Shown: positions 1-64,000 of the stretch, in pieces
How positions within the stretch are numbered: the first letter of the stretch is position 1
Layout of the letters: every line of letters starts with the position of its first letter
Source of the DNA: Streptomyces sp. NBC_01571
Lineage (GTDB): Bacteria > Actinomycetota > Actinomycetes > Streptomycetales > Streptomycetaceae
DNA: 64,000 bases
Direction of reading: 5' to 3'
Assembly (NCBI RefSeq): GCF_026339875.1
Contig: NZ_JAPEPZ010000001.1
Location: 6,448,001 to 6,512,000 of the forward strand
Notes under the pieces: generated by a model
Databases searched by the model: none
What the model was told of the DNA's origin: nothing
Seen by the model: the letters and a program-made list of their open reading frames with translations, nothing else
Position numbers and translations under genes: made by a program

Positions 1-551
1 ATCGCGGCCATGGGCACGTTGACCAGGAAGACCGAGCCCCACCAGAAGTGGTCGAGCAGCCAGCCGCCGAGGATCGGGCCGAGCGGCAGGCCCAGCGCGG
101 AGGCGGCGGAGACCGCGCCGACGGCCTTGGTGCGTTCTTCGGGTCCGAACAGCGACGGCAGGACGGCCATCGCGAGCGGCATCACGAGCGCGCCGCCGAC
201 CCCCATCAGCGCGCGGGCGACGATCAGCGGGGCGACGTCGTCGACCAGCGCGCCCACCAGGGAGCCGGCCAGGAAGATGCCGAGGCCGGTGATGAGCATC
301 CGGCGCCGTCCGAAGCGGTCGCCCAGCAGGCCCGCCGGCAGCATCAGCGCGGCGAAGACGACGACGTAGGCGTCCGCCATCCACTGCTGTTCGCCCGTGC
401 TCGCGTCCAGGTCACGGGCCATCGTCGGCAGCGCCACATTGAGGATCGTCATGTCGAAGCCGAGCACGAGCATGCTCGCGACCAGGGCCCCGAGGGCCCA
501 CCAGCGGCGGGGGTCGCGCCCCACGGCCTCGTTCTGAGTGAGAGTCACCAT
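1..551 (-). CDS. DHA2-family MFS efflux transporter, N-terminal part
   Basis: The first 183 residues of a 14-helix drug/proton antiporter (EmrB/QacA type); the gene runs off the left edge. Read from ATG at 551 the protein begins MVTLTQNEAV. Helix 1 (about residues 19-42) ends in FDMTILNVALP, a family hallmark. The motif-A loop LLGDRFGRRRML lies at residues 75-86 and an antiporter motif-C stretch, GLPLGPILGG, at 154-163. A 15-bp inverted repeat lies directly before the start, so a local repressor, commonly TetR type in this family, is likely but is not in view. The substrate cannot be predicted. Confidence 0.88.
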   Translation of the reverse strand, partial: MVTLTQNEAVGRDPRRWWALGALVASMLVLGFDMTILNVALPTMARDLDASTGEQQWMADAYVVVFAALMLPAGLLGDRFGRRRMLITGLGIFLAGSLVGALVDDVAPLIVARALMGVGGALVMPLAMAVLPSLFGPEERTKAVGAVSAASALGLPLGPILGGWLLDHFWWGSVFLVNVPMAA

Positions 552-555
552 GAAA

Positions 556-570
556 TGAGAGTAGCTCTCA
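556..570. promoter_or_regulatory. inverted-repeat operator before the efflux gene
   Basis: TGAGAG-TAG-CTCTCA, a perfect 6-bp inverted repeat with a 3-base spacer, lies 5 bases upstream of the efflux-pump ATG. A bound repressor there would block initiation. No regulator gene lies to its right, so the regulator is outside the window or elsewhere. That it is an operator is inference from position and symmetry. Confidence 0.4.
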
Positions 571-642
571 AAAGATGGCTACCGTCAATAAGGTGTACCT
601 GTCGGGTTGTCGCGATGCCGCGGGGTGTTCCGGGCACGGCAA

Positions 643-670
643 AGGGCCGCGGCTCGTGAGCCGCGGCCCT
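643..670 (-). terminator. terminator of the hemolysin III gene
   Basis: A perfect 13-bp stem (AGGGCCGCGGCTC / GAGCCGCGGCCCT) with a very short loop lies 44 bases past the stop of the PAQR gene. There is no U-tract, as is usual for Streptomyces hairpin terminators. Confidence 0.6.
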
Positions 671-713
671 GGGGAGGCCGGAAGGGTGCCGGGAAGAGCC
701 CGGCTCGTGGGGG

Positions 714-1439
714 TCAGCCGTGCTGGTAGGCCACCAGCGAGATGCCCACGTAGTGCACGACGAACGCCGCGAGGGTGAGGGAGTGGAAGACCTCGTGGAA
801 GCCGAACCAGTGGGGGGAGGGGTTGGGGCGCTTGATCCCGTAGATCACTCCGCCCGCGCTGTAGAGCAGGCCGCCGACGATCACCAGGACGAGAACGGCG
901 ATCCCGCCCGTCCGCATGAAGTCCGGGAGGAAGAAGACGGCGGCCCAGCCCATCGCGATGTAGCAGGGGGTGTAGAGCCAGCGGGGCGCGCCGACCCAGA
1001 AGACCCGGAAGACGATGCCGGCCGCCGCGGCGCCCCAGATGCCCCACAGGAGCCACTGCCCCTTGGCCTCCGGGAGCAGCAGCATCGTCAGCGGCGTGTA
1101 GGTGCCCGCGATGATCAGGAAGATGTTGGCGTGGTCGAGTCTGCGCAGCACGCCGTCCATGCGCGGGCTCCAGTTGCCGCGGTGGTAGAGCGCGCTGACC
1201 CCGAACAGCAGGCAGGCGGTCAGGACGAAGATTCCGCAGGCGATGCGGCCGCGGGTCGAGCTCGCGAGGGCGGTGAGCACCAGGCCGGAGATCAGGACGG
1301 CCGGGAACATGCCGAGGTGCAGCCAGCCGCGGAGCTTGGGCTTGACCGGATGTGATTCCGGCTGCGACAGGGGTGGCGCTACGGGGCCGCGGCCTGCGGC
1401 CGGCGAGTCCGTGGGCGCGTCGGGGACGGGCGCAGTCAT
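714..1439 (-). CDS. hemolysin III / PAQR family membrane protein
   Basis: A seven-helix integral membrane protein of 241 aa in the PAQR/TrhA (YqfA) family. After a disordered first 35 residues, membrane segments fill the rest. Family signatures are SALYHR (82-87), LDHANIFLIIAGTYTP (101-116) and the C-terminal PHWFGFHEVFHSL block. The conserved Asp and His residues in these blocks are the expected metal site. PAQR proteins are linked to membrane-lipid homeostasis; the haemolysin name is historical. It is monocistronic with its own terminator, and an 18-bp near-palindrome overlaps its likely promoter. The biochemical activity is not known. Confidence 0.9.
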   Translation of the reverse strand: MTAPVPDAPTDSPAAGRGPVAPPLSQPESHPVKPKLRGWLHLGMFPAVLISGLVLTALASSTRGRIACGIFVLTACLLFGVSALYHRGNWSPRMDGVLRRLDHANIFLIIAGTYTPLTMLLLPEAKGQWLLWGIWGAAAAGIVFRVFWVGAPRWLYTPCYIAMGWAAVFFLPDFMRTGGIAVLVLVIVGGLLYSAGGVIYGIKRPNPSPHWFGFHEVFHSLTLAAFVVHYVGISLVAYQHG

Positions 1440-1772
1440 ACGCCGAATCGTACCTACGGAACCGTAAGTTACGTATCAGTACGGCGCGCCGACCGGTCAA
1501 GAACAGCCATCTTCTCACGCTCCTGACCTGCTGCGGCGTCCAGGCAAAAAATCCTTCAGCTGAACCCCGCATGGACGCAAAGAAGCGCGGGTACGCGTGG
1601 CGATGCTCACGCCGCTCAGGTGTGAGGCCCTCTGGACATATGGGCGAATGCGTCGGATGATCAAATGAGTGCGGTCGGCACCGGATGAGCGCCAGGGTTC
1701 CCTCACCGTGAAGCATCCGGGTCGCAGCCCCCAAGGGGCACAACAAACAAAACCCCTCATCTAGGAGCAATC
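1440..1772 (+). other. intergenic region with structured pckG leader
   Basis: 333 bases between the divergent PAQR gene and pckG. Besides the palindrome at 1452-1469, two hairpins precede pckG: CCGGATG (1681-1687) pairs with CATCCGG (1714-1720) around AGGG/CCCT, and GCCCC (1727-1731) pairs with GGGGC (1735-1739). An A-rich stretch and AGGAG (1763-1767) then lead to the GTG. I recognise no known riboswitch. Confidence 0.35.
1452..1469. promoter_or_regulatory. 18-bp near-palindrome upstream of the hemolysin III gene
   Basis: ACCTACGG-AA-CCGTAAGT matches its reverse complement at 7 of 8 arm positions. It lies 13-30 bases upstream of the PAQR start codon, where a promoter or leader would be. TACGGN2CCGTA dyads are typical TetR-type operators in actinomycetes. 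The binding protein is not identifiable here. Confidence 0.42.
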
Positions 1773-3596
1773 GTGGCGCGCGACATCGCGGCTCCCTCCA
1801 CCGTTCCCACCCAGCACAAGGACCTGATCTCGTGGGTCAACGAGATCGCCGAACTGACGCAGCCGGACAGCGTGGTCTGGTGTGACGGATCCGAGGCCGA
1901 GTACGAGCGGCTGAGCGAGGAGCTCGTGCGGAAGGGCACCTTCAAGAAGCTCGACCCGATCAAGCGCCCCAATTCCTACTACGCCGCTTCCGACCCGACC
2001 GATGTCGCGCGGGTCGAGGACCGGACGTTCATCTGCTCCGAGAAGGAGGAGGACGCGGGCCCGACCAACCACTGGAAGGCCCCCGCCGAGATGCGGGAGA
2101 TCTTCAGCGGCGAGCAGGGCGTCTTCCGCGGCTCGATGAAGGGCCGGACGATGTACGTCGTCCCGTTCTGCATGGGCCCTCTCGGCTCCGACCTCTCCGC
2201 GATCGGCGTGGAGATCACCGACTTCGCCTACGTCGCCGTCTCCATGCGCACCATGACCCGCATGGGACGGCCCGTCCTGGACGAGCTCGGCACCGACGGC
2301 TTCTTCGTGCGTGCCGTGCACACGCTCGGGGCGCCGCTCGCCGAGGGCGAAGCCGACGTGCCGTGGCCGTGCAACTCCACGAAGTACATCTCGCACTTCC
2401 CGGAGACCCGCGAGATCTGGTCGTACGGCTCGGGCTACGGCGGCAACGCGCTGCTCGGCAAGAAGTGCTACGCCCTGCGCATAGCCTCCGTCATGGCACG
2501 GGACGAGGGCTGGCTCGCCGAGCACATGCTCATCCTGAAGCTGACCCCGCCGCAGGGCGGGTCCAAGTACGTCGCCGCGGCCTTCCCGAGCGCGTGCGGC
2601 AAGACCAACCTCGCCATGCTGGAGCCCACGGTCTCCGGGTGGACGGTCGAGACCATCGGTGACGACATCGCCTGGATGCGGTTCGGCGAGGACGGCCGGC
2701 TGTACGCGATCAACCCCGAGGCCGGCTTCTTCGGCGTCGCGCCCGGCACCGGCGAGCACACCAACGCCAACGCGATGAAGACGCTCTGGGGCAACTCGGT
2801 CTTCACCAACGTCGCTCTGACCGACGACAACGACATCTGGTGGGAGGGGATGACGGAGGAGACTCCCGCCCACCTCACCGACTGGAAGGGCAACGACTGG
2901 ACGCCGGAGTCCGGCACCCCGGCCGCCCACCCCAACGCCCGCTTCACCGTCCCCGCGGACCAGTGCCCGATCATCGCGCCCGAGTGGGAGGACCCCAAGG
3001 GCGTGCCGATCTCGGCGATCCTCTTCGGCGGACGCCGCGCCACGGCCGTACCGCTGGTGACGGAGTCCTTCGACTGGAACCACGGTGTCTTCCTCGGCGC
3101 GAACGTCGCCTCCGAGAAGACCGCCGCCGCCGAGGGCAAGGTCGGTGAACTGCGCCGCGACCCGTTCGCGATGCTGCCGTTCTGCGGCTACAACATGGGC
3201 GACTACATGGGGCACTGGATCGACGTCGCCAAGGACAAGGACCAGGCGAAGCTCCCGAAGATCTACTACGTGAACTGGTTCCGCAAGAACGACGCGGGCA
3301 AGTTCGTGTGGCCGGGCTTCGGCGAGAACAGCCGTGTCCTGAAGTGGATCGTGGACCGCCTCGACGGTCGTGCCGAGGGCGTCGAGACCCCCATCGGCGT
3401 CCTGCCGGCCAAGGGCGCCCTGGACACCAAGGGGCTCGACCTCTCCGAGTCGGACCTCGACTTCCTGCTCACCGTCGACAAGGAGGTGTGGCGCGAGGAG
3501 GCGGCGCTCGTGCCCGAGCACCTCAACACCTTCGGCGAGCACACCCCGAAGGAGCTGTGGGACGAATACCGGGCGCTGGTGCAGCGTCTCGGCTAG
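1773..3596 (+). CDS. pckG: phosphoenolpyruvate carboxykinase (GTP)
   Basis: Converts oxaloacetate plus GTP to phosphoenolpyruvate, CO2 and GDP; a cytosolic gluconeogenic enzyme needed for growth on organic and amino acids. The 607-aa length is normal for the GTP-dependent class. [10 protein letters not shown], near residues 270-279, is the class P-loop with its reactive cysteine. The blocks [10 protein letters not shown] and [17 protein letters not shown] are also diagnostic. The GTG start at 1773 has AGGAG six bases upstream. It is monocistronic, with a structured leader in front and a strong hairpin behind. Confidence 0.97.
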
Positions 3597-3739
3597 GTCG
3601 TGTCCGTCCCTTCCCGCCGGGCGCCGGCCGCCCGACGGGAGGAGACCGACGCGCCCTCGGCGCCCCCACCCACTCCGCGGCCGGCCGGACTTGCCCTGAC
3701 CTGCGACGTCGCCAGGGCCGGCCGCGGTGACAGCACCCC

Positions 3740-3775
3740 GCCGGGGCTCCGCACGACCGTGTGCGGGGCCCCGGC
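3740..3775. terminator. terminator between pckG and the convergent gene
   Basis: A 15-bp stem, GCCGGGGCTCCGCAC / GTGCGGGGCCCCGGC with one G-U pair, and a 6-base loop lie between the convergent genes ending at 3596 and 3815. It can serve both strands. Confidence 0.7.
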
Positions 3776-3814
3776 TTCCGGCCACCCCCGCACCCAGCCG
3801 GGCGACCGGGCCGG

Positions 3815-4423
3815 TCACTGCGAGCGGCCGCGGTCCTCCAGATAGCGCGTGTGCGTCTCCTGGCGTCGCGCCTCGGCCTCCCGCAGGACCGCCGCCAGCC
3901 GGTCGGCCTCCTCGTGCAGCAGGGTGAGCTGCCGCTCCAGATGCCGCTCCGGCGGCTCCGTGCCGGGCGTCAGCCGGGTCCACCACCGGGTTCGTACAAA
4001 GGTGTCGACGGACTCGGGAATGTCCTGCCGCACGGCACGGGACAGCGCGTGCACGCCCTCCGGGTCGCGCGCGAGGACCTCGGCGACCCAGCCGGGGTCC
4101 AGCAGGGCGGCCAGGAGCTCGCTCAGCTCGGTGAGCCGGCCCGCCGCCGCGGGCGGCAGCTCGACGCCGTCCAGGTACTCGCGCAGGGTGGCGAAGTCGG
4201 CCCGCAGCTCCTCCAGTTGAGCGGAGGGGTCGGGGAAGTCAGGGAGCGGCGGGCGCTCCGGAGGCGCGATCAGCGCGCCCGCGCCGTACAGACCCGCGAC
4301 GACGACGGGCCAGTACACGCCCGCCAGCCCCGTGAAGGTCAGCGCCAGCCCACCGAGCCCGCAGGCACTGCCGGTCAGGTTCTTCCGGGACTCCAGATAG
4401 CCCACGACCCTATTGGTAGCCAC
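3815..4423 (-). CDS. membrane-anchored coiled-coil protein of the TelA cassette
   Basis: 202 aa with no assignable family. Residues 18-52 are a hydrophobic hairpin (GSACGLGGLALTF... GLYGAGALI). A long charged helical region follows, with a Glu/Arg-rich coiled coil near 155-195. The GTG start overlaps the end of the VWA gene by 14 bases, so it is the last gene of the minus-strand cassette running from 8205. Co-expression suggests it belongs to the same envelope assembly. Its role is unknown. Confidence 0.7.
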   Translation of the reverse strand: MATNRVVGYLESRKNLTGSACGLGGLALTFTGLAGVYWPVVVAGLYGAGALIAPPERPPLPDFPDPSAQLEELRADFATLREYLDGVELPPAAAGRLTELSELLAALLDPGWVAEVLARDPEGVHALSRAVRQDIPESVDTFVRTRWWTRLTPGTEPPERHLERQLTLLHEEADRLAAVLREAEARRQETHTRYLEDRGRSQ

Positions 4424-5948
4424 GGATCTCCTCGAAGGCGCCGTCGAGCGAACCCTTGCGGGCGTCGAAGAGACGGCCGCCGGTCAGGTCGGCGATGTGC
4501 CCCAGCTCGTCACGGTCGGAGTCGCCGAAGAGGATCGGGAAGACGGGGATCTCCCGCTGCGCGCCGGGCAGCTTGCGGTAGAAGCCGCCGAAGTGCCCGG
4601 GACCCGAGCCCGTCGTGTTCTCGCCGTCGGTCATCAGCACGATCGACGTGAACGTGTCGTCGCCGGCCCCCAGATGCTCGTACGCCTTCTCCAGCGAGGT
4701 GTAGATCGCGGTGTCGCCCGAGGCACTGAGTGCCCGGGTGTCCGCCCGGATGCCGTCCAGCCCGGCCTCCGGGTCGGCGGGCCGCACCAGGTGTGTGCGG
4801 ACGCTCTTCACGTCCGATCCGAACGGCATCAGCGTCACCTCCTCGCGTTCGCGGAAATCGCCCGTCAGCGAGGTGAGCGACTTCTTCAGCCGGTCGAGCC
4901 GGCTGCCCCGCATCGAGCCGGAGGTGTCGAGGACGTACACGGTCCGGGAGGGCCGGCGGAGTTGGTTCTCGTACGAGTCGAGGAGCCGGTCGGCGACGGA
5001 CCGGCTGCCGGGGAAGGGGAGTTCGCGCCGTCGGCTCCTGTCGAGGCCGGCCGCCGGGGCGACGGAGGCGACCACCGGGCGGCGCAGCGTGCGCTCGGTG
5101 ATGAGCCGCTGGACGGCCGGGGTGCGCAGCGCCTCGGTGAGACGCCGGACGGTCTCCCGGGTGCCCTTGTCCGTGGCGGCGAGCGAGGAGAGCGGGTAGT
5201 CGGCGGTCACGACGCCGTCGCGCGGCCGGATGACCGTCAGGTCCTTCATCCCCTTGAGGACGGACTCGTAGTTGAGCAGGGCGTCCACGGTGCCGCGGCG
5301 CCGGTACGCGCTCGCCAGCCAGCCGGAGGAGCCCGAGGTCAGCTTCTGCCCCTTGAAGAAGTCCTTGAGACGCGGAGTCGCCTTGTCCACGTCCGCGTCG
5401 GTGAGCGCCGACTGCGCTCCGGACAGGCCCGAGGCGACCGAGATCAGGGTGGAGAAACCGGAGTTGGAGCGGGCCGGGTCGGTCATGCCGTACGTCAGCC
5501 GGCCGTCCGCCACCGCCTGCTCCACCTGCGGCCAGGTGACGTCGTCGGGCTTCCAGCCCAGGGCTCTCACGGTCGCCGGCTTCACCCCGATGGCCACCGG
5601 GCTCGACATGACCGGCGTCTCCGAGACGACCTTCCTCGCCGCCTCGGGCCGCAGCCGCAGATAGTCGTTGGACGACAGCCACAGCGCGTCGTAGGAGCCG
5701 TCCACCTTGCCGCGCGCGAGGAGGTCCACGGCGGCGAGGGTGCCCATATAGGTGGGGCGGACCGTGATGCCGGTGTCCTTGCGGACCTGCTCCAGCACCG
5801 GCCGCATGTCGCCGAGTTCGCTGGAGGCGAGGACGCGCAGAGTGCCCGGTTCGGGCGCGTTCTTCCCGGGCTGCCGCTCCTGCTGCGGATGTGACGTGCA
5901 GGCCGTCAACAGCGCGAGTACGGCGAGGGCGGTCAGTCGTGGTCTCAC
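4410..5948 (-). CDS. lipoprotein with solute-binding and VWA domains
   Basis: 512 aa. An N-terminal lipoprotein signal has lipobox LLTAC with Cys17. Residues about 35-310 are a periplasmic-binding-protein type II fold (GTLRVLASSELG..., TDPARSNSGFST). The C-terminal 190 residues are a von Willebrand A domain with an intact MIDAS: DTSGS, a downstream Thr and TDGE. The solute-binding plus VWA fusion sits outside the membrane. I chose GTG at 5948 because it overlaps the telA stop as GTGA and gives the signal peptide; the frame is open further upstream, but that part is antisense to nothing and lacks a signal. No ABC permease accompanies it, so a transport role is doubtful. Confidence 0.85.
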   Translation of the reverse strand: MRPRLTALAVLALLTACTSHPQQERQPGKNAPEPGTLRVLASSELGDMRPVLEQVRKDTGITVRPTYMGTLAAVDLLARGKVDGSYDALWLSSNDYLRLRPEAARKVVSETPVMSSPVAIGVKPATVRALGWKPDDVTWPQVEQAVADGRLTYGMTDPARSNSGFSTLISVASGLSGAQSALTDADVDKATPRLKDFFKGQKLTSGSSGWLASAYRRRGTVDALLNYESVLKGMKDLTVIRPRDGVVTADYPLSSLAATDKGTRETVRRLTEALRTPAVQRLITERTLRRPVVASVAPAAGLDRSRRRELPFPGSRSVADRLLDSYENQLRRPSRTVYVLDTSGSMRGSRLDRLKKSLTSLTGDFREREEVTLMPFGSDVKSVRTHLVRPADPEAGLDGIRADTRALSASGDTAIYTSLEKAYEHLGAGDDTFTSIVLMTDGENTTGSGPGHFGGFYRKLPGAQREIPVFPILFGDSDRDELGHIADLTGGRLFDARKGSLDGAFEEIRGYQ

Positions 5949-7117
5949 GCGGACCCTCCGTCCAGGGCGCCGCGCGACCTGCTGCGCTCCAGGTAGACGC
6001 TCGCCTGCTGGAGTTCCGAGGTCAGGGACTCCACGGTCGCCGCCATCGACTCGGTGGCCTGCGCCTTGTAGGTGTCGATGGCGTCGAGGGTGCGGTAGAT
6101 CTGCTGGAACGCGGTACGGAGGGTCTCCGCGCCGACGGCCGGGTCGGCGGCGATGCGCTGGATCTCGCCGCTCTGCGTGGCGAGCATCTCGGCGTTGCCG
6201 CGGATCAGTTCCTCCGTGGTGCCGCGCAACGCGTTGACCTGGTCGACGACCTTGCGCTGGTTGTCCAGGGCGGAGGCGAGCATCACGGAGATGCGCAGGG
6301 CGGAGACCGTGGTGGTGGCGGCGCGGTCGACGCCCTTGATGAGTTCGTCGTTGTTGCGCCGGACCACGTCCATGGCCAGATAGCCCTGCGCGCACACCGC
6401 GAGCTGGGTCAGCAGGTCCTGGTGCTTCTGGCGCACCGGGAAGAGGACGTCGGAGCGGAGGGTGTCGGCCTGCGTGGGGTCGGCGGCGTCGATGCCCGCG
6501 ATGTGCTCCTCGACGGCCGTGTCCAGGGCCTGGGTCAGCACCACGTACTCCTGGAGCTTGCCCATCGTCTCCCAGAGCCGGACCCGCTCGGTCTGCAACG
6601 CCGCGTTGTCACGCCGCAGTTCGTCCTGACCGCCGCGCAGGGAGCCCACGATCTTGTTCAGAGTGGCGTGTGAGGAGGCGTACTTGGCGACGTGGTCGCG
6701 CAACCTGTTGCCGCCCGGCAGCCGCGACAGGAGCTTGCGCCCCTTGCTCGCGGGCAGGTCGCGCGGGTCCAGGTCCTCCACCACGCGCCGGAGTTCGACG
6801 AGCGAGCCCGCGACGTGCGACTGCGCGTCCTCGCCCTTCGAGGGCAGGCTGCGCAGGGTGCGCTCCAGCATGCGGTTGGACTGCGCGGCGGCTCCCCGCA
6901 TCTCGCTCGCGCCCAGTCCCGCGATCTCTCCGACCTTGCCCGCGAACTCGGGTGAACGGGCGTCCAGCGAGGCGAGTCCGCCGATGTACTCCGCGGCCCG
7001 GCGCGCCATCTCGTCCTGCACGGACGGATCGACGGGGACGAGCCCGCCGGCCTTCTCGCGCGGCACGGGCGCGACGGCCTCGGGCGGCGTGAGGGTGAAC
7101 GTGTCCTCGATGCTCAT
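5945..7117 (-). CDS. TelA-like toxic anion resistance protein
   Basis: 390 aa, cytosolic, almost wholly alpha-helical, matching the TelA/KlaA family (toxic anion resistance, PF05816) by layout and by the central stretch NKIVGSLRGGQDELRRDNAAL and MGKLQEYVVLTQALD. Family members are linked to tellurite and nisin tolerance, but their molecular role is unresolved. It overlaps the upstream solute-binding gene (ATGA) and the downstream VWA gene (GTGA), so the cassette is translationally coupled. No ter genes are adjacent. Confidence 0.88.
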   Translation of the reverse strand: MSIEDTFTLTPPEAVAPVPREKAGGLVPVDPSVQDEMARRAAEYIGGLASLDARSPEFAGKVGEIAGLGASEMRGAAAQSNRMLERTLRSLPSKGEDAQSHVAGSLVELRRVVEDLDPRDLPASKGRKLLSRLPGGNRLRDHVAKYASSHATLNKIVGSLRGGQDELRRDNAALQTERVRLWETMGKLQEYVVLTQALDTAVEEHIAGIDAADPTQADTLRSDVLFPVRQKHQDLLTQLAVCAQGYLAMDVVRRNNDELIKGVDRAATTTVSALRISVMLASALDNQRKVVDQVNALRGTTEELIRGNAEMLATQSGEIQRIAADPAVGAETLRTAFQQIYRTLDAIDTYKAQATESMAATVESLTSELQQASVYLERSRSRGALDGGSA

Positions 7118-8205
7118 GATGTGCTTCCCCCCTGGCCCTTCGCCCGGCGTGCCATCTCGTGCAATACCGCGGAGGCGGGCACGGGCGCCTGCCGGACGCC
7201 GGTCAGTTTCTGGTTGAGATAGGTGGCGTGGGCGGCGGTCGCCGCCGTGAACTCCGCGCTCGCGCCCTGCGGCCGGAACCCGTGCCTGACGGCCAGCCTG
7301 CGCAGAACCGGGTCGCTGCTGAGGAGTTCACCGAGCGCGCGGCCGGCCTCCGTCAGCGGTACGACCGTGTGGTCGCTGTTCGCGGTGGTGTCCGGGTACA
7401 GGACCGTGAGGTCACCGACGTCCTGGCCCTGGGCGAGCAGCGAGGCGACCTGGGACTCGTACACGAGCACGAGCGGGTTTCCGGCCCCGCTGACGAAGTC
7501 CCGGAACGCGGCGTCCGTGCTGGTCTGCTGGGCGCCCTGGACGCTGATGAGCTTGCGCATGAGGGGCGCGGTGCGGGTGATGGCGGCGGTGTCCGCGGCG
7601 ACCCGGCCGCCGTCGGCGACGTACGAGGCGGCGGCGAGGTAGAGCGCGCCGGAGTTGGAGGTGGCGGGGTCGGTGGTGGCGATGTACAGCGTGCCCGTCA
7701 GCTCGCCGTGCGCGCCGGCCCCCTTGAGCTGTTGCCAGGTCCGGTCGTACTCGGCGGCCTTGAGGTAGGCGGCCATCCTGAGCGTGCCGGAGCCCTTGCC
7801 GACCGTCGCGAGCCCGTTCGCCGCCAGCACCTCGGCGGCGCTGCGGTGGGCGACGACCACGAGGGGCGAGTAGAAGGGGCGCGGCAGCGGCTGCCGCGCG
7901 TGGTACTTGGCTGCGAGCTCGTCGGCCGGGGCCTGGCTCGCGGGGAAGGCGAAGTCGTACCCCTTGAGGTCCAGGCCCTCCATGGCCCAGGACCCGGAGG
8001 TCTCCGTCTTCACGGTGTAGCCCTTGGCGGCGAGGGCCTTCACCACGTCGGGGTCGGCGAAGAACTCCGCCTTCTCCGAACCGATCACTCCGTGCACGGT
8101 CTTCGTTGCCGTGCCCGTGTCCTGACCTTCGCGGCCCGCTACGACGGCTGCTGCCACGCCGCCGATCAGCAGGACCGCCAGGACGATTCCCACGATGCGT
8201 CTCAC
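7114..8205 (-). CDS. membrane-anchored solute-binding-like protein
   Basis: 363 aa from GTG at 8205. A single uncleaved-looking transmembrane segment (residues 3-26, RRIVGIVLAVLLIGG) is followed by a type II periplasmic-binding fold. The stretch TDPATSNSGALYLAA matches the equivalent motif TDPARSNSGFST in the VWA lipoprotein, so the two genes are distant paralogues. It is first in the TelA cassette and overlaps telA by ATGA. A longer N-terminus (start 8286) would add residues with no membrane signal; I rejected it. The ligand is unknown. Confidence 0.8.
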   Translation of the reverse strand: MRRIVGIVLAVLLIGGVAAAVVAGREGQDTGTATKTVHGVIGSEKAEFFADPDVVKALAAKGYTVKTETSGSWAMEGLDLKGYDFAFPASQAPADELAAKYHARQPLPRPFYSPLVVVAHRSAAEVLAANGLATVGKGSGTLRMAAYLKAAEYDRTWQQLKGAGAHGELTGTLYIATTDPATSNSGALYLAAASYVADGGRVAADTAAITRTAPLMRKLISVQGAQQTSTDAAFRDFVSGAGNPLVLVYESQVASLLAQGQDVGDLTVLYPDTTANSDHTVVPLTEAGRALGELLSSDPVLRRLAVRHGFRPQGASAEFTAATAAHATYLNQKLTGVRQAPVPASAVLHEMARRAKGQGGSTS

Positions 8206-8317
8206 ACCGAGGAGAGTGCTCCCGGAATCCAACGTTCCCGGAGGCACCGGGTGAACGGGGAGTGACCGACCTATCCCGGTATGCAACCGGAAGGGCCGCC
8301 TCCCGTGGTGCGGCCCG

Positions 8318-9022
8318 TCACCAGGGGACGTTGCCCGACGCCTCGACGAACGCGCAGGTGGGCGCGTCGGCTCCGGCGGCGGCCGTGGCGACGACGATCT
8401 CGGCGCCCTGCTCGACGCTCAGTGTCCCGGCGTGGCCGTTGAGGTCGGTCGCGGTGAAGCCGGGAGTCACGGCGCTGATCCGGATCTCCGGGAACGACTT
8501 GGCGTACAGCACCGTCAGCATGTTCAGTGCCGCCTTGGAGGAGTTGTAGGCGAGCAGCGGCACCCAGGTCGGCAGCAGCGTGGTGCTGTCCGGCAGGGAG
8601 TTGACGGTGAGGGAGCCCAGGGCGCTGGTGACGTTCACGACGACCGGGTCCGCGGCCTTCCGCAGCAGCGGGAGGAAGGCGTGCACGGTGCGGACGACAC
8701 CGAAGACGTTGGTGTCGTAGACGCGTTGGACGTCGGCGGCGGTGAACTCCTCGACGGGTTTGGCGGGTTGGTTGATTCCCGCGTTGTTGACGAGGACGTC
8801 CACATGTCCGGCCTCCTCACGCACACGGTCCGCGGCGGCCCGCACGGACCCGTCGTCGGTGACGTCGAGCAGCAGCGGCCGGGCGCCCAGCGCGTCGGCG
8901 GCCCGCCGGCCCCGGTCGGCGTCGCGGGCGCCGAGGTACACGGTGTGGCCCCGCTCGACGAGTCGGCGGGCGGTCTCGAATCCGATGCCCTTGTTGGCTC
9001 CGGTGATCACGGTGATGGTCAT
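8318..9022 (-). CDS. SDR family oxidoreductase
   Basis: 234 aa classical short-chain dehydrogenase/reductase. It has the Rossmann motif TGANKGIG at residues 8-15, NNAG near 83, and a catalytic YNSSK with Ser upstream. Start ATG 9022 gives MTITVITGANKG, the normal N-terminus; the much longer open frame upstream overlaps the divergent XRE gene and is a shadow. The substrate is unknown. The divergent regulator 102 bases away probably controls it, a common actinomycete SDR/XRE arrangement. Confidence 0.92.
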   Translation of the reverse strand: MTITVITGANKGIGFETARRLVERGHTVYLGARDADRGRRAADALGARPLLLDVTDDGSVRAAADRVREEAGHVDVLVNNAGINQPAKPVEEFTAADVQRVYDTNVFGVVRTVHAFLPLLRKAADPVVVNVTSALGSLTVNSLPDSTTLLPTWVPLLAYNSSKAALNMLTVLYAKSFPEIRISAVTPGFTATDLNGHAGTLSVEQGAEIVVATAAAGADAPTCAFVEASGNVPW

Positions 9023-9124
9023 GACTCCACTGTGCGCGCGGTCCGGGCGCGCGGGCAGGGCCCCCGACATCGGGGGGTCCGGCAGTACCAGGCTGCGCGG
9101 TCCGCGGGGGAGCACCATGGAGGG

Positions 9125-10018
9125 ATGAGCGCGGAGCGGGCGGCACACGGGGAGCAGCGGGCGGCACACGGAGCACACGGAGCACTCGGCACGACGCTGC
9201 GGCACTGGCGCGACCGGACGACTCCTCGGGAGGCCGGACTGCCGACGGGCGGTGTACGGCGGGCGCCCGGGCTGCGCCGGGAGGAGCTGGCGCAGCTCGC
9301 CGGGCTCTCGGTGGACTACGTCACCCGTCTCGAACGGGGTCGGGCCACCTCTCCCTCCGACCAGGTCCTCACCGCGCTCTCCCGCGCGCTGCGTCTGTCG
9401 GAGGCGGAGCGCGACCACCTGTTCCGGCTGGCCGGCCAGGCGCCGCCCGCGGCCGGGCACATCTCGCGGCACGTCCCGCCCAGCGTCCAGCGGCTGCTGG
9501 ACCAGCTGCGGCTCGCGCCCCTGGGGGTCCACGACGCGGCGTACGACCTGATCTCGTGGAACCCGTTGTGGGCCGCGCTGGTCGGCGATCCCTCCGAGTG
9601 GCGGGGGCGGGAGCGCAACTACGTGTGGCGGCAGTTCGCGGGGCTGCCGACCCGGGTCACGCACACGCCGGAGCAGCTGACGAGGCTGGAGGCGGCCCTC
9701 GTGTCGGATCTGCGGTCCGCCACCGCCCGCTATCCCGAGGACCGGGGACTGCGGTCGCTCATCGCGGACCTGCGGCGGGAGAGTGACCGGTTCCGCACCC
9801 TGTGGGCCGCGCACACGGTCGGATTCCACACGGCCGACACCAAGACGGTCCACCATCCCGAGCTCGGGACGATCGTCGTGGACTGCGACACCCTCACGGT
9901 GCCCGGCGCGGATCTGCGGATCACGGTCTGCTCGGCGGCGCCGGGCACGGAGGCGGCGGAGCAGCTGGCGCTGCTCGCGGCGGTGGGGCTGCAGACGACA
10001 GCCGTGACCCCCGGCTGA
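9125..10018 (+). CDS. XRE-family regulator with MmyB-like ligand domain
   Basis: 297 aa. An Xre helix-turn-helix lies at about residues 35-85 (RAPGLRREELAQLAGLSVDYVTRLERG), followed by a PAS-like MmyB ligand-binding domain (AAYDLISWNPLWAAL ... FHTADTKTVHHPELG). It is divergent from the SDR gene and likely represses or activates it. The ATG at 9125 directly abuts GGAGGG, an unusually short spacing; leaderless translation is possible. The first 25 residues are a low-complexity Ala/His/Gly repeat (RAAHGEQRAAHGAHGA). Confidence 0.88.
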   Translation: MSAERAAHGEQRAAHGAHGALGTTLRHWRDRTTPREAGLPTGGVRRAPGLRREELAQLAGLSVDYVTRLERGRATSPSDQVLTALSRALRLSEAERDHLFRLAGQAPPAAGHISRHVPPSVQRLLDQLRLAPLGVHDAAYDLISWNPLWAALVGDPSEWRGRERNYVWRQFAGLPTRVTHTPEQLTRLEAALVSDLRSATARYPEDRGLRSLIADLRRESDRFRTLWAAHTVGFHTADTKTVHHPELGTIVVDCDTLTVPGADLRITVCSAAPGTEAAEQLALLAAVGLQTTAVTPG

Positions 10019-10037
10019 CGGGTGGGATGTGTGGCAC

Positions 10038-10073
10038 CCGGTCCGCGCGTCGCTGCGGGTGCACGCGGACCGG
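10038..10073. terminator. terminator between convergent genes
   Basis: CCGGTCCGCG (10038-10047) pairs with CGCGGACCGG (10064-10073) across a 16-base loop, between the XRE stop at 10018 and the convergent gene ending at 10097. Confidence 0.5.
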
Positions 10074-10096
10074 GGCCGTAAGGGGGAGCGCCGGGC

Positions 10097-10510
10097 TCAG
10101 TGGGAGGCGAGGGTACGGGGGTCGGTCGCCAGGGCGTGGGCGTCCATGCGCTCGGCGGCCAGGATCGCGGCCGCCGTGTCCGCGCGGGAGGCGGCGACGA
10201 CGAGGGCGCGTCCGGCGAGGGCGTGGGCGCGCTGGTGGAGGGCGTGGGCGCGGGGTTCGGGGGCGGCGGCGGACGCGCGGACCGGCGCGATGCCTCCCCG
10301 GAGCCGCGCCACCTGTTCGGCGAGGCGCGAGGCCGCGGTGTCCAGGTCGGGGGAGGGCGCGAGCGCACGGATCTCGTCCGTCACGGCGAGGAGGGCCGCG
10401 AGATGCCCGGCGAGCTGGATGTCCAGCTCCTCCTCGCGCGAGCGGTGGGGGAAGTCCGAGGGCGCGCCGGTCGCCGTGTGGACCGACTTGGTGCGGATCG
10501 GTTCGTACAT
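10097..10510 (-). CDS. conserved hypothetical protein, helical
   Basis: 137 aa from ATG 10510, which has GGAGG eight bases upstream. It starts MYEPIRTKSVH and continues as an Ala/Arg/Glu-rich helical protein (EEELDIQLAGHLAALLAVTDEIRALA). No signal, membrane segment or catalytic motif is visible. It follows alaA on the same strand, but a hairpin (10569-10591) and a promoter-like TAGGAT separate them, so it is probably its own unit. The function is unknown. Confidence 0.7.
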   Translation of the reverse strand: MYEPIRTKSVHTATGAPSDFPHRSREEELDIQLAGHLAALLAVTDEIRALAPSPDLDTAASRLAEQVARLRGGIAPVRASAAAPEPRAHALHQRAHALAGRALVVAASRADTAAAILAAERMDAHALATDPRTLASH

Positions 10511-10541
10511 GGGACGGCCTCCTGTGCGCTCGCAGGAAACC

Positions 10542-10547
10542 ATCCTA
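10542..10547 (-). promoter_or_regulatory. candidate -10 box of the 10097-10510 gene
   Basis: TAGGAT on the minus strand (10547 to 10542) lies 32 bases upstream of the ATG and leaves a short leader carrying GGAGG. The -35 is weak (near CAACTT, about 10563-10568). Promoter status is inference. Confidence 0.3.
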
Positions 10548-10568
10548 GCTTGGATTGCGTCTAAAGTT

Positions 10569-10591
10569 GAGCCAGGTCGCGCATCTGGCTC
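10569..10591 (-). terminator. terminator of alaA
   Basis: GAGCCAG (10569-10575) pairs with CTGGCTC (10585-10591), 23 bases past the alaA stop on the minus strand, followed by AACTTTAG. Confidence 0.5.
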
Positions 10592-10613
10592 CGGCGGGTA
10601 CGCAGGGTGAGGG

Positions 10614-11825
10614 TCAGGGCTGGCCGTACCCGTCCAGGAAGGTGCCGATCCGGGTCACCGCGTCGGTCAGATCACCCACGGTCGGCAGGGTGACCACCCG
10701 GAAGTGGTCGGGCTCCGGCCAGTTGAAGCCCGTCCCCTGGACGACCATGATCTTCTCGCGGCGCAGCAGGTCGAGCACCATCTGCCGGTCGTCCTTGATC
10801 TTGAAGACCTTCGGATCGAGCCGCGGGAAGAGGTACAGCGCGCCCTTCGGCTTCACGCAGCTCACGCCCGGGATCTGGGTCAGCAGCTCGTACGCGACGT
10901 CCCGCTGCTCCTTCAGGCGCCCGCCCGGCAGGACGAGCTCGCCGATCGTCTGCCGGCCGCTCAGCGCGGCGACCACGCCGTGCTGACCCGGCATGTTCGC
11001 GCACAGCCGCATGTTCGCGAGGATCGTCAGGCCCTCGATGTAGGAGTCGGCGTGGGCGCGGGGGCCCGAGATCGACATCCAGCCGACGCGGTAACCGGCC
11101 ACCCGGTAGGCCTTCGACATGCCGTTGAAGGTGAGGGTGAGCAGGTCGGGGGCGACCGCGGAGGTGGGGGTGTGCGTCGCGTCGTCGTAAAGGATCTTGT
11201 CGTAGATCTCGTCCGAGCAGACGAGCAGGTTGTGGCGGCGGGCGATGTCGGTGAGTCCGCGCAGCATCGCCTCGTCGTACACCGCGCCCGTCGGGTTGTT
11301 CGGGTTGATGATGACGAGCGCCTTGGTGCGGTCGGTGACCTTCCGCTCCACGTCCGCGAGGTCGGGCATCCAGTCGGACTGCTCGTCGCAGTGGTAGTGG
11401 ACGGCGGTGCCGCCGGACAGGGACACGGCCGCGGTCCACAGCGGGTAGTCCGGTGCCGGTACGAGCACCTCGTCGCCGTCGTCGAGCAGGCCCTGCATCG
11501 CCATCACGATCAGCTCGGACACGCCGTTGCCGATGAAGACGTGCTCGACGTCCGTCTCGATGCCGAGGGTCTGGTTGTGCATGACGACGGCGCGGCGGGC
11601 GGCCAGCAGGCCCTTCGCGTCGCCGTAGCCGTGAGCCGAGGAGACGTTGCGGAGGATGTCCTCCAGGATCTCCGGCGGGCACTCGAACCCGAAGGCGGCC
11701 GGATTGCCGGTGTTCAGCTTGAGAATCCGGTGCCCCGCGGCTTCCAGCCGCATCGCCTCCTCGAGCACCGGGCCCCGGATCTCGTAACAGACGTTGGCGA
11801 GCTTGGTCGACTGGATCACCTGCAT
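10614..11825 (-). CDS. alaA: alanine aminotransferase (class I PLP)
   Basis: 403 aa. Transfers the amino group between glutamate and pyruvate to form alanine. It is close in sequence to E. coli AlaA throughout: KLANVCYEIRGPVLEEA at the start, IGNGVSELIV, VPAPDYPLWTAAVSLS, INPNNPTGAVY, DEIYDKILYDD, FNGMSKAYRVAG with the PLP lysine at residue 238, and LLVQGT-like IMVVQGTGFNWP near the end. Start ATG 11825 matches the family N-terminus (MQVIQSTKLANV); upstream in-frame codons add nothing conserved. A perfect 8-bp dyad lies 46-64 bases upstream. Confidence 0.95.
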   Translation of the reverse strand: MQVIQSTKLANVCYEIRGPVLEEAMRLEAAGHRILKLNTGNPAAFGFECPPEILEDILRNVSSAHGYGDAKGLLAARRAVVMHNQTLGIETDVEHVFIGNGVSELIVMAMQGLLDDGDEVLVPAPDYPLWTAAVSLSGGTAVHYHCDEQSDWMPDLADVERKVTDRTKALVIINPNNPTGAVYDEAMLRGLTDIARRHNLLVCSDEIYDKILYDDATHTPTSAVAPDLLTLTFNGMSKAYRVAGYRVGWMSISGPRAHADSYIEGLTILANMRLCANMPGQHGVVAALSGRQTIGELVLPGGRLKEQRDVAYELLTQIPGVSCVKPKGALYLFPRLDPKVFKIKDDRQMVLDLLRREKIMVVQGTGFNWPEPDHFRVVTLPTVGDLTDAVTRIGTFLDGYGQP

Positions 11826-12191
11826 GTCCGTGAGCTTACGGCCGCGTAACGCTTCACGGGGCGTGTTTTCCACCACGTGAGACGTGGTGTTTTGGGTGCC
11901 TTTCGTCCCGTGCCCTTGCCGTGGACCCCGTGATCACCGGCGTACGCGCCGGTGTCCTGGCACAACGGCCGGGCCGAGGCGCGAGCCGGGGCCGCGGCGG
12001 GGCCGATCCTGGCCACGGGCGAGGTTCCCCCGAACGGGTCGGTGACCGCGACCACACGGTTCCTGCGGCGCTCGTCCGAGGCCGGAAACCACTCCTTGTC
12101 CACCGCGTCCCCCCGCCTCACAATGCGCATGACAAGACTGGCCGTGGCCGGAAGATCTCCGGCCGCCCAAGTCGCAAGAGGGGACCCCCAC
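11826..12191 (+). other. intergenic region, alaA / secreted protease
   Basis: 366 bases between divergent genes. It holds the alaA palindrome (11871-11889) and, for the protease, a plausible promoter: TTGTCC (12096-12101), a 17-base spacer and CACAAT (12119-12124), leaving a leader of about 60 bases. I see no RNA gene. Confidence 0.3.
11871..11889. promoter_or_regulatory. palindrome upstream of alaA
   Basis: CACCACGT-GAG-ACGTGGTG is a perfect 8-bp inverted repeat. On the plus strand TTTT follows, but no plus-strand gene precedes it, so an operator for alaA is more likely than a terminator. Confidence 0.35.
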
Positions 12192-13112
12192 ATGAGAAAG
12201 CCTCTCGTCGCCGCGCTGTTCGCCCTGGTGATCACCGGGGCGGGCGTGGCACCCGCGGTCGCGGCACCCGCACACGCAGCCAACCCCGCACACGCACCCG
12301 CGTCCGCATCGGCCACGCGGTCGTCCGCCGTGCGGTCGTCGGCCGAGCACGCGTCGGCCGTACGGGCGCCGGCCGTCCAGGCCGTGAGCTACGCCGGCAC
12401 CGTCGCGCTCAGCAACTGCTCCGGCTCGGTCATCCGGATGCCCAACTCGGCGGACAGCGACCCCGCGCTCGTGCTCACCAACGGCCACTGCCTGGAGACG
12501 GGCTTCCCGGAACCGGGCGAGGTCATCGTCGGCCAGACCTCCTCGCGCTCCTTCACCCTGCTGAACTCCGCGGGCACGGGCGTCGCGACGCTGCGCGCCG
12601 GCAAGGTCGCGTACTCGACGATGACCGACACCGACATCACGATCTACCAGCTCACCCGCACCTACGCGCAGATCCGGAGCTCGTACGGGATCAGCGCGCT
12701 CACCCTCAGCGACACCCATCCCGCCGCGGGCACCGCCATCAAGGTGGTCTCCGGCTACTGGAAGCGGACCTACAGCTGCAACGTCGACGGGTTCGTGTAC
12801 CGCCTGAAGGAGGGCGACTGGACCTGGAAGGACTCGGTCCGCTACACCTCCGCCTGCAACACCATCGGCGGCACCTCGGGCTCGCCCGTCATCGACAACG
12901 CCACCGGCAAGGTCGTCGCCGTCAACAACACCGGCAACGAGGACGGCGAGACCTGCACGGTGAACAACCCGTGCGAGGTCGACGCGAGCGGAAACGTCAC
13001 CGTCCACCAGGGCATCAACTACGCCGAGGAGACCTACCAGATCGTCCCGTGCTTCGGCGCCGGCAACAAGCTCGATCTGAGCGCCACCGGGTGTGTCCTG
13101 CCCAAGCCGTGA
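12192..13112 (+). CDS. secreted trypsin-like serine protease
   Basis: 306 aa. A signal peptide (MRKPLVAALFALVITGAGVAP, cleavage about residue 25-30) and an Ala-rich linker precede a chymotrypsin-fold S1 domain. The catalytic triad is His99 in TNGHC, Asp146 or Asp148 in TDTDIT, and Ser229 in GGTSGSP. Cys76/Cys100-type and Cys222 pairs suggest disulfides. It probably cleaves extracellular protein; specificity is not readable. ATG 12192 is chosen because it begins the signal peptide, with AGAGGGG upstream. Upstream in-frame codons lack a signal. Confidence 0.9.
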   Translation: MRKPLVAALFALVITGAGVAPAVAAPAHAANPAHAPASASATRSSAVRSSAEHASAVRAPAVQAVSYAGTVALSNCSGSVIRMPNSADSDPALVLTNGHCLETGFPEPGEVIVGQTSSRSFTLLNSAGTGVATLRAGKVAYSTMTDTDITIYQLTRTYAQIRSSYGISALTLSDTHPAAGTAIKVVSGYWKRTYSCNVDGFVYRLKEGDWTWKDSVRYTSACNTIGGTSGSPVIDNATGKVVAVNNTGNEDGETCTVNNPCEVDASGNVTVHQGINYAEETYQIVPCFGAGNKLDLSATGCVLPKP

Positions 13113-13131
13113 CGCCTCGCGGGGCGGGCGG

Positions 13132-14754
13132 TCAGGCCGTACGGCGGACCGCCCGCCCCGCCAGGACGTCCGTACGGCGGCCGTCCTCGATCACGAAGCG
13201 GCCGTCGATCAGCACGTACGGGATGCCCGTCGGGAGCGTGCGCGGCGCCTCGAAGGTCGACCCGGCCGCGACGGTGGCCGGGTCGAACAGAACGAGGTCG
13301 GCGCGGTAGCCCTCGCGGACCAGACCGCGGTCCGGCAGCCGCAGCCGGGCGGCCGGGCGGCCGGTGAGGTGGGCGACGCACTCCTCCAGCGAGAGGACGC
13401 CCAACTCCCGCACGTACCGGCCGAGATACTGCGGGAACGTGCCGTAGGCGCGCGGGTGCGGCTTGTCGCCGCGCAGGATCCCGTCCGAGCCGCCGGTGTG
13501 CACGCGGTGCCGCATGATGGCGCGCACGTTCTCCTCGTGGCCGACGTGCTGGAGGATCGTGGCGCCGAGCCGGTCGTCGAGGAGGATGCGGCGGGCGGTG
13601 GTCCAGGGGTCCTCGCCGAGCCGGTCGGCGGACTGCCGGACCGTGCTGCCGACGTACTCCGCGAGCGCCGGATCGGCGACGCCGGAGATCTCGATCGTGT
13701 CCCACTCGATGGGGACGCCGTGGCAGCCGTCCGCGCCGACGACCTCCATGTGGTGCCGGATGCGCTCGGCGGTCCCGTCGTCCGCCAGGCGCGCGAGCAC
13801 CGCCTCGGGACCGCCCTCGCTCGCCCAGCTCGGCAGCATCGCCACGAGCGTGGTGCAGCCGGGGGTGTAGGGGTACGTGTCGAGGCTGATGTCCGCGCCC
13901 TCGGCGAGCGCGCGGTCCAGGAGCGCGAGCAGCTCGGGCGCCCGCCCCTCGTTCACGCCGAAGTTCATGGTGGCGTGGGCGAGATGGAGCGGGCAGCCGG
14001 CCTCGCGGGTGAGGGCCACCATCTCCTCGTACGCCTCCAGGGCGCCCGCCCCGTAGGAGCGGTGGTGCGGGCAGTAGTAGCCGCCGTGTCCGGCCACCAC
14101 CCGGCACAGTTCGGTGAGTTCGGCGTCCTGGGCGTACATGCCGGGGGTGTAGGTGAGGCCGGAGGACATGCCGACCGCGCCCTCCCGCAGGCCGTCGGCG
14201 ACCAGCCGCCGCATCCGGTCCAGCTCCCGCTCCGTCGCCGGGCGGTCCTCCCAGCCGACGGCGAGCATGCGGACGGTGCCCTGCGGGACGAGGTACGCGG
14301 CGTTCACCGCGATGCCCTCGCCGCCGAAGCCGTGGTCGAGCCGGTCCAGGTACTCGCCGACCGAGCGCCAGCTGAAGTCGATGTCGTCGCCGTACCCGTT
14401 CCAGCCGGTGATCGCCCTGCGGACCTCGGCGAGCGTGCGGTCGTCCACCGGCGCGTACGACAGCCCGTCCTGGCCGAGGACCTCCAGGGTCACCCCCTGG
14501 GCCGCCTTCGCGGTGTGCTCCGGATCGCGCAGCAGGGCCAGGTCGCTGTGGGCGTGCATGTCGATGAAGCCGGGCGCCAGGGCCAGGCCCTCGGCGTCCA
14601 GGACCCGGCGGGCGACCGGCCGCAGACAGCCGGCCGCGGCTCCCTCCTTGACCACGGTGGTGATCCTGCCGCCCTCGATCCCCACGTCGGCGCGGTACGA
14701 GGGGCCCGAGGTGCCGTCGACGACCTCCGCGTCACGGATGACGAGATCCATCAT
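13132..14754 (-). CDS. N-acyl-D-amino-acid deacylase (amidohydrolase)
   Basis: 540 aa, D-aminoacylase family of the amidohydrolase superfamily. Metal ligands HAHS (His67, His69) begin the barrel; PHHRSYG, LAHATMNFG and TGGSDGIL carry later ligands and the catalytic Asp. It hydrolyses N-acyl groups from D-configured amino acids; the same family could deacetylate N-acetyl-D-glucosaminate. It lies 26 bases downstream of the PLP enzyme in one operon, facing the kinase-IclR-RidA-GntP operon. Start is one of two adjacent ATG codons (14754/14751); GGAC lies upstream. Substrate is inferred from neighbours only. Confidence 0.88.
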   Translation of the reverse strand: MMDLVIRDAEVVDGTSGPSYRADVGIEGGRITTVVKEGAAAGCLRPVARRVLDAEGLALAPGFIDMHAHSDLALLRDPEHTAKAAQGVTLEVLGQDGLSYAPVDDRTLAEVRRAITGWNGYGDDIDFSWRSVGEYLDRLDHGFGGEGIAVNAAYLVPQGTVRMLAVGWEDRPATERELDRMRRLVADGLREGAVGMSSGLTYTPGMYAQDAELTELCRVVAGHGGYYCPHHRSYGAGALEAYEEMVALTREAGCPLHLAHATMNFGVNEGRAPELLALLDRALAEGADISLDTYPYTPGCTTLVAMLPSWASEGGPEAVLARLADDGTAERIRHHMEVVGADGCHGVPIEWDTIEISGVADPALAEYVGSTVRQSADRLGEDPWTTARRILLDDRLGATILQHVGHEENVRAIMRHRVHTGGSDGILRGDKPHPRAYGTFPQYLGRYVRELGVLSLEECVAHLTGRPAARLRLPDRGLVREGYRADLVLFDPATVAAGSTFEAPRTLPTGIPYVLIDGRFVIEDGRRTDVLAGRAVRRTA

Positions 14755-14780
14755 GGCGTGCGTCCTTTCCCGTGCCGGTT

Positions 14781-16058
14781 CTAGAAGAACGTCCGTACGT
14801 AGTCCACGACCGTCCCGTCCGCCTCCACCACGGGGATCAGCTGCCACTTGTCGAAGGACGTGCACGGGTGCGACAGCCCCAGCCCCACCCAGTCGCCGAC
14901 CTCCAGGTCCGCCTCCGGGGAGGTGGCGAGCCACCCGTGCTGGTCCGAGAGACCGGTGACGGCGACCCCGGTGGCCGGGCGCTCGCGGCCGTCCCGCCGG
15001 ACCGCCTGGGCCTCGGGCAGATCGAGGTCGTAGGCCGCGTCCCGCTTGCCCGCGTTGACGAAGGCCTGCTCGGGGGAGGGCCGGGAGACGACCTGGGACC
15101 AGAGCCGGAACGCCGGGTGCAGGGCGCCCTCCTCGGGGACCCGGGCGAACGGCGTCAGCCGGCGGTAGTGACCGTCGTCGTGCGAGACGTACGCGCCCGA
15201 GCGCAGCAACTTCAGGACGGGACGGGAGAGTTCGGGGATCTCCGCGAAGACGTCGGCCACCGCGTCGAACCAGGCGCTGCCGCCCGCGCTGACGACGATC
15301 TCCGGCACCCCGGCGAACCGGCCCGCCTTGTCGAAGTCCACCGCGAGCGCGGTCAGCCGGCGCAGCCACGCGTGCACGCGGCCCGGGTCGGCCCCCGGCA
15401 CCTCGCCCTCGTATCCGGCCACGCCGACCAGCCGCAGCGTCGTCGTCGTGGCCACCGCGTCCGCGACCGCCGCGCACTCCGCCTCCGTACGCACGCCGGT
15501 GCGGGCCCCCTCGCCGGCGGCGAGCTCGACGACCACGTCCACCGGACGGGTGGAGCCGTGCAGGGCGGCGGCCATCAGCTCGACACCGCGCACCGAGTCG
15601 ACGTAGCAGACGAAGCGGAAGTCCGGGTCGGCGGTGAGCTCGGCCGCGATCCGGCGCAGGGCCGCCGCGTCGACGAGCTCGTTGGCGAGGAAGACCCGCT
15701 GGATGCCGAACTCCCGGGCCACCCACACCTGGTGGGGCACGGCGAGAGTGATGCCCCAGGCGCCGTGCTCCATCTGGCGGTGGAAGAGCTGGGGGGCCAT
15801 CGAGGTCTTGCCGTGCGGGGCGAAGGCGAGGCCGTGGCGGGCGGCGTACGACTCCATCAGGGCGAGATTGTGGGTGAGGCGCTCGGCGGAGAGGGCGAGC
15901 ACGGGGGTGGTGAAGCCGTCGTCGAAGAGGTTGCGGCGCTGGGCGGTCAGCTCGCCGACGGTCAGACCCCGGGCGTCCGGGGGCAGCCCCTTGAAGCGGT
16001 GGTCCACGCGGTCCGCCGCGAGGGCGGCGAGGCGTGCTGCGGCGTTGTCGGCGCCCAT
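14781..16058 (-). CDS. DSD1/D-threonine aldolase-like PLP ammonia-lyase
   Basis: 425 aa, fold-type III PLP enzyme of the alanine-racemase N-domain class, joined to a D-serine-dehydratase-like C-domain. PLP lysine is Lys84 in PHGKTSM; the C-terminal metal site is GLSHPCTSFDKW with His and Cys. Such enzymes deaminate D-serine, cleave D-threonine, or dehydrate D-glucosaminate to 2-keto-3-deoxygluconate plus ammonia. Its partners here (deacylase, sugar kinase, RidA, GntP permease) favour a 2-amino sugar acid or D-amino acid. First gene of the leftward operon; its upstream region carries an inverted repeat likely bound by the IclR protein. Confidence 0.85.
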   Translation of the reverse strand: MGADNAAARLAALAADRVDHRFKGLPPDARGLTVGELTAQRRNLFDDGFTTPVLALSAERLTHNLALMESYAARHGLAFAPHGKTSMAPQLFHRQMEHGAWGITLAVPHQVWVAREFGIQRVFLANELVDAAALRRIAAELTADPDFRFVCYVDSVRGVELMAAALHGSTRPVDVVVELAAGEGARTGVRTEAECAAVADAVATTTTLRLVGVAGYEGEVPGADPGRVHAWLRRLTALAVDFDKAGRFAGVPEIVVSAGGSAWFDAVADVFAEIPELSRPVLKLLRSGAYVSHDDGHYRRLTPFARVPEEGALHPAFRLWSQVVSRPSPEQAFVNAGKRDAAYDLDLPEAQAVRRDGRERPATGVAVTGLSDQHGWLATSPEADLEVGDWVGLGLSHPCTSFDKWQLIPVVEADGTVVDYVRTFF

Positions 16059-16079
16059 GGGGCCTCCCTGATGAGGTGC

Positions 16080-16131
16080 GTTGCAGATAATGCAACGGTC
16101 ATTGCGTATGTCGCTTACTGCTGTCTAACAT
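16080..16131. promoter_or_regulatory. divergent control region with IclR-type dyad
   Basis: GTTGCA-N5-TGCAAC (16080-16096) is a perfect inverted repeat between the divergent operons. Beside it, TTGCGT (16102-16107) and TAACAT (16126-16131), 18 bases apart, read as a rightward promoter. An IclR regulator is encoded in the rightward operon, so it is the natural candidate ligand-responsive binder. Binding is inference. Confidence 0.45.
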
Positions 16132-16199
16132 CCCAGCCAACGCAGGGTCAACGGTGCCGTTGACCGCGAGAGCCGCGCGAGCAAGGAGCCCCCGCCATC

Positions 16200-17366
16200 G
16201 TGACCCCCACCGGACCCGCAGCTGCCGTGTCCCGTCCCGTCGACGGCATCCGCCCCGTCGACGTGGTCGCGCTCGGCGAGTCCATGGTCACGTTCCTGCC
16301 CTCCCGGCCGGGGCGCCTCGCCGACGTGCCCTCCTTCGACCGGGGGATCGGCGGCGCCGAGTCCAACGTGGCGTGCGTCCTCGCGGCCGCCGGGCACCGC
16401 GTGAAGTGGATCGGCAGGGTCGGGAACGACGGGTTCGGCGACCACCTGGTGGAGGCCATCACCGCGTACGGCGTCGACACCTCCGCCGTGCGCCGCGACC
16501 CCCACCGCCCCACCGGAATCTACTTCCGCACCGCGGGCGACCGGGCCACGGACGAGCACGAAGTCCTCTACTACCGGGCCGGTTCCGCCGCCTCCGCGAT
16601 GTCCCCGGACAACACGCCCCGCGCGGAGCTGGACTCCGGACGCGTCCTGCACGTCTCCGGCATCACCGCCGCGCTCTCCGCCGACTGCCTGGCCCTGCTC
16701 CGCGAGCTGACCGCCCCCCGCCCCGACCGCCCCCTCGTCTCGTTCGACGTCAACCACCGGGCGCACCTCTGGCACCACCCGGAGACGGGCCGGACCGTCC
16801 TGCTGGAACTGGCCCGCCGCAGCGACCTCGTCTTCGTGGGCGAGGACGAGGCGGAGGAGGCCTGGGGCATCACCGGCGGCCCCGACGCGATCCGCGCCGC
16901 ACTGCCCGAACCCCGGGCACTGGTGGTGAAGCAGGGCGCGGCGGGCGCGACGCTGTTCGAGCGCGGCAGCGGCGGCGAGCCCCGCGGTGGGCGCGGTGCC
17001 GGGCCTGGCGACGTGTGCGGTGCCGAGCCCGGCGGTGTCCGCGACGGCGGGCCCGGCGCGGACACCGTCACCCGCGTTCCCGCTCTCCGCGTCGACGTCG
17101 TCGCGCCCGTCGGCGCCGGGGACGCCTTCGCCGCCGGGTTCCTGTCCGCCACCCTCCGGGCTCTGCCCGCCCGTGACCGGCTGCGGCACGGCCACCTCAC
17201 GGCCGCCGCCGCCCTCACCGTCCCCGGCGATCTCGCCGTGCCGCCGTCCCGCGACCACGCCGACCGGCTGGCCGCTCTGGACGACGGGGCGTGGGGGACA
17301 CTTCGACTCGGCCCCGGCTGGACCGAAGCCGTCACGCGGGCCGACGAGGAGGTACGTACCCCATGA
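16200..17366 (+). CDS. PfkB sugar kinase, likely 2-keto-3-deoxygluconate kinase
   Basis: 388 aa ribokinase-family kinase. DVVALGESMVTF and GGAESNVACVLAAAG are the N-terminal substrate motifs; APVGAGDAFAAGF (GAGD, catalytic Asp308) is the anion hole. The sequence style is KdgK-like, and with the dehydratase it would phosphorylate KDG to KDPG. A Gly-rich, low-complexity insertion (about 256-289, GGEPRGGRGAG and neighbours) splits the domain just before the GAGD strand and looks like a surface loop. GTG 16200 has AAGGAG 11 bases upstream. Stop overlaps the iclR start (ATGA). Confidence 0.87.
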   Translation: MTPTGPAAAVSRPVDGIRPVDVVALGESMVTFLPSRPGRLADVPSFDRGIGGAESNVACVLAAAGHRVKWIGRVGNDGFGDHLVEAITAYGVDTSAVRRDPHRPTGIYFRTAGDRATDEHEVLYYRAGSAASAMSPDNTPRAELDSGRVLHVSGITAALSADCLALLRELTAPRPDRPLVSFDVNHRAHLWHHPETGRTVLLELARRSDLVFVGEDEAEEAWGITGGPDAIRAALPEPRALVVKQGAAGATLFERGSGGEPRGGRGAGPGDVCGAEPGGVRDGGPGADTVTRVPALRVDVVAPVGAGDAFAAGFLSATLRALPARDRLRHGHLTAAAALTVPGDLAVPPSRDHADRLAALDDGAWGTLRLGPGWTEAVTRADEEVRTP

Positions 17367-18121
17367 GCCAGACCGTCGACCGTGCGCTGAGCATCCTGCC
17401 GCTGCTCGCCGAGGGACCCGCCGACCTCGGCCAGGTCGCCGACCGTCTCGGCGTCCACAAGTCCACGGCGCTCCGGCTCCTGCGCACCCTGCACGAGCAC
17501 GGTCTCGTCTACCGACAGTCCGACCAGCGCTACCGCCTCGGCGCCCGCCTCTTCGCCCTCGCCCAGGAGGCCGTCGAGAACCTCGACATCCGCGAGATCG
17601 CCCACTCCCATCTCGTACGCCTCAACGAACAGTGCGGGCACACCGTCCACCTCGCGGTGTACGAGGACAACGAGGTCCTCTACATCGACAAGGTGGAGAG
17701 CCGCTACCCCGTGCGCATGTACTCCCGGATCGGCAAGCCCGTCGCCCTCACCGTCGCCGCGGTCGCCAAACTCCTCCTCGCCGACCTGCCCGAGGCCGAG
17801 CGCGGCGCCCTCACGGAGAAGCTCGACTACCCCCTGTACACGGCCCGTTCGACCCCCAACGCCCCCGCCTTCCGCAAGGAGCTGGCGACGGTGCGCGAAC
17901 AGGGCTGGGCCACCGACCTCGGTGGCCACGAGGAGTCCATCAACTGCGTCGCCGCGCCCATCCGGGGTGCCGACGGGCGGGTCGCCGCCGCGATGTCGGT
18001 CTCCGCGCCCAACGTCGTCGTCACCGCCGACGAACTCCTCACCCTGCTCCCGCTGGTGCGCCGTACGGCGGACGCCATCAGCCGCGACTACTCCGGAAAG
18101 TCCCCGAAGGACCCCAGCTAA
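17363..18121 (+). CDS. IclR-family transcriptional regulator
   Basis: 252 aa. A winged helix-turn-helix occupies residues 1-60 (GQVADRLGVHKSTALRLLRTLHEHGLV). The IclR effector domain follows, with the conserved INCVAAPIRGADGRVAAAMSVSAP block. ATG 17363 overlaps the kinase stop and has GAGGAGG upstream, so it is coupled to the kinase. It probably senses the pathway intermediate (KDG, as in KdgR) and binds the dyad at 16080-16096. Effector and target are inferred. Confidence 0.92.
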   Translation: MSQTVDRALSILPLLAEGPADLGQVADRLGVHKSTALRLLRTLHEHGLVYRQSDQRYRLGARLFALAQEAVENLDIREIAHSHLVRLNEQCGHTVHLAVYEDNEVLYIDKVESRYPVRMYSRIGKPVALTVAAVAKLLLADLPEAERGALTEKLDYPLYTARSTPNAPAFRKELATVREQGWATDLGGHEESINCVAAPIRGADGRVAAAMSVSAPNVVVTADELLTLLPLVRRTADAISRDYSGKSPKDPS

Positions 18122-18129
18122 GGACCCCC

Positions 18130-18540
18130 ATGACCGAGAAGACCGCCCTCACCCCCAAGACCCACACCACCCCGCCCGCCAAGTTCTCGCACGGAGTCAG
18201 GAAGGGGAACATCCTCCAGGTCGCGGGCCAGGTCGGCTTCCTGCCCGCGGTCGAGGGCGAGCCGCCGACGCCCGCGGGCCCGACCCTGCGCGAGCAGACC
18301 CTCCAGACCCTCGCCAACGTCCGGGCCATCCTCGAAGAGGGCGGCGCCACCTGGGACGACGCGATGATGATCCGCGTCTACCTCACCGACGTCGACCACT
18401 TCGCCGAGATGAACCAGATCTACAACGCGTACTTCGAGGAGCAGGGCCTCACCGCGCCCCCCGCCGCCCGCACGACCGTCTACGTCGGTCTGCCCGCGGG
18501 CCTCCTCATCGAGATCGACGCGCTGGCCGTCCTGAGCTGA
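18130..18540 (+). CDS. ridA: RidA family protein (enamine/imine deaminase)
   Basis: 136 aa, YjgF/YER057c/UK114 fold. The Arg of PPAARTTVYVG is the active-site residue; GGATWDDAMMIRVYLTD is the family central motif. RidA hydrolyses reactive 2-aminoacrylate-type enamines made by PLP dehydratases, which fits the ammonia-lyase 2 kb away. Starts 8 bases after iclR with AAGGA. A strong hairpin follows before the permease. Confidence 0.9.
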   Translation: MTEKTALTPKTHTTPPAKFSHGVRKGNILQVAGQVGFLPAVEGEPPTPAGPTLREQTLQTLANVRAILEEGGATWDDAMMIRVYLTDVDHFAEMNQIYNAYFEEQGLTAPPAARTTVYVGLPAGLLIEIDALAVLS

Positions 18541-18589
18541 CGCCGGGCTCCGCTCTCTCCCGCCTTCTCCCGCACTCCGTACGTCATCA

Positions 18590-18622
18590 CGGTGCGGCGC
18601 CCGTTCCCGGGGCGCCGCACCG
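18590..18622 (+). terminator. hairpin between ridA and the permease
   Basis: CGGTGCGGCGCCC (18590-18602) pairs perfectly with GGGCGCCGCACCG (18610-18622). It could end the kinase-iclR-ridA transcript or attenuate read-through into the permease. Confidence 0.65.
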
Positions 18623-18668
18623 CGATTCCCCCTGCCCCGAAAGCTCATGGAATTACGAGGTCCCCGTG

Positions 18669-20141
18669 ATGTCCCTGCTCGCCGCCGCCGCGCCCGAGAC
18701 CCCACCCCACACCGGTGGACTCATCGCCCTCATCCACGGCACCGCCGGCCTCCTCACGGTCGCCGCGCTCGGCATCCTGCTTCTCCTCTTCCTGATCATC
18801 AAGGTCAGACTGCAGCCGTTCGTCGCGCTGCTCGCGGTCTCCATAGCCGTCGGCCTCGCGGCCGGTCTCTCGGTCACCGAACTCTTCGGCACCGTCCAGC
18901 GCTCCGACGCCGTCTCGCTCATCGAGTCCGGCATGGGCGGCACCCTCGGCCACATCGCGATCATCATCGGGCTCGGCACCATGCTCGGCGCCGTGCTCGA
19001 AGTCTCCGGCGGAGCCGAGGTGTTGGCCTCCCGGCTGCTCCAGCTCTTCGGAGAGAAGCGCGCCCCGCTCGCCATGGGCCTCACCGGCCTCATCTTCGGC
19101 ATCCCGGTCTTCTTCGACGTCGGCATCTTCGTCCTCGCGCCGATCGTGTACGCGGCCGCCAAGCGCGGCGGCAAGTCGATCCTCCTGTACTGCCTGCCGC
19201 TGCTCGCCGGCCTGTCCATGACCCACGCGTTCCTGCCGCCGCACCCGGGTCCGGTGGCCGCCGCCGGTCTGCTCCACGTCGACCTCGGCTGGGTCATCCT
19301 GATGGGCATCGTCTGCGGCATCCCCGCCGTGCTCGCCGCCTGGGCCTGGGCCGCCTGGGTCGGCAAGCGGATCTTCGTCCCCGTACCGCAGGACATGGTC
19401 GAGGCCGCCGACGAGGCGAAGGCGGCGCTGGTCGAGGAACAGCGGACCGCCGGCGTCACGCCGCGGGAGGCGCCGGTGCCGCTCGGCACGGTGCTGGCCA
19501 TCATCGGTACGCCGCTGGTGCTGATCCTGCTCGCGACCTTCTCCTCGATCGCCTTCGACCCCTCCACCGGCCGCTCGGTCATCGAGTTCTTCGGCCACCC
19601 CTTCGTCGCCCTGACGATCGCGCTGCTGCTGGCGTACTACCTGCTCGGCATCCGTCGCGGCTGGTCCCGCAAGTCGCTGGAGACGGTGTCCACCGCCTCC
19701 CTCAAGCCGGTCGGCAACATCCTGCTCGTGGTCGGCGCGGGCGGTGTCTTCGGCGCGGTCCTCAAGGGCAGCGGGGTCGCCCAGGCCCTCTCCGACACCT
19801 TCAACGACGTCGGCCTGCCGGTGGTCGTCCTCGCCTACCTGATCTCCCTGGTCCTGCGGGTCGCCCAGGGCTCGGCCACGGTCGCCATCGTCACGACTGC
19901 CGGCATCGTGGCCCCGCTGCTGACGGAGGGCGACCACTCCCAGGCGTTCGTCGCGCTGGTCATCATGGCCATCTCGGCGGGCTCCATCTTCGCTTCGCAC
20001 GTCAACGACGGCGGCTTCTGGATGGTCGCGAAGTACTTCGGCATCTCCGAACGGGACACCCTCAAGACCTGGACGGTCCTGGAGTCGGTGCTGTCGGTGG
20101 CGGGCTTCGCGGTGGCGGCGGTGGTGAGCCTGTTCGTGTAG
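18669..20141 (+). CDS. GntP-family permease
   Basis: 490 aa with about 12-14 membrane segments. Hallmarks of the GntP family are IFGIPVFFDVGIFVLAPIV, THAFLPPHPGPVA, QGSATVAIVTTAGIVAPLL and ASHVNDGGFWMVAKYFG. The family carries gluconate and related sugar acids, and D-serine (DsdX). It would import the substrate of this cluster: an N-acetyl- or amino-sugar acid, or a D-amino acid. ATG 18669 is preceded in frame by GTG 18666; either may start. The hairpin before it suggests separate or attenuated expression. Confidence 0.93.
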   Translation: MSLLAAAAPETPPHTGGLIALIHGTAGLLTVAALGILLLLFLIIKVRLQPFVALLAVSIAVGLAAGLSVTELFGTVQRSDAVSLIESGMGGTLGHIAIIIGLGTMLGAVLEVSGGAEVLASRLLQLFGEKRAPLAMGLTGLIFGIPVFFDVGIFVLAPIVYAAAKRGGKSILLYCLPLLAGLSMTHAFLPPHPGPVAAAGLLHVDLGWVILMGIVCGIPAVLAAWAWAAWVGKRIFVPVPQDMVEAADEAKAALVEEQRTAGVTPREAPVPLGTVLAIIGTPLVLILLATFSSIAFDPSTGRSVIEFFGHPFVALTIALLLAYYLLGIRRGWSRKSLETVSTASLKPVGNILLVVGAGGVFGAVLKGSGVAQALSDTFNDVGLPVVVLAYLISLVLRVAQGSATVAIVTTAGIVAPLLTEGDHSQAFVALVIMAISAGSIFASHVNDGGFWMVAKYFGISERDTLKTWTVLESVLSVAGFAVAAVVSLFV

Positions 20142-20191
20142 GTACGGGGCGTCTTCGTACAACAGTCGCGTTGCCAACTTGGGGGCTGGCT

Positions 20192-20830
20192 GTGTCCGAC
20201 ACAGGATCTTCGACCATACTGCCCGCTGTGGAGCAGCGCATAGGTTCGAAGAGCCAGCCCCTGGACGCCGCCGCGGTGAACCCGGCGTACATCCCCGGGC
20301 TCACGTCACCCGCGAAGGCGGAGCCGAAGGACGCGGCCGTCGAGGAGGCCGCGTCCGAGGAGACCGCCTCCGAGGAGGCCGTGTCCGAGGAGGCGGTTGT
20401 CGAGGACGCCGCCCCCGAGACGCCGGCCGCCGAGAAGGCATCCGCCGAGCCGGGAGAGGAGGCCACCTCCGAATCCGACTCGGACTCCGAGCCCGAACCC
20501 GAACCCGACCCGGACGGACCGGTGTTCGAGGCGTCCGACCGGCGCGCCTCGATCAAGGCCGACCACAGCGGCGTGCACCTGCGTCTGGACGACCAGGAGG
20601 CGGAGTTCCGCTGGGACGAGATCGGCGCCGTCGAGACGGAATCGCCCCGCTTCGGGAAGCGGTTCACCATCACGGTGCACACCCCGGACGGCCGCTGGTA
20701 CCCGATCGAGATCGAGGCGACGGCCCGGGCCCGCTTCAAGGAGTGGGAGGACCAGCTGGACGCGGTCCTGGACGCCTACTTCGAAGACGGTGAGGATTCT
20801 GAAGAGGCCCTGGACGAGAGCGCCCCGTAG
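20192..20830 (+). CDS. acidic-linker protein with PH-like C-terminal domain
   Basis: 212 aa. Residues 50-110 are a low-complexity Ala/Glu/Ser/Asp/Pro stretch, with repeats of AASEETASEEAVSEEA and SDSDSEPEPEPDPD. A folded C-domain (about 120-200) follows: ASIKADHSGVHLRLDDQEAEFRWDEIGAVE ... W..QLDAVLDAYF. It resembles the protein at 24513-24881 in order of motifs. GTG 20192 has GGGGG about 7 bases upstream. No signal peptide or membrane segment. Function unknown. Confidence 0.72.
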   Translation: MSDTGSSTILPAVEQRIGSKSQPLDAAAVNPAYIPGLTSPAKAEPKDAAVEEAASEETASEEAVSEEAVVEDAAPETPAAEKASAEPGEEATSESDSDSEPEPEPDPDGPVFEASDRRASIKADHSGVHLRLDDQEAEFRWDEIGAVETESPRFGKRFTITVHTPDGRWYPIEIEATARARFKEWEDQLDAVLDAYFEDGEDSEEALDESAP

Positions 20831-20856
20831 GGGCGCGGGGAACTGCGCGACCAGCC
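20829..20856. repeat. short interspersed intergenic repeat, copy 1
   Basis: A 28-base element beginning AGGGGCGCGGGG and ending GCGCGACCAGCC. A copy differing by one G lies at 59720-59746. It forms the left arm of the terminator here. Confidence 0.6.
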
Positions 20857-20877
20857 ACATGCGGCCCGCAGTTCCCC
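20837..20877. terminator. bidirectional terminator
   Basis: GGGGAACTGCG (20837-20847) pairs with CGCAGTTCCCC (20867-20877) between genes ending at 20830 (+) and 20897 (-). Confidence 0.65.
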
Positions 20878-20896
20878 ACCCACCGCACCGCCCCGG

Positions 20897-22234
20897 TCAA
20901 CTGCAGTACTGCGTCGCCTTCCCGATCGACCGGTACATGCAGTCCGCGTTCTCCAGCAACTGCAACACCGCGTCCCGGTTCCGCGAGGTCTCCCGCTCGA
21001 TCACCTCGTCGGGCGGGTAGAACCCACCTCCGGAACTGGACGTCGGATACATCTCGAAGGTGTAGTCGAAGATCTTCTGACTGCCCCAGAGATAGTCGTC
21101 GATCGACCCGTCGGTGATGTACAGGTCGCTGGACTGCTCCGGGGTGTACCCGTTGCTGGCCGCCATCTTCTGGCCGACGGCCTTGAACGCGGCGGCGTCG
21201 TCCGCGGTCATGCCGGTCGCGGTGTCGGCGGTGGTGTACCCGAAGGGCCACAGCACGAGTTCGCTGTACGTGTGGAAGTCGATCCCGGCCGTGATCTGCT
21301 GCTTGCCGCCGACGACCCGGCTGCGTACGAAGTCGGCGACGACCTTCACCTCGGGTGCGGACTCGGCGGAGGCGCCGCGGTAGGTCTCGGAGGACGTGGA
21401 GCCGGACGAGCCGCCGCAGCAGCCCCACTTGTAGTTCCAGTTGCGGTTGAGGTCCGTACCGACGTACGAGGAACCGGAGTTGGGCTGGCGGTTCTTGCGC
21501 CAGGACCGGTACGAGCCGGTCGCGATGTCGTACTCACCGCCGTCGGGGTTGAGGTCCGGGACGATCCAGATCTCGCGACCGTTCACCATGTTGGTGACGC
21601 GGGAGTCGCTGCTGTATCCGGCCCCGAGCTCGCGCAGCAGATACAGCGCCATCTCGACGGTCAGATGCTCGCGGGCGTGCTGGTGGAAGGTGAGGAGGAC
21701 CTCGGGCTCGTTCTCGTCGGTGGCCACGTTGTCGCTGACCTTGATGGCGACGATGTCCCGGCCCTGGTACGACTTCCCGATCACCCGCTTGCTCATGATG
21801 CTCGGGTAGGCCGCGAGCCGCTGGTCGATCTCCGCGTTCGTCTCGGCGTAGTTGTGGTACTTCGAGTCGGCCGAGGGGAAGTCGAGGAGGCGGACGTCGC
21901 CGGCGCCGTTCGACCGGTTCGGCGCGGACCCCAACAGGGAGACCTCGTAGCCGAGTCGGCGCAGCCTTTCGACCTGGTCGGCGCGGCCCGAGACGACGAC
22001 GGTCTCCTCGTCGGCCTCGTCCACGGTGACGCCGGTCTGCTGGATGGCGGTGCGGGTCACCGGGGTGGTGCTCTGGTGGATCTCGTACTGGCGTATGTCG
22101 TCGGCCGAGGGTGCGGGGGCTTTCGCTCCGGTCGCCGTGGCGTGGGTGGCGGTGGCGGTGATCGGGGCGGCGAGGGCGAGCGCGAGCAGGGTCGCGAGGG
22201 TGACGGTGCGCCTGCCGCGTCTGTGAAGTCGCAT
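20897..22234 (-). CDS. secreted M14 zinc carboxypeptidase
   Basis: 445 aa. A signal peptide (basic RLHRRGRR, hydrophobic core to about residue 30) and a propeptide-like region precede a carboxypeptidase A fold. Zinc ligands are His176 and Glu179 in FHQHAREH and the His of [16 protein letters not shown] and [12 protein letters not shown] hold substrate residues, and DYTFEMYP carries the catalytic Glu. It removes C-terminal residues from extracellular peptides. ATG 22234 has GGAGA six bases upstream. Cys pairs near GCCGG suggest disulfides. Confidence 0.93.
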
Positions 22235-22300
22235 GAAGTCTCCTTGGCGGAGTGTGGGGGGTGGAATCAGTGCGACGTACGGAGTGCGGGTGTGGCGCTC

Positions 22301-22329
22301 ATGGTGAGTGTTTGGCATGGGCAGGTCAA
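22301..22329 (-). promoter_or_regulatory. candidate carboxypeptidase promoter
   Basis: On the minus strand TTGACC (22329-22324), a 17-base spacer and CACCAT (22306-22301) lie about 70 bases before the start codon. The -35 fits well; the -10 is weak. Confidence 0.3.
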
Positions 22330-22426
22330 GAGACGACAAAGGGCCGGTGGCAGAAACCAGTCATGCGTCGGACCCCGCCGGCAAGTCCGCCCGACGGGGC
22401 CCGACGCGTGAGAGCGGTGAGGGAAC

Positions 22427-23722
22427 TCAGCCCAGACCGCGCCACTTCGCACTGAGGGCGATCGCCCGGAGCTGCTTCGTCGTGAGCGCGGGGGCGGTGC
22501 GGGTCGCGGCCGTCACCTGGCTGCCGGAGTTGAAGGCACTGACCACCACACGGAACCCGTCGGTCCTGATGGTGTCGGCGGTCCACATGACGACGCCGGC
22601 GCCGCCCTTCGCGCCCGGTCCCTCGTGCGTGATGACCTTCGTGCCGTCGGCCAGCGTCTCGGCGCCCGCCCCGAAGAGCTGGCCCTCGACGTCCGACATG
22701 TTCGGCTGCACGTTGATCTGGACCAGGCTCCTGCCCTTGCCGTCGTCGACGACGACATAGGCGTACCCGCTGTCCGGGCCGCTCCTGGCGACCACCTTGA
22801 CGCCCTTGGGGAGCAGTGAGACGAGCGTGGAAGCGACCGAGCCGCCGTCGATGCCCGAGGGCTGTGCGGGTGCCGCCGTCGGGGCCTTGGGGTCCACCGG
22901 GATCGCGTCGACGACGCCCAGCCACGCACCGGCTGTGGCGAGTGTCCTCAACCGTGCCGGGGACAGTGGGGGTTCGGCTCTGCTGACCGGCGCGCCCTTC
23001 TCGGCCGCGGCGTTCCATTCGCTCACGCTGACCTGCTGCCCCTTGGGGGTGACGAGGTCCGCCGTCCACAGCTTCGTGTCCGCGCGGCGGTCCGGGTACT
23101 CGTAACCCTGGAAGAGCTTGAGCGCCGAGCCGTCGGACAGCCTGGTCACGGCGCAGCTGTCGAACGGCGTCAGGGTTTTGTCCGGGCACGCGATGGTCTG
23201 GCGGGCCTGCTCGCTGCCGGGCAGGACCCGGTTGAAGCCGACGGCGATGGCCGCCTTGCCCTTGCCGTCGTTGTAGACGACCTGCGCGTACGGCGGCAGC
23301 TGCTCGTCCGTGCCGCGTGCTTCCGCCGAGCCGAACTCGCCCCGGGGGAGCAGCTTCTCGAGGATGCCGATGAGTTGGTCGCCGGTGTACGACGCCTTGG
23401 GGGTGGCCGAAGCGACGGGGGTCTTCGCACCGGTGGCCACGGACTGCCGCCCGTCGTCGCCGCCCGGTACGAGGAGTGCCCCGCCGAGGCCCACGAGCGC
23501 GACCGAGGCGACGCCCGCCACGACGGCGGCCCTGCGCCGCAGCAGCAGCCTGTGGCCACGCGTCTCGCCGGCGGCGACCAGGGCGCGCCGGTCGGTCTCG
23601 TAGGCCCCGCCGGCCTGGTGCAGGGCCTCGCCGAGCCGTTCCTCGAAACGGTCCTCGTGGTCGTTGTCCCGGTGGTGGTCGTGGTACCGGTCGTGGTCGT
23701 GATGGCGGTCGTCAACGGGCAT
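22427..23722 (-). CDS. membrane protein, probable anti-sigma partner
   Basis: 431 aa. Residues 4-24 are strikingly His/Asp-rich (DDRHHDHDRYHDHHRDNDH), a possible metal-binding tail. One transmembrane segment lies near 62-84 (RRRAAVVAGVASVALVGLGGALLVP); the rest is extracytoplasmic. It contains two halves, each opening with a similar LL(P)(R/K)G motif (LEKLLPRGEFG and VSLLPKGVKVV) followed by YAQVVYNDGKGKA / YAYVVVDDGKGRS, an internal duplication. It lies directly downstream of an ECF sigma gene, the usual place for an anti-sigma factor, but no ZAS motif is visible. Confidence 0.75.
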   Translation of the reverse strand: MPVDDRHHDHDRYHDHHRDNDHEDRFEERLGEALHQAGGAYETDRRALVAAGETRGHRLLLRRRAAVVAGVASVALVGLGGALLVPGGDDGRQSVATGAKTPVASATPKASYTGDQLIGILEKLLPRGEFGSAEARGTDEQLPPYAQVVYNDGKGKAAIAVGFNRVLPGSEQARQTIACPDKTLTPFDSCAVTRLSDGSALKLFQGYEYPDRRADTKLWTADLVTPKGQQVSVSEWNAAAEKGAPVSRAEPPLSPARLRTLATAGAWLGVVDAIPVDPKAPTAAPAQPSGIDGGSVASTLVSLLPKGVKVVARSGPDSGYAYVVVDDGKGRSLVQINVQPNMSDVEGQLFGAGAETLADGTKVITHEGPGAKGGAGVVMWTADTIRTDGFRVVVSAFNSGSQVTAATRTAPALTTKQLRAIALSAKWRGLG

Positions 23723-23824
23723 GGCGAATCACCCTCTCTGCTCTCCGTAAGGGCTGTCTGTCTGAGCTGTGGGTCGGAGCTGTGGTTCGGAAGTCTCGGT
23801 ACGGTCGTCGGCGCCGGGTCGGCG

Positions 23825-24340
23825 TCAGGGTCTGGCGTGCTCGCCGAGGGCGTCCCCGAGCAGCAGCCGCAGCCGGGCGAGCGCGCGGGTGCAGCGGGTG
23901 CGTACGGCGGCCGAGCTGACGTTCATGGCCTCGGCGGTCTCCTCGACGCTGCGGTCCTCCCAGTAGCGCAGCACGACCACGGCCCGGTCCTTGGCGGACA
24001 GCCGGCCGAGTGCCTCGACCAGGGTCAGCCGCAGGGGCGTGTCGGTGTCGGCCGCGCGGGGGTCGGGAAGGTCGGGGAACTCGTCCGTGGCGCGTTCCCG
24101 GCTGCTGCGGCGCCGCTGGTGGGCGAGGAAGGTACGGGTGAGGACGGTCTGCGCGTATCCGGCGGGGTTGCCGACGCGGGAGACCCGGTACCAGCGGACG
24201 TACAGGCGACCGAGGGTCTCCTGGACCAGGTCCTCGGCGAGATGGGTGTCCCCGCCGGTGAGCAGACAGGCGGAGCGGTAGAGGTGCCCCGCCCGCGCCG
24301 CCGCGAACTCGGCGTAGTCGTCCCCCCGGATCTGTCTCAT
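23825..24340 (-). CDS. ECF sigma factor, SigE family
   Basis: 171 aa. Region 2 is DYAEFAAARAGHLYRSACLLTGGDTHLAEDLVQETL; region 4 is ALGRLSAKDRAVVVLRYWEDRSVEETAEAMNVSSAAVRTRCTRALARLR with its helix-turn-helix. This wording is typical of the actinobacterial SigE-family ECFs. It directs RNA polymerase to stress promoters, probably held by the membrane protein 102 bases downstream. A TGAAAC element 57-67 bases upstream (24398-24407) could be an autoregulated -35. Confidence 0.9.
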   Translation of the reverse strand: MRQIRGDDYAEFAAARAGHLYRSACLLTGGDTHLAEDLVQETLGRLYVRWYRVSRVGNPAGYAQTVLTRTFLAHQRRRSSRERATDEFPDLPDPRAADTDTPLRLTLVEALGRLSAKDRAVVVLRYWEDRSVEETAEAMNVSSAAVRTRCTRALARLRLLLGDALGEHARP

Positions 24341-24512
24341 TCCGCTCCCGTGTCTCTCGTACCGCCGCCTTCACCTCATTGATGCGCCGGCCCCCCGGAA
24401 ATGTTTCAGTGGACGGAAAGAAGGTCCAGAGGGAGTCCACGGGGATGCCGCTGGGAGCCCACGGGGAGTCCTCCTCGGAGGGGGTCTGCGTACGCCGGGG
24501 TAGGTTGCCGGA

Positions 24513-24881
24513 GTGACAGACCAGCCGCCCGCTTCCACCCCACCCGGCTTCGGCCCGCCCCCGCCGCAGTACGCCCCGCAGCCGCCACAGCCCGCGGCGC
24601 CCGGCCCGGAGTTCCTGGCGGTCGACAAGCACAACTCGGTCGTTGTCGACGTGTCGGGTGTGGCCTTCGAGATGTACGACATCACGGTCGACTTCCCCTG
24701 GGCCGAGATCCGCAGCGTCCACTACAAGGCGAGCCCCAATGGCAAGGCCCTGATGGTCGCCGTGGTCCACCTGGACGGCAGGGTCTACGAGTGCGTGGTG
24801 ACCGCGAAGCCGCGGGAGTTGTTGCGCGGGTGGTTCGCACAGCTGGCGTGGGTGCTGGGGTACTACCGGCCGATGGGATAG
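24513..24881 (+). CDS. small protein, Pro-rich tail plus PH-like domain
   Basis: 122 aa. Residues 1-35 are Pro-rich (PPGFGPPPPQYAPQPPQP); residues 38-120 form a compact domain (VVVDVSGVAFEMYDITVDFPWAEIRSVHY ... LDGRVYECVVTA...LRGWFAQLAWVLGYY). The order SGV - W.EI..V - DGR.Y - W..QL..VL..Y is shared with the protein at 20192-20830. GTG start follows GGAG-like sequence. No membrane segment. Function unknown. Confidence 0.75.
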   Translation: MTDQPPASTPPGFGPPPPQYAPQPPQPAAPGPEFLAVDKHNSVVVDVSGVAFEMYDITVDFPWAEIRSVHYKASPNGKALMVAVVHLDGRVYECVVTAKPRELLRGWFAQLAWVLGYYRPMG

Positions 24882-24893
24882 CCGTCCGGCGGC

Positions 24894-24985
24894 TCAGAGA
24901 AGGTGGTCGGCCCTGCCTGCCGTCCGCATCTTGCGCAGCTCGGCGCCCAGACGCTTCTGACGTTCCGTGGGATCCGAAACAACCC
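24894..24985 (-). pseudogene. remnant of an XRE-family regulator N-terminus
   Basis: In the 209-base gap the minus strand encodes SDPTERQKRLGAELRKMRT, the typical opening of XRE/DUF5753 regulators, then stops (AGRADHLL, stop) before any helix-turn-helix. No start codon or Shine-Dalgarno is evident. It looks like a decayed gene; a chance resemblance over so few residues cannot be excluded. Confidence 0.4.
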
Positions 24986-25090
24986 CGCGGCCCGCCACCG
25001 CCGAAACCGTTCGCACCTGGCAACGAGCCGGGATGCGATGACAGTTCCGGGCGGGGCGGGCCGTGCTCAGGGGGCTTGGAGGCAGGCGCG

Positions 25091-26800
25091 TCAGCCGAGC
25101 GCGTGCACGTGCGCCCCCACCGAGTTCGACCACGCGTTGCCCGCCGCCGCGTCCCAGTTCGTCGACCAGGTCATCGCACCGCGCAGGTCCGGGTAGGTCT
25201 TGGAGGGCTTGAAGGAGCCGCAGTTGGTGCCCTTGGCCAGGCAGTCCAACGCGTTGTTCACCACCGTCGGAGACACATAGCCGCTGCCCGCGCCGCTCGT
25301 CGAGGCCGGGAGGCCCAGGCCCACCTGGGAGGGGGCCAGGCCGCCCTGGAGCTGGATGCAGGCGAGGGCGGTGAGGAAGTCGACCGAACCCTGGCTGTAG
25401 ACCTTGCCGTCGCACCCGAGCATCGAACCGCTGTTGTAGTACTGCATGTTGACGACCGTGAGGATGTCCTTGATGTTCAGGGCGGTCTGGAAGTAGGCGT
25501 TCGAGGTGGACTGCATGTCGATCGTCTGCGGGGCCATCGTGATGATCAGGGACGAGCCCGCCTTGGACGCCAGGGAGCGCAGCGCCTGCGTCATGTACGT
25601 CGCGTTGAGCCCGTTCTCCAGGTCGATGTCGACGCCGTCGAAGCCGTACGTCTGCATGAGGGAGTAGACGGAGTCGGCGAAGTTCGCCGCGGACGTCGGG
25701 TCGTTGATGGACACGGTGCCGTTCTGGCCGCCGATGGAGATGACGACCTTCTTGCCCGCGGCCTGCTTGGCCTTGATGTCCGCCTTGAACTGGTCGACCG
25801 TGTAGCCGCCGAGGCCGGCGGAGTCCAGGTTGAAGCTCACCGCGCCCGGTGTGCCGGTCGCGTCCGCGAAGGCCACCGCGATGATGTCGTACTGGGACTG
25901 GACGGCGGAGATCTTCTGGACCGTCGCGCCGTTGTTGAAGTTCTGCCAGTAGCCCGTGACGGCGTGCTTCGGCAGCGCGGTGCCCCCGCCGCCGCCCGTG
26001 GACGCGCTCGTCGTGCCCGTCACCGTCGCCGACTTCACCGACTCACCGGCCGAGTTGGTCGCCGTGACCTGGAAGGGGTACGAGGTGGACGCGGTCAGTC
26101 CGGTCACCGTCGCCGAGGTCCCGGTCACCGCCGTCACCTTGGTGCCGGACCGGTAGACGTTGTAACCCGTCGCTCCCGACACCGTGTTCCAGATCAGGGA
26201 GACGGACGAGGAGGTGGTCGAGGAGACGGCCAGACCGGCGGGCGCCGCCGGGACCGTGGGGGCCGGGTCGCCGCCTCCGCCCCCGTCGGGACCGAAGACC
26301 GAGAGGTCGTCGGCGTAGTACGCGGCCTGCCCGTACCACCCGTGGGTGTAGACCGTCACCGAGGTCGTCGACCCGCCGGTGGTGAAGGTGGTGGACAGCT
26401 GCTTCCAGGAGGCGGAGTCCGGGGTCCAGGTCGACACGTCCGTGGTGCCCGTGCCGGTCACACCGAGATAGGAGTACCCGCCCTGCACCCACGCGCTCAG
26501 CGTGTACGTCGAGTTGGGCTTGACCGCGACGGACTGGGTGCACTGGGCGTTGTCCTGCCCGGCCGGCGTCGCCTTGAGCGCCGCCGAGCCGCCGTGCACC
26601 GGTGAGGAGACCGTCGTACCGCTGCCCGCGGAACAGGTCCAGTTGCTCAGGCCCGACTCGTACCCGCCGTTCCTGGCGTTGTTGACGTCGGCGGCCTGGG
26701 CCTGGCCCGCCAGGCCGGTGAGGGAGAGGACGGAGGCGGTGACTGCGGTGGCGAGGCCGACCGCCCATCTCCGTGCGGGCATGCGTGTGACGCGGTCCAC
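25091..26800 (-). CDS. secreted GH18 chitinase with CBM and FnIII
   Basis: 569 aa endo/exo-chitinase. Layout: signal peptide to about residue 36 (AQAAD), a carbohydrate-binding beta domain (about 40-170), a Gly/Pro linker, fibronectin III (184-264), a second Gly linker, and a GH18 barrel (278-569). DGVDIDLE at 388-395 is the catalytic motif with acid Glu395; VVISIGGQNG is the other family block. GTG 26800 is preceded by GGAGG at 5 bases; ATG 26782 lacks one. The promoter carries a DasR-type palindrome, so N-acetylglucosamine control is likely. Confidence 0.95.
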   Translation of the reverse strand: MDRVTRMPARRWAVGLATAVTASVLSLTGLAGQAQAADVNNARNGGYESGLSNWTCSAGSGTTVSSPVHGGSAALKATPAGQDNAQCTQSVAVKPNSTYTLSAWVQGGYSYLGVTGTGTTDVSTWTPDSASWKQLSTTFTTGGSTTSVTVYTHGWYGQAAYYADDLSVFGPDGGGGGDPAPTVPAAPAGLAVSSTTSSSVSLIWNTVSGATGYNVYRSGTKVTAVTGTSATVTGLTASTSYPFQVTATNSAGESVKSATVTGTTSASTGGGGGTALPKHAVTGYWQNFNNGATVQKISAVQSQYDIIAVAFADATGTPGAVSFNLDSAGLGGYTVDQFKADIKAKQAAGKKVVISIGGQNGTVSINDPTSAANFADSVYSLMQTYGFDGVDIDLENGLNATYMTQALRSLASKAGSSLIITMAPQTIDMQSTSNAYFQTALNIKDILTVVNMQYYNSGSMLGCDGKVYSQGSVDFLTALACIQLQGGLAPSQVGLGLPASTSGAGSGYVSPTVVNNALDCLAKGTNCGSFKPSKTYPDLRGAMTWSTNWDAAAGNAWSNSVGAHVHALG

Positions 26801-26820
26801 TGGGTCCTCCGGGGGGGTGG

Positions 26821-26850
26821 GGGAGGGATGGGGAGGGATGGGGAGGGATA
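26821..26850. repeat. three-copy G-rich 10-bp tandem repeat
   Basis: GGGAGGGATG twice plus GGGAGGGATA, in the chitinase leader. On the plus strand it offers six GGG runs, enough for a G-quadruplex; the transcript has the C-rich strand. Confidence 0.7.
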
Positions 26851-26876
26851 CGGAACGGCGGCCACCGCTGGATTAC

Positions 26877-26905
26877 AAGTTGGTCCAGACCAATCCTGTT
26901 GTCAA
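26877..26905 (-). promoter_or_regulatory. chitinase promoter with DasR-type operator
   Basis: On the minus strand TTGACA (26905-26900), 17 bases, then CAACTT (26882-26877). Between them, overlapping the -10, is TTGGTC-CA-GACCAA (26880-26893). Its core TGGTCNNGACCA is the DasR (dre) and chitinase-repeat consensus of Streptomyces. A repressor here would occlude polymerase until released by amino-sugar phosphates. The consensus is known; binding here is inferred. Confidence 0.72.
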
Positions 26906-27171
26906 GACCTCGGGGAACGGCCGGAAATCCCAACCCCTTTGTGGCGTGGGCGACTTGTCGCGTATTCGCCTTACTCTCCGTTGATCATGCCCGCACCTTC
27001 CGTGAGATGATCTGGCGGATTCGGTGTTGAGCGGGCCATGCCGTGGATATGGTGCTGATGCAAGGTGCGAGGGGACGTCACAGTGACGAACTGCGGCCAA
27101 CTGTGGCGGTCCATGACGAAACAGGGGCGATCCGTGGCGGTGGTTGACCACCTCGCCGCGGCGAACGGGGT
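26906..27171 (+). other. intergenic region before the Tad cluster
   Basis: With the chitinase leader this makes a 371-base gene-free stretch. The part from 26906 to 27171 should hold the Tad promoter; TTGAGC near 27033 with TATGGT 15 bases later is the best match I see, and it is weak. No hairpin or RNA gene is evident. Confidence 0.25.
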
Positions 27172-28056
27172 GTGTGCAGCGTGCCGACCGCGATAGCCGT
27201 CACCAGTTCCGACCTGGTGCTGCCGCCGCACGACCGGCAGACTCCGCCCGCGGTCGTCCAGCCCCTCGACACCCTCGAAGGCTCCCTCACGGGAATGCAC
27301 GCGCTCATCGAGCAGCACGGGTACGTCATCGCGCTCTACCCGGCCTCGGTCGACGCGGCCGTGATCCGGCGCCTGCACACCGTCCGCTCCGTCCTGGAGA
27401 GCGACCGGATCGCGCTGCTCGGCATCGACCTGCCGCCGCTCGGACTCGCCCTGCTCGTCCAGCAGTTGCGCCAGCTGTCCGGCTGCGACTTCAGTCCGGG
27501 TGTGCTCGCCTCCTCCGCCCGGCTGCTCGCCCACTACATCTACGCCGGTGCCCTGCTCGGCTCGGTCGCCAAGCTCGACCGGGTGCCGGTGACCCTGAAG
27601 TCGCACGCCAAGTCATGGGTGCCGGGCGCCCAGTTCGCGGTACTGGCCACCCCGCGGCCCCAGCTCGCGCGGATCGGCCAGGACGAGATCGCCGGGCCCG
27701 AGTTCGGTACCCGGCTGCTCGTCGCCTCCGGGCAGCCGCCCTCGGACTGGGTCACGGCGACCCTCGCGCCCGCCTGGCGGGTACAGGGCGTCGCGACCGT
27801 GCCACTGCCGGAGGAGTCGGGGCGCTGGTGGGGCACCACCAAGCTCGCCGAGTTCGCCGCCGGTCTGTACGACGTCTCCGTGCTCTACCAACTCGTGTCG
27901 TCCGTCCGGCGGGAGGAGTGCCACTGGTGCGGACTCGAACTCATCGGTGACCGCTGCGGGTTCTGTGCCGCGCCGCTGCCACCGCCCTCTGAGCTTCCGG
28001 CCGCCGCGGTGCGGGCATCCTCTCCAGTGCGTGCCCTGCCCCGGGGCATGACATGA
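27172..28056 (+). CDS. unknown protein with C-terminal zinc ribbon, Tad cluster
   Basis: 294 aa from GTG 27172; GTG 27181 has better spacing to the upstream GGGG and may be the true start. No signal peptide. The body is alpha/beta with moderately hydrophobic helices (ALLGIDLPPLGLALLVQQL) and ends in CHWCG...CGFC, two CxxC pairs of a zinc ribbon. I do not recognise the family. It opens the Tad cluster, same strand, 192 bases before cpaB, so a pilus-related role is a guess from position. Confidence 0.7.
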   Translation: MCSVPTAIAVTSSDLVLPPHDRQTPPAVVQPLDTLEGSLTGMHALIEQHGYVIALYPASVDAAVIRRLHTVRSVLESDRIALLGIDLPPLGLALLVQQLRQLSGCDFSPGVLASSARLLAHYIYAGALLGSVAKLDRVPVTLKSHAKSWVPGAQFAVLATPRPQLARIGQDEIAGPEFGTRLLVASGQPPSDWVTATLAPAWRVQGVATVPLPEESGRWWGTTKLAEFAAGLYDVSVLYQLVSSVRREECHWCGLELIGDRCGFCAAPLPPPSELPAAAVRASSPVRALPRGMT

Positions 28057-28248
28057 GCCACATAGGTCGCACAAGGCGTACAAGCCGTGCAGGTCGCGCC
28101 GGCTGCGCGGACCGCGGCTCACGGCTCCGCAGCGCCACCGGCCCGTAGCACCACGGCTCCACAGCGACATCTCAACAGCACCTGAACAGCACCAGGCACG
28201 ACCGCTCGACCCCGCCGTCCCCGCCCCACGATCGAGGTTGTCCGCGTC

Positions 28249-28962
28249 ATGAACTCACGCCAGCGCCGCGGCGTCATCCTGCTGGTCCTCTCGGTCCTGT
28301 GCGCCCTGGGCGCCTTCGCCGGAGTGCTCTCGGTGATCCGCGACGTGAACTCCAAGGTCGGCCCGGAGGTCTCGGCGTACCGCCTGAAGGACGACATCGC
28401 GCCCTACAAGGAGCTGACGGCCGACCAGTTCCAGAAGATCTCGATGCCCGAGCGCTGGCTGTCCTCCACGGCGGTCACGGACCTCTCCCGGATCCGCGGG
28501 AAGATCGCCGTCACCCAGCTCAAGAAGGGCTCTCTGCTCCAGAGCGACATGATCGTGGACCGGCCCGCGCTGGAAGCGGGCCAGCAGGAGATCGCCATCA
28601 TGATCGACGCAGCGACCGGTGTGGCCGGAAAGATCGACCCGGGCGCGCGGGTCAACATCTACGCCACCTTCAAGGCGGAGAACGACAAGCAGAAGGACCA
28701 GTCCAAGGTCATCGTGGCGAACGCGCGCGTCATCGACGTCGGCAGACTCACCGCCCTCGACCCCGGCCAGTCCAGCGCCGAACGCAGCCGCACCGCCACC
28801 CAGGCCGTCCCCATCACCTTCGCGCTCGACACCGCCGACGCCCAACGCGTCGCGTACGCCGAGTCCTTCGCGACCCACGTCCGGCTCGCCCTGGTCGCGG
28901 GCGGCTCCGACACCACCGTCGCCCCCGGCGAGCGTACGTACACCCTCGACCAGGACAAGTAG
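28249..28962 (+). CDS. cpaB: CpaB/RcpC-like SAF-domain pilus assembly protein
   Basis: 237 aa. An N-terminal membrane anchor (residues 8-30, GVILLVLSVLCALGAFAGVLS) precedes a SAF domain (AYRLKDDIAPYKELTADQFQKISMP... GKIAVTQLKKGSLLQSDMI) and a C-terminal beta domain. CpaB/RcpC proteins act outside the membrane in Flp pilus assembly. No outer membrane exists here, so it may steer the fibre through the wall. ATG 28249 is preceded by GAGG. The stop touches AGGAGG of the following leader ORF. Confidence 0.85.
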   Translation: MNSRQRRGVILLVLSVLCALGAFAGVLSVIRDVNSKVGPEVSAYRLKDDIAPYKELTADQFQKISMPERWLSSTAVTDLSRIRGKIAVTQLKKGSLLQSDMIVDRPALEAGQQEIAIMIDAATGVAGKIDPGARVNIYATFKAENDKQKDQSKVIVANARVIDVGRLTALDPGQSSAERSRTATQAVPITFALDTADAQRVAYAESFATHVRLALVAGGSDTTVAPGERTYTLDQDK

Positions 28963-28972
28963 GAGGCCGCGC

Positions 28973-29005
28973 ATGAGGTCCACGCCCCCGGGGCCGTGCC
29001 GATGA
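28973..29005 (+). CDS. possible 10-residue leader peptide
   Basis: ATG at 28973 sits six bases after AGGAGG (28961-28966) and encodes MRSTPPGPCR. Its TGA overlaps the cpaE-tadE ATG as ATGA. It is the only good Shine-Dalgarno in this junction, and it is out of frame with the fusion gene. The ORF may couple translation of the fusion; alternatively the ribosome site is used inefficiently for the ATG at 29002. Confidence 0.4.
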   Translation: MRSTPPGPCR

Positions 29006-30618
29006 CCATTCGTATCCTCCCGGCCGTCGGCGACATCGACTCGGCCCGAGCGCTCACCACCCTGCTCAGCCAGCTCGCCGACGCCGAACCCGCCCCGCCC
29101 GTCCCCGACTCCACCGCCCTCCTCGACACCCTCGCCCGGCTCGCGGCGGAGTCGCTCGACGAGCTGCCCGAAGTCGTCCTCGTCCACGAACGCATCGGTC
29201 CCGTACCGGCGTTGGACCTCATCCGCGATCTGGTGCTGCGTTTCCCGGCGGTCGGTGTCGTCCTCATCACGGCCGACGCCAGCACCGGCGTCCTCACCGC
29301 CGCCATGGACTCCGGCGCCCGCGGCATCATCGGTCTGCCGCTCGGCTACGACGCCCTCGCCGAACGCGTCCAGGCCGCGGCCGGATGGTCGCTCGGCATG
29401 CGGCGCCACCTCGGCAGCGGTACGCCCGAGCTGTACACGGGCCCCGGCGGCACCGTCGTCACGGTCACCGGGGCGAAGGGCGGCGTCGGCACCACCGTGA
29501 CCGCGGTCCAGATCGCCCTGGCGTCTAAGGCCTCGGGGCGGAACGTGGCGCTGGTGGACCTCGACCTCCAGTCCGGCGACGTCGCCTCCTACCTGGACGT
29601 GCAGTTCCGCCGGTCGGTGGCCGACCTCGCCGGGATCAGCGACATCAACCCGCGCGTCCTCCAGGACGCCGTCTACCTCCACGACAGCGGCGTCGGCCTG
29701 CTGCTCGCCCCCGCCGAGGGAGAACGCGGCGAGGAGGTCACGGACCGGGTGACGCGCCAGGTGCTGTCGGTCCTGCGCTCCCGCCACGACGTCGTGATCG
29801 TCGACTGCGGCTCCCAGATGAACTCCGCGACCGCGGCGGCCGTGGAGATGGCCGACCAGGCGCTGCTCCTCGTCACCCCGGACGTCGTGGCCGTCCGCGC
29901 CGCCAAACGCATGGTCCGTATGTGGGACCGCCTCCAGATCCGCAAGGCGGAGGAGACGACCACGGTCGTCAACCGGTTCGCCCGCGGTACGGAGATCCAG
30001 CCCTCCCTGGTCCAACGCGTCACCGGCACCAAAGTCGCGAGCGCGGCGGTCCCCGCCGCCTTCAAGGAGCTCCAGTCCGTCGTGGACGCGGGCCGCCTCC
30101 AGGACCTGGACGCCCGCTCCACCGTCAAACAGGCGCTGTGGTCACTGGCGGCGGAACTGGGACTGGTGGTCGCCCAGGAGGGCGGGGGCGGCGGCCGGCG
30201 CCGCAAGGCCTCCCCGGACCGGGGGGCGTCGGCGCTGCGCAGGAGGGGCGGCGACCGGGGCGCGGTGACCCTGGAGTTCGCCGGCATGTTCCCGATCCTG
30301 CTGGTCGTGATGACGATCCTGTGGCAGTGCGTGCTGTACGGCTACTCGTACTCGCTGGCCGGGAACGCGGCGGACGAGGCGGCGCGCGCGGCCACGGCGG
30401 CCTACGCGGTCGACGGTGACGTCGGCGGCGCCTGCCGGACGGCCGGGAGCCGGCACCTGCCGGGCTCCTGGAGGGACGCGGGCATCGAATGCGCTCCGGC
30501 GGGCTCGGTGATGAGGGCCACCGTCGACGTCGACGTCCCGCTCTTCTTCCCGGGGTTCGACGCGGGGTGGCACGTGAAAGGGACGGCGGGCGCGGCGCTG
30601 GAGGGGGACGTCGGATGA
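29002..30618 (+). CDS. CpaE/TadZ ATPase fused to a TadE pseudopilin
   Basis: 538 aa. Residues 1-135 are a receiver-like domain; about 150-400 are a MinD/ParA-type ATPase with the deviant Walker A TGAKGGVGTT (about 154-163), DLDLQSGDVAS and VIVDCGS. TadZ proteins place the pilus machine at its site. A basic linker (GGGGGRRRKAS...RRRGGDRG) follows. At 420-426 is G|AVTLEF, an intact GxxxxEF prepilin-peptidase site, then a membrane helix and TadE body. Cleavage would separate a cytosolic ATPase from a surface pseudopilin. Start ATG 29002 overlaps the leader ORF; GTG 28996 is an alternative. Confidence 0.9.
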   Translation: MTIRILPAVGDIDSARALTTLLSQLADAEPAPPVPDSTALLDTLARLAAESLDELPEVVLVHERIGPVPALDLIRDLVLRFPAVGVVLITADASTGVLTAAMDSGARGIIGLPLGYDALAERVQAAAGWSLGMRRHLGSGTPELYTGPGGTVVTVTGAKGGVGTTVTAVQIALASKASGRNVALVDLDLQSGDVASYLDVQFRRSVADLAGISDINPRVLQDAVYLHDSGVGLLLAPAEGERGEEVTDRVTRQVLSVLRSRHDVVIVDCGSQMNSATAAAVEMADQALLLVTPDVVAVRAAKRMVRMWDRLQIRKAEETTTVVNRFARGTEIQPSLVQRVTGTKVASAAVPAAFKELQSVVDAGRLQDLDARSTVKQALWSLAAELGLVVAQEGGGGGRRRKASPDRGASALRRRGGDRGAVTLEFAGMFPILLVVMTILWQCVLYGYSYSLAGNAADEAARAATAAYAVDGDVGGACRTAGSRHLPGSWRDAGIECAPAGSVMRATVDVDVPLFFPGFDAGWHVKGTAGAALEGDVG

Positions 30619-31034
30619 CGGCCTCCCAGGGACGGCGGACGGATCACGGGCGGCAGCCGGAGCGGCGGCTGAAGGACAGGCCGCGGCCGGGGCGTCGCCT
30701 CCGTGACGACCGGGGCGTCTCCATGCTGGAGTTCGCCGGGTTCCTGCCCATCCTGCTGGTCATCGGGATGGCCGCCATCCAGCTCGGCCTCATCGGATAC
30801 GGGATCAACCAGGCCGGTTCCGGCGCGCGCGCCGCCGCCCGGGTCGCCTCGCAGGGCGGCGACGGCGGGGCGGCGGGAAGCGCCGCGGTGAGCGGATGGC
30901 TGGATCCGCGGGTCGCCCCCGCGACGGGGCCGGACCTCACCACCGCCACGGTCACCGTGCGTGTCCCCGGGGTCATCCCCCTCTTCGGCCCCTACGAGGT
31001 GACCCGCCGCGCCACCATGCCCACCGACGACTGA
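30615..31034 (+). CDS. TadE-like minor pseudopilin
   Basis: 139 aa. A basic N-terminus (residues 1-33) leads to G34|VSMLEF, the type IVb prepilin cleavage site with Glu at +5, then a membrane helix (AGFLPILLVIGMAAIQLGLIGYG) and a small exported domain. TadE proteins are processed by the Tad prepilin peptidase and help fibre assembly. Overlaps the fusion gene by ATGA. It is the second TadE module in a row. Confidence 0.88.
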   Translation: MTASQGRRTDHGRQPERRLKDRPRPGRRLRDDRGVSMLEFAGFLPILLVIGMAAIQLGLIGYGINQAGSGARAAARVASQGGDGGAAGSAAVSGWLDPRVAPATGPDLTTATVTVRVPGVIPLFGPYEVTRRATMPTDD

Positions 31035-31103
31035 CCCCATGACGGGATCCCGCGAGCGGATCCCGCGACCGAACCGCACGACCGACCGGGAGGAGCTGAA
31101 CCC

Positions 31104-32444
31104 ATGAGCCTGCGATCCCGACTGGCCACCCCCGACGAGGGAGGCCCCGCCCGTGAGGACGGACACCTCGTCGCCGTCTACCGCGCCAAGCTCCTCGAGG
31201 AGATCGACCTCGCCGAGATGTCGAGCCTGGCGGCAGCCGAACGACGGGTGCGCCTGGAGCGCGTACTCGGCCACATCATCAGCCGCGAAGGCCCCGTCCT
31301 CTCCTCCGCCGAACGCGCCCAGCTGATCCGGCGGGTCGTGGACGAGGCCCTCGGACTCGGCGTCCTCGAACCACTGCTCGCCGACGCGTCGATCACCGAG
31401 ATCATGGTCAACGGCCCGGACTCGATCTTCGTGGAGCGGGCGGGCCGGGTCGAGCAGCTCCCGCTCCGCTTCGCCTCCACCGAACAGCTCATGCAGACCA
31501 TCGAACGCATCGTCTCCACGGTCAACCGCCGCGTCGACGAGTCCAACCCCATGGTCGACGCCCGCCTCCCCACCGGCGAACGCGTCAACGTCATCATCCC
31601 GCCGCTCGCCCTCACCGGGCCCACCCTCACCATCCGCCGCTTCCCCCGCGCCTACACACTGCCCGAGCTCATCGGCCTCGGCTCGCTCGACGAACAGATG
31701 CTGATGCTCCTCGCCGCGTTCGTGCGCGCCCGGTTCAACGTGATCGTCAGCGGCGGCACGGGCAGCGGGAAGACCACCCTCCTCAACGCGCTCTCCGGGC
31801 TCATCCCGTCCCACGAACGCATCATCACCATCGAGGACTCCGCCGAACTCCAGCTCCAGCAGGAACACGTCATCCGCCTGGAGTCCCGGCCCCCGAACGT
31901 CGAGGGCAAGGGCCAGATCACCATCCGCGAACTGGTCCGCAACTCCCTGCGCATGCGCCCCGACCGCATCATCGTCGGTGAGGTCCGCGGCGGGGAGACC
32001 CTCGACATGCTGCAGGCCATGTCGACCGGCCACGACGGCTCCCTCGCGACGGTCCACGCGAACTCCGCGGAGGACGCCCTCATGCGGCTCCAGACCCTCG
32101 GCTCGATGTCCGAGGTCCTGATCCCCTTCGAGGCGCTGAAGGACCAGATCAACTCGGCCGTCGACGTGGTCGTCCAGCTGTCCCGGCACGCCGACGGCTC
32201 CCGCAGGATCACCGAGATCGCCCTGCTGGTCTCGCACGGCCGCGAACAGTTCCGGGTCGTCCCCGTCACCCGCTTCGTACCGCGACCCGTCGGCCCCGAC
32301 CGTGTCGTCCAGGGCCGTTTCGAGCACCTCCCGCTGCCCCGCCCGGTCGCCGAGAAGCTGTACGTCGCCAACGAGCCACTGCCGCCCGCCTTCGGCGTCG
32401 TCGAGGTCCTGGACGCACTCGATCCCAGGCAGGCCATCGGATGA
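31104..32444 (+). CDS. tadA: TadA/CpaF secretion ATPase
   Basis: 446 aa cytosolic hexameric ATPase that powers Flp pilus assembly. The N-domain (about 1-150) includes ASITEIMVNGPDSIFVERAG. Walker A is GGTGSGKTT near residue 218; the Asp box is ITIEDSAELQ; Walker B is IIVGEVRGGE near 290; the His box is HDGSLATVHANS. It is the core of the T2SE CpaF group. ATG 31104 has GGGAGGAG upstream. It lies 69 bases after tadE. Confidence 0.95.
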   Translation: MSLRSRLATPDEGGPAREDGHLVAVYRAKLLEEIDLAEMSSLAAAERRVRLERVLGHIISREGPVLSSAERAQLIRRVVDEALGLGVLEPLLADASITEIMVNGPDSIFVERAGRVEQLPLRFASTEQLMQTIERIVSTVNRRVDESNPMVDARLPTGERVNVIIPPLALTGPTLTIRRFPRAYTLPELIGLGSLDEQMLMLLAAFVRARFNVIVSGGTGSGKTTLLNALSGLIPSHERIITIEDSAELQLQQEHVIRLESRPPNVEGKGQITIRELVRNSLRMRPDRIIVGEVRGGETLDMLQAMSTGHDGSLATVHANSAEDALMRLQTLGSMSEVLIPFEALKDQINSAVDVVVQLSRHADGSRRITEIALLVSHGREQFRVVPVTRFVPRPVGPDRVVQGRFEHLPLPRPVAEKLYVANEPLPPAFGVVEVLDALDPRQAIG

Positions 32445-32469
32445 CCACCACGACCGAGAGGAGCGAGCC

Positions 32470-33411
32470 GTGAACAACCCCGCCGCCCTGGCCCTCGGCG
32501 CCACCGTCCTGTGCGGCACCCTCGCCGTCGCGGGTGTACACACGTACGCCTCCGGACGTGCGCAGCGCCAGGCCCTCGTGGACCGGCTCGCCGGCGGCGG
32601 CCCGCTGCGCACGGCCGCCGGCCGCGTACGCCGCTTCGCCGCCGTCGACCGCCGGCTGCGCCGCACCCGTCTCGGCCGCACCATCCACCTGCGTCTGTCG
32701 GCGACGGGCCTCGACGTGACGGCGGGCGAGTTCGCCACCTACGTCACCGCCGTCGTCGTCGCGCTGTGGCTGATCGCGGCCTCGGTGCTGGCCCCCTTCT
32801 TCGGCCCGATCGCCGCCCTGGTCGGGGTGTGGAGCGCGGTCATATTCCTCAACTGGCAGCGCCAGAAACGCATCGAGGCCTTCATCGGCCAACTCCCCGA
32901 CGTGGCGAGACTGCTGGCCAACGCGACCGCCGCCGGCCTCGCCATGCGGACCGCGCTGGCGATGGCCGCCGAGGAGCTGGAGAACCCGGCGGGCGAGGAA
33001 CTCGCCCACGTCGCCGATCAGTTGATGATGGGTCGCTCCATCGACGACGCACTCGGCGAGCTCTCCGAGCGGCTCCCCTCCCGTGAGCTGATCGTCCTGG
33101 TCACCACCCTGGTCCTCGCCAACAAGGCGGGCGGCTCGGTCGTCAGCTCCCTGCGCAACCTCACCCAGACCCTGGAGGACCGCAAGGAGACCCGCCGCGA
33201 GGTCCGCACGATGCTCTCCGAGGTCAACGCCACGGCCTTCACGGTCCCGCTGCTCGGCCTCGGCTCCCTGCTCCTGATCAACTCCTCGAACGAGGGCGCG
33301 CTCGCCCGCGTCACCGGCTCAGGCCTGGGCCAGGCCCTCGTCCTGATCGCGCTGGGCCTGTACACCGTCGGCTTCTTCGTCATCCGCCGCCTCGGCAAGA
33401 TCGAAGTCTGA
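32470..33411 (+). CDS. tadB: TadB inner-membrane platform protein
   Basis: 313 aa with a T2SF (GspF) domain. Membrane segments lie near 1-25, 90-125 and 255-305; the cytosolic loop contains FIGQLPDVARLLANATAAGLAMRTALAMAAEEL, the family block. With TadC it forms the membrane platform for pilin assembly. GTG 32470 has GAGCGAG upstream. 25 bases after tadA. Confidence 0.92.
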   Translation: MNNPAALALGATVLCGTLAVAGVHTYASGRAQRQALVDRLAGGGPLRTAAGRVRRFAAVDRRLRRTRLGRTIHLRLSATGLDVTAGEFATYVTAVVVALWLIAASVLAPFFGPIAALVGVWSAVIFLNWQRQKRIEAFIGQLPDVARLLANATAAGLAMRTALAMAAEELENPAGEELAHVADQLMMGRSIDDALGELSERLPSRELIVLVTTLVLANKAGGSVVSSLRNLTQTLEDRKETRREVRTMLSEVNATAFTVPLLGLGSLLLINSSNEGALARVTGSGLGQALVLIALGLYTVGFFVIRRLGKIEV

Positions 33412-33427
33412 GGAAGGAGGGATCACG

Positions 33428-34318
33428 TTGCTCCCCCTGCTGCTCGCCCTCCTGACGGCCGCCGCCGTCGCGGGCGCCCTGCTGGGCATCCGCATGATCC
33501 GTGCCGACGCCAAACTGCCCAGCGACCTCGCGCTCGCCCTGGAGGTCGGCGGAACCCGCGTCTCCAAGGCGGATTCCGCCGTCGACCGCCTCGGCATGCG
33601 CTTCGCGCCCACGGTGCTGCGCCTGATGGGCCCCCGCCGCGTCGACGCCAAACGCCGGCGCATAGACATGGCGGGCAACCCCGGGGGTCTGACGCTCAAC
33701 CGCTACGCCGCGCGCCGCGCGGTGTACGGCATCTTCGGTGTCCTGCTGGGGCTGATCTTCCTCACCAACGGCCGGCTCCTGTTCGCCGTGCTCTCGCTGA
33801 CCTTCGGCCTGGTCGCCGCCGACGCCCTCATCTGGCAGGCGGTCCGCGAACGCAAGGAGGCCATCGACCGCATCCTCCCCGACTTCCTCGACGTCCTCGC
33901 GGTCGTGGTCTCGGCGGGCCTCGGCTTCCGCCAGGCACTGGACCGCGTCGCGGAGAAGTACGAGGGTCCCTGGGCGGACGAACTGCGCATCACGCTGCGC
34001 CAGATGGACATGGGCGTCAGCCGCCGGCAGGCCTTCGACGAGCTGCGCAGGCGCAACTCCTCCGAACAGGTCGCCCAGTTCGTGTCGGCGTTGCAGCAGG
34101 GCGAGGAACTCGGCTCCCCGATCGCCGAGACCCTGATCCAGCTGGCCACGGACATGCGCCGGACGGACGCCCAGAACGCCCGCCGCCGCGCGGCCAAGAC
34201 CATCCCCAAGGCGACGATGGTCACCCTCGTCTTCATGCTTCCGGCGACGATGATCCTGATCGCCACGGGAATGTTCCTGGGTTCGGGCACGAACTTCGGC
34301 TCGATCCTGGGCCGCTGA
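33428..34318 (+). CDS. tadC: TadC inner-membrane platform protein
   Basis: 296 aa, second T2SF protein. It has an N-terminal helix, a pair near 100-130 and two at the C-terminus; the cytosolic T2SF block is RILPDFLDVLAVVVSAGLGFRQALDRVAEKYEGPW. The start is the uncommon TTG at 33428, supported by a strong GGAAGGAGG ending 8 bases before it. The stop overlaps the kinase ATG by one base (TGATG). Confidence 0.92.
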   Translation: MLPLLLALLTAAAVAGALLGIRMIRADAKLPSDLALALEVGGTRVSKADSAVDRLGMRFAPTVLRLMGPRRVDAKRRRIDMAGNPGGLTLNRYAARRAVYGIFGVLLGLIFLTNGRLLFAVLSLTFGLVAADALIWQAVRERKEAIDRILPDFLDVLAVVVSAGLGFRQALDRVAEKYEGPWADELRITLRQMDMGVSRRQAFDELRRRNSSEQVAQFVSALQQGEELGSPIAETLIQLATDMRRTDAQNARRRAAKTIPKATMVTLVFMLPATMILIATGMFLGSGTNFGSILGR

Positions 34319-35925
34319 TGAACGCCCGCCGCACGCCGCCGCCCTGGCTGCCGCCTGCCGCGCCGCGACTGCCCCGGCCGGGTGCGCGGCGGAGCCTCCG
34401 GGGGTCCTCACCGGGCCACCCGTGGGCCCCACCGGGCCGCTCGTGGGCTCCGCCTGGCCGTCTGTGGGCCCGGCTGGTCCGGCCGTGGGCACCCGAGCAC
34501 TCCACGAGCCCCGCCGAGCACCCGGAGGCGGGGGGAGAGGGCGCGGCGCAGCGAACGCGGGGAGCCGCGGCGTCGGCGGAACGGGGACGGGCGGGGGAAG
34601 CCGGGCAGGCGACGGCGTCGAGCTGGCCCGAGGGCGCGGGACCCGGCTATCTGGCCGACGACGTCCCCGCCCCCGGCAACGTCCGTCTCCAGCTCAACGC
34701 CCTCCAGGCCCTCTGTCGCCAGGCCTTTGCCGTCCGCCTCGCCGCGATCGCGATCGGCGCCCCCTTCGCGATGGCCAACGCGAGCGACGGCCTGTCCCGC
34801 TACGCGGTCCTGGCCGCCGCCGTCCTCGGCGTCATGGGCTCGTACGCCATGCTCAGGGACTGGGACCGCTTCGGACCCCGCCTCCTCGCGCACCCCACCC
34901 TGATGGCCGTGGACCTGACCTTCGGCGCGGTGCTGCTCCTGACGGCGTCCCCCGCGTCCCCCCTCGCCTACGCGACGGTCTGCACCCCGCTGCTGGCGGG
35001 CCTGCTGTACGGCTGGCGCGGCTCGGGCGTCTTCACGGGCCTGCAGCTGATCGTCCTGGTGACGGTGTACCGGGCCTGGCAGCACCACCCGGGGGCCGGC
35101 GCCAACACCTTCCTGATCGCGGGGTTCTGCGTCGGCGCGGGCATCATCGGCGTCACCCTGCGCAACCTGATGTTCCGCTTCGGCACGGCGAGCCAGGCGC
35201 TGTCCGAGGCGAACTCCCGCCTGGCCGTCGCCGAGGCCGTCGAGTCGGAACGGGCGCGACTGGCACGCGAGATGCACGACTCGGTGGCGAAGACGCTGCA
35301 CGGGCTGGCCCTGGCGGCGGAGGCGCTGGCTGCTGCCGCCTCGGCGGACGGTGCGGACCCGGGCACGCTGAAGCGCCAGGCGACGACGGTCGCGGGGGCG
35401 GCCCGGCGGGCGGCGGTGGAGTCCCGAGACCTTCTGTCGGACCTGCGCCGTCATACGAACCTCACCACGCCGGAAACGGACGTCCTGTCCGAACTCGCCG
35501 GGCAGATCTCGGCGTTCGAGGCGCGCACCCAGCTCCCCACAGAACTCCGTCACCGCGGCGAGCGCCCGGTCCTGCCCTGGGCGACCGCCCGCCACGTCCT
35601 CGCGATCGTGTCCGAGGCGCTGGAGAACACGCACCGGCACGCACACGCGAAGGCGGTGACGGTGGAAGTGGAAGTGAACACCGGCGAAGCCGAGTTCGCG
35701 GTACGGGTGCGGGACGACGGCGTGGGCCCGCCTCCCGGCGCCACCCTCGGCGACCTGACCAGAACCGGCCACTTCGGCCTGCTCGGCATGGCGGAACGCG
35801 CCGCCTCCCTGGGCGGCCGCATCGACCTGACCCGACCCGAGCAAGGAGGGGCCGAGGTCCATCTGGCCCTTCCCCTCGCCCCCACTCCTCCCCACACCCC
35901 CCAAGAGGAGGCCGCACATGCCTGA
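34318..35925 (+). CDS. NarL-type sensor histidine kinase of the Tad cluster
   Basis: 535 aa. Residues 1-115 are Pro/Ala/Gly-rich; 30-60 are a degenerate repeat (HPWAPPG, RSWAPPG, RLWARL, RPWAPE). Six or so membrane helices (about 135-290) follow. HisKA_3 has AREMHDSVAKTLHGL with phospho-acceptor His320; the HATPase shows SEALENTHRHAHA, RDDGVG and GHFGLLGMAERA. It pairs with the downstream regulator and likely controls pilus genes. The repeated N-terminus may not be expressed if a later start is used. Confidence 0.88.
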   Translation: MNARRTPPPWLPPAAPRLPRPGARRSLRGSSPGHPWAPPGRSWAPPGRLWARLVRPWAPEHSTSPAEHPEAGGEGAAQRTRGAAASAERGRAGEAGQATASSWPEGAGPGYLADDVPAPGNVRLQLNALQALCRQAFAVRLAAIAIGAPFAMANASDGLSRYAVLAAAVLGVMGSYAMLRDWDRFGPRLLAHPTLMAVDLTFGAVLLLTASPASPLAYATVCTPLLAGLLYGWRGSGVFTGLQLIVLVTVYRAWQHHPGAGANTFLIAGFCVGAGIIGVTLRNLMFRFGTASQALSEANSRLAVAEAVESERARLAREMHDSVAKTLHGLALAAEALAAAASADGADPGTLKRQATTVAGAARRAAVESRDLLSDLRRHTNLTTPETDVLSELAGQISAFEARTQLPTELRHRGERPVLPWATARHVLAIVSEALENTHRHAHAKAVTVEVEVNTGEAEFAVRVRDDGVGPPPGATLGDLTRTGHFGLLGMAERAASLGGRIDLTRPEQGGAEVHLALPLAPTPPHTPQEEAAHA

Positions 35926-36649
35926 CCAGGCAGTCATCGGCCCGCCCCTCCGTGTACTCGTGGCCGACGACAACCCCGTCGTCCGGGCCGGACTGGCCGC
36001 GCTTCTCGGCGGTCATCCGGACATCGAGGTCGTCGCCGAGGCCGCGAACGGCGAGGACGCCGTGACCGCGGCGACCGCCCATCCGCCGGACGTCGTCCTC
36101 CTCGACGTCCGCATGCCCGGCACGGACGGGCTCACCGCCCTGCCCGACCTGGCCCGGCTCGCTCCCGTGATGATGCTGACGTACAGCCGTGAACCCGAGG
36201 TCGTGGCCGAGGCGTCACGCCGGGGCGCGGTCGGCTATCTCGTCCACGGCGAGTTCACGACGACCGAACTGATCACCGCGGTACGGGATGTGGGGCGCGG
36301 CCCTCGTGTTCTCCCGGATTCGATCGGTGTTTCGTACGAACCGAACAAAATCTCTTCGCACCTGCAACCGTTTGTGGGACAGTCGTCAAAGGCTCACCCC
36401 GGCCATGGAGCAAGGCTCCGCCGCCGTCTGCCCGACCGGCTCGACTTCGACCTGAGTGCGAGGGAGGTGGAGGTGATGGACCTCATCGCCGCCGGCATGA
36501 ACAACCGTCAGATCGCCGCCGCCTGCTTCATCAGTGAGAAGACCGTCAAGAACCACATCAACCGCATCTTCGCGAAGCTGCACAGCTCCTCGCGCAGCGA
36601 GGCGATCGCGCACTGGCTGGGGACGGCGCGGGAGGGGTGGAGCCGGTGA
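35918..36649 (+). CDS. NarL/FixJ response regulator of the Tad cluster
   Basis: 243 aa. The receiver domain has Asp-Asp (ADDNP) and phospho-acceptor Asp63 in LLDVRMPG. A long linker (about 125-170) precedes a LuxR-type helix-turn-helix (LSAREVEVMDLIAAGMNNRQIAAACFISEKTVKNHINRIFAKL). ATG 35918 overlaps the kinase by 8 bases, so they are coupled. It may act on the flp region downstream. Target unknown. Confidence 0.92.
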   Translation: MPDQAVIGPPLRVLVADDNPVVRAGLAALLGGHPDIEVVAEAANGEDAVTAATAHPPDVVLLDVRMPGTDGLTALPDLARLAPVMMLTYSREPEVVAEASRRGAVGYLVHGEFTTTELITAVRDVGRGPRVLPDSIGVSYEPNKISSHLQPFVGQSSKAHPGHGARLRRRLPDRLDFDLSAREVEVMDLIAAGMNNRQIAAACFISEKTVKNHINRIFAKLHSSSRSEAIAHWLGTAREGWSR

Positions 36650-36745
36650 CTCCAGCGCACGGAAGTTGGGCCCCTGGGCCCACTCGGAGTAGGCGGGTTC
36701 TCACGTACGGTGCCTGTGTCAAATTTGGCGGCGTGTGGGAGGGCA

Positions 36746-36997
36746 GTGCTCGTGGTGGCGAAGGACTGGACGCTGAGGGCCGGAGTCCGCGCGGAGCGCA
36801 CGCTGCGCGCCTGGACGGAGACCGTTTCCACCCGGATGCGGGGGAGTGGCCGGGACGCGGGGGCCGGGTTCGTGGAGTACGCGGGTCTGATGATTCTCAT
36901 CGCGGGGATCTACACCCTCATCGATCAACTCGGCCTGAACGGAAGGATCTCGCAGGCGATCGGCAATGCTGTGGACGACGTCGTCGGCGGAGGCTGA
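36746..36997 (+). CDS. flp: Flp major pilin
   Basis: 83 aa from GTG 36746. A basic leader (RAGVRAERTLRAWTETVSTRMRGSGRDAG) ends at the type IVb site G39|AGFVEY, with Glu at +5 and Tyr at +6. A hydrophobic helix (LMILIAGIYTLIDQLGL) forms the pilin core. It polymerises into the Flp fibre. GGAGGG at 36738-36743 fits GTG 36746 or 36752. About 96 bases separate it from the regulator, where a dedicated promoter and a TGGGCCC-N2-GGGCCCA dyad are possible. Confidence 0.88.
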   Translation: MLVVAKDWTLRAGVRAERTLRAWTETVSTRMRGSGRDAGAGFVEYAGLMILIAGIYTLIDQLGLNGRISQAIGNAVDDVVGGG

Positions 36998-37602
36998 GCG
37001 CCGGCCCACCGCGCAGCGATCGAGGGCAGACTCTCCCCATCTACATCTGGCTGACGGGAATCCTGCTCTTCGCCGCATTCGCCTTCTTCGCTTTCGCCCA
37101 AGCAGCGTCCGCCCGCAATGGAGCTCAGTCCGCGGCGGACGCTGCTGCGTTGGCAGCGGCACAGGACGCCCGCGACGAGCTCATGGACAAGCTGGGAGCC
37201 GCCGTCGGCCACGCAGACAACTGGCTGGACTGGCTCGACGGGATACAGGGTCCCGACGGAGTGGGGGCCGACACCGCGGCCCAGCAGTTGGCCGCCGAGA
37301 ACGACTCGACGCTTCGAGGCCTGCAGGCTGTCGAGAGGAACGGCTACCCCGGGTACCAGGCCGACATCCAGACCAACTACACGGTCGGCAGGTCGATCAT
37401 TCCCGGAACCGAGACCAAGCACGCGACCGCGCACGCCGTCGCCGTCATCCAGCCGCGCTGTGATTTCGAACCGGCCGCGGATCCGAAGAAGCCCGTCGAG
37501 CTGAACTGTGACGGCGACATCGTGAACATCGACCCCGGAGATTTCGATCCGGTCGACCTTCCGGACGCGTCCGTGCTGTTCTCTGTGCATTTGGCCGAGT
37601 GA
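36994..37602 (+). CDS. TadG-like pilus protein, start uncertain
   Basis: About 202 aa. It opens with a basic segment (LSAGPPRSDRGQ), then one membrane helix (TLPIYIWLTGILLFAAFAFFAFAQAA) and SARNGAQSAADAAALAAAQDARDEL, the TadG hallmark. The rest is an exported domain with two Cys. No ATG, GTG or TTG exists in frame between the pilin start and the helix; the next upstream in-frame start is 36637, inside the regulator gene. CTG 36994, directly after GGCGGAGG and overlapping the pilin TGA, is the best candidate. A sequencing indel is the alternative. Confidence 0.75.
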   Translation: MSAGPPRSDRGQTLPIYIWLTGILLFAAFAFFAFAQAASARNGAQSAADAAALAAAQDARDELMDKLGAAVGHADNWLDWLDGIQGPDGVGADTAAQQLAAENDSTLRGLQAVERNGYPGYQADIQTNYTVGRSIIPGTETKHATAHAVAVIQPRCDFEPAADPKKPVELNCDGDIVNIDPGDFDPVDLPDASVLFSVHLAE

Positions 37603-37617
37603 GAGGAAGCCGTACCG

Positions 37618-38211
37618 ATGGACTTTCGGCACACCATGAAGGGCCGCAGGGCGCTGAGCGCGGTGGCGATCACGACTGGGCTGCTCCTCACGGTGGCCGG
37701 GTGCGGTGGGAGCGGCGGCGACGGCAAATCAGGCAAGGAGCCGTCGGCTTCCACTCCTGCTCAGAAGAGTTCCGGCGGAAAGGCGAAAGAGAGCAGCGCG
37801 CCTACTGCCGATCAGCCGATCGTCGAGGTCAAGAGCAACGGCATCACGCTCGCGGTCACGTCGGCCAAGCGAGACCAGGGTGGCTTCGTCACCGTCAACG
37901 GCACGGTGACCAATGGCACCTCGGGTCTGTGGATCGGGGCCGAGTGGATCAGTGACGAGAACGAGCTGAAGAAGAACGGCGGGTCCCTGGCAGGGGCAAG
38001 CCTGGTGGACGAGAAGGGCAAGAAGAAATACCTCATCCTGCGGGACACCGAGGGACGTTGCCTCTGCACCAAGTTCCAGGGCGGTGTTTCCCAGGGGGCG
38101 ACCGCCGACTGGTTCGCCCAGTTTCCCGCGCCGCCCGCCGGGACGACAAGCGTGCAGTTCCAAGTGCCGACCATGCCCCCGGCCACCATCGAACTCTCCG
38201 ATGGCGAGTGA
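37618..38211 (+). CDS. lipoprotein of the Tad cluster
   Basis: 197 aa. A lipoprotein signal (GRRALSAVAITTGLLLTVAGC, lipobox VAGC with Cys29) and a Gly/Ser/Lys linker precede a beta-rich domain (ITLAVTSAKRDQGGFVTVNGTVTNGTSG). That domain has the immunoglobulin-like look of exported DUF4352-type proteins. ATG 37618 has AGGAAG upstream. It follows tadG closely and precedes the OmpA gene by 3 bases, so it is probably part of the pilus envelope parts. Confidence 0.82.
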   Translation: MDFRHTMKGRRALSAVAITTGLLLTVAGCGGSGGDGKSGKEPSASTPAQKSSGGKAKESSAPTADQPIVEVKSNGITLAVTSAKRDQGGFVTVNGTVTNGTSGLWIGAEWISDENELKKNGGSLAGASLVDEKGKKKYLILRDTEGRCLCTKFQGGVSQGATADWFAQFPAPPAGTTSVQFQVPTMPPATIELSDGE

Positions 38212-38214
38212 CCC

Positions 38215-38871
38215 ATGGCCCTCACCTCCCGCGCTGCGGCGACCATGTTGACGGCCCTCGCCGTCCTGTCCACGCTGACCCTCACCGGCCCCCACGCGTC
38301 CGCGGACGACGGCGATCCGAGCGCACCGCCGGGCAGCCTCACGACATCACCGCCCCCCGACGTGGACGCGAACAGCCCCGGCCTAAAACTCGCCGACGGC
38401 GCCACCCTCGCCCCCGCCAAGGTGCTGGACATCAAGTCGGTGGTGGAGGACCTCGGCGGGGAGGAGCGGCGGGAGGACACCAACTCGGACGTGACGTTCG
38501 CGCTGCAGGCCGAAGTCCTCTTCCCCAAGGACAGTTCGAAACTGAACCCGGACGCCCGCGCCCGCATCGACGCGATCGCGGACGAGATCAAGGCCCAGAA
38601 GGCGACGACGGTCAGGGTCTTCGGCTTCACCGACAACCTCGGCTCGTACGCCCACGGCCTGACCCTCTCGAAGAAGCGCGCGGAGATCGTCCACGACGAG
38701 CTGGCGGCGGCGCTCGGTTCGACGGACGTCACCTTCGAGGTGCGTGGCTACAGCGAGGACTATCCGATCGCGGACAACACCTCGGAGCAGGGCCGCCGCA
38801 AGAACCGTCGCGTCGAGGTGACCTTCCCACGCGGCGCGTCGAGCGGTACCTCGTCGGGGACCCAGAGCTGA
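38215..38871 (+). CDS. secreted OmpA-family peptidoglycan-binding protein
   Basis: 218 aa. A signal peptide (residues 1-31, ending AHSA-like ASADD) precedes a Pro/Ser linker and a C-terminal OmpA domain (about 95-210). The domain has VLFPKDSSKLNPDARARIDAIADEI, GFTDNLGSYAHGLTLSKKRAE and RRKNRRVEV with the peptidoglycan-contact Asp/Arg. There is no outer membrane, so it probably anchors the pilus to the cell wall. It ends the cluster. Confidence 0.88.
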   Translation: MALTSRAAATMLTALAVLSTLTLTGPHASADDGDPSAPPGSLTTSPPPDVDANSPGLKLADGATLAPAKVLDIKSVVEDLGGEERREDTNSDVTFALQAEVLFPKDSSKLNPDARARIDAIADEIKAQKATTVRVFGFTDNLGSYAHGLTLSKKRAEIVHDELAAALGSTDVTFEVRGYSEDYPIADNTSEQGRRKNRRVEVTFPRGASSGTSSGTQS

Positions 38872-38883
38872 GAGCGTGCTGTC

Positions 38884-39459
38884 ATGAGAAAGATCGTGCT
38901 GATGATGTCGGTGTCCCTCGACGGGTACATCGAGGGACCGCACCGCGAGATCGACTGGCACCGGGTCGACGAGGAACTGCACCGGCACTTCAACGAGGAG
39001 ATCAGCCGCTTCGGCGCCCTGCTGGACGGCCGGGTGACGCACGAGCTGATGGCCGCGTACTGGCCGACCGCCGACCAGGACCCCGCCGGCACCCCCACCG
39101 AGGCCGAGTTCGCCGGGATCTGGCGGGACATCCCGAAGATCGTGTACTCACGGACGCTGGAGCGGGCCGACTGGAACACCACCGTGGTACGGGACGTCGT
39201 ACCGGAGGAGGTCCGGGCGCTCAAGGAGCAGCCGGGCGGGGACCTGGGCCTGGGCGGCGCCGACCTCGCCGCCTCGTTCCTGCGGCACGACCTGGTCGAC
39301 GAGTTCCGGATCTACGTCCATCCGGTGCTGATCGGCGGCGGGAAACGCCTGTTCCCGCAGGCGGACGCCCTGACCGCGCTGCGGCTCACCGAGACCCGCA
39401 CCTTCGGCAACGGGGTCGTACTCCTGCGGTACGAGCGAGTGCCGGCGCGGCAAGTGTGA
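38884..39459 (+). CDS. dihydrofolate reductase-like (RibD C-terminal) protein
   Basis: 191 aa, RibD C-terminal/DHFR-like fold. KIVLMMSVSLDGYIEG opens the family; LGGADLAASFLRHDLVDEFRIYVHPVLIGGGKRLF is the NADPH-binding C-part. An NAD(P)H-dependent reductase is expected; the substrate is unknown. It is 12 bases after the OmpA gene but shows no link to pili. Confidence 0.9.
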   Translation: MRKIVLMMSVSLDGYIEGPHREIDWHRVDEELHRHFNEEISRFGALLDGRVTHELMAAYWPTADQDPAGTPTEAEFAGIWRDIPKIVYSRTLERADWNTTVVRDVVPEEVRALKEQPGGDLGLGGADLAASFLRHDLVDEFRIYVHPVLIGGGKRLFPQADALTALRLTETRTFGNGVVLLRYERVPARQV

Positions 39460-39624
39460 AGCATTGATGTGAGGTGTCGTTCGAGTGATCGACGCTCACG
39501 GCACCATTGCTACGGTAAGGATGCGGTAAAGGGGACGGCCGCTCATGGGCCGTGACCGGCTGCCGCAGCGCAGGGATCACGGGGATCACGGGGACCGTAG
39601 GGAACGCGGGAGGGTACGGGTCGT

Positions 39625-40098
39625 ATGGCCTGGGACGAGTGGGAGAAGCTGAAGGCCGACGCGGCCCGGCGGAGCACGACGCACATGCGGCTGAACCAAC
39701 TGCCCGCCGACCCGGGCGGCGGTGGCGGCGCCGATCTGGTGGTCAACCAGGACGACCTGGGCGCCGTGGGCCACGAGGCGTTCATCCTCTACGGAGAGCT
39801 CCACAAGAAGACGGACATCGCGGGTGCCGGCGCCGACAAGGCGGGCGCGGGCTCGACCATGCAGTCAGCCGCGGCTCTGAAATCCCACGGCTTCGAGATG
39901 GGTGGTGCCCTGGAGCAGACGGTCTCGGTGTGGACCTCCCAGGCCAAGTCGGTGCTCCAGGCGTGCGCGCACATCTCCAACCACCTCGACTTCAGCAAGA
40001 AGCTGCACGCGGAGCAGGACGCCGAGATCGCGGCCGTGCTCCAGGGCCGGGACGGCTCGGCGGAGTCGGTGTCCGAACTCGACAAGTACTTCAAGTAG
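39625..40098 (+). CDS. WXG100-like helical protein
   Basis: 157 aa. A disordered Gly-rich N-part (ADPGGGGGADL) precedes two long amphipathic helices (LVVNQDDLGAVGHEAFILYGELHKKTD and MGGALEQTVSVWTSQAKSVLQACAHISNHLDF). This layout is like WXG100/EsxA proteins, though the WxG itself is not obvious. It is directly upstream of the 768-aa protein, 10 bases away, and probably its partner or chaperone. In this region the 39,570-39,600 DNA repeats GGGATCAC. Confidence 0.7.
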   Translation: MAWDEWEKLKADAARRSTTHMRLNQLPADPGGGGGADLVVNQDDLGAVGHEAFILYGELHKKTDIAGAGADKAGAGSTMQSAAALKSHGFEMGGALEQTVSVWTSQAKSVLQACAHISNHLDFSKKLHAEQDAEIAAVLQGRDGSAESVSELDKYFK

Positions 40099-40108
40099 GG
40101 GCGCCCGG

Positions 40109-42415
40109 ATGGCACTCACGTTCACGGACCTCGTCGAGGTCGACCTGGGCAGGCTCGACTCCGCCGTCACCGACTGGAAGAACACCGTCGACGGTCTCAA
40201 GACCCAGGCGGAGAACGCCCGCAAGGGCATGCAGGCCAAGTCCGACGCCGCCCGCTGGGCCGGGGTGAACGCCACGGTGACACGGGAGTTCGTGGCCAAG
40301 ACGACCAAGGAGATAGCCGACCTCCACACCGAGGCGAACAGCATCTACCAGGTCCTCGACGACGCCCACACGGAACTCGCGGCCCTCCAGAAGCAGATCA
40401 GGACCGCGGTCCAGACGGACGCCCCCGCTCTCGGCATCCGCGTGGAGGACATCGGCGACGGCAAGGTCCGCTGCTTCTTCCCGCACATCCGGGGCGACAC
40501 GGACGAACGGACGCAGGAACAGCTCGACGCCAGGCAGGAGTTGGAGGGCCGTATCAACGGGCTCCTCGCCCACGCCTCGGAGATCGACGCCTCGGTGGCC
40601 CGCGCCCTGCGCAAGAGCCACGGCGGCGATCCGCACAACGCCGGGCACAGCGCGTACGAGTCCCTGAACGACGCCCAGGTCGAACGCGCGCTGGAACTCG
40701 CCCACAAGGGCGACAAGATGACCGACCAGGAACTGGCCGAGCTCAACCGGCTGATCCGCTACAACGGGCGTGAGAAGGACGGCGAGTTCGCCACCGAGTT
40801 CTACGAGGGTCTCGGCGGGCCGGAGAAGACGCTTCAGTTCTACGCCGAGATGTCCATCGACGGGACCGGCGGGGATGCGTCCAAGGTCCGGCTGGACGGC
40901 GTACGCGACCTCCAGAAGAACATGGGCTTCGCGCTGGCCAACGCCACCGACCCGGACACCGCGCACCATCTGCCGGGCAGTTGGGGCGCCGACTTCCGCC
41001 GCCTCGGCACCCAGGAGATCGGCTGGGAAAAGGGCCAGTGGAACAAGCCGTACGGGTACCAGGTGCTCGGCGGGCTCCTCCGCTACGGGAACTACGACGC
41101 CCGCTTCATCAACCCGATCGCGGAGCACATCACCCAGCTCCACAAGGAAGACCCGTACCGCTTCCTGAACAACAAGCCCATGGGCAGCGAGGACATCTAC
41201 GGCTTCAACCCCTCCGGCAGGCTCGGCACCGGCAACGACCCGCTCAACAGCGTCCTGGAGGCGCTCGGCCACAGCCCGGAGGCCTCGGAGAAGTTCTTCA
41301 CCGACACGCCCACCGCGTACAACGAGGACGGCACGGTCAAGAAGGACGGCAAGGTCGGGTTCGACACCTATCTCGACCTGTTCACCGACAAGGACTTCGA
41401 GTGGACCGTCGACACGAACGACACCAACATTCTCGCCGACGAGGACAAGACGAAGAAGGCGCTGGGCTACGGCCCCGAGGCCCTCGGCCACGCCCTTGAA
41501 TCGGCGACGACGGGGCGCCCGTACGACAGCGACGACACGGCGGACGCGATCCGTCACACGCCCGAGCGGGCCCAGCTTGTCAACGACATCGTCGACAAGT
41601 TCGGAACGAACCCGGAACTGATCCGGCACAACGAGAACGGCGACGTCGACGGGGACTCAGGACCTCTCTACGCCCTGCGTGGCAGCCTGGGGGACATCAC
41701 CGCGGAGTACATGGGCGACTTCCAGCGGGCCATGTACGAGGAGGGCGGTTCCAGCACGCTGTTCCCCACCTTCGGAGCCGAGGCGGGTCTCGATCCGGGC
41801 CACGCGCAGCGCTTCCTGGGCGAGGTGGGGCAGGACCCCGACGCCTATGCGGCCATCACCACGGCCCAGCAGGCCTACACGGCGGACGCGGTGGATCACG
41901 TGATCAATGGGGGTGGTGGCTCGGCCACTTCCATGGACGGTCAGTTGCGTGACGCGGTGGCGCCCGGTGCGGCCATCGCGGGCATCATGAGTGACTCCCG
42001 CGCGGACGCCGTCTACGCGTACCACACGGCCTCCGACACCGACTTCAACGAGGCGGCGGCGGAGAAGCAGAAGTGGGTGGACCGCATCCTCGGCATGGGT
42101 ATGGACAAGGCCGCTGAGCGCGTGCCGGTTCTCGGAGCTCCGCTGGGGTGGGCTTCCGAGGACATCCAGGAATCCATCATGAAGAGCATCGAGCAGGACA
42201 CGACGACGGACGCGGAGCGAGAAGCGGGGGGCGAGTACTCCAACGGGCGCTCGCAGTCCATCCGCTCGGCCGAGGACGCGGTCTCTCGCGCGCTCGTCAA
42301 CCATCAGGACATCAACCCGGACACCGCGGACGCGCTCAAGCGCGCGGCTCGTACGGCCGCGGGCATCAGCCACTCGGACGGGGCGCAATGGAATTCGGAG
42401 AGTGACGCGAATTGA
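40109..42415 (+). CDS. large protein with WXG100-like N-terminus
   Basis: 768 aa, soluble. Residues 1-100 form a helical hairpin with W50-A-G in ARWAGVN, resembling a WXG100 module. Residues 100-768 have no recognised catalytic motif; they are helical and acidic, with family-looking blocks (LNDAQVERALELAHKGDKMTDQELAELNRLI, GSWGADFRRLGTQEIGW). No signal peptide, so export by a type VII-like route is the inference. GGGG precedes ATG 40109. Stop overlaps the lipoprotein TTG. Confidence 0.72.
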   Translation: MALTFTDLVEVDLGRLDSAVTDWKNTVDGLKTQAENARKGMQAKSDAARWAGVNATVTREFVAKTTKEIADLHTEANSIYQVLDDAHTELAALQKQIRTAVQTDAPALGIRVEDIGDGKVRCFFPHIRGDTDERTQEQLDARQELEGRINGLLAHASEIDASVARALRKSHGGDPHNAGHSAYESLNDAQVERALELAHKGDKMTDQELAELNRLIRYNGREKDGEFATEFYEGLGGPEKTLQFYAEMSIDGTGGDASKVRLDGVRDLQKNMGFALANATDPDTAHHLPGSWGADFRRLGTQEIGWEKGQWNKPYGYQVLGGLLRYGNYDARFINPIAEHITQLHKEDPYRFLNNKPMGSEDIYGFNPSGRLGTGNDPLNSVLEALGHSPEASEKFFTDTPTAYNEDGTVKKDGKVGFDTYLDLFTDKDFEWTVDTNDTNILADEDKTKKALGYGPEALGHALESATTGRPYDSDDTADAIRHTPERAQLVNDIVDKFGTNPELIRHNENGDVDGDSGPLYALRGSLGDITAEYMGDFQRAMYEEGGSSTLFPTFGAEAGLDPGHAQRFLGEVGQDPDAYAAITTAQQAYTADAVDHVINGGGGSATSMDGQLRDAVAPGAAIAGIMSDSRADAVYAYHTASDTDFNEAAAEKQKWVDRILGMGMDKAAERVPVLGAPLGWASEDIQESIMKSIEQDTTTDAEREAGGEYSNGRSQSIRSAEDAVSRALVNHQDINPDTADALKRAARTAAGISHSDGAQWNSESDAN

Positions 42416-42942
42416 CGCACAGATGGCGCGGAGTCTGTCTGTCGGTGGCCGCGATGACGATCGCGGTGGCCGGCTGCTCCGAGGAGCAGAAACGGGAGTA
42501 CACGCTCCCGAAGAGTCTGTGCGGCGTCCCCGCCCCGACGCAGGCTCTCTCCCGGCTGTTGCCGGCGGGCAAGCACCTGGCCCTCGACGAGGCCACCCCG
42601 GTGGCCGACGCGATCACGACGTGCAAGGCGACGGTCGACGGCGACCTGGTGCTCTCCCTGGAGCGGGAGAGCCGGGAGGCGGGGGCTTCGGCACGTGACA
42701 TCGCGGTGAACCAACTCGGTGTCAAGCAGCCGATGTCCGCGGAACGGAACAGCGTCGCGTACGCGGACTGGGCCGCCGTGTCGGTGGTCGAGTGCCGTGG
42801 AGGAGGCGCCGCGGACAAGGACATCTCCGTCGCCGTCAAGGTCCTCAAGCCGGGACACCGTGACGAGTCGGCCATGAAGGAACTGATCCTGGAGTACACG
42901 TCCGCGTTGAAGAAGCAGCGGCCCTGCAAGGAGACCCCGTGA
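42412..42942 (+). CDS. lipoprotein paired with the WXG-like protein
   Basis: 176 aa. Starts at TTG 42412, overlapping the preceding TGA. A lipoprotein signal (VCLSVAAMTIAVAGC, Cys22) precedes a domain with three further Cys (LCGVPAP, TTCKA, VECRG, RPCKE), suggesting disulfides. Coupling to the upstream gene implies a shared function, for example immunity or a surface receptor. Function is unknown. Confidence 0.8.
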   Translation: MTHRWRGVCLSVAAMTIAVAGCSEEQKREYTLPKSLCGVPAPTQALSRLLPAGKHLALDEATPVADAITTCKATVDGDLVLSLERESREAGASARDIAVNQLGVKQPMSAERNSVAYADWAAVSVVECRGGGAADKDISVAVKVLKPGHRDESAMKELILEYTSALKKQRPCKETP

Positions 42943-43811
42943 CCTCTCTCGGCGCAGTCCTCCGCCCCCAGTTGCCCCCGGAACGCCTCCGTGGCGTCGC
43001 CCGGCTCGCGGACGACGTGGGGCTGGAGGAGCTGTGGTTGTGGGAGGACTGTTTCCGGGAGGGCGGGATCTCGGCGGCAGCCGCCACGCTGGCCTGGACC
43101 GAGCGCCTGCGCGTCGGGGTCGGCCTGCTCCCCGTACCCCTGCGCAACGTGGCGCTCGTCGCCATGGAGGCCGCCGCCCTGGACCGGATGTTCCCGGGCC
43201 GGGCGGTGCTCGGTGTCGGGCACGGCGTGCAGGAGTGGATGGGGCAGGTCGGAGCGCGGCCCGAGTCGCCGCTGACCCTGCTGCGCGAGCACCTCGACGC
43301 GCTGCGCGCACTGCTCCGGGGCGAGCGCCTCACCACGCGCGGGCGGTACGTGACCCTGGACGACGTCGCCCTCGACTGGCCCCCGGCCGCCCCCGTGCCC
43401 GTGCTCGCCGGCGCCACCGGACCGCGTACGCTCCGGCTCGCCGGGGAGGCCGCCGACGGCACCGTCCTCACCGCGTCGACCACACCGGCCGGTGTACGGC
43501 GCGCACGCCGGCTCATCGACGAGGGACGCGCGTCCGCCGGCCGCAGCGACCCGCACCGGGTCGTCGTGTATCTCCTGACCGCCACCGGACCCGACGCCGA
43601 GGCCCGGCTCAAGGCCGAGTTCGACTCGGAGGGCCTCGGCTCGGTCCCGGACCTCGGTGTCGCGGGAGGGGCGGGCGCCGTCGCCGAGGCCGTGGGGCGG
43701 CTCGCGGAGGCCGGGGCCGACGCGGTGATCCTCCAGCCCACGGGCGACGAACCGGATCCCGAGGGGTTCGTGCGGTTCGCGGCCGAGGAGGTGCGGGCGC
43801 TCGTTCCGTAG
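42939..43811 (+). CDS. LLM-class flavin-dependent oxidoreductase
   Basis: 290 aa luciferase-like monooxygenase TIM barrel. DDVGLEELWLWEDCF and LRNVALVAMEAAALDRMFPGRAVLGVGHG are the N-terminal family blocks. It probably uses F420 or FMN; actinomycete members often use F420. GTG 42939 overlaps the lipoprotein stop (GTGA). The functional link to it is uncertain. Confidence 0.88.
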   Translation: MTSLGAVLRPQLPPERLRGVARLADDVGLEELWLWEDCFREGGISAAAATLAWTERLRVGVGLLPVPLRNVALVAMEAAALDRMFPGRAVLGVGHGVQEWMGQVGARPESPLTLLREHLDALRALLRGERLTTRGRYVTLDDVALDWPPAAPVPVLAGATGPRTLRLAGEAADGTVLTASTTPAGVRRARRLIDEGRASAGRSDPHRVVVYLLTATGPDAEARLKAEFDSEGLGSVPDLGVAGGAGAVAEAVGRLAEAGADAVILQPTGDEPDPEGFVRFAAEEVRALVP

Positions 43812-43889
43812 GCCGGGCGCGCGTCCACCGGGCGGCAGGCCCGTCCGACGGCGGGCCCGTTGTCAGTGCCGGGTGCCAGACTCGCGTGT

Positions 43890-44393
43890 ATGACAACAGA
43901 GGTCAGCGTGCGGTTGCGGGACGTCGTGGAGGCCGATCTGGAGGCCTTCCTCGCGTACGAGCACGAGCCCGAGGCCCTGCGGCGTTCGAGGTTCACGCCG
44001 CGGCCGCGGGACGCCTTCATGCGGCACTGGAGGGAGCGGATCCTCGGCGACGCGACCTGCCTGGTGCAGGCGGTCGTCGTGGACGAGGAGGTGGCGGGCA
44101 GCATCGTCGCCTGGTGGGAGGACGACCGGCGGTTCATCGGCTACTGGCTGGGCCGCCCGTACTGGGGCCGTGGCATCGGCGGCAGAGCCCTCGGCCTGTT
44201 CCTCGGCATCGAGAAGAACCGGCCCCTGTACGCCGATCCCTTCACCGAGAACACCGCGTCGGTCCGCCTGTTGGAGAAGCACGGCTTCCAGCACACCGGG
44301 ACGGTGCGCCACGGCGAGGACGAACACGCCCTGCTCGTCCTCCCCGGGAACCCCCGGTCGGCTGCGGGGGACGCGTCGCGCGAGCGCCTCTGA
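43890..44393 (+). CDS. GNAT family N-acetyltransferase
   Basis: 167 aa. The acetyl-CoA loop is GRPYWGRGIGGRALGLFL (Q/RxxGxG/A pattern), followed by NTASVRLLEKHGFQHTGTVRHGE, typical of RimJ-like GNATs. ATG 43890 gives MTTEVSVRLRDV; no Shine-Dalgarno is evident, so leaderless translation is possible. The substrate is unknown. Confidence 0.88.
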   Translation: MTTEVSVRLRDVVEADLEAFLAYEHEPEALRRSRFTPRPRDAFMRHWRERILGDATCLVQAVVVDEEVAGSIVAWWEDDRRFIGYWLGRPYWGRGIGGRALGLFLGIEKNRPLYADPFTENTASVRLLEKHGFQHTGTVRHGEDEHALLVLPGNPRSAAGDASRERL

Positions 44394-44426
44394 CCGACGT
44401 CCCTGGCCGCCGGCGCGGGAGAGCCC

Positions 44427-44468
44427 GTGTCCGTCTCAGTCCGGCCGGTGTCCGTCTCAGTCCGGCCG
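44427..44468. repeat. perfect 21-bp tandem duplication at the DinB 3' end
   Basis: The 21-base unit starting GTGTCCGTCTCAGTC is repeated exactly at 44427-44447 and 44448-44468. It covers the last codons of the minus-strand DinB gene. Confidence 0.8.
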
Positions 44469-44969
44469 GTGGCCCCCCGTGCTCCCGTCGATCAGCTCCC
44501 GCACGATGTCCATGTGCCCCGCGTGCCGGGCCGTCTCCTCGACCATGCGGATGAGGACCCAGCGCAGGGAGACCGTCGTGCCGTGCCACGACGTGCCCAC
44601 GTCGTCGAGCGACAGTTCGGCGATCGTGCGGTCCGCGGCGGCGCGGGCGCGGCCGTAGAACTCCACGATCTGTGCCGTCGTCTCGCCCTGGCCCGCGCTC
44701 ATGTCCTCCTCGGAGGCCGGGTCGAACCAGAGCGGCTCGGTCGGCCGCCCGAAGGTCGAGCAGAACCAGCCGTACTCGACGGACGCGAGGTGCTTCACCA
44801 GGCCCAGCAGGTTGGTGCCCGACGGCGTCATCACCCGCCTGAGCCGCTCGTCGTCGAGCCCCTCGAGCTTCCAGAGCACGGCGTCCCGATGCCGGTCGAG
44901 ACTCGCGTGCAGACTCTCCTTCTCGCCGCCCGTGTACGGCACTTGCCCGGTCCCGGTCTTCGTCGTCAT
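44457..44969 (-). CDS. DinB family protein
   Basis: 170 aa four-helix DinB/DUF664 fold. The metal histidines are in LLGLVKHLASVEYGW and ETARHAGHMDIVREL. Family members are thiol transferases or related metal proteins (mycothiol-dependent in actinobacteria). Its stop lies inside a 21-bp tandem duplication. Divergent from the methyltransferase at 45056. Confidence 0.9.
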   Translation of the reverse strand: MTTKTGTGQVPYTGGEKESLHASLDRHRDAVLWKLEGLDDERLRRVMTPSGTNLLGLVKHLASVEYGWFCSTFGRPTEPLWFDPASEEDMSAGQGETTAQIVEFYGRARAAADRTIAELSLDDVGTSWHGTTVSLRWVLIRMVEETARHAGHMDIVRELIDGSTGGHRPD

Positions 44970-45055
44970 GCCCGGAACGTAGCAGCGGCCACCGACACGG
45001 CCGGGCGGCGGAAAACGCCTCGCTTCCCCTGGCTGCCGTTGGGAGGATCGCCGTC

Positions 45056-45826
45056 ATGACCGTTCCGCGTACCTTCGAGGCCCTCGTCGCCGAGGCCGCG
45101 TCCGCGTCCGTCGAGGGGTGGGACTTCTCCTGGTTCGAGGGCCGCGCCACCGAGCAGCGGCCCTCATGGGGGTACGCGCGGGCGATGGGGGAGCGGCTGG
45201 CGCGGGCCGCTGCCGCGCTGGACATCCAGACCGGCGGCGGCGAAGTCCTCGCCTCCGCGCCGAGGATGCCCCCGGTCATGGTCGCCACCGAGGGCTGGCC
45301 CCCGAACGTGGCCAGGGCCACCGCCCTGCTCCGGCCGCGCGGCGCCGTGGTCGTAGCCGCCCCCGAGGACGCGCCGCTGCCCTTCGCCGACGGAGCCTTC
45401 GACCTGGTCACCAGCCGGCATCCCGTCAGCACCCACTGGGCCGAGATCGCCCGTGTCCTGAGCCCCGGCGGCACGTACTTCTCCCAGCAGGTCGGTCCCG
45501 CGAGCGTCTTCGAACTGGTCGAGCACTTCCTGGGGCCGCAGCCGGAGGCGGTCAGGGACGGCCGGCACCCCGACCGGGCCCGAGCCGCCGCGGAGGCCGC
45601 CGGGCTCGACGTCGTCGGCCTGCGTGCGGAGCGGCTGCGCGTCGAGTTCCTCGACATCGGAGCCGTCGTCCACTTCCTGCGCAAGGTGATCTGGATGGTC
45701 CCCGGCTTCACCGTCGAGCGGTACCGGCCCCAACTCCGCTCCCTGCACGAGCGGATCGAGGCGGAGGGGCCGTTCGTCGCCCACAGCACCCGCTTCTTGA
45801 TCGAGGCGCGGAAGCCGCGGCCGTAG
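45056..45826 (+). CDS. SAM-dependent methyltransferase
   Basis: 256 aa class I methyltransferase. Motif I is degenerate LDIQTGGGEVLA; the acidic-loop region reads VVVAAPEDAPLPFADGAFDLVTSRHPVS, a Methyltransf_11 signature; motif III is IARVLSPGGTYFSQQ. The substrate is unknown. ATG 45056 follows GGGAGGA. Confidence 0.9.
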   Translation: MTVPRTFEALVAEAASASVEGWDFSWFEGRATEQRPSWGYARAMGERLARAAAALDIQTGGGEVLASAPRMPPVMVATEGWPPNVARATALLRPRGAVVVAAPEDAPLPFADGAFDLVTSRHPVSTHWAEIARVLSPGGTYFSQQVGPASVFELVEHFLGPQPEAVRDGRHPDRARAAAEAAGLDVVGLRAERLRVEFLDIGAVVHFLRKVIWMVPGFTVERYRPQLRSLHERIEAEGPFVAHSTRFLIEARKPRP

Positions 45827-46161
45827 GAATCAGGGTCGCCGTCGCCGTCGCCGTCGCGGCCGCCCGGAGTTGCGGCTCGGCGAGACCCCGGCGCTCCCCG
45901 CTCCGAGGGCGAACGGGATGATCGACACATGCCGGAACCGAATGACCGAAAACACCCTGATGCGGGCCGTCATGTGCGAGATGTTCCTCCGGATGCCGGC
46001 CGGCTCGCGGGGTTTTCACATCGTTATCGAGGGCGGCTCGCCCTGGTTGATCGCCTCACGTAAGTTCAGACCAAGGTAATTCGCGTGAGCAAAGCCGCGC
46101 GTGTGCGGCACCGCGCGGTGGAGGGGGCTGCGCGGTGCCGCGTCCGCCCCCTGACGCGGGG
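45827..46161. other. gene-poor intergenic region
   Basis: 335 bases. It holds four GTCGCC units (45834-45858), a doubtful 45-codon plus-strand ORF (45942-46079, MTENTLMRAV...), and the terminator hairpin 46105-46141 of the DUF192 gene. The ORF has G/C-rich third positions but no clear ribosome site. Confidence 0.35.
46105..46141 (-). terminator. terminator of the DUF192 gene
   Basis: GCGGCACCGCGC (46105-46116) pairs perfectly with GCGCGGTGCCGC (46130-46141), 21 bases past the DUF192 stop. Confidence 0.65.
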
Positions 46162-46497
46162 TCACCGGCCGTGCAGGGTGACCTGGGCTCCCCGCCGCAC
46201 GCCCCACCGCTCCATCGCCCCGGCCTCCGCCTCCAGGACGTACCGGGAGCGCGGGCGGGGGAGCCCCAGCCGGCCCGGCCGCATCGTCCGCACCGCCAGG
46301 ACCCGAAGTCTCCGGTCCAGGTACGCGACGTCGATCGTGAACCGCATGCCCAGGGTGTGCACCGCGCTCGCCGGACCGAGCAGCAACGCCCCCTCGACCC
46401 CGTCCCGCCCGAGCAGGCCGCGGCGCCGGGCCCGCGCCGACTCGGCGAGTTCCAGCGGCACGGGTTCGGGCGTCCGTTCGGTGGTGAACATGACCAT
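46162..46497 (-). CDS. DUF192 family protein
   Basis: 111 aa. The family pattern is complete: RRRGLLGRDGVEGALLL, SAVHTLGMRFTIDVAYLD, and RYVLEAEAGAMERWGVRRGAQV. DUF192 proteins are small beta proteins of unknown role, sometimes exported. This one has no signal. Two in-frame ATG codons (46497, 46491) are possible. A repeat-rich upstream region separates it from the 6C-like RNA. Confidence 0.85.
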   Translation of the reverse strand: MVMFTTERTPEPVPLELAESARARRRGLLGRDGVEGALLLGPASAVHTLGMRFTIDVAYLDRRLRVLAVRTMRPGRLGLPRPRSRYVLEAEAGAMERWGVRRGAQVTLHGR

Positions 46498-46616
46498 GGC
46501 TGCGAAGTTAGCGCCGCCGTCAAGCGGGCGACGTGGACGCGCGTCACTCTCCCGGAGTACGCAGGGGCGGGAGGGCGCGTGGGGAGCCAGGGGACGTGGA
46601 CCCCATGGATCGCCCT

Positions 46617-46704
46617 GATTCCCTGTGGATTCCTCCGAATACCGCGTGATTCCCTTTGAATCCGTTGTGATCCGGCCAAGATCACGCCCTGAATGAGGGA
46701 TTCC
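46617..46704. promoter_or_regulatory. cluster of phased GATTCC repeats
   Basis: GATTCC occurs at 46617, 46628, 46648 and 46699, with GAATCC at 46658 and GATCC soon after. Spacings of 11, 20 and 10 bases are near helical multiples. It lies between the DUF192 start and the small RNA. It could be a binding array; this is inference. Confidence 0.35.
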
Positions 46705-46739
46705 GCGCTCACCCCGGCGTCGTCGGACGGTTTCGGAGA

Positions 46740-46843
46740 GTAGTTGTGGCACGCCGATGCACGCAGCATCACTTACGAAGGGTTATGGTGGAAACCCCCC
46801 CTCGGGCCGGTCCGTCTCCCCCCCACGGACCGGCCCGTTTTTC
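46740..46843 (+). ncRNA. 6C-like small RNA
   Basis: An untranslated plus-strand segment ending in a textbook terminator. It contains a GATGC/GCATC hairpin (46756-46770), then TTACGAAGGGTTATGGTGG and two runs of seven C: 46795-46801 and 46818-46824. The second C7 is in the loop of a 12-bp stem (GGGCCGGTCCGT / ACGGACCGGCCC). The 6C RNA family of actinomycetes is defined by at least six C in each of two hairpin loops and tends to lie near pilus or chromosome-partition ATPase genes, as here. The 5' end is a guess. Confidence 0.6.
46804..46842 (+). terminator. Rho-independent terminator of the small RNA
   Basis: GGGCCGGTCCGT (46804-46815) pairs with ACGGACCGGCCC (46825-46836), followed by GTTTTT. 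It is the only hairpin in the window with a clear U-tract. Confidence 0.85.
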
Positions 46844-46924
46844 GTGCCCCGACACGGCGGCCCGCCGGGCCGGTGTCTGCGCCCCCGTGCGCCCCCCTGA
46901 CCTCGGGGGCACGGGCCCGGTGAC

Positions 46925-47962
46925 TCAGTGCCGTCCGGCCCAGATGTTCGTCCCCGGCGTCGACACCGCGAAGGTGTCGATCTCCTTCAGCTCCTCGTCC
47001 GTGAGCTTCGGACCGGCCAGCGCCGCCACGTTCTCCTCCAACTGCGCCACGCTGGACGCGCCGATGAGGGCGGAGGTCATCCGCTCGTCGCGCAGCACCC
47101 AGGTGAGCGCGAGCTGGGCGAGGGACTGGCCGCGGCGGGCCGCGATGGCGTTCAGCCCCTTCAGCCGGCGCAGCACCTCGTCGCTCAGCAGCTGCGGGTC
47201 CAGCGACTTGCCCTGCGTGGCCCGCGAGCCCTCCGGGATGCCCTGGAGGTACTTGCCCGTCAGCAGGCCCTGCGCGAGCGGCACGAAGGAGATGCAGCCC
47301 ATGCCGGCCGCCTCCAGCGTGTCGAGCAGGTCGTCGTCCTCGGTCCAGCGGTTGATCATCGAGTACGAGGGCTGGTGGATCAGCGGCCGTACCCCCATTG
47401 AGGTGAGGATCCGGGCGGCCTCCGCGGTCTGCTCGCTGCTGTAGGAGGACACGCCGACGTACAGCGCCTTGCCCTGCTGGACGGCGGACGCGAGCGCGCC
47501 CATCGTCTCCTCGAGCGGGGTGTCCGGATCGAAGCGGTGCGAGTAGAAGATGTCCACGTAGTCGACGCCCATCCGCTGCAGCGAGGCGTCCAGGGAGGAC
47601 AGCAGGTACTTGCGGGAGCCCCACTCGCCGTACGGGCCGGGGTGCATCAGGTATCCCGCCTTGGTGGAGAGCACCAGCTCGTCCCGGTACGGCGCGAAGT
47701 CCTGCTTCAGGAGCTTTCCGAAGTTGAGCTCCGCCGAGCCGGGCGGCGGCCCGTAGTTGTTCGCCAGGTCGAAGTGCGTCACACCGAGGTCGAAGGCGCG
47801 CCGCAGGATCGCGCGCTGCGAGTCGAGCGAGCGGTCGTCGCCGAAGTTGTGCCAGAGGCCGAGCGAGACGGCCGGCAGCTTGAGGCCGCTGCGTCCCGTG
47901 CGCCGGTATTCCATCGAGTCGTACCGCTCCGTGGAGGCGCGGTGAAGAGGCAGGTCGTTCAT
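46925..47962 (-). CDS. aldo/keto reductase
   Basis: 345 aa, AKR family in the style of L-glyceraldehyde-3-phosphate reductase (YghZ). Catalytic residues: Asp in THFDLANNYG, Tyr of the same loop, Lys in STKAGY, His in FYSHRFD. ATG 47962 gives MNDLPLHRAS; the frame remains open upstream but is not conserved-looking. It reduces aldehydes with NADPH; the physiological substrate is unknown. Confidence 0.93.
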   Translation of the reverse strand: MNDLPLHRASTERYDSMEYRRTGRSGLKLPAVSLGLWHNFGDDRSLDSQRAILRRAFDLGVTHFDLANNYGPPPGSAELNFGKLLKQDFAPYRDELVLSTKAGYLMHPGPYGEWGSRKYLLSSLDASLQRMGVDYVDIFYSHRFDPDTPLEETMGALASAVQQGKALYVGVSSYSSEQTAEAARILTSMGVRPLIHQPSYSMINRWTEDDDLLDTLEAAGMGCISFVPLAQGLLTGKYLQGIPEGSRATQGKSLDPQLLSDEVLRRLKGLNAIAARRGQSLAQLALTWVLRDERMTSALIGASSVAQLEENVAALAGPKLTDEELKEIDTFAVSTPGTNIWAGRH

Positions 47963-48149
47963 GGGTACGAACCTATGCCAGGGCGCCGGCACCCGTCGGA
48001 GGAGGCCCGCGAGGGGCCCGGGGGTGGACTTCGGCAGGACATGGCCGGGGGTAGGCTTCGCCCCCGGGGACCGCCATCGTGACAGGGGTTGTGCCGAGCG
48101 AGGCCGCTCGGGCGCGCCGGTCCGATCCGCACGGAGGGGCTGACAACAC

Positions 48150-48923
48150 GTGAACCTGCGGGACAACCTGCGCCGTCTGCTGCTCAGGTTCTATACACGC
48201 AGGGTGGAGGGCCACCTCGACCACGACCAGGTGCCCAAGCACATCGGGGTCATCATGGACGGCAACCGGCGCTGGGCGAAGGCGGCCGGAAGCACCGCCG
48301 CCCAGGGTCACCGGGCCGGAGCCGACAAGATCGAGGAGTTCCTCGGCTGGTGCTCCGAGACGGATGTCGAGGTCGTCACGCTCTGGCTGCTGTCGACCGA
48401 CAACTTCGACCGCCCCGCGGACGAGCTCGTCCCGCTGCTGGGCATCATCGAGGGCGTCGTGCGCACCCTGGCCGCCGACGGCCGCTGGCGCGTGCACCAC
48501 GTCGGCACGCCCGACCTGCTCCCGTCCCCGATGCAGACGGCCCTCAAGGAGGCCGAGGAGGCCACCGCGCACGTCGACGGGATACTCGTCAACGTCGCCA
48601 TCGGCTACGGCGGCCGCCAGGAGATCGCCGACGCGGTCCGCTCGATGCTCCTCGACGCCGCGGACAAGGGCGCCTCGCTCGCCGACGTGGCCGACTCCGT
48701 CGACATCGACCTCATCGGCAAGCACCTGTACACGAGCGCCCAGCCCGATCCGGACCTGGTGATCCGTACCAGCGGCGAACAGCGTCTGTCCGGATTCATG
48801 CTCTGGCAGACCGCCCATTCGGAGTACTACTTCTGCGAAGTCTTCTGGCCCGCCTTCCGCAAGGTCGATTTCCTGCGCGCCCTGCGTGACTACGCGGCGC
48901 GGCACCGCCGCTACGGCGGCTGA
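48150..48923 (+). CDS. uppS: cis-prenyl (isoprenyl/undecaprenyl) diphosphate synthase
   Basis: 257 aa Z-type prenyltransferase. HIGVIMDGNRRWAK (catalytic Asp37), LSTDNFDRP, and RTSGEQRLSGFMLWQTAHSEYYF are the family regions. It condenses isopentenyl diphosphate with an allylic primer to make lipid carriers for cell-wall synthesis or shorter cis-prenyls. Streptomycetes often have two copies. GTG 48150 has GGAGGGG 12 bases before. Confidence 0.93.
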   Translation: MNLRDNLRRLLLRFYTRRVEGHLDHDQVPKHIGVIMDGNRRWAKAAGSTAAQGHRAGADKIEEFLGWCSETDVEVVTLWLLSTDNFDRPADELVPLLGIIEGVVRTLAADGRWRVHHVGTPDLLPSPMQTALKEAEEATAHVDGILVNVAIGYGGRQEIADAVRSMLLDAADKGASLADVADSVDIDLIGKHLYTSAQPDPDLVIRTSGEQRLSGFMLWQTAHSEYYFCEVFWPAFRKVDFLRALRDYAARHRRYGG

Positions 48924-49235
48924 TCCACGGGGTCACCCGGGACGACGCGAGGGACATTGGTCATCCGGAGTTAACGAACGCGTGGTCACATGCTCTTGCA
49001 TGGCCATGCGCGTTCGAGGGCATAAGCCATGCAGGTCGACGCCCGAACCACGGGTGTCGTATCTCAGCGGACGGCACGGGGCCGTCCGCCCGGGAGGCCC
49101 TTTGCACCAGCCCGACCGTGCGGTCACAGCACGGACGAAGTGGAGGGCCGGTCCCCGGCCCGCGCAGCGCGGCCGTCGACCGGTCCAGATCTCCTTCGTC
49201 GCTCCCCGACCTCATCCGAGGGGGTACGTCCTTCC
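48924..49235 (+). other. intergenic region before the PhoH-like gene
   Basis: 312 bases. It holds a 12-bp palindrome GCATGGCCATGC (48998-49009) and an inverted repeat CGGACGGC-N5-GCCGTCCG (49068-49088) that may terminate uppS. No RNA gene recognised. Confidence 0.3.
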
Positions 49236-50561
49236 GTGGTGACCAGCACAAAGCGCCGTATGCCAGACCGGCGCACCTATGTTCTCGACACCAGCGTCCT
49301 GCTGGCCGATCCCAATGCCCTGAGCCGCTTCGACGAGCACGAGGTAGTGCTGCCGATCGTCGTGGTCACGGAGCTGGAGGCCAAGAGGCACCATCCCGAG
49401 CTCGGCTACTTCGCCCGGCAGGCCCTCCGCCTGCTCGACGAGTTCCGGGTGCGGTTCGGCCGCCTCGACGCCCCCATCCCGATCGGGGAACTGGGCGGGA
49501 CCGTACGTGTCGAGCTCAACCACTCGGACCCCAGCGTCCTGCCCAGCGGGTACCGCCTGGGGGACAACGACTCCCGCATCCTCGCGGTCGCCCGCAACCT
49601 GCAGGCCGAGGGGTACGACGTCACTGTCGTATCGAAGGATCTGCCGCTCAGGATCAAGGCCTCGTCCGTCGGTCTCCTCGCCGAGGAGTACCGCGCGGAA
49701 CTGGCCATCACGGGCTCCTCCGGCTGGACCGGAATGTCCGAACTGACCCTGTCGGGCGAGCAGGTGGACCTCCTCTTCGAGGAGGGACACGTCTACGTCC
49801 CCGAGGCGTCCGACCTTCCGGTGCACACCGGTCTGACGATCCAGTCGGAGCGTGGCAAGGCCCTCGGCCGCGTCACGTCCGAGGGCAACGTCCGCCTGGT
49901 GCGCGGCGATCGGGAGGCGTTCGGCATCAAGGGCCGCAGCGCCGAGCAGCGCATCGCGCTCGATCTGCTGCTCGATCCGGACATCGGGATCCTGTCGATG
50001 GGCGGCCGGGCCGGCACCGGCAAGTCCGCGCTCGCGCTCTGCGCCGGTCTGGAGGCCGTCCTGGAGCGGCGCCAGCACCAGAAGGTGATGGTGTTCCGGC
50101 CGCTGTACGCGGTGGGCGGGCAGGAGCTCGGCTATCTGCCCGGTTCCGAGTCCGAGAAGATGAGCCCCTGGGCGCAGGCGGTGTTCGACACACTGTCGGC
50201 GGTCACCTCGCGGGAGGTCATCGAGGAGGTCACCGCGCGCGGCATGCTGGAGGTCCTGCCGCTCACGCACATCCGCGGCCGCTCGCTGCACGACGCCTTC
50301 GTGATCGTGGACGAGGCACAGTCGCTGGAACGGAACGTGCTGCTGACCGTTCTGTCCCGGATCGGCGCCAATTCACGGGTGGTTCTCACCCATGACGTGG
50401 CACAACGGGACAACCTGCGAGTCGGCCGGTACGACGGAGTGGTCGCCGTCGTCGAGAAGTTGAAGGGCCACCCGCTCTTCGCGCACGTGACGCTGAACCG
50501 TTCCGAGCGCTCCCAGATCGCGGCGCTCGTGACCGAAATGCTGGAGGACGGACAGATCTGA
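49236..50561 (+). CDS. PIN-PhoH family ATPase
   Basis: 441 aa. An N-terminal PIN nuclease-like domain (residues 10-150; [41 protein letters not shown] with acidic metal residues) is joined to a PhoH-like ATPase (Walker [12 protein letters not shown] near 259, Walker [10 protein letters not shown]). PIN-PhoH proteins unwind and cleave RNA; the actinobacterial form is often within PhoH2 modules. GTG 49236 (or 49239) has GAGGGGG upstream. Confidence 0.93.
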
Positions 50562-50630
50562 CCGCACCTGGCACCGCCTGCCCCCTCCTGACCCCACTTG
50601 GTCAAAGGGTGGCGGATACACGGTAGTTGG

Positions 50631-50669
50631 CGCCGTCCGGCAGAAGGCGAAGAGCCTAGCCGGGCGGCG
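50631..50669 (+). terminator. probable terminator of the PhoH gene
   Basis: CGCCGTCCGGC (50631-50641) pairs with GCCGGGCGGCG (50659-50669), one G-U pair, loop 17 bases. Confidence 0.45.
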
Positions 50670-50713
50670 TCTTCGTGCGCGCTTGTTTCCGAAAAACCGC
50701 TGGGGCAAACGGG

Positions 50714-50729
50714 GTGTGAGCTTTCACAC
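50714..50729. promoter_or_regulatory. Crp-like dyad upstream of the transglycosylase
   Basis: GTGTGA-GCTT-TCACAC is a perfect inverted repeat. It contains GTG-N6-CAC, the half-site spacing reported for Streptomyces Crp. It lies 279 bases upstream of the start codon. Binding is inference. Confidence 0.4.
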
Positions 50730-51007
50730 GCAACTGGGAATTGCCTCGACGCGTCCGGTTGCGGCAGAGTCTCAGTCCTGTCAGGCCCCGCATACGACAC
50801 ACCTGTACCCCCAGCGGTACGGAACAACAGGAACCTCAGAACTCCATAGAGCCGTCGTATGCCGCCCGCGCACCATGCGGCGCTCCCCGAGAGGGAGTTG
50901 CCCACCGGGCCCGTGCCTCCCGTGACCATGCAGTGCGGAGGCCAGCGCCAGGGGCAAGATTGCGTCCGCGAGGGTCACCTAAGCGGGCGATGCTGGAAGG
51001 AAACCGT

Positions 51008-51706
51008 GTGAGCCGGATTTCGGTCCGGGGATTCGCAGTGGCTTCGGCCACCGCAGTCACCGCCGTCGGTGCCGTTACCGGTGTTGCCTCGGGCAGCACT
51101 GGACAGCCGTCGAACGACGCCGAGGCAACGGCGAGCGACTCGACCCTCCTCGCGGACATACCTGCGGGCCAGCAGGCCCAGGTGCAGACCGCGTCCCTGA
51201 CGCAGCAGGCCGACGCACAGGCCATCGCCGCGGACGCGAGCGCCAAGAAGGACGCGGAGGAGGCCGCCCGCTTGCAGGCGGCCAAGGACGCGGTCGCCAA
51301 GCAGAAGGCTGCCGAAAAGGCCGAGAAGGACGCCAAGGAGCGCGAGGCCGCGAAGAAGGCGGCCAGCCGCTCCGCGACGCGCGACGCCTCCACCTTCTCG
51401 GTCCAGGCCTCGTACACCACCGCGCAGATCCAGGCGATGGCCTCCTCGATGGTCCCGAGCGGGCAGTTCCAGTGCTTCAGCAACATCGTGGACCACGAGT
51501 CCAGCTGGAACTACCGGGCGGTCAACGCCTCCTCCGGTGCCTACGGTCTCTTCCAGGCCCTGCCCGGCTCCAAGATGTCGTCCGTCGGTTCCGACTGGCA
51601 GACGAACCCGGCCACCCAGATCAAGTGGGGCCTCAACTACATGGACAGCCGCTACGGCAGCCCGTGCGAGGCCTGGTCGTTCTGGCAGGCCAACCACTGG
51701 TACTGA
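51008..51706 (+). CDS. secreted lytic transglycosylase-like protein
   Basis: 232 aa. A signal peptide (RISVRGFAVASATAVTAVGAVTGVASG) is followed by a long Ala/Lys/Glu coiled coil (about 55-130, ADASAKKDAEEAARLQAAKDAVAKQKAAEKAEKDAKE) and a C-terminal SLT/lysozyme-like domain. The latter has CFSNIVDHESSWNYRAVNASSGAYGLFQALPG (catalytic Glu in HESSW) and CEAWSFWQANHWY. It cleaves peptidoglycan glycans. GTG 51008 has AAGGA six bases upstream. ATG 50990 is an alternative. Confidence 0.9.
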   Translation: MSRISVRGFAVASATAVTAVGAVTGVASGSTGQPSNDAEATASDSTLLADIPAGQQAQVQTASLTQQADAQAIAADASAKKDAEEAARLQAAKDAVAKQKAAEKAEKDAKEREAAKKAASRSATRDASTFSVQASYTTAQIQAMASSMVPSGQFQCFSNIVDHESSWNYRAVNASSGAYGLFQALPGSKMSSVGSDWQTNPATQIKWGLNYMDSRYGSPCEAWSFWQANHWY

Positions 51707-51737
51707 GCCCCGCGCCGCACTCCGGCCGCTCAACCTT

Positions 51738-51774
51738 CCGAAGCCCCTCCCCGTCCTAGGGTGAGGGGCTTCGG
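51738..51774 (+). terminator. terminator of the transglycosylase gene
   Basis: CCGAAGCCCCTC (51738-51749) pairs perfectly with GAGGGGCTTCGG (51763-51774). Confidence 0.75.
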
Positions 51775-51842
51775 CCATGTACGGTCGGAGCCGACGACTC
51801 CAGGGGGGAGTGGTGGGCCGGAGCGGGGGAAGAGGACCGATC

Positions 51843-53300
51843 ATGTCGCGAGTGCCAGGGTGGCTCGGCCGGCTCGGTGCCGGACTGACCGAGCTCGGGG
51901 AGCGGTTGGACGAACGCCGCGCCGAGGTGGAGAAGGAGTCCTCGGGCGCGCTCGACGTCGACGTCGACGTCGACGACGTCTTCGTCACCGGAGCCGTACG
52001 GGACGCCGGGGACTCCTCCGGCGCGTACGGGAGGCAGGACGTCGGCGCCGACCGGGACGACCCGGACCGCACGCCGACGTCCGCACCGGACTCCGCCGGC
52101 CCGCCCTCGCCCGCTGCCGTGTCCCAGCACATGGTGCCGATGCAGGCTTCGGCTCCCGTCGCCCAGGTGTACCAAGGAGCGGCGCGCCCCGATCCCTCGA
52201 TGGCCGTGCCGTGGGGCGTCCGGGTCGCGGCCGAGGCAGGCTGGCGGCTGCTCGTCCTCGCGGGCACCCTGTGGGTGCTGATGCGTGTCATCAGCGCCGT
52301 ACAGCTGGTCGTCCTCGCCTTCGTCGCCGCGCTGCTCATCACCGCTCTGCTCCAGCCGACGGTGGCGCGCCTGAAGCGGATCGGGTTCCCGAGAGGGCTC
52401 GCCACCGCGCTGACCGCGATCCTCGGCTTCGTCATCATGGGGCTGGTCGGCTGGTTCGTGGTCTGGCAGGTCCAGGAGAACATCGACAACCTCTCGGGCC
52501 AGATCCAGGACGGCATCGACGAGTTGCGCAAGTGGCTCCTCAACAGCCCGTTCCATGTGACGGACAAACAGATCAACGAGATCGCCAAGAACCTGCGGGA
52601 CGCGATCGGCGCGAACACCGACCAGATCACGTCGGCGGGACTCGAAGGAGTCACGGTCATCGTGGAGGCGCTGACCGGCATCCTCCTCACGATGTTCTCG
52701 ACGCTGTTCCTGCTCTACGACGGCAAGCGGATCTGGGAGTGGACGCTGAAACTGGTGCCGGCGGCGGCGCGGCCCGGGGTGGCGGGAGCGGGGCCGCGAG
52801 CGTGGCGGACCCTGACGGCCTATGTGCGCGGCACGGTGATAGTGGCCCTGATCGACGCCATCTTCATCGGCCTCGGAATCTACTTCCTCGACGTGCCGAT
52901 GGCCGTTCCGCTGGCCGTCTTCATCTTCCTCTTCGCGTTCATTCCGCTCGTCGGCGCGGTGGTGTCCGGGGCGCTGGCGGTCGTGGTCGCGGTGGTGACG
53001 CAAGGGGTGTTCACCGCGCTGATGACGCTCCTCGTGGTGCTCGCCGTGCAGCAGATCGAGGGCCACATCCTGCAGCCGTTCATTCTCGGGCGGGCGGTAC
53101 GGGTGCATCCGCTGGCGGTGGTGCTGTCCGTCGCCGCGGGTGGGCTGGTCGCGGGGATCGGGGGAGCCGTGGTGGCGGTGCCGCTGGTGGCGGTCACCAA
53201 CACGGTGGTCGGGTATCTGCGGTCGTATGCGCGGGAGCCGGGGCAGCGGCATGCGCCGGAGCCGCGCGGGGCGACGGCGTCGGAGACCCCACCGGTCTGA
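51843..53300 (+). CDS. AI-2E family transporter
   Basis: 485 aa. Residues 1-115 are hydrophilic with an Asp-Val repeat (LDVDVDVDDV); then about eight membrane helices of the AI-2E/PerM family. Family blocks: RIGFPRGLATALTAILGFV, and FIPLVGAVVSGALAVVVA, VQQIEGHILQPFILGRAVRVHPL. These export small molecules or ions; the AI-2 name is historical. ATG 51843 follows AGAGGA. Confidence 0.9.
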   Translation: MSRVPGWLGRLGAGLTELGERLDERRAEVEKESSGALDVDVDVDDVFVTGAVRDAGDSSGAYGRQDVGADRDDPDRTPTSAPDSAGPPSPAAVSQHMVPMQASAPVAQVYQGAARPDPSMAVPWGVRVAAEAGWRLLVLAGTLWVLMRVISAVQLVVLAFVAALLITALLQPTVARLKRIGFPRGLATALTAILGFVIMGLVGWFVVWQVQENIDNLSGQIQDGIDELRKWLLNSPFHVTDKQINEIAKNLRDAIGANTDQITSAGLEGVTVIVEALTGILLTMFSTLFLLYDGKRIWEWTLKLVPAAARPGVAGAGPRAWRTLTAYVRGTVIVALIDAIFIGLGIYFLDVPMAVPLAVFIFLFAFIPLVGAVVSGALAVVVAVVTQGVFTALMTLLVVLAVQQIEGHILQPFILGRAVRVHPLAVVLSVAAGGLVAGIGGAVVAVPLVAVTNTVVGYLRSYAREPGQRHAPEPRGATASETPPV

Positions 53301-53377
53301 CCCCGACCCGGGTTCTCTCGCCCCCGCCGCCCCTGCCCGACCCATCCCTGGGTGCTCCGCCCCCGGACCCCCGCCAA

Positions 53378-53517
53378 GGGGCTGCGCCCCCTGGACTCCT
53401 GCTTCGCCCGAAGGGCTCGTCCTCAAGCGCCGGACGGGCTGAAGTACCCAGCCCGTCCGGCGCTTGAGGACGAGGCCGTTCAGGCCGAAGAGGGGGTCCA
53501 GGGGGCGCAGCCCCCAG
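53378..53517. repeat. nested inverted-repeat element
   Basis: Outer arms GGGGCTGCGCCCCCTGGA (53378-53395) and 53497-53514 are exact complements over 18 bases. Inner 26-base arms (53416-53441 and 53449-53474) are also exact. The right half (53448-53517) is about 90 percent identical to the reverse complement of 59567-59636. It is a mobile-looking intergenic repeat; it also ends the AI-2E transporter gene. Confidence 0.7.
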
Positions 53518-53555
53518 TACGGATGGTGCGGCGGGGGCGAAGGACAAATGCGGAA

Positions 53556-53586
53556 GGCCCCGCTCACCGACGTGGTGAACGGGGCC
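53556..53586 (-). terminator. terminator of ahpCD
   Basis: GGCCCCGCTCACC (53556-53568) pairs with GGTGAACGGGGCC (53574-53586), one mismatch, just past the ahpD stop. Confidence 0.65.
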
Positions 53587-53597
53587 TCCCGGAGGGG

Positions 53598-54131
53598 CTA
53601 CTGCGCGAGGACGGCCTCGGCGTCCAGCGTCGTCCCGACCGCCTGAATCACCGCAGCGATCTTGAACGCCTCCTGGATCGTCTCCCGGCCGACGCCCGCC
53701 TTGCGGAGCACCTGCTCGTGCGAGTCGAGACACTGCCCGCACCCGTTGACCGCGGAGACGGCCAGCGACCACAGTTCGAAGTCGACCTTCTCGACACCGG
53801 GATTGCCGATGACGTTCATCCGCAGCCCGGCCCGCAGGGTGCCGTACTCGGGGTCCGACAGCAGATGCCGCGTGCGGTAGAAGACGTTGTTCATCGCCAT
53901 GACCGCGGCGGCGGACTTCGCGGCCGTGTACGCCTCCGGCGACAGGTTCGCCTTCGCCTCCGGCTCCAGCTCACGCAGCACCCGCGGTGACCGGGACGCG
54001 ATCGCGCACGCCAGCACCGTCCCCCACAGTTGCTGCTGCGGAAGTTCGGAGTTGCCGATGACCGAACCCAGGTTGAGGCGCAGGTCCTTCGCGTAGTCCG
54101 GTACGGCGGACTTCAGTTCATCGAGGGCCAT
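53598..54131 (-). CDS. ahpD: alkylhydroperoxidase AhpD
   Basis: 177 aa, all-helical AhpD/CMD fold. Redox motif is C131GQC134 with His138 (CGQCLDSH), as in mycobacterial AhpD. It recharges AhpC, using lipoamide via Lpd/SucB. It starts 6 bases after ahpC ends, so they share a transcript. Confidence 0.97.
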
Positions 54132-54137
54132 GGAGGG

Positions 54138-54692
54138 TCACTCACCCGCCAGGAGCGCCACCGGGTCGAGGGTGTTCTCGCCCTTGGTCCAGTTGCACGG
54201 GCACAGCTCGTCCGTCTGGAGGGCGTCCAGGACCCGCAGGACCTCCTTGGGGTTACGGCCTACGGAGCCGGCGGTCACCATGGAGAACTGGATCTCGTTG
54301 TTCTGGTCGACGATGAACACGGCACGCTTGGCGAAGCCGTCCTCACCCTCGATGCCGAGGTCCCGCATGAGCTCGTGCTTCGAGTCGGCCATCATCGGGA
54401 AGGGCAGGTCCCGCAGGTCGTCGTGGTCCTTGCGCCAGGCGTGGTGCACGAACTCGGAGTCGCCGGAGAAGCCGAGCACCTGGGCGTCGCGGTCGGCGAA
54501 CTCGTCGTTCAGCTTGCCGAAGGCGGCGATCTCGGTCGGGCACACGAAGGTGAAGTCCTTGGGCCACGCGAAGATGACCTTCCACTGACCCTCGTAGGTC
54601 TTGTGGTCGATCTGCCGGAACTCCTCACCCTTCTCCAGCGAGACGCAGGCGGTCAGATCGAACTGGGGGAACTTGTCACCAACAGTGAGCAC
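54138..54692 (-). CDS. ahpC: peroxiredoxin AhpC
   Basis: 184 aa typical 2-Cys peroxiredoxin, PrxR/AhpC group. Peroxidatic Cys51 is in FTFVCPTE; the C-terminal DELCPCNW carries two candidate resolving cysteines (164 and 166). It reduces peroxides and peroxynitrite and is recharged by AhpD. Divergent from oxyR; a LysR-type dyad lies just beyond the -35 of this gene. Confidence 0.97.
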   Translation of the reverse strand: MLTVGDKFPQFDLTACVSLEKGEEFRQIDHKTYEGQWKVIFAWPKDFTFVCPTEIAAFGKLNDEFADRDAQVLGFSGDSEFVHHAWRKDHDDLRDLPFPMMADSKHELMRDLGIEGEDGFAKRAVFIVDQNNEIQFSMVTAGSVGRNPKEVLRVLDALQTDELCPCNWTKGENTLDPVALLAGE

Positions 54693-54774
54693 GCGCTCTC
54701 CTTGCAGCGAGGGAACGCCCCTTTTGAGGACTATTCCCTTGGGTCGGACGATGCCGATCGTGGCACAAGCTGCA

Positions 54775-54820
54775 TTGATTAGTGAAATTGGTACACTCTG
54801 TCACGTTGATCGGATGCAAC
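54775..54820. promoter_or_regulatory. ahpC promoter and OxyR-type dyad
   Basis: For ahpC (minus strand) GTGACA (54804-54799) and TAATCA (54780-54775) are 18 bases apart. Immediately upstream, GTTG-N8-CAAC (54805-54820) is a LysR-type dyad placed for OxyR activation. OxyR control of ahpC is established in Streptomyces; this exact site is inferred. Confidence 0.5.
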
Positions 54821-54851
54821 TATCAGTGACGATGAGTGAGAGGTGGCCGCC

Positions 54852-55847
54852 ATGGTGAGCCCTGTCGGCGGCCGAGCGAGCGTCAAAGGCACCGGAGTTC
54901 CCAAGGGGAACGGCCGCCGCCAGCCCACCCTCGCCCAACTGCGCGCCTTCGCCGCCGTGGCCGAACACCTGCACTTCCGGGACGCCGCCGCCGCGATCGG
55001 CATGAGCCAGCCCGCACTGTCGGGCTCGGTCTCCGCCCTGGAGGAGACGCTCGGGGTGACCCTGCTGGAGCGTACGACCCGCAAGGTGCTGCTCTCTCCC
55101 GCGGGCGAGCGTCTCGCCGTACGCGCCAAGGCCGTTCTGGACGAGGTCGGCGCGCTCATGGAAGAGGCCGAGGCCGTCCGGGCGCCCTTCACGGGGGCCC
55201 TGCGACTGGGCGTCATCCCGACCGTCGCGCCCTACCTCCTGCCCACGGTCCTCGGGCTGATCCACGACCGCTACCCGGACCTCGACCTCCAGGTCCACGA
55301 GGAACAGACGGCCAACCTGCTGGAGGGGCTGGCGGTCGGGCGGCTCGATCTGCTGCTCCTCGCCGTGCCGCTCGGCATGCCCGGGGTCGTCGAACTCCCG
55401 CTTTTCGACGAGGACTTCGTGCTCGTGACGCCGCTGGACCACGAGTTGGGCGGGCGCCAGGGGATCGCGCGCGACGCCCTGCGCGAGCTCAACCTGCTGC
55501 TGCTCGACGAGGGGCACTGCCTGCGGGACCAGGCCCTCGACATCTGCCGGGAGGCGGGGCGCGCGGACGCCCCCGTCACCACCACCGCCGCGGGGCTGTC
55601 CACCCTGGTCCAGCTCGTCGCCGGCGGGCTCGGGGTGACCCTGCTGCCGCGAACGGCCGTCAGGGTCGAGACGACCCGCAGCGACCAGCTCCTCACCGGG
55701 TACTTCGCGGACCCGGCGCCGACCCGGCGGATCGCGCTGGTGATGCGCGCGGGGGCGGCGCGGGGGGCGGAGTACGAGGAACTGGCCGCGGCCCTGCGCG
55801 AGGCGCTGCGACCGCTGCCGGTAAGGGTGTTGGGCCAGGACGCCTGA
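54852..55847 (+). CDS. oxyR: LysR-type peroxide sensor OxyR
   Basis: 331 aa. The N-terminal winged HTH (FRDAAAAIGMSQPALSGSVSALEETLGVTLLERT) is followed by a LysR effector domain with the OxyR cysteines C223 and C232 in EGHCLRDQALDIC. H2O2 oxidation forms a disulfide and activates ahpCD. ATG 54852 is 8 bases after GAGAGG; GTG 54843 would leave no ribosome site. Confidence 0.95.
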   Translation: MVSPVGGRASVKGTGVPKGNGRRQPTLAQLRAFAAVAEHLHFRDAAAAIGMSQPALSGSVSALEETLGVTLLERTTRKVLLSPAGERLAVRAKAVLDEVGALMEEAEAVRAPFTGALRLGVIPTVAPYLLPTVLGLIHDRYPDLDLQVHEEQTANLLEGLAVGRLDLLLLAVPLGMPGVVELPLFDEDFVLVTPLDHELGGRQGIARDALRELNLLLLDEGHCLRDQALDICREAGRADAPVTTTAAGLSTLVQLVAGGLGVTLLPRTAVRVETTRSDQLLTGYFADPAPTRRIALVMRAGAARGAEYEELAAALREALRPLPVRVLGQDA

Positions 55848-55852
55848 ACGCC

Positions 55853-55889
55853 GTGACGGTCCCCGCCCGGACCGGGCGGGGACCGTCAC
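55853..55889. terminator. bidirectional terminator
   Basis: A perfect 17-bp stem (GTGACGGTCCCCGCCCG 55853-55869 with 55873-55889) and a GAC loop lie between oxyR and the convergent permease. Confidence 0.8.
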
Positions 55890-55895
55890 GTACGG

Positions 55896-58232
55896 CTATT
55901 CCGTTCGGAGGCCGTCCGGTCTCATCAGGCGCAGCAGCGGTGGCAGGCTGAGTGCGGTCACCAGCAGGACGACTCCCGCACCGATGCCGGTCATCGACAG
56001 CAGGCTCGACCAGTCCACGTGCACCGAGACGCTCGTCATCTTCTGCAGGACCACGCCCAGGGTCAGGCCGACCACCGACGCGAGGACGAGACCCAGCGCG
56101 ATGGGGATCGCGGTCTGCCACAGCACCGACAGGCTCAGCGTGCGGCGCCGGGTGCCGAAGGCGACCAGGACGGAGAGCAGTTTCTTGCGCTCGCGCAGCT
56201 GTTCCAGCTGGGAGATCAGCAGGCTCGCGCCGATCAGGAACAGGACGCACGTGGCGCCGACGGACAGGCCGGTGCGGATGGACGTGTAGCGGTTGTCCTG
56301 CTCGGTCGACGCCCATGTCCAGGCGTGGGCCAGCGGGCTGAGCTTCGCCGTGGAGTTGCGAACGAGGTCGTAGACGTCCGGCGCCGACTGGTCGATCTGC
56401 AGGTAGACGTTGCCCTCGACCGCCTCCGCGCCCCGCGAGGGCAGGGCGCTCGGAGTGAACAGGATGCCGCCGGTCAGACCGTTCGTCGCGTCCGCGCGGA
56501 CCCCGGCTTCCTTGATGTCCCGTGGCACGGTCCAGGCGACCTGCCTGCCGACGAAGCCCTGTTCGTAGGAGGGGTCGAGGTAGAGAGTCCGGCCGGGTTC
56601 GCCGAGCTTCAGCGCGTCCGGGTCGGCGTCGGCGCCCTTGATCAGGAAGACGTCGCCGTCGCGGCACGTCGGCAGCGTGGCCACCTCGCGCAGCGACGCG
56701 CAGTTGCCGACGGTCATGGACGTGGTCGTGCCCGGATCCCGCTTCTTGTCACCCAGCGAACCGGAACCGATCGCGGCGACCTTCCGTACGCCCGCGGTCC
56801 GGGCGTACTGCTCGCGGGCCCGGTCGAGCGGGACGTCGTACGGCAGACGGACCTGCATCTGAGCCCGTTGGACGTCGTTCGTCGAATTCTTGGTGTAGTC
56901 GCCCTCGACCCCGGCGAACAGCATTTGCAGGGCGATGGCGCCGGCCACCGCGACCGCGATGCCGTTGACCATGCGGGCCGCCGTACCGGTACTCAACTGG
57001 AGCCTGCGGATCGCGAGTTGCCAGGACACCGAGCCGGAGCCGAGCCGGGTGACCACCGCTTCGACGATCCAGGGCAGCAACGCCGTGACGCCGATCAGGA
57101 GCAGCAGGACGCCGCCGATCACCAGGTACTGGTTGAAGTTCCCGTTGCTGTCGCCCTTGCCGATCATCGGGTAGAGCATCGCGAGTCCGGCGACCGGCAA
57201 CAGCAGCCGCCACCACAGCCGGCGCCGTGCGGGCTTGGCCGCACGCACCACGCCGAGCGGCTCGATGACGACCCCGCGCAGCGCGAGCAGGGTGACGAGC
57301 ACCGCGGCCGCGGGCACCGCGACAGCGACCAGGGCGGCCAGCGCGGGCGTGGGGTTCAGATAGCTCGGGAACACGCTCTTGCCGAAGATCTCCACGGATC
57401 CTGCCAGCTGACGGGCCAGCAGGAAGAAGACCGTGCCGAAGGCGAGCCCGAGGACGGCGCCCGCGAGGGCCTCGCCCGCGGCGATCCGCCGGGTCATCCG
57501 GCTGTCGGACCCGACGAGGCGCAGTGCCGCGAGCCGCCGGTCGCGCCGCTCGCCGCCGAAGCGTACGGCCGCGGCGATGAAGACACCGACCGGGAGCAGC
57601 AGCACCACGAAGACGACGATGATCAGCAGGACGAGTATCGGGTCGAGGCGGTCGGGCGGCCCGAGGGGCTGCCCGAAGTGCTCGATACGGGTCACCCGGG
57701 TACCGTCGATCCTCGGGGCGAGGTCGTCGGCGCCGGCGTAGAAGGTGAGTTCGTTCGCGCCGACGAGACCGGACTCCCCGATGGTTCCGATGGTGCGGTA
57801 CGGCAACCGCTCGCGCAGCAGTTTCCCGTCGCCGGACTTCAGCAGGTCCGCCAGTGCGGGGGACACCACCATCTCGCCCGGTGCCGGGTTCTTCTTCACC
57901 CCCGGCGGCAAGGGCGCCCGGGACCCCTCGGGCTGCACCTCGCGGCCGCGGATGTCCTTGTCGCGATAGGTGTCGTCGACGGCCGCGACGAGCAGGGTCC
58001 GGTCGGACGCCTTGGGGATGCCCACATCGGTGAACGTGATGTCCGTACGGGCCTTCTCGCGGTCGCTGCGTGCCTGGAGCGCACTCGGTATCGCCGTGGT
58101 GAGCAACAGCAGGGCCACGCCGAGCCCGACCCCGATGGCCGTGAGGACCGCGCGCGTCCAGCCCTCACGCCCACCGGTGAAGGCGAACCTGGCGCCCATG
58201 GCGAGGTCCCTGGACCACTGGCGCACGTTCAT
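55896..58232 (-). CDS. FtsX-like ABC transporter permease
   Basis: 778 aa with two FtsX/MacB repeats. Membrane segments: 1 near the N-terminus, groups near 215-330, 345-430, and three at the C-terminus (665-770); large extracytoplasmic domains between. It pairs with the adjacent ATPase, overlapping it by ATGA. Such pairs export lipids, peptides or act as signalling devices. With a PadR repressor first, drug or antimicrobial-peptide efflux is the usual idea; the substrate is unknown. Confidence 0.9.
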   Translation of the reverse strand: MNVRQWSRDLAMGARFAFTGGREGWTRAVLTAIGVGLGVALLLLTTAIPSALQARSDREKARTDITFTDVGIPKASDRTLLVAAVDDTYRDKDIRGREVQPEGSRAPLPPGVKKNPAPGEMVVSPALADLLKSGDGKLLRERLPYRTIGTIGESGLVGANELTFYAGADDLAPRIDGTRVTRIEHFGQPLGPPDRLDPILVLLIIVVFVVLLLPVGVFIAAAVRFGGERRDRRLAALRLVGSDSRMTRRIAAGEALAGAVLGLAFGTVFFLLARQLAGSVEIFGKSVFPSYLNPTPALAALVAVAVPAAAVLVTLLALRGVVIEPLGVVRAAKPARRRLWWRLLLPVAGLAMLYPMIGKGDSNGNFNQYLVIGGVLLLLIGVTALLPWIVEAVVTRLGSGSVSWQLAIRRLQLSTGTAARMVNGIAVAVAGAIALQMLFAGVEGDYTKNSTNDVQRAQMQVRLPYDVPLDRAREQYARTAGVRKVAAIGSGSLGDKKRDPGTTTSMTVGNCASLREVATLPTCRDGDVFLIKGADADPDALKLGEPGRTLYLDPSYEQGFVGRQVAWTVPRDIKEAGVRADATNGLTGGILFTPSALPSRGAEAVEGNVYLQIDQSAPDVYDLVRNSTAKLSPLAHAWTWASTEQDNRYTSIRTGLSVGATCVLFLIGASLLISQLEQLRERKKLLSVLVAFGTRRRTLSLSVLWQTAIPIALGLVLASVVGLTLGVVLQKMTSVSVHVDWSSLLSMTGIGAGVVLLVTALSLPPLLRLMRPDGLRTE

Positions 58233-58918
58233 ACGACGCGCTCCATGTCACGGGACTTGCCGTCGCGTACGACGATCTCGCGGTCCGAGTAGGCGGCCAC
58301 CCGCGCTTCGTGCGTGACGAGGACGACGGCGGCGTTGGTGGACCGGGCGGCCTCGGTGAGCAGTTCCATCACGCGCTCGCCGTTGAGCGAGTCGAGCGCG
58401 CCGGTCGGTTCGTCGGCGAACAGCACGCGCGGGCCGGTGACCAGGGAGCGGGCCACGGCCACGCGCTGGCCCTGGCCGCCGGAGACCTCGCCGGGGCGCT
58501 TGGCCCCGAGGTCGTCGACCTCCAGGCGTTCCATCCAGGTCAGGGCGGTGCGCTCGGCCTCCTTGCGGCCGGTGCCGTTGAGGCGCAGCGGCAGGGCGAC
58601 GTTCTCGACGCAGGTCAGTTCGGGTACGAGCTGGCCGAACTGGAAGACGAAGCCGAACTCGCTGCGGCGCAGGGCGCTGCGCTGCGCGTCGTTCATGGTG
58701 GCCATCTCGCGTCCGGCGTACATGATCGAGCCGGAGTCGGGCGGCACGATGCCGGCGAGGCAGTGCAGCAGGGTGGACTTGCCGGAGCCGGAGGGGCCCA
58801 TCACGGCGACGACCTCGCCGGGGTGGATGGAGAACTCGGCGCCGTCCAGGGCGGTGGTGGGGCCGTAGCTCTTACGGAGTTCCGACGCGGTCAGCAGGGA
58901 GCCGGAGGGAGCGTTCAT
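58229..58918 (-). CDS. ABC transporter ATP-binding protein
   Basis: 229 aa, LolD/MacB-type ATPase. Walker A is GPSGSGKST, the Q-loop VFQFGQLVPEL, signature SGGQGQRVAVA, Walker B VLFADEPTGALD. ATG 58918 overlaps the padR stop and the end overlaps the permease start (both ATGA), a tightly coupled operon. Confidence 0.95.
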   Translation of the reverse strand: MNAPSGSLLTASELRKSYGPTTALDGAEFSIHPGEVVAVMGPSGSGKSTLLHCLAGIVPPDSGSIMYAGREMATMNDAQRSALRRSEFGFVFQFGQLVPELTCVENVALPLRLNGTGRKEAERTALTWMERLEVDDLGAKRPGEVSGGQGQRVAVARSLVTGPRVLFADEPTGALDSLNGERVMELLTEAARSTNAAVVLVTHEARVAAYSDREIVVRDGKSRDMERVV

Positions 58919-59442
58919 CGGGTCGTCACCGCCTCGCGGAGTTTGTCGAGGCGGGCGGCGGTGAGTTCCAGCCACCGCAGGTCGGCCTCGAGGTGGAAGA
59001 GTGCGTGGTCGCAGATCAGCTGGTCGGCGAGGTCGCCCCGGCGCTTGCGGTCGGTCAGGATGCGCATCATGCGCAGGTGTTCCGAGCGCTGGGTGTCGAG
59101 GATGTCGGCCGCGTCGCGACCGGTGAGGAGGGCGAGGACGATCTTGGTGTAGAGGGTCGACTGGAGGTACGGCTCGGGCTTCTCGGGCGTGGCCAGCCAC
59201 TGCTGTACGTCGGTGATGCCGGCGTCGGTGATCGCGTACCGCTTGCGTTCGGGTCCGCCGCCCGCCTCGATCCCGTCGACCTCCACGAGGCCGTTCTTCA
59301 GCAGTCGCGACATCGTCGAGTAGACCTGGCCGTAGTGCAGCGGCCGGTCGTGACCGAACTTCTCGTCGAAGGCCCGCTTGAGGTCGTAACCGTGGCGGGG
59401 TCCGGACTCCAGGAGTCCCAGGAGGGTGTGACCGATGGACAT
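58915..59442 (-). CDS. PadR-family regulator
   Basis: 175 aa. The PadR winged HTH is IGHTLLGLLESGPRHGYDLKRAFDEKFG... GQVYSTMSRLLKNGLVE, followed by a dimerisation helix domain. It likely represses its own ABC operon and is released by the exported drug or lipid. ATG 59442 gives the family start MSIGHTLL. The dyad GTATAC-N7-GTATAC just upstream is a fitting operator. Confidence 0.93.
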   Translation of the reverse strand: MSIGHTLLGLLESGPRHGYDLKRAFDEKFGHDRPLHYGQVYSTMSRLLKNGLVEVDGIEAGGGPERKRYAITDAGITDVQQWLATPEKPEPYLQSTLYTKIVLALLTGRDAADILDTQRSEHLRMMRILTDRKRRGDLADQLICDHALFHLEADLRWLELTAARLDKLREAVTTR

Positions 59443-59463
59443 GCGGAGCACTCTACACACGGG

Positions 59464-59482
59464 GTATACACAGTGCGTATAC
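59464..59482. promoter_or_regulatory. PadR operator candidate
   Basis: GTATAC (59464-59469) and GTATAC (59477-59482), each self-complementary, flank a 7-base spacer 22-40 bases before the padR start. PadR proteins bind such AT-containing dyads near their own promoter. Confidence 0.5.
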
Positions 59483-59566
59483 ATGCTGCGCATAGGTCAT
59501 GGCAGGGAGCGATGGTGTCCAGGTCAGCGGCCATTGTCACGGTTCTGTCACCGGGGCCGCCCGTCC

Positions 59567-59636
59567 CTGGGGGCTGCCGCCCCCAGACCCCCGCTTCGGC
59601 CTGAACGGCCTCGTCCTCAAACGCCGGACGGGCTGG
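59567..59636 (-). repeat. second copy of the nested-repeat right half
   Basis: About 90 percent identical (reverse complement) to 53448-53517; it includes the CTGGGGGC/GCCCCCAG hairpin and GGCC-TGAAC-GGCC core. Confidence 0.7.
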
Positions 59637-59719
59637 TGACGCGGGCCCGCGCCGGAGGGTTCCGGGCGGGCTGGTGATGCGGGCCCGGACTGAAAGTGGC
59701 GGCGCGGCCGAATGCTTTT

Positions 59720-59746
59720 AGGGGCGCGGGAACTGCGCGACCAGCC
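59720..59746. repeat. short interspersed repeat, copy 2
   Basis: 27 bases beginning AGGGGCGCGGGAACTGCG, one G shorter than the copy at 20829-20856. TTTT precedes it. Confidence 0.6.
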
Positions 59747-59821
59747 CCCGTCCACCCGCGCCCGAGGAACCCACCTCCCGGGGCCGCGGGGCGAAGCCCC
59801 GACGGGCGGGCCGGGAAGTGG

Positions 59822-60073
59822 CTACGGGTCCGGCTGGTCGGGGGCGGGCGGCCGCCCCCGCCGCGGGATCGGCCCCGTACCCCCCGGCAGCCGCCCCGCC
59901 TCGGACAACGCCCTGCGCAGCAGGAACTCGATCTGCGCGTTGGCGGAACGCAACTCGTCACCCGCCCAGCGGGCCAGCGCTTCGTACACGAGCGGATCCA
60001 GCCGCAACAGCACCTGCTTGCGCTGCTGCGGCGGCCGCCGCTGCGCCCCCGCCGCCCCGGATTGCTCCGTCAC
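59822..60073 (-). CDS. ribbon-helix-helix-like small protein
   Basis: 83 aa. Residues 15-55 (QRKQVLLRLDPLVYEALARWAGDELRSANAQIEFLLRRAL) fit an Arc/CopG ribbon-helix-helix; the ends are Pro/Arg-rich. It may bind DNA or dimerise with the SPFH partner. Start ATG 60073 overlaps the SPFH stop (ATGA). Confidence 0.75.
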   Translation of the reverse strand: MTEQSGAAGAQRRPPQQRKQVLLRLDPLVYEALARWAGDELRSANAQIEFLLRRALSEAGRLPGGTGPIPRRGRPPAPDQPDP

Positions 60074-61041
60074 TGGTAGAGGGACCCCGCGTTCAGGACC
60101 GGCTGCGGAGCCCGGTCACCGCACAGCACCACCATCAGGTTCGACACCATCGCCGCCTTCCGCTCCGAGTCCAGCTCGACGATGTCCCGCTCGGTGATCC
60201 GGGCGAGCGCCGCCTCGACCATCCCGACCGCACCGTCGACGATCTGCCGCCGTGCCGCCACGACCGCCCCCGCCTGCTGTCGCTGGAGCATCGCGGAGGC
60301 GATCTCGGGAGCGTACGCGAGATGCGTGAAGCGCGACTCGATGATGGAGACGCCGGCCGCGTCCACCCGCGCGCGCAGTTCGACGGCGAGCTTCTCGGTG
60401 ATCTCCTCCGCGTTGCCGCGCAGGGAGAGCCCCTCCTCGTCGTGGGCGTCGTAGGGGTACTCGATCGCGATGTGCCGGACGGCCGCCTCGGTCTGGGTGG
60501 CGACGAACTCCAGGAAGTCGTCGACCTCGAAGCTGGCCTGCGCGGTGTCCTCGACCCGCCAGACCACGACCGCGGCGAGCTCGATCGGGTTGCCGTAGGC
60601 GTCGTTGACCTTGAGGACCGCGGTCTCGTGGTTGCGTACCCGGGTCGAGATCTTCACCCGGGAGGTGAAGGGGTTCACCCACCGCAGGCCGTCCTGACGG
60701 ATCGTCCCCCGGTACCGCCCGAAGAGCTGGACGACCCGTGCCTCGCCCGGCGCCACCGTGTTCAGCCCGCACATCGCGACGAACGCGGCGAGGCCGACCA
60801 GGATGCCGGCGACGATCAGCGCCGCTTTGCCCCCGGCCGCGGTGACCGCCGTGGCGCCCACGATCATCGCGGCCCCGAGCAGCAGTCCGACCAGCCCGAG
60901 CAACAGCGCGAGTCCGCCGCCGATGCTGTGCGCGGCGAACTCCCGCACCCGTGGGGCCGGTATCGGCGGCACGTCGGCGACGGCTGCGGGGCCGGCGGTG
61001 GAGCCGCGGCCGGAATCGTTCGTGGAGTCGTGCGTGGACAT
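60070..61041 (-). CDS. SPFH/band 7 membrane protein
   Basis: 323 aa. Two N-terminal helices (about 40-90, [21 protein letters not shown] and [19 protein letters not shown]) precede an SPFH domain ([29 protein letters not shown]) and a C-terminal coiled coil with [25 protein letters not shown] proteins scaffold membrane microdomains. It is coupled to the RHH protein. An AT-rich dyad lies upstream. Confidence 0.92.
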
Positions 61042-61356
61042 GGTGGGCCCCCGTCTCGTATGCCTTAGCGTTTGAATAGCTAAGTGATAACACTTTACCC
61101 CGCACGGCAACCTTCCACTCCTCTCGTACGTCGGTTCTGGTGGGGCTGATGCGCATTGCGTGCTGATTGTCACGTCCGTGGAAGTGCCGATCGGCGGGAC
61201 TTTGTCCCAGCACGTGGTGTTAGTTTGCTGAGCTGACCTCAGCGACGAACCTGTGTGCGGCATCAGAACGAACGCGGCGCGGGACGCGTGAGTGAACCCG
61301 GCAGGACACGCGTACAAGAGAGCGCGACCCGAGACCGAAGCGGAGCGGACGGAGCC
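61042..61356 (+). other. SPFH / PBP divergent intergenic region
   Basis: 315 bases. It holds the SPFH dyad, GGGAC-TTT-GTCCC (61196-61208) and GCTGAG-N5-CTCAGC (61227-61243), one of which may sit at the PBP promoter. In-frame starts 61255 and 61288 could lengthen the PBP. Confidence 0.3.
61082..61095. promoter_or_regulatory. AT-rich dyad upstream of the SPFH gene
   Basis: AAGTG-ATAA-CACTT is a perfect inverted repeat in a low-GC patch, with CTTAGC-N9-GCTAAG-type symmetry next to it, 41-54 bases before the SPFH start. Probable promoter/operator. Confidence 0.35.
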
Positions 61357-63660
61357 ATGGGACGAGCGGACGAGAGACGAGCGCGGCAGCGCGGTGGCCG
61401 TCGCGCCGCGGCCGGGGGCTCCTCCGGGACCAAGCCCCGCCGCAGCGGCATACGCAGGTTCCTGAACTGGAAGACGATCCTCGGCACGTTCCTGGGCTTC
61501 TGCCTGCTGGGCATGGGCGCCTTCCTCGTGCTCTACATGGTCGTGTCCATACCCCAGGGCAACGCGGCGGCGCAGCAGCAGAGCAACGTCTACAAGTACA
61601 GCGACGGTTCGACCCTGGCCCGTACCGGCAAGGTCAACCGCGAGATCGTGGGTCTGGACAAGGTGCCCAAGCCTGTCCAGCTGACCTTCGTCGCCGCGGA
61701 GAACAAGTCCTTCTACAAGGACTCCGGCGTCGACCTGCGCGGCACGGCCCGCGGTCTGCTGAACACCCTGTCCGGCAAGGGCAAGCAGGGTGGCTCGACG
61801 ATCACCCAGCAGTACGTCAAGAACTACTACCTGACCCAGGACCAGACCGTCACGCGCAAGCTGAAGGAACTGGTCATCGCGCTGAAGGTGGACCGTCAGC
61901 AGACCAAGGACGACGTCCTCGCGGGCTACATCAACACCAGCTACTACGGCCGCAACTCGTACGGCATCCAGGCAGCGGCGCAGGCGTACTACGGCAGGGA
62001 CGCGAGCGACCTCACGGTCGAGCAGGGCGCCTACCTCGCCTCGCTGCTGCAGGCCCCGAGCCAGTACGACTGGGGTGCCGCCACCGACACCGGCAAGCGG
62101 CTGGTCACGGCGCGCTGGAACTACACCCTCGACAACATGGTCGAGGAGGGGTGGCTGGACGCGGCCAAGCGTCAGGCCATGAAGTTCCCGGTGCCGCAGG
62201 ACCCCAAGGGCGTCCCCGGTATGCAGGGACAGACCGGCTATCTCGTGGACGCGGCGAACAGCGCGCTGGCCAACCGGCTCGTCGCCCAGGGCTCCGCCGC
62301 GAACTACGAGGACGCCAAGGCGATCGTCGACGCGGGCGGCTGGACGATCACGCTCAACATCGACAAGAAGAAGCAGACGCAGCTGGAAGTCGCCGTCAAG
62401 ACGAAGCTGAGCAGCAAGCTGGACGGGAAGAAGCGGCGGGTCGACGGTGACGTCGAGGCCGGCGCCGCGTCCGTCGACCCCAAGACGGGCAAGGTCGTCG
62501 CGATGTACGGCGGCGAGGACTACTTCAAGCACTACGTCAACAACGCGACCCGCCCGGACTACCAGCCGGCGTCCACCTTCAAGCCGCTCATCTTCGCCGC
62601 GGCCCTGGAGGAGCAGGCCAAGACGCAGGACGGTCAGGACATCACGGCGAACACGATGTACGACGGTACGAGCGGCCGTGCCGTCAAGGGCAGCACCATC
62701 GGATTCGCGCCGCCCAACGAGGACAACCAGAGCTACGGGCCCGTCACCGTCCAGACGGCGATGAACAAGTCCATCAACTCCGTCTTCGCGCAGATGGGCG
62801 TCGACGTCGGCATGGACAAGGTCCTCAAGGTCGCGGGCGACCTCGGGATGCACACGGAGAAGCTGCAGCCGGTGCCCGCGCAGACGCTCGGCTCCATGGG
62901 CGCGAGTCCGCTGGAGATGGCGGGGGCCTACGCGACCCTCGACAACCACGGACGCAAGGTCACCCCGGCCGTCGTCGCCTCGGCCGAGCACAAGGACCGT
63001 CCGGTCAGGTTCCCGAACCCGGTGGGCGGCCAGGTCATCAGCTCCGAGGCGGCCGACACGGTGACCTCGGTGCTCACCGGCGTGGTCAACGACGGTACGG
63101 CCCAGGTGTCGGTGGCGCAGGCGTCCGACCGCGACGGTCAGCAGGTCGCGGGCAAGACGGGTACGTCCGACAACAACAAGTCCGCCTGGTTCACCGGCTA
63201 CACGCCCAACCTGGTCACCTCGGTCGGCCTCTTCGGCGAGGTCCCCAAGGACCGCAAGGACTCGAGCGGCAAGACGGTCAAGCAGGGCACCCAGGTGTCG
63301 CTGAAGGGCGCGGCGGGCGGCGGTCGTGTCAACGGCGGTGGCTTCCCCGCGCAGATCTGGGCCGCGTACACCTTCAACGCGATGGGCAGGGTCACCGCCT
63401 TCGACCTGAACACCACCCAGGGCGCGGCGATGGAACCGACCCCGAGCGACACGCCGAGCCAGACGCCGAGCGAGACGCCGTCGGAGACGCCGACCACCGA
63501 GAAACCGACGACCCGGCCGCCGACCACCAGCAGCCCGCCGACCAGGACGTCCGAGCCCCCGACCGCCCCGACGACGACGGCCCCGGTCTCTCCGAGCGGA
63601 ACCCCGACCGGCGAGAACTCGACGGACCCGTTCAACCCGGACGACCAGCAGCGGCAATAG
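61357..63660 (+). CDS. class A penicillin-binding protein
   Basis: 767 aa from ATG 61357 (GTG 61255 and 61288 are longer options without a Shine-Dalgarno). A basic cytosolic tail, one membrane helix (about 42-65) and a GT51 transglycosylase (catalytic Glu115 in FVAAENKSFY, QGGSTITQQ) precede a transpeptidase with STFK near 405, SIN, and KTGT near 600. A Thr/Pro-rich tail (about 690-760) ends it. It polymerises and crosslinks peptidoglycan. Confidence 0.95.
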   Translation: MGRADERRARQRGGRRAAAGGSSGTKPRRSGIRRFLNWKTILGTFLGFCLLGMGAFLVLYMVVSIPQGNAAAQQQSNVYKYSDGSTLARTGKVNREIVGLDKVPKPVQLTFVAAENKSFYKDSGVDLRGTARGLLNTLSGKGKQGGSTITQQYVKNYYLTQDQTVTRKLKELVIALKVDRQQTKDDVLAGYINTSYYGRNSYGIQAAAQAYYGRDASDLTVEQGAYLASLLQAPSQYDWGAATDTGKRLVTARWNYTLDNMVEEGWLDAAKRQAMKFPVPQDPKGVPGMQGQTGYLVDAANSALANRLVAQGSAANYEDAKAIVDAGGWTITLNIDKKKQTQLEVAVKTKLSSKLDGKKRRVDGDVEAGAASVDPKTGKVVAMYGGEDYFKHYVNNATRPDYQPASTFKPLIFAAALEEQAKTQDGQDITANTMYDGTSGRAVKGSTIGFAPPNEDNQSYGPVTVQTAMNKSINSVFAQMGVDVGMDKVLKVAGDLGMHTEKLQPVPAQTLGSMGASPLEMAGAYATLDNHGRKVTPAVVASAEHKDRPVRFPNPVGGQVISSEAADTVTSVLTGVVNDGTAQVSVAQASDRDGQQVAGKTGTSDNNKSAWFTGYTPNLVTSVGLFGEVPKDRKDSSGKTVKQGTQVSLKGAAGGGRVNGGGFPAQIWAAYTFNAMGRVTAFDLNTTQGAAMEPTPSDTPSQTPSETPSETPTTEKPTTRPPTTSSPPTRTSEPPTAPTTTAPVSPSGTPTGENSTDPFNPDDQQRQ

Positions 63661-63687
63661 GCGAGCCGACAGGCTCACGGCTCACGA

Positions 63688-63720
63688 GAAGGGCGCCCGG
63701 TGAACCACCGGGCGCCCTTC
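63688..63720. terminator. terminator between PBP and catalase genes
   Basis: GAAGGGCGCCCGGT pairs perfectly with ACCGGGCGCCCTTC around GAACC. It lies between convergent genes. Confidence 0.8.
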
Positions 63721-63780
63721 CCTCTCGTACGGGACTCGTACGGGACCGCGATCCGCCGTCCGTCGCCGGAGGCGGCCGGT

Positions 63781-64000
63781 TCAGCCGCCGTTGACCTCCT
63801 TGGCGATCCGGTCGCCGATCTCCTTGTCGACGTTGCGCCAGTACTGGACCGCGCGGTCCAGGACCGGGCGGGACACGCCGGCCTTCAGGTGCCCGCTGAC
63901 GTTCGACACGAGGCGGTCGCGGGCCGCGGCGTCGAGGACCTGGCGGACCATCGTGCCCGCCTGTCCCCAGTCGTCGTCCTCGCGGTGCGGCTTGTACGCC
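63781..64000 (-). CDS. catalase, C-terminal end
   Basis: The last 72 residues of a monofunctional catalase (AYKPHREDDDWGQAGTMVRQVL... GHLKAGVSRPVLDRAVQYWRNVDKEIGDRI), the typical C-terminal helices of small-subunit haem catalases. The haem and active site lie beyond the right edge. Confidence 0.85.
   Translation of the reverse strand, partial: AYKPHREDDDWGQAGTMVRQVLDAAARDRLVSNVSGHLKAGVSRPVLDRAVQYWRNVDKEIGDRIAKEVNGG

Follow-up and report, generated by a model that had tools for sequence, protein, structure and literature searches.

What is made from a gene that joins a TadZ-type ATPase to a TadE pseudopilin in one frame, and whether its product would be cut at the joint, is the question raised by a locus of Streptomyces sp. 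NBC_01571 lying in the 64,000-nucleotide stretch of DNA that was analyzed as a whole (contig NZ_JAPEPZ010000001.1, positions 6,448,001 to 6,512,000), here called the window. The gene (29002..30618, plus strand) encodes 538 amino acids and its translation contains no internal stop; the open reading frame and Pfam agree with the first-pass annotation that ATPase and TadE are joined with no stop between them, and homologues and a structure model support the assignment. The model, generated with AlphaFold2 from an alignment of 68 proteins (mean pLDDT 90.7, pTM 0.54), comprises a receiver-like domain to approximately residue 140 (residues 1–140; 29002..29421) followed by a MinD/ParA-type ATPase domain (residues 150–390; 29449..30171) with the P-loop GAKGGVGTTV. 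Pfam families AAA_31, ParA and CbiA were matched within residues 151–314 or so, and the N-terminus gave profile matches to the receiver chains of the pilus-assembly/CpaE entries 4dad and 4dn6. No Response_reg Pfam match was obtained in the window protein itself, and such a match was present in 34 of the 68 aligned proteins. A fold search with the model returned ParA/MinD/FleN ATPases, with 3ea0 at the top; 3fkq, which ranked fourth, is a two-domain protein from Eubacterium rectale that we take to be the structure from the TadZ paper on that organism. Profile, Pfam, model and fold matches therefore agree on the previously suggested order of receiver-like domain and MinD-type ATPase.

Beyond the ATPase lies a linker (residues 391–419; 30172..30258) that is disordered by the model (pLDDT below 50 at 394–418) and, as had been noted for the joint, basic, with 9 Lys/Arg versus 3 Asp/Glu in residues 391–420. 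It leads to Gly420 (30259..30261), which site tallies and alignment mark as position -1 of a predicted prepilin-peptidase site, and to the TadE pseudopilin module (residues 421–538; 30262..30615), supported by Pfam, tallies and model, with Glu425 at +5. The Pfam TadE match spans residues 420–462 (33.1 bits versus a cut-off of 22.9), the modelled chain forms a long helix from 419 to 469 followed by a further helix and strands, and hydrophobicity is strongest at 420–450, with weaker windows at 71–102 inside the receiver-like domain. Gly(-1), Glu(+5) and the hydrophobic helix expected of a TadE are thus all present.

Both halves can be compared with known systems. MinD-type ATPases have a canonical P-loop motif, against which a P-loop is judged atypical, and the second lysine of that type is missing from 217 of 218 rows, these being the rows covered by the tallied patterns. 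An atypical Walker A is described for TadZ/CpaE in a passage of a survey (PMC6668835), which also cites the TadZ paper on E. rectale, and GAKGGVGTTV of the window protein is of this kind. With TadZ/CpaE the N-terminal part further shares the order of receiver and MinD-like domains and the fold (3fkq, 4dad, 4dn6), and it is a TadZ-type ATPase that putatively positions the pilus machine. TadZ is otherwise a separate protein, as in the unfused relatives, whereas here its C-terminus continues into a pseudopilin. The ATPase domain of CpaE_hom_Actino/Ssd (TIGR03815) is related; membership of that family was rejected at 69.1 bits versus a cut-off of 154.45. The C-terminal part resembles the TadE of Tad systems, which is matured by TadV (the title of a 2006 TadV paper reportedly names maturation of TadE), in its above-threshold Pfam match, its G|xxxxE site and its long N-terminal helix, and differs in what precedes the cut, namely a 420-residue ATPase as against a leader of only about 9–17 residues in 19 relatives with split genes of the same frame. 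TadZ and TadE are each known families; the joint with its conserved cutting site is new, and among the matches listed, judged by titles and abstract openings, no TadZ-TadE fusion was described in the open-access literature.

The surroundings are those of a tad operon, with RcpC, T2SSE and two T2SSF genes around the fusion, all on the plus strand. Upstream is an RcpC/CpaB gene (28249..28962, profile matches). Downstream are a second TadE-type gene (30615..31034; Pfam TadE at residues 34–76, site G34|VSMLEF), a tadA-type secretion ATPase (31104..32444, T2SSE), a tadB-type platform protein whose true start is probably inside the listed ORF (32302..33411, T2SSF), a tadC-type platform protein (33428..34318, DUF5936 and T2SSF) and a Flp-like pilin recognized by eye, with no Pfam match, from its site DAG|AGFVEY (36710..36997). 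A histidine kinase and a NarL-type response regulator lie between the tadC-type and Flp-like genes (34318–36649, plus strand). A TadG/Rv3654c-like protein, scoring under the cut-off of its model (36637–37602, plus strand), contains SDRG|QTLPIYIW, with Gly(-1) and Asp(-3) and no Glu(+5), and a protein resembling OmpA domains, matched by many OmpA-type models all below cut-off, is encoded near these tad genes of a Gram-positive organism (38215–38871, plus strand). A 10-codon mini-ORF (28973–29005, plus strand) sits behind an AGGAGG word and ends in ATGA over the start of the fusion gene; a conserved upstream mini-ORF was rejected, as it was not general among 13 fused relatives compared. The other TadE-like matches in the same genome were only 44% (the next gene) and 32% identical over part. 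A24 prepilin peptidases carry an aspartate motif, and the one A24 match in this genome, unlinked and approximately 500 kb away, shows such motifs in its frame. At least one A24 peptidase was found in all 56 other genomes tried, fused and unfused alike, and Micrococcus luteus is likewise reported to have just one peptidase gene, located away from its tad loci (PMC4322843).

The fusion site, G420|AVTLEF, and that of the next gene, G34|VSMLEF, both have Glu at +5, and the sequences confirm the intact GxxxxE(F/Y)-type site that had been proposed by analogy between the two. As the motif search for TadE rows itself demands G and E, conservation was counted on a set of 123 unique fused tails chosen only by a TadZ frame reaching at least 100 aa beyond residue 390, with the motif unused; many of these are close relatives. 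Gly(-1) and Glu(+5) were present in 123/123, and the runners-up in the stretch 404–461 were Pro(+11) and Ala(+37), with 122/123 each. Among 120 listed database homologues of a wider set, Gly(-1) was found in 119, the aligned column lacking Gly in the remaining one, and Glu(+5) in 115, with Asp at +5 in four. In the alignment of 68 proteins, which holds fused proteins only, at 30–86% identity to the window protein (36 out of 40 thinned loci together with 31 proteins among those 120 homologues), no column beyond Trp308 is invariant except Gly420. An acidic residue at -3 was shared by 123/123 fused sites, 95/95 unfused TadE sites and 199/200 TadE2 sites among motif-selected rows, so that the fused site resembles the other sites of the operon; residue +1 was Ala or Ser in 99/123 fused rows and Gln in 85/95 unfused rows. 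Linkers beside the site carried net positive charge in 116 of the 123 and none in seven, and their length ranged from 11 to 273 aa across fused relatives. The longest, 182–273 aa between TadZ and TadE, were seen at three loci (L109, L112 and L113). The prepilin-peptidase site is under strong constraint in the fused proteins. To our knowledge, Gly(-1) of class III signal peptides has no role except in cutting, and for this reason the site is read as selected for cleavage; its retention across the phylum in spite of linkers of such different length would be hard to explain unless the site were cut. Part of the Gly/Glu conservation may be an inherited family constraint, as unfused TadE has both residues.

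We therefore favor, as the probable explanation, a precursor that would be cut after G420 to give free TadZ and mature TadE. One gene would yield a bifunctional TadZ-TadE precursor, of which the cytosolic receiver and MinD-like part would form first; the hydrophobic TadE helix would then insert behind the basic linker, presumably with its N-terminus in and C-terminus out, and the single A24 prepilin peptidase would cut after G420 at the cytosolic face. The predicted products are a free TadZ of 420 aa that ends in a basic tail, and a mature TadE starting AVTLEF, and synthesis on TadZ may deliver TadE to the place of machine assembly.

Alternatively, the protein could stay whole, TadE fastening TadZ in the membrane at the base of the pilus, with Gly and Glu persisting as a family relic or a packing need. 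The fusion would then be a simple tether for a positioning ATPase, and the 420 residues preceding the predicted cut are no short leader, being far outside the range of 6–51 residues that a review passage states for class III signal peptides (PMC6916266). An anchor, however, needs no invariant glycine, and Gly(-1) is kept in every one of the 123 tails and in all 68 aligned proteins although its neighbors vary; many Streptomyces moreover have an unfused TadZ. This alternative, the chief competitor of cleavage, is considered unlikely.

With identical TadZ sequences counted once, and eight loci excluded because they belonged to the window, encoded other proteins or were incomplete (L002–L005, L106, L108, L155 and L249), 218 rows comprised 123 fused, 40 with a stop in the same frame and 55 with TadE in another frame. 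Twenty regions were fetched for one reported in-frame stop, of which one (L115) was fused and 19 were split: tadZ ends at a stop and, one or two codons later, ATG or GTG opens tadE in the same frame. Readthrough of the stop codon was rejected for these 20 on account of the 19 restarts and the fused L115. Two other loci (L165 and L168) were likewise reported with one stop yet are fused, so a single reported stop does not always mean a split at the joint. At a further locus (L151; 3242–1068, minus strand) a single frame runs through TadZ, TadE and a second TadE, with an apparent shift where the first TadE ends. In two trees built on 90 TadZ rows, a thinned subset of the 218, with outgroups on long branches, the fused state was clustered and did not form one clade, at least seven changes between fused and not fused being counted, of which the starred branches forced three in one tree and two in the other; in each tree the window belonged to a group of 12 fused rows supported at 99%. 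Because fused genes also occur among the outgroups, the fusion may either date far back, with several later losses, or have been gained several times. It is no general requirement, since tadZ and tadE are separate genes in many Streptomyces. Fused and unfused states recurring on the tree, together with a conserved site, are also consistent with partial or regulated cleavage, in which tethered and free TadZ would coexist and their ratio act as a switch, but the sequences carry no sign of regulation and extra assumptions would be needed, making this improbable.

A third possibility is that TadE is also made alone by internal initiation, the fusion being incidental. An in-frame ATG, GTG or TTG was present in 31/123 linkers and, within the 20 codons that close the TadZ part, in 81/123 fused genes (14 with a Shine-Dalgarno-like word), so that starts within these final codons are possible. 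Against this, 92/123 linkers contain no such codon, the window linker among them, and a start combined with a Shine-Dalgarno-like word was found in only five of the 123 linkers, whereas unfused tadE had a start in 95/95, accompanied by such a word in 68/95. Internal initiation was on these grounds mostly rejected, and as an explanation it is very improbable; with most linkers lacking a start, the fusion is probably the sole form in which TadE is synthesized. The first-pass annotation had further proposed that positioning of the machine is coupled to pseudopilin maturation in 1:1 amounts, the ATPase acting as a 420-residue leader that the peptidase releases. One frame without a conserved internal start upholds coupling of TadZ and TadE synthesis; the ATPase may be such a leader and its processing may regulate positioning, and the 1:1 ratio holds at synthesis only.

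The fusion was found in many other genomes, as the search proposed earlier had called for. The 120 homologues listed of 2936 (88–100% identity, query counted) were without exception full-length fusions with a TadE Pfam label. A TadZ frame extending at least 100 aa beyond residue 390 was found at 75 of 80 named genome loci, a set biased towards fusions because the search patterns covered the TadE part, and one of the five exceptions (L108) ends at a contig edge. All of 392 Streptomyces genomes gave some match, and at least 67 rows, window included, were stop-free from TadZ beyond residue 500. Thirty further Streptomyces genomes, taken in order of their handles from those outside the listing and passing over two with weak matches (G008 and G050), comprised four fused, with linkers of 54–85 aa, nine in the same frame with an intervening stop and 17 in another frame. 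The fusion is thus common, and not universal, within Streptomyces. A class-wide draw of 296 genomes gave matches in 295, and 22 regions, picked for strong matches and hence not a rate for the class, were inspected: 13 were fused, in the families coded f19, f42, f28 and f44, eight, all of f19, had TadE as a separate gene, and one (L249) had no TadE nearby. The 120 listed homologues of the wider set included proteins of Angustibacter, Flexivirga, Cellulomonas, Kineosporia, Georgenia and Actinotalea. Of 198 genomes drawn across the phylum, 192 gave a match; three fused loci lay outside the class (L251, L253 and L257), eight other inspected loci had TadZ-like frames without TadE, and the listing below the best eleven consisted mostly of weak ATPase matches ending short of the TadE part. 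A sequencing or assembly frameshift joining two separate genes, to which the existence of relatives with separate genes lends some color, was rejected as having next to no likelihood, since the fused gene is seen again in independent genomes, spanning many species and more than one family, and is full-length in every one of the 120 homologues listed of 2936.

These data bear on how actinobacterial Tad systems are annotated. Passages of a survey class many actinobacterial systems as unassigned and describe a large fraction of these as Tad-like by phylogeny, with minor pilins and TadC unidentifiable (PMC6668835). A precomputed TadE label was attached to only 14 of the 120 listed homologues of the wider set, of which 119 have the aligned Gly(-1), and a direct Pfam scan recognized TadE in 37 of the 68 aligned fused proteins. 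Some of the unidentifiable minor pilins may accordingly be hidden inside genes annotated CpaE, and the fusion may explain part of the annotation gap. It is conceivable, if at present a tentative extension that we would not yet expect to hold, that prepilins with giant leaders occur across the phylum, in which a site-finding ATPase would be made as leader to a minor pilin and bring it to the assembly site, one peptidase cut both maturing the pilin and freeing the landmark. A single changeable glycine offers a clean test of cleavage after G420, and fused and split states within one genus provide natural comparisons. If cleavage does occur, prepilin leaders, otherwise tens of residues long, would come to include a complete enzyme, and positioning of the machine and maturation of a pilin would be linked in one molecule.
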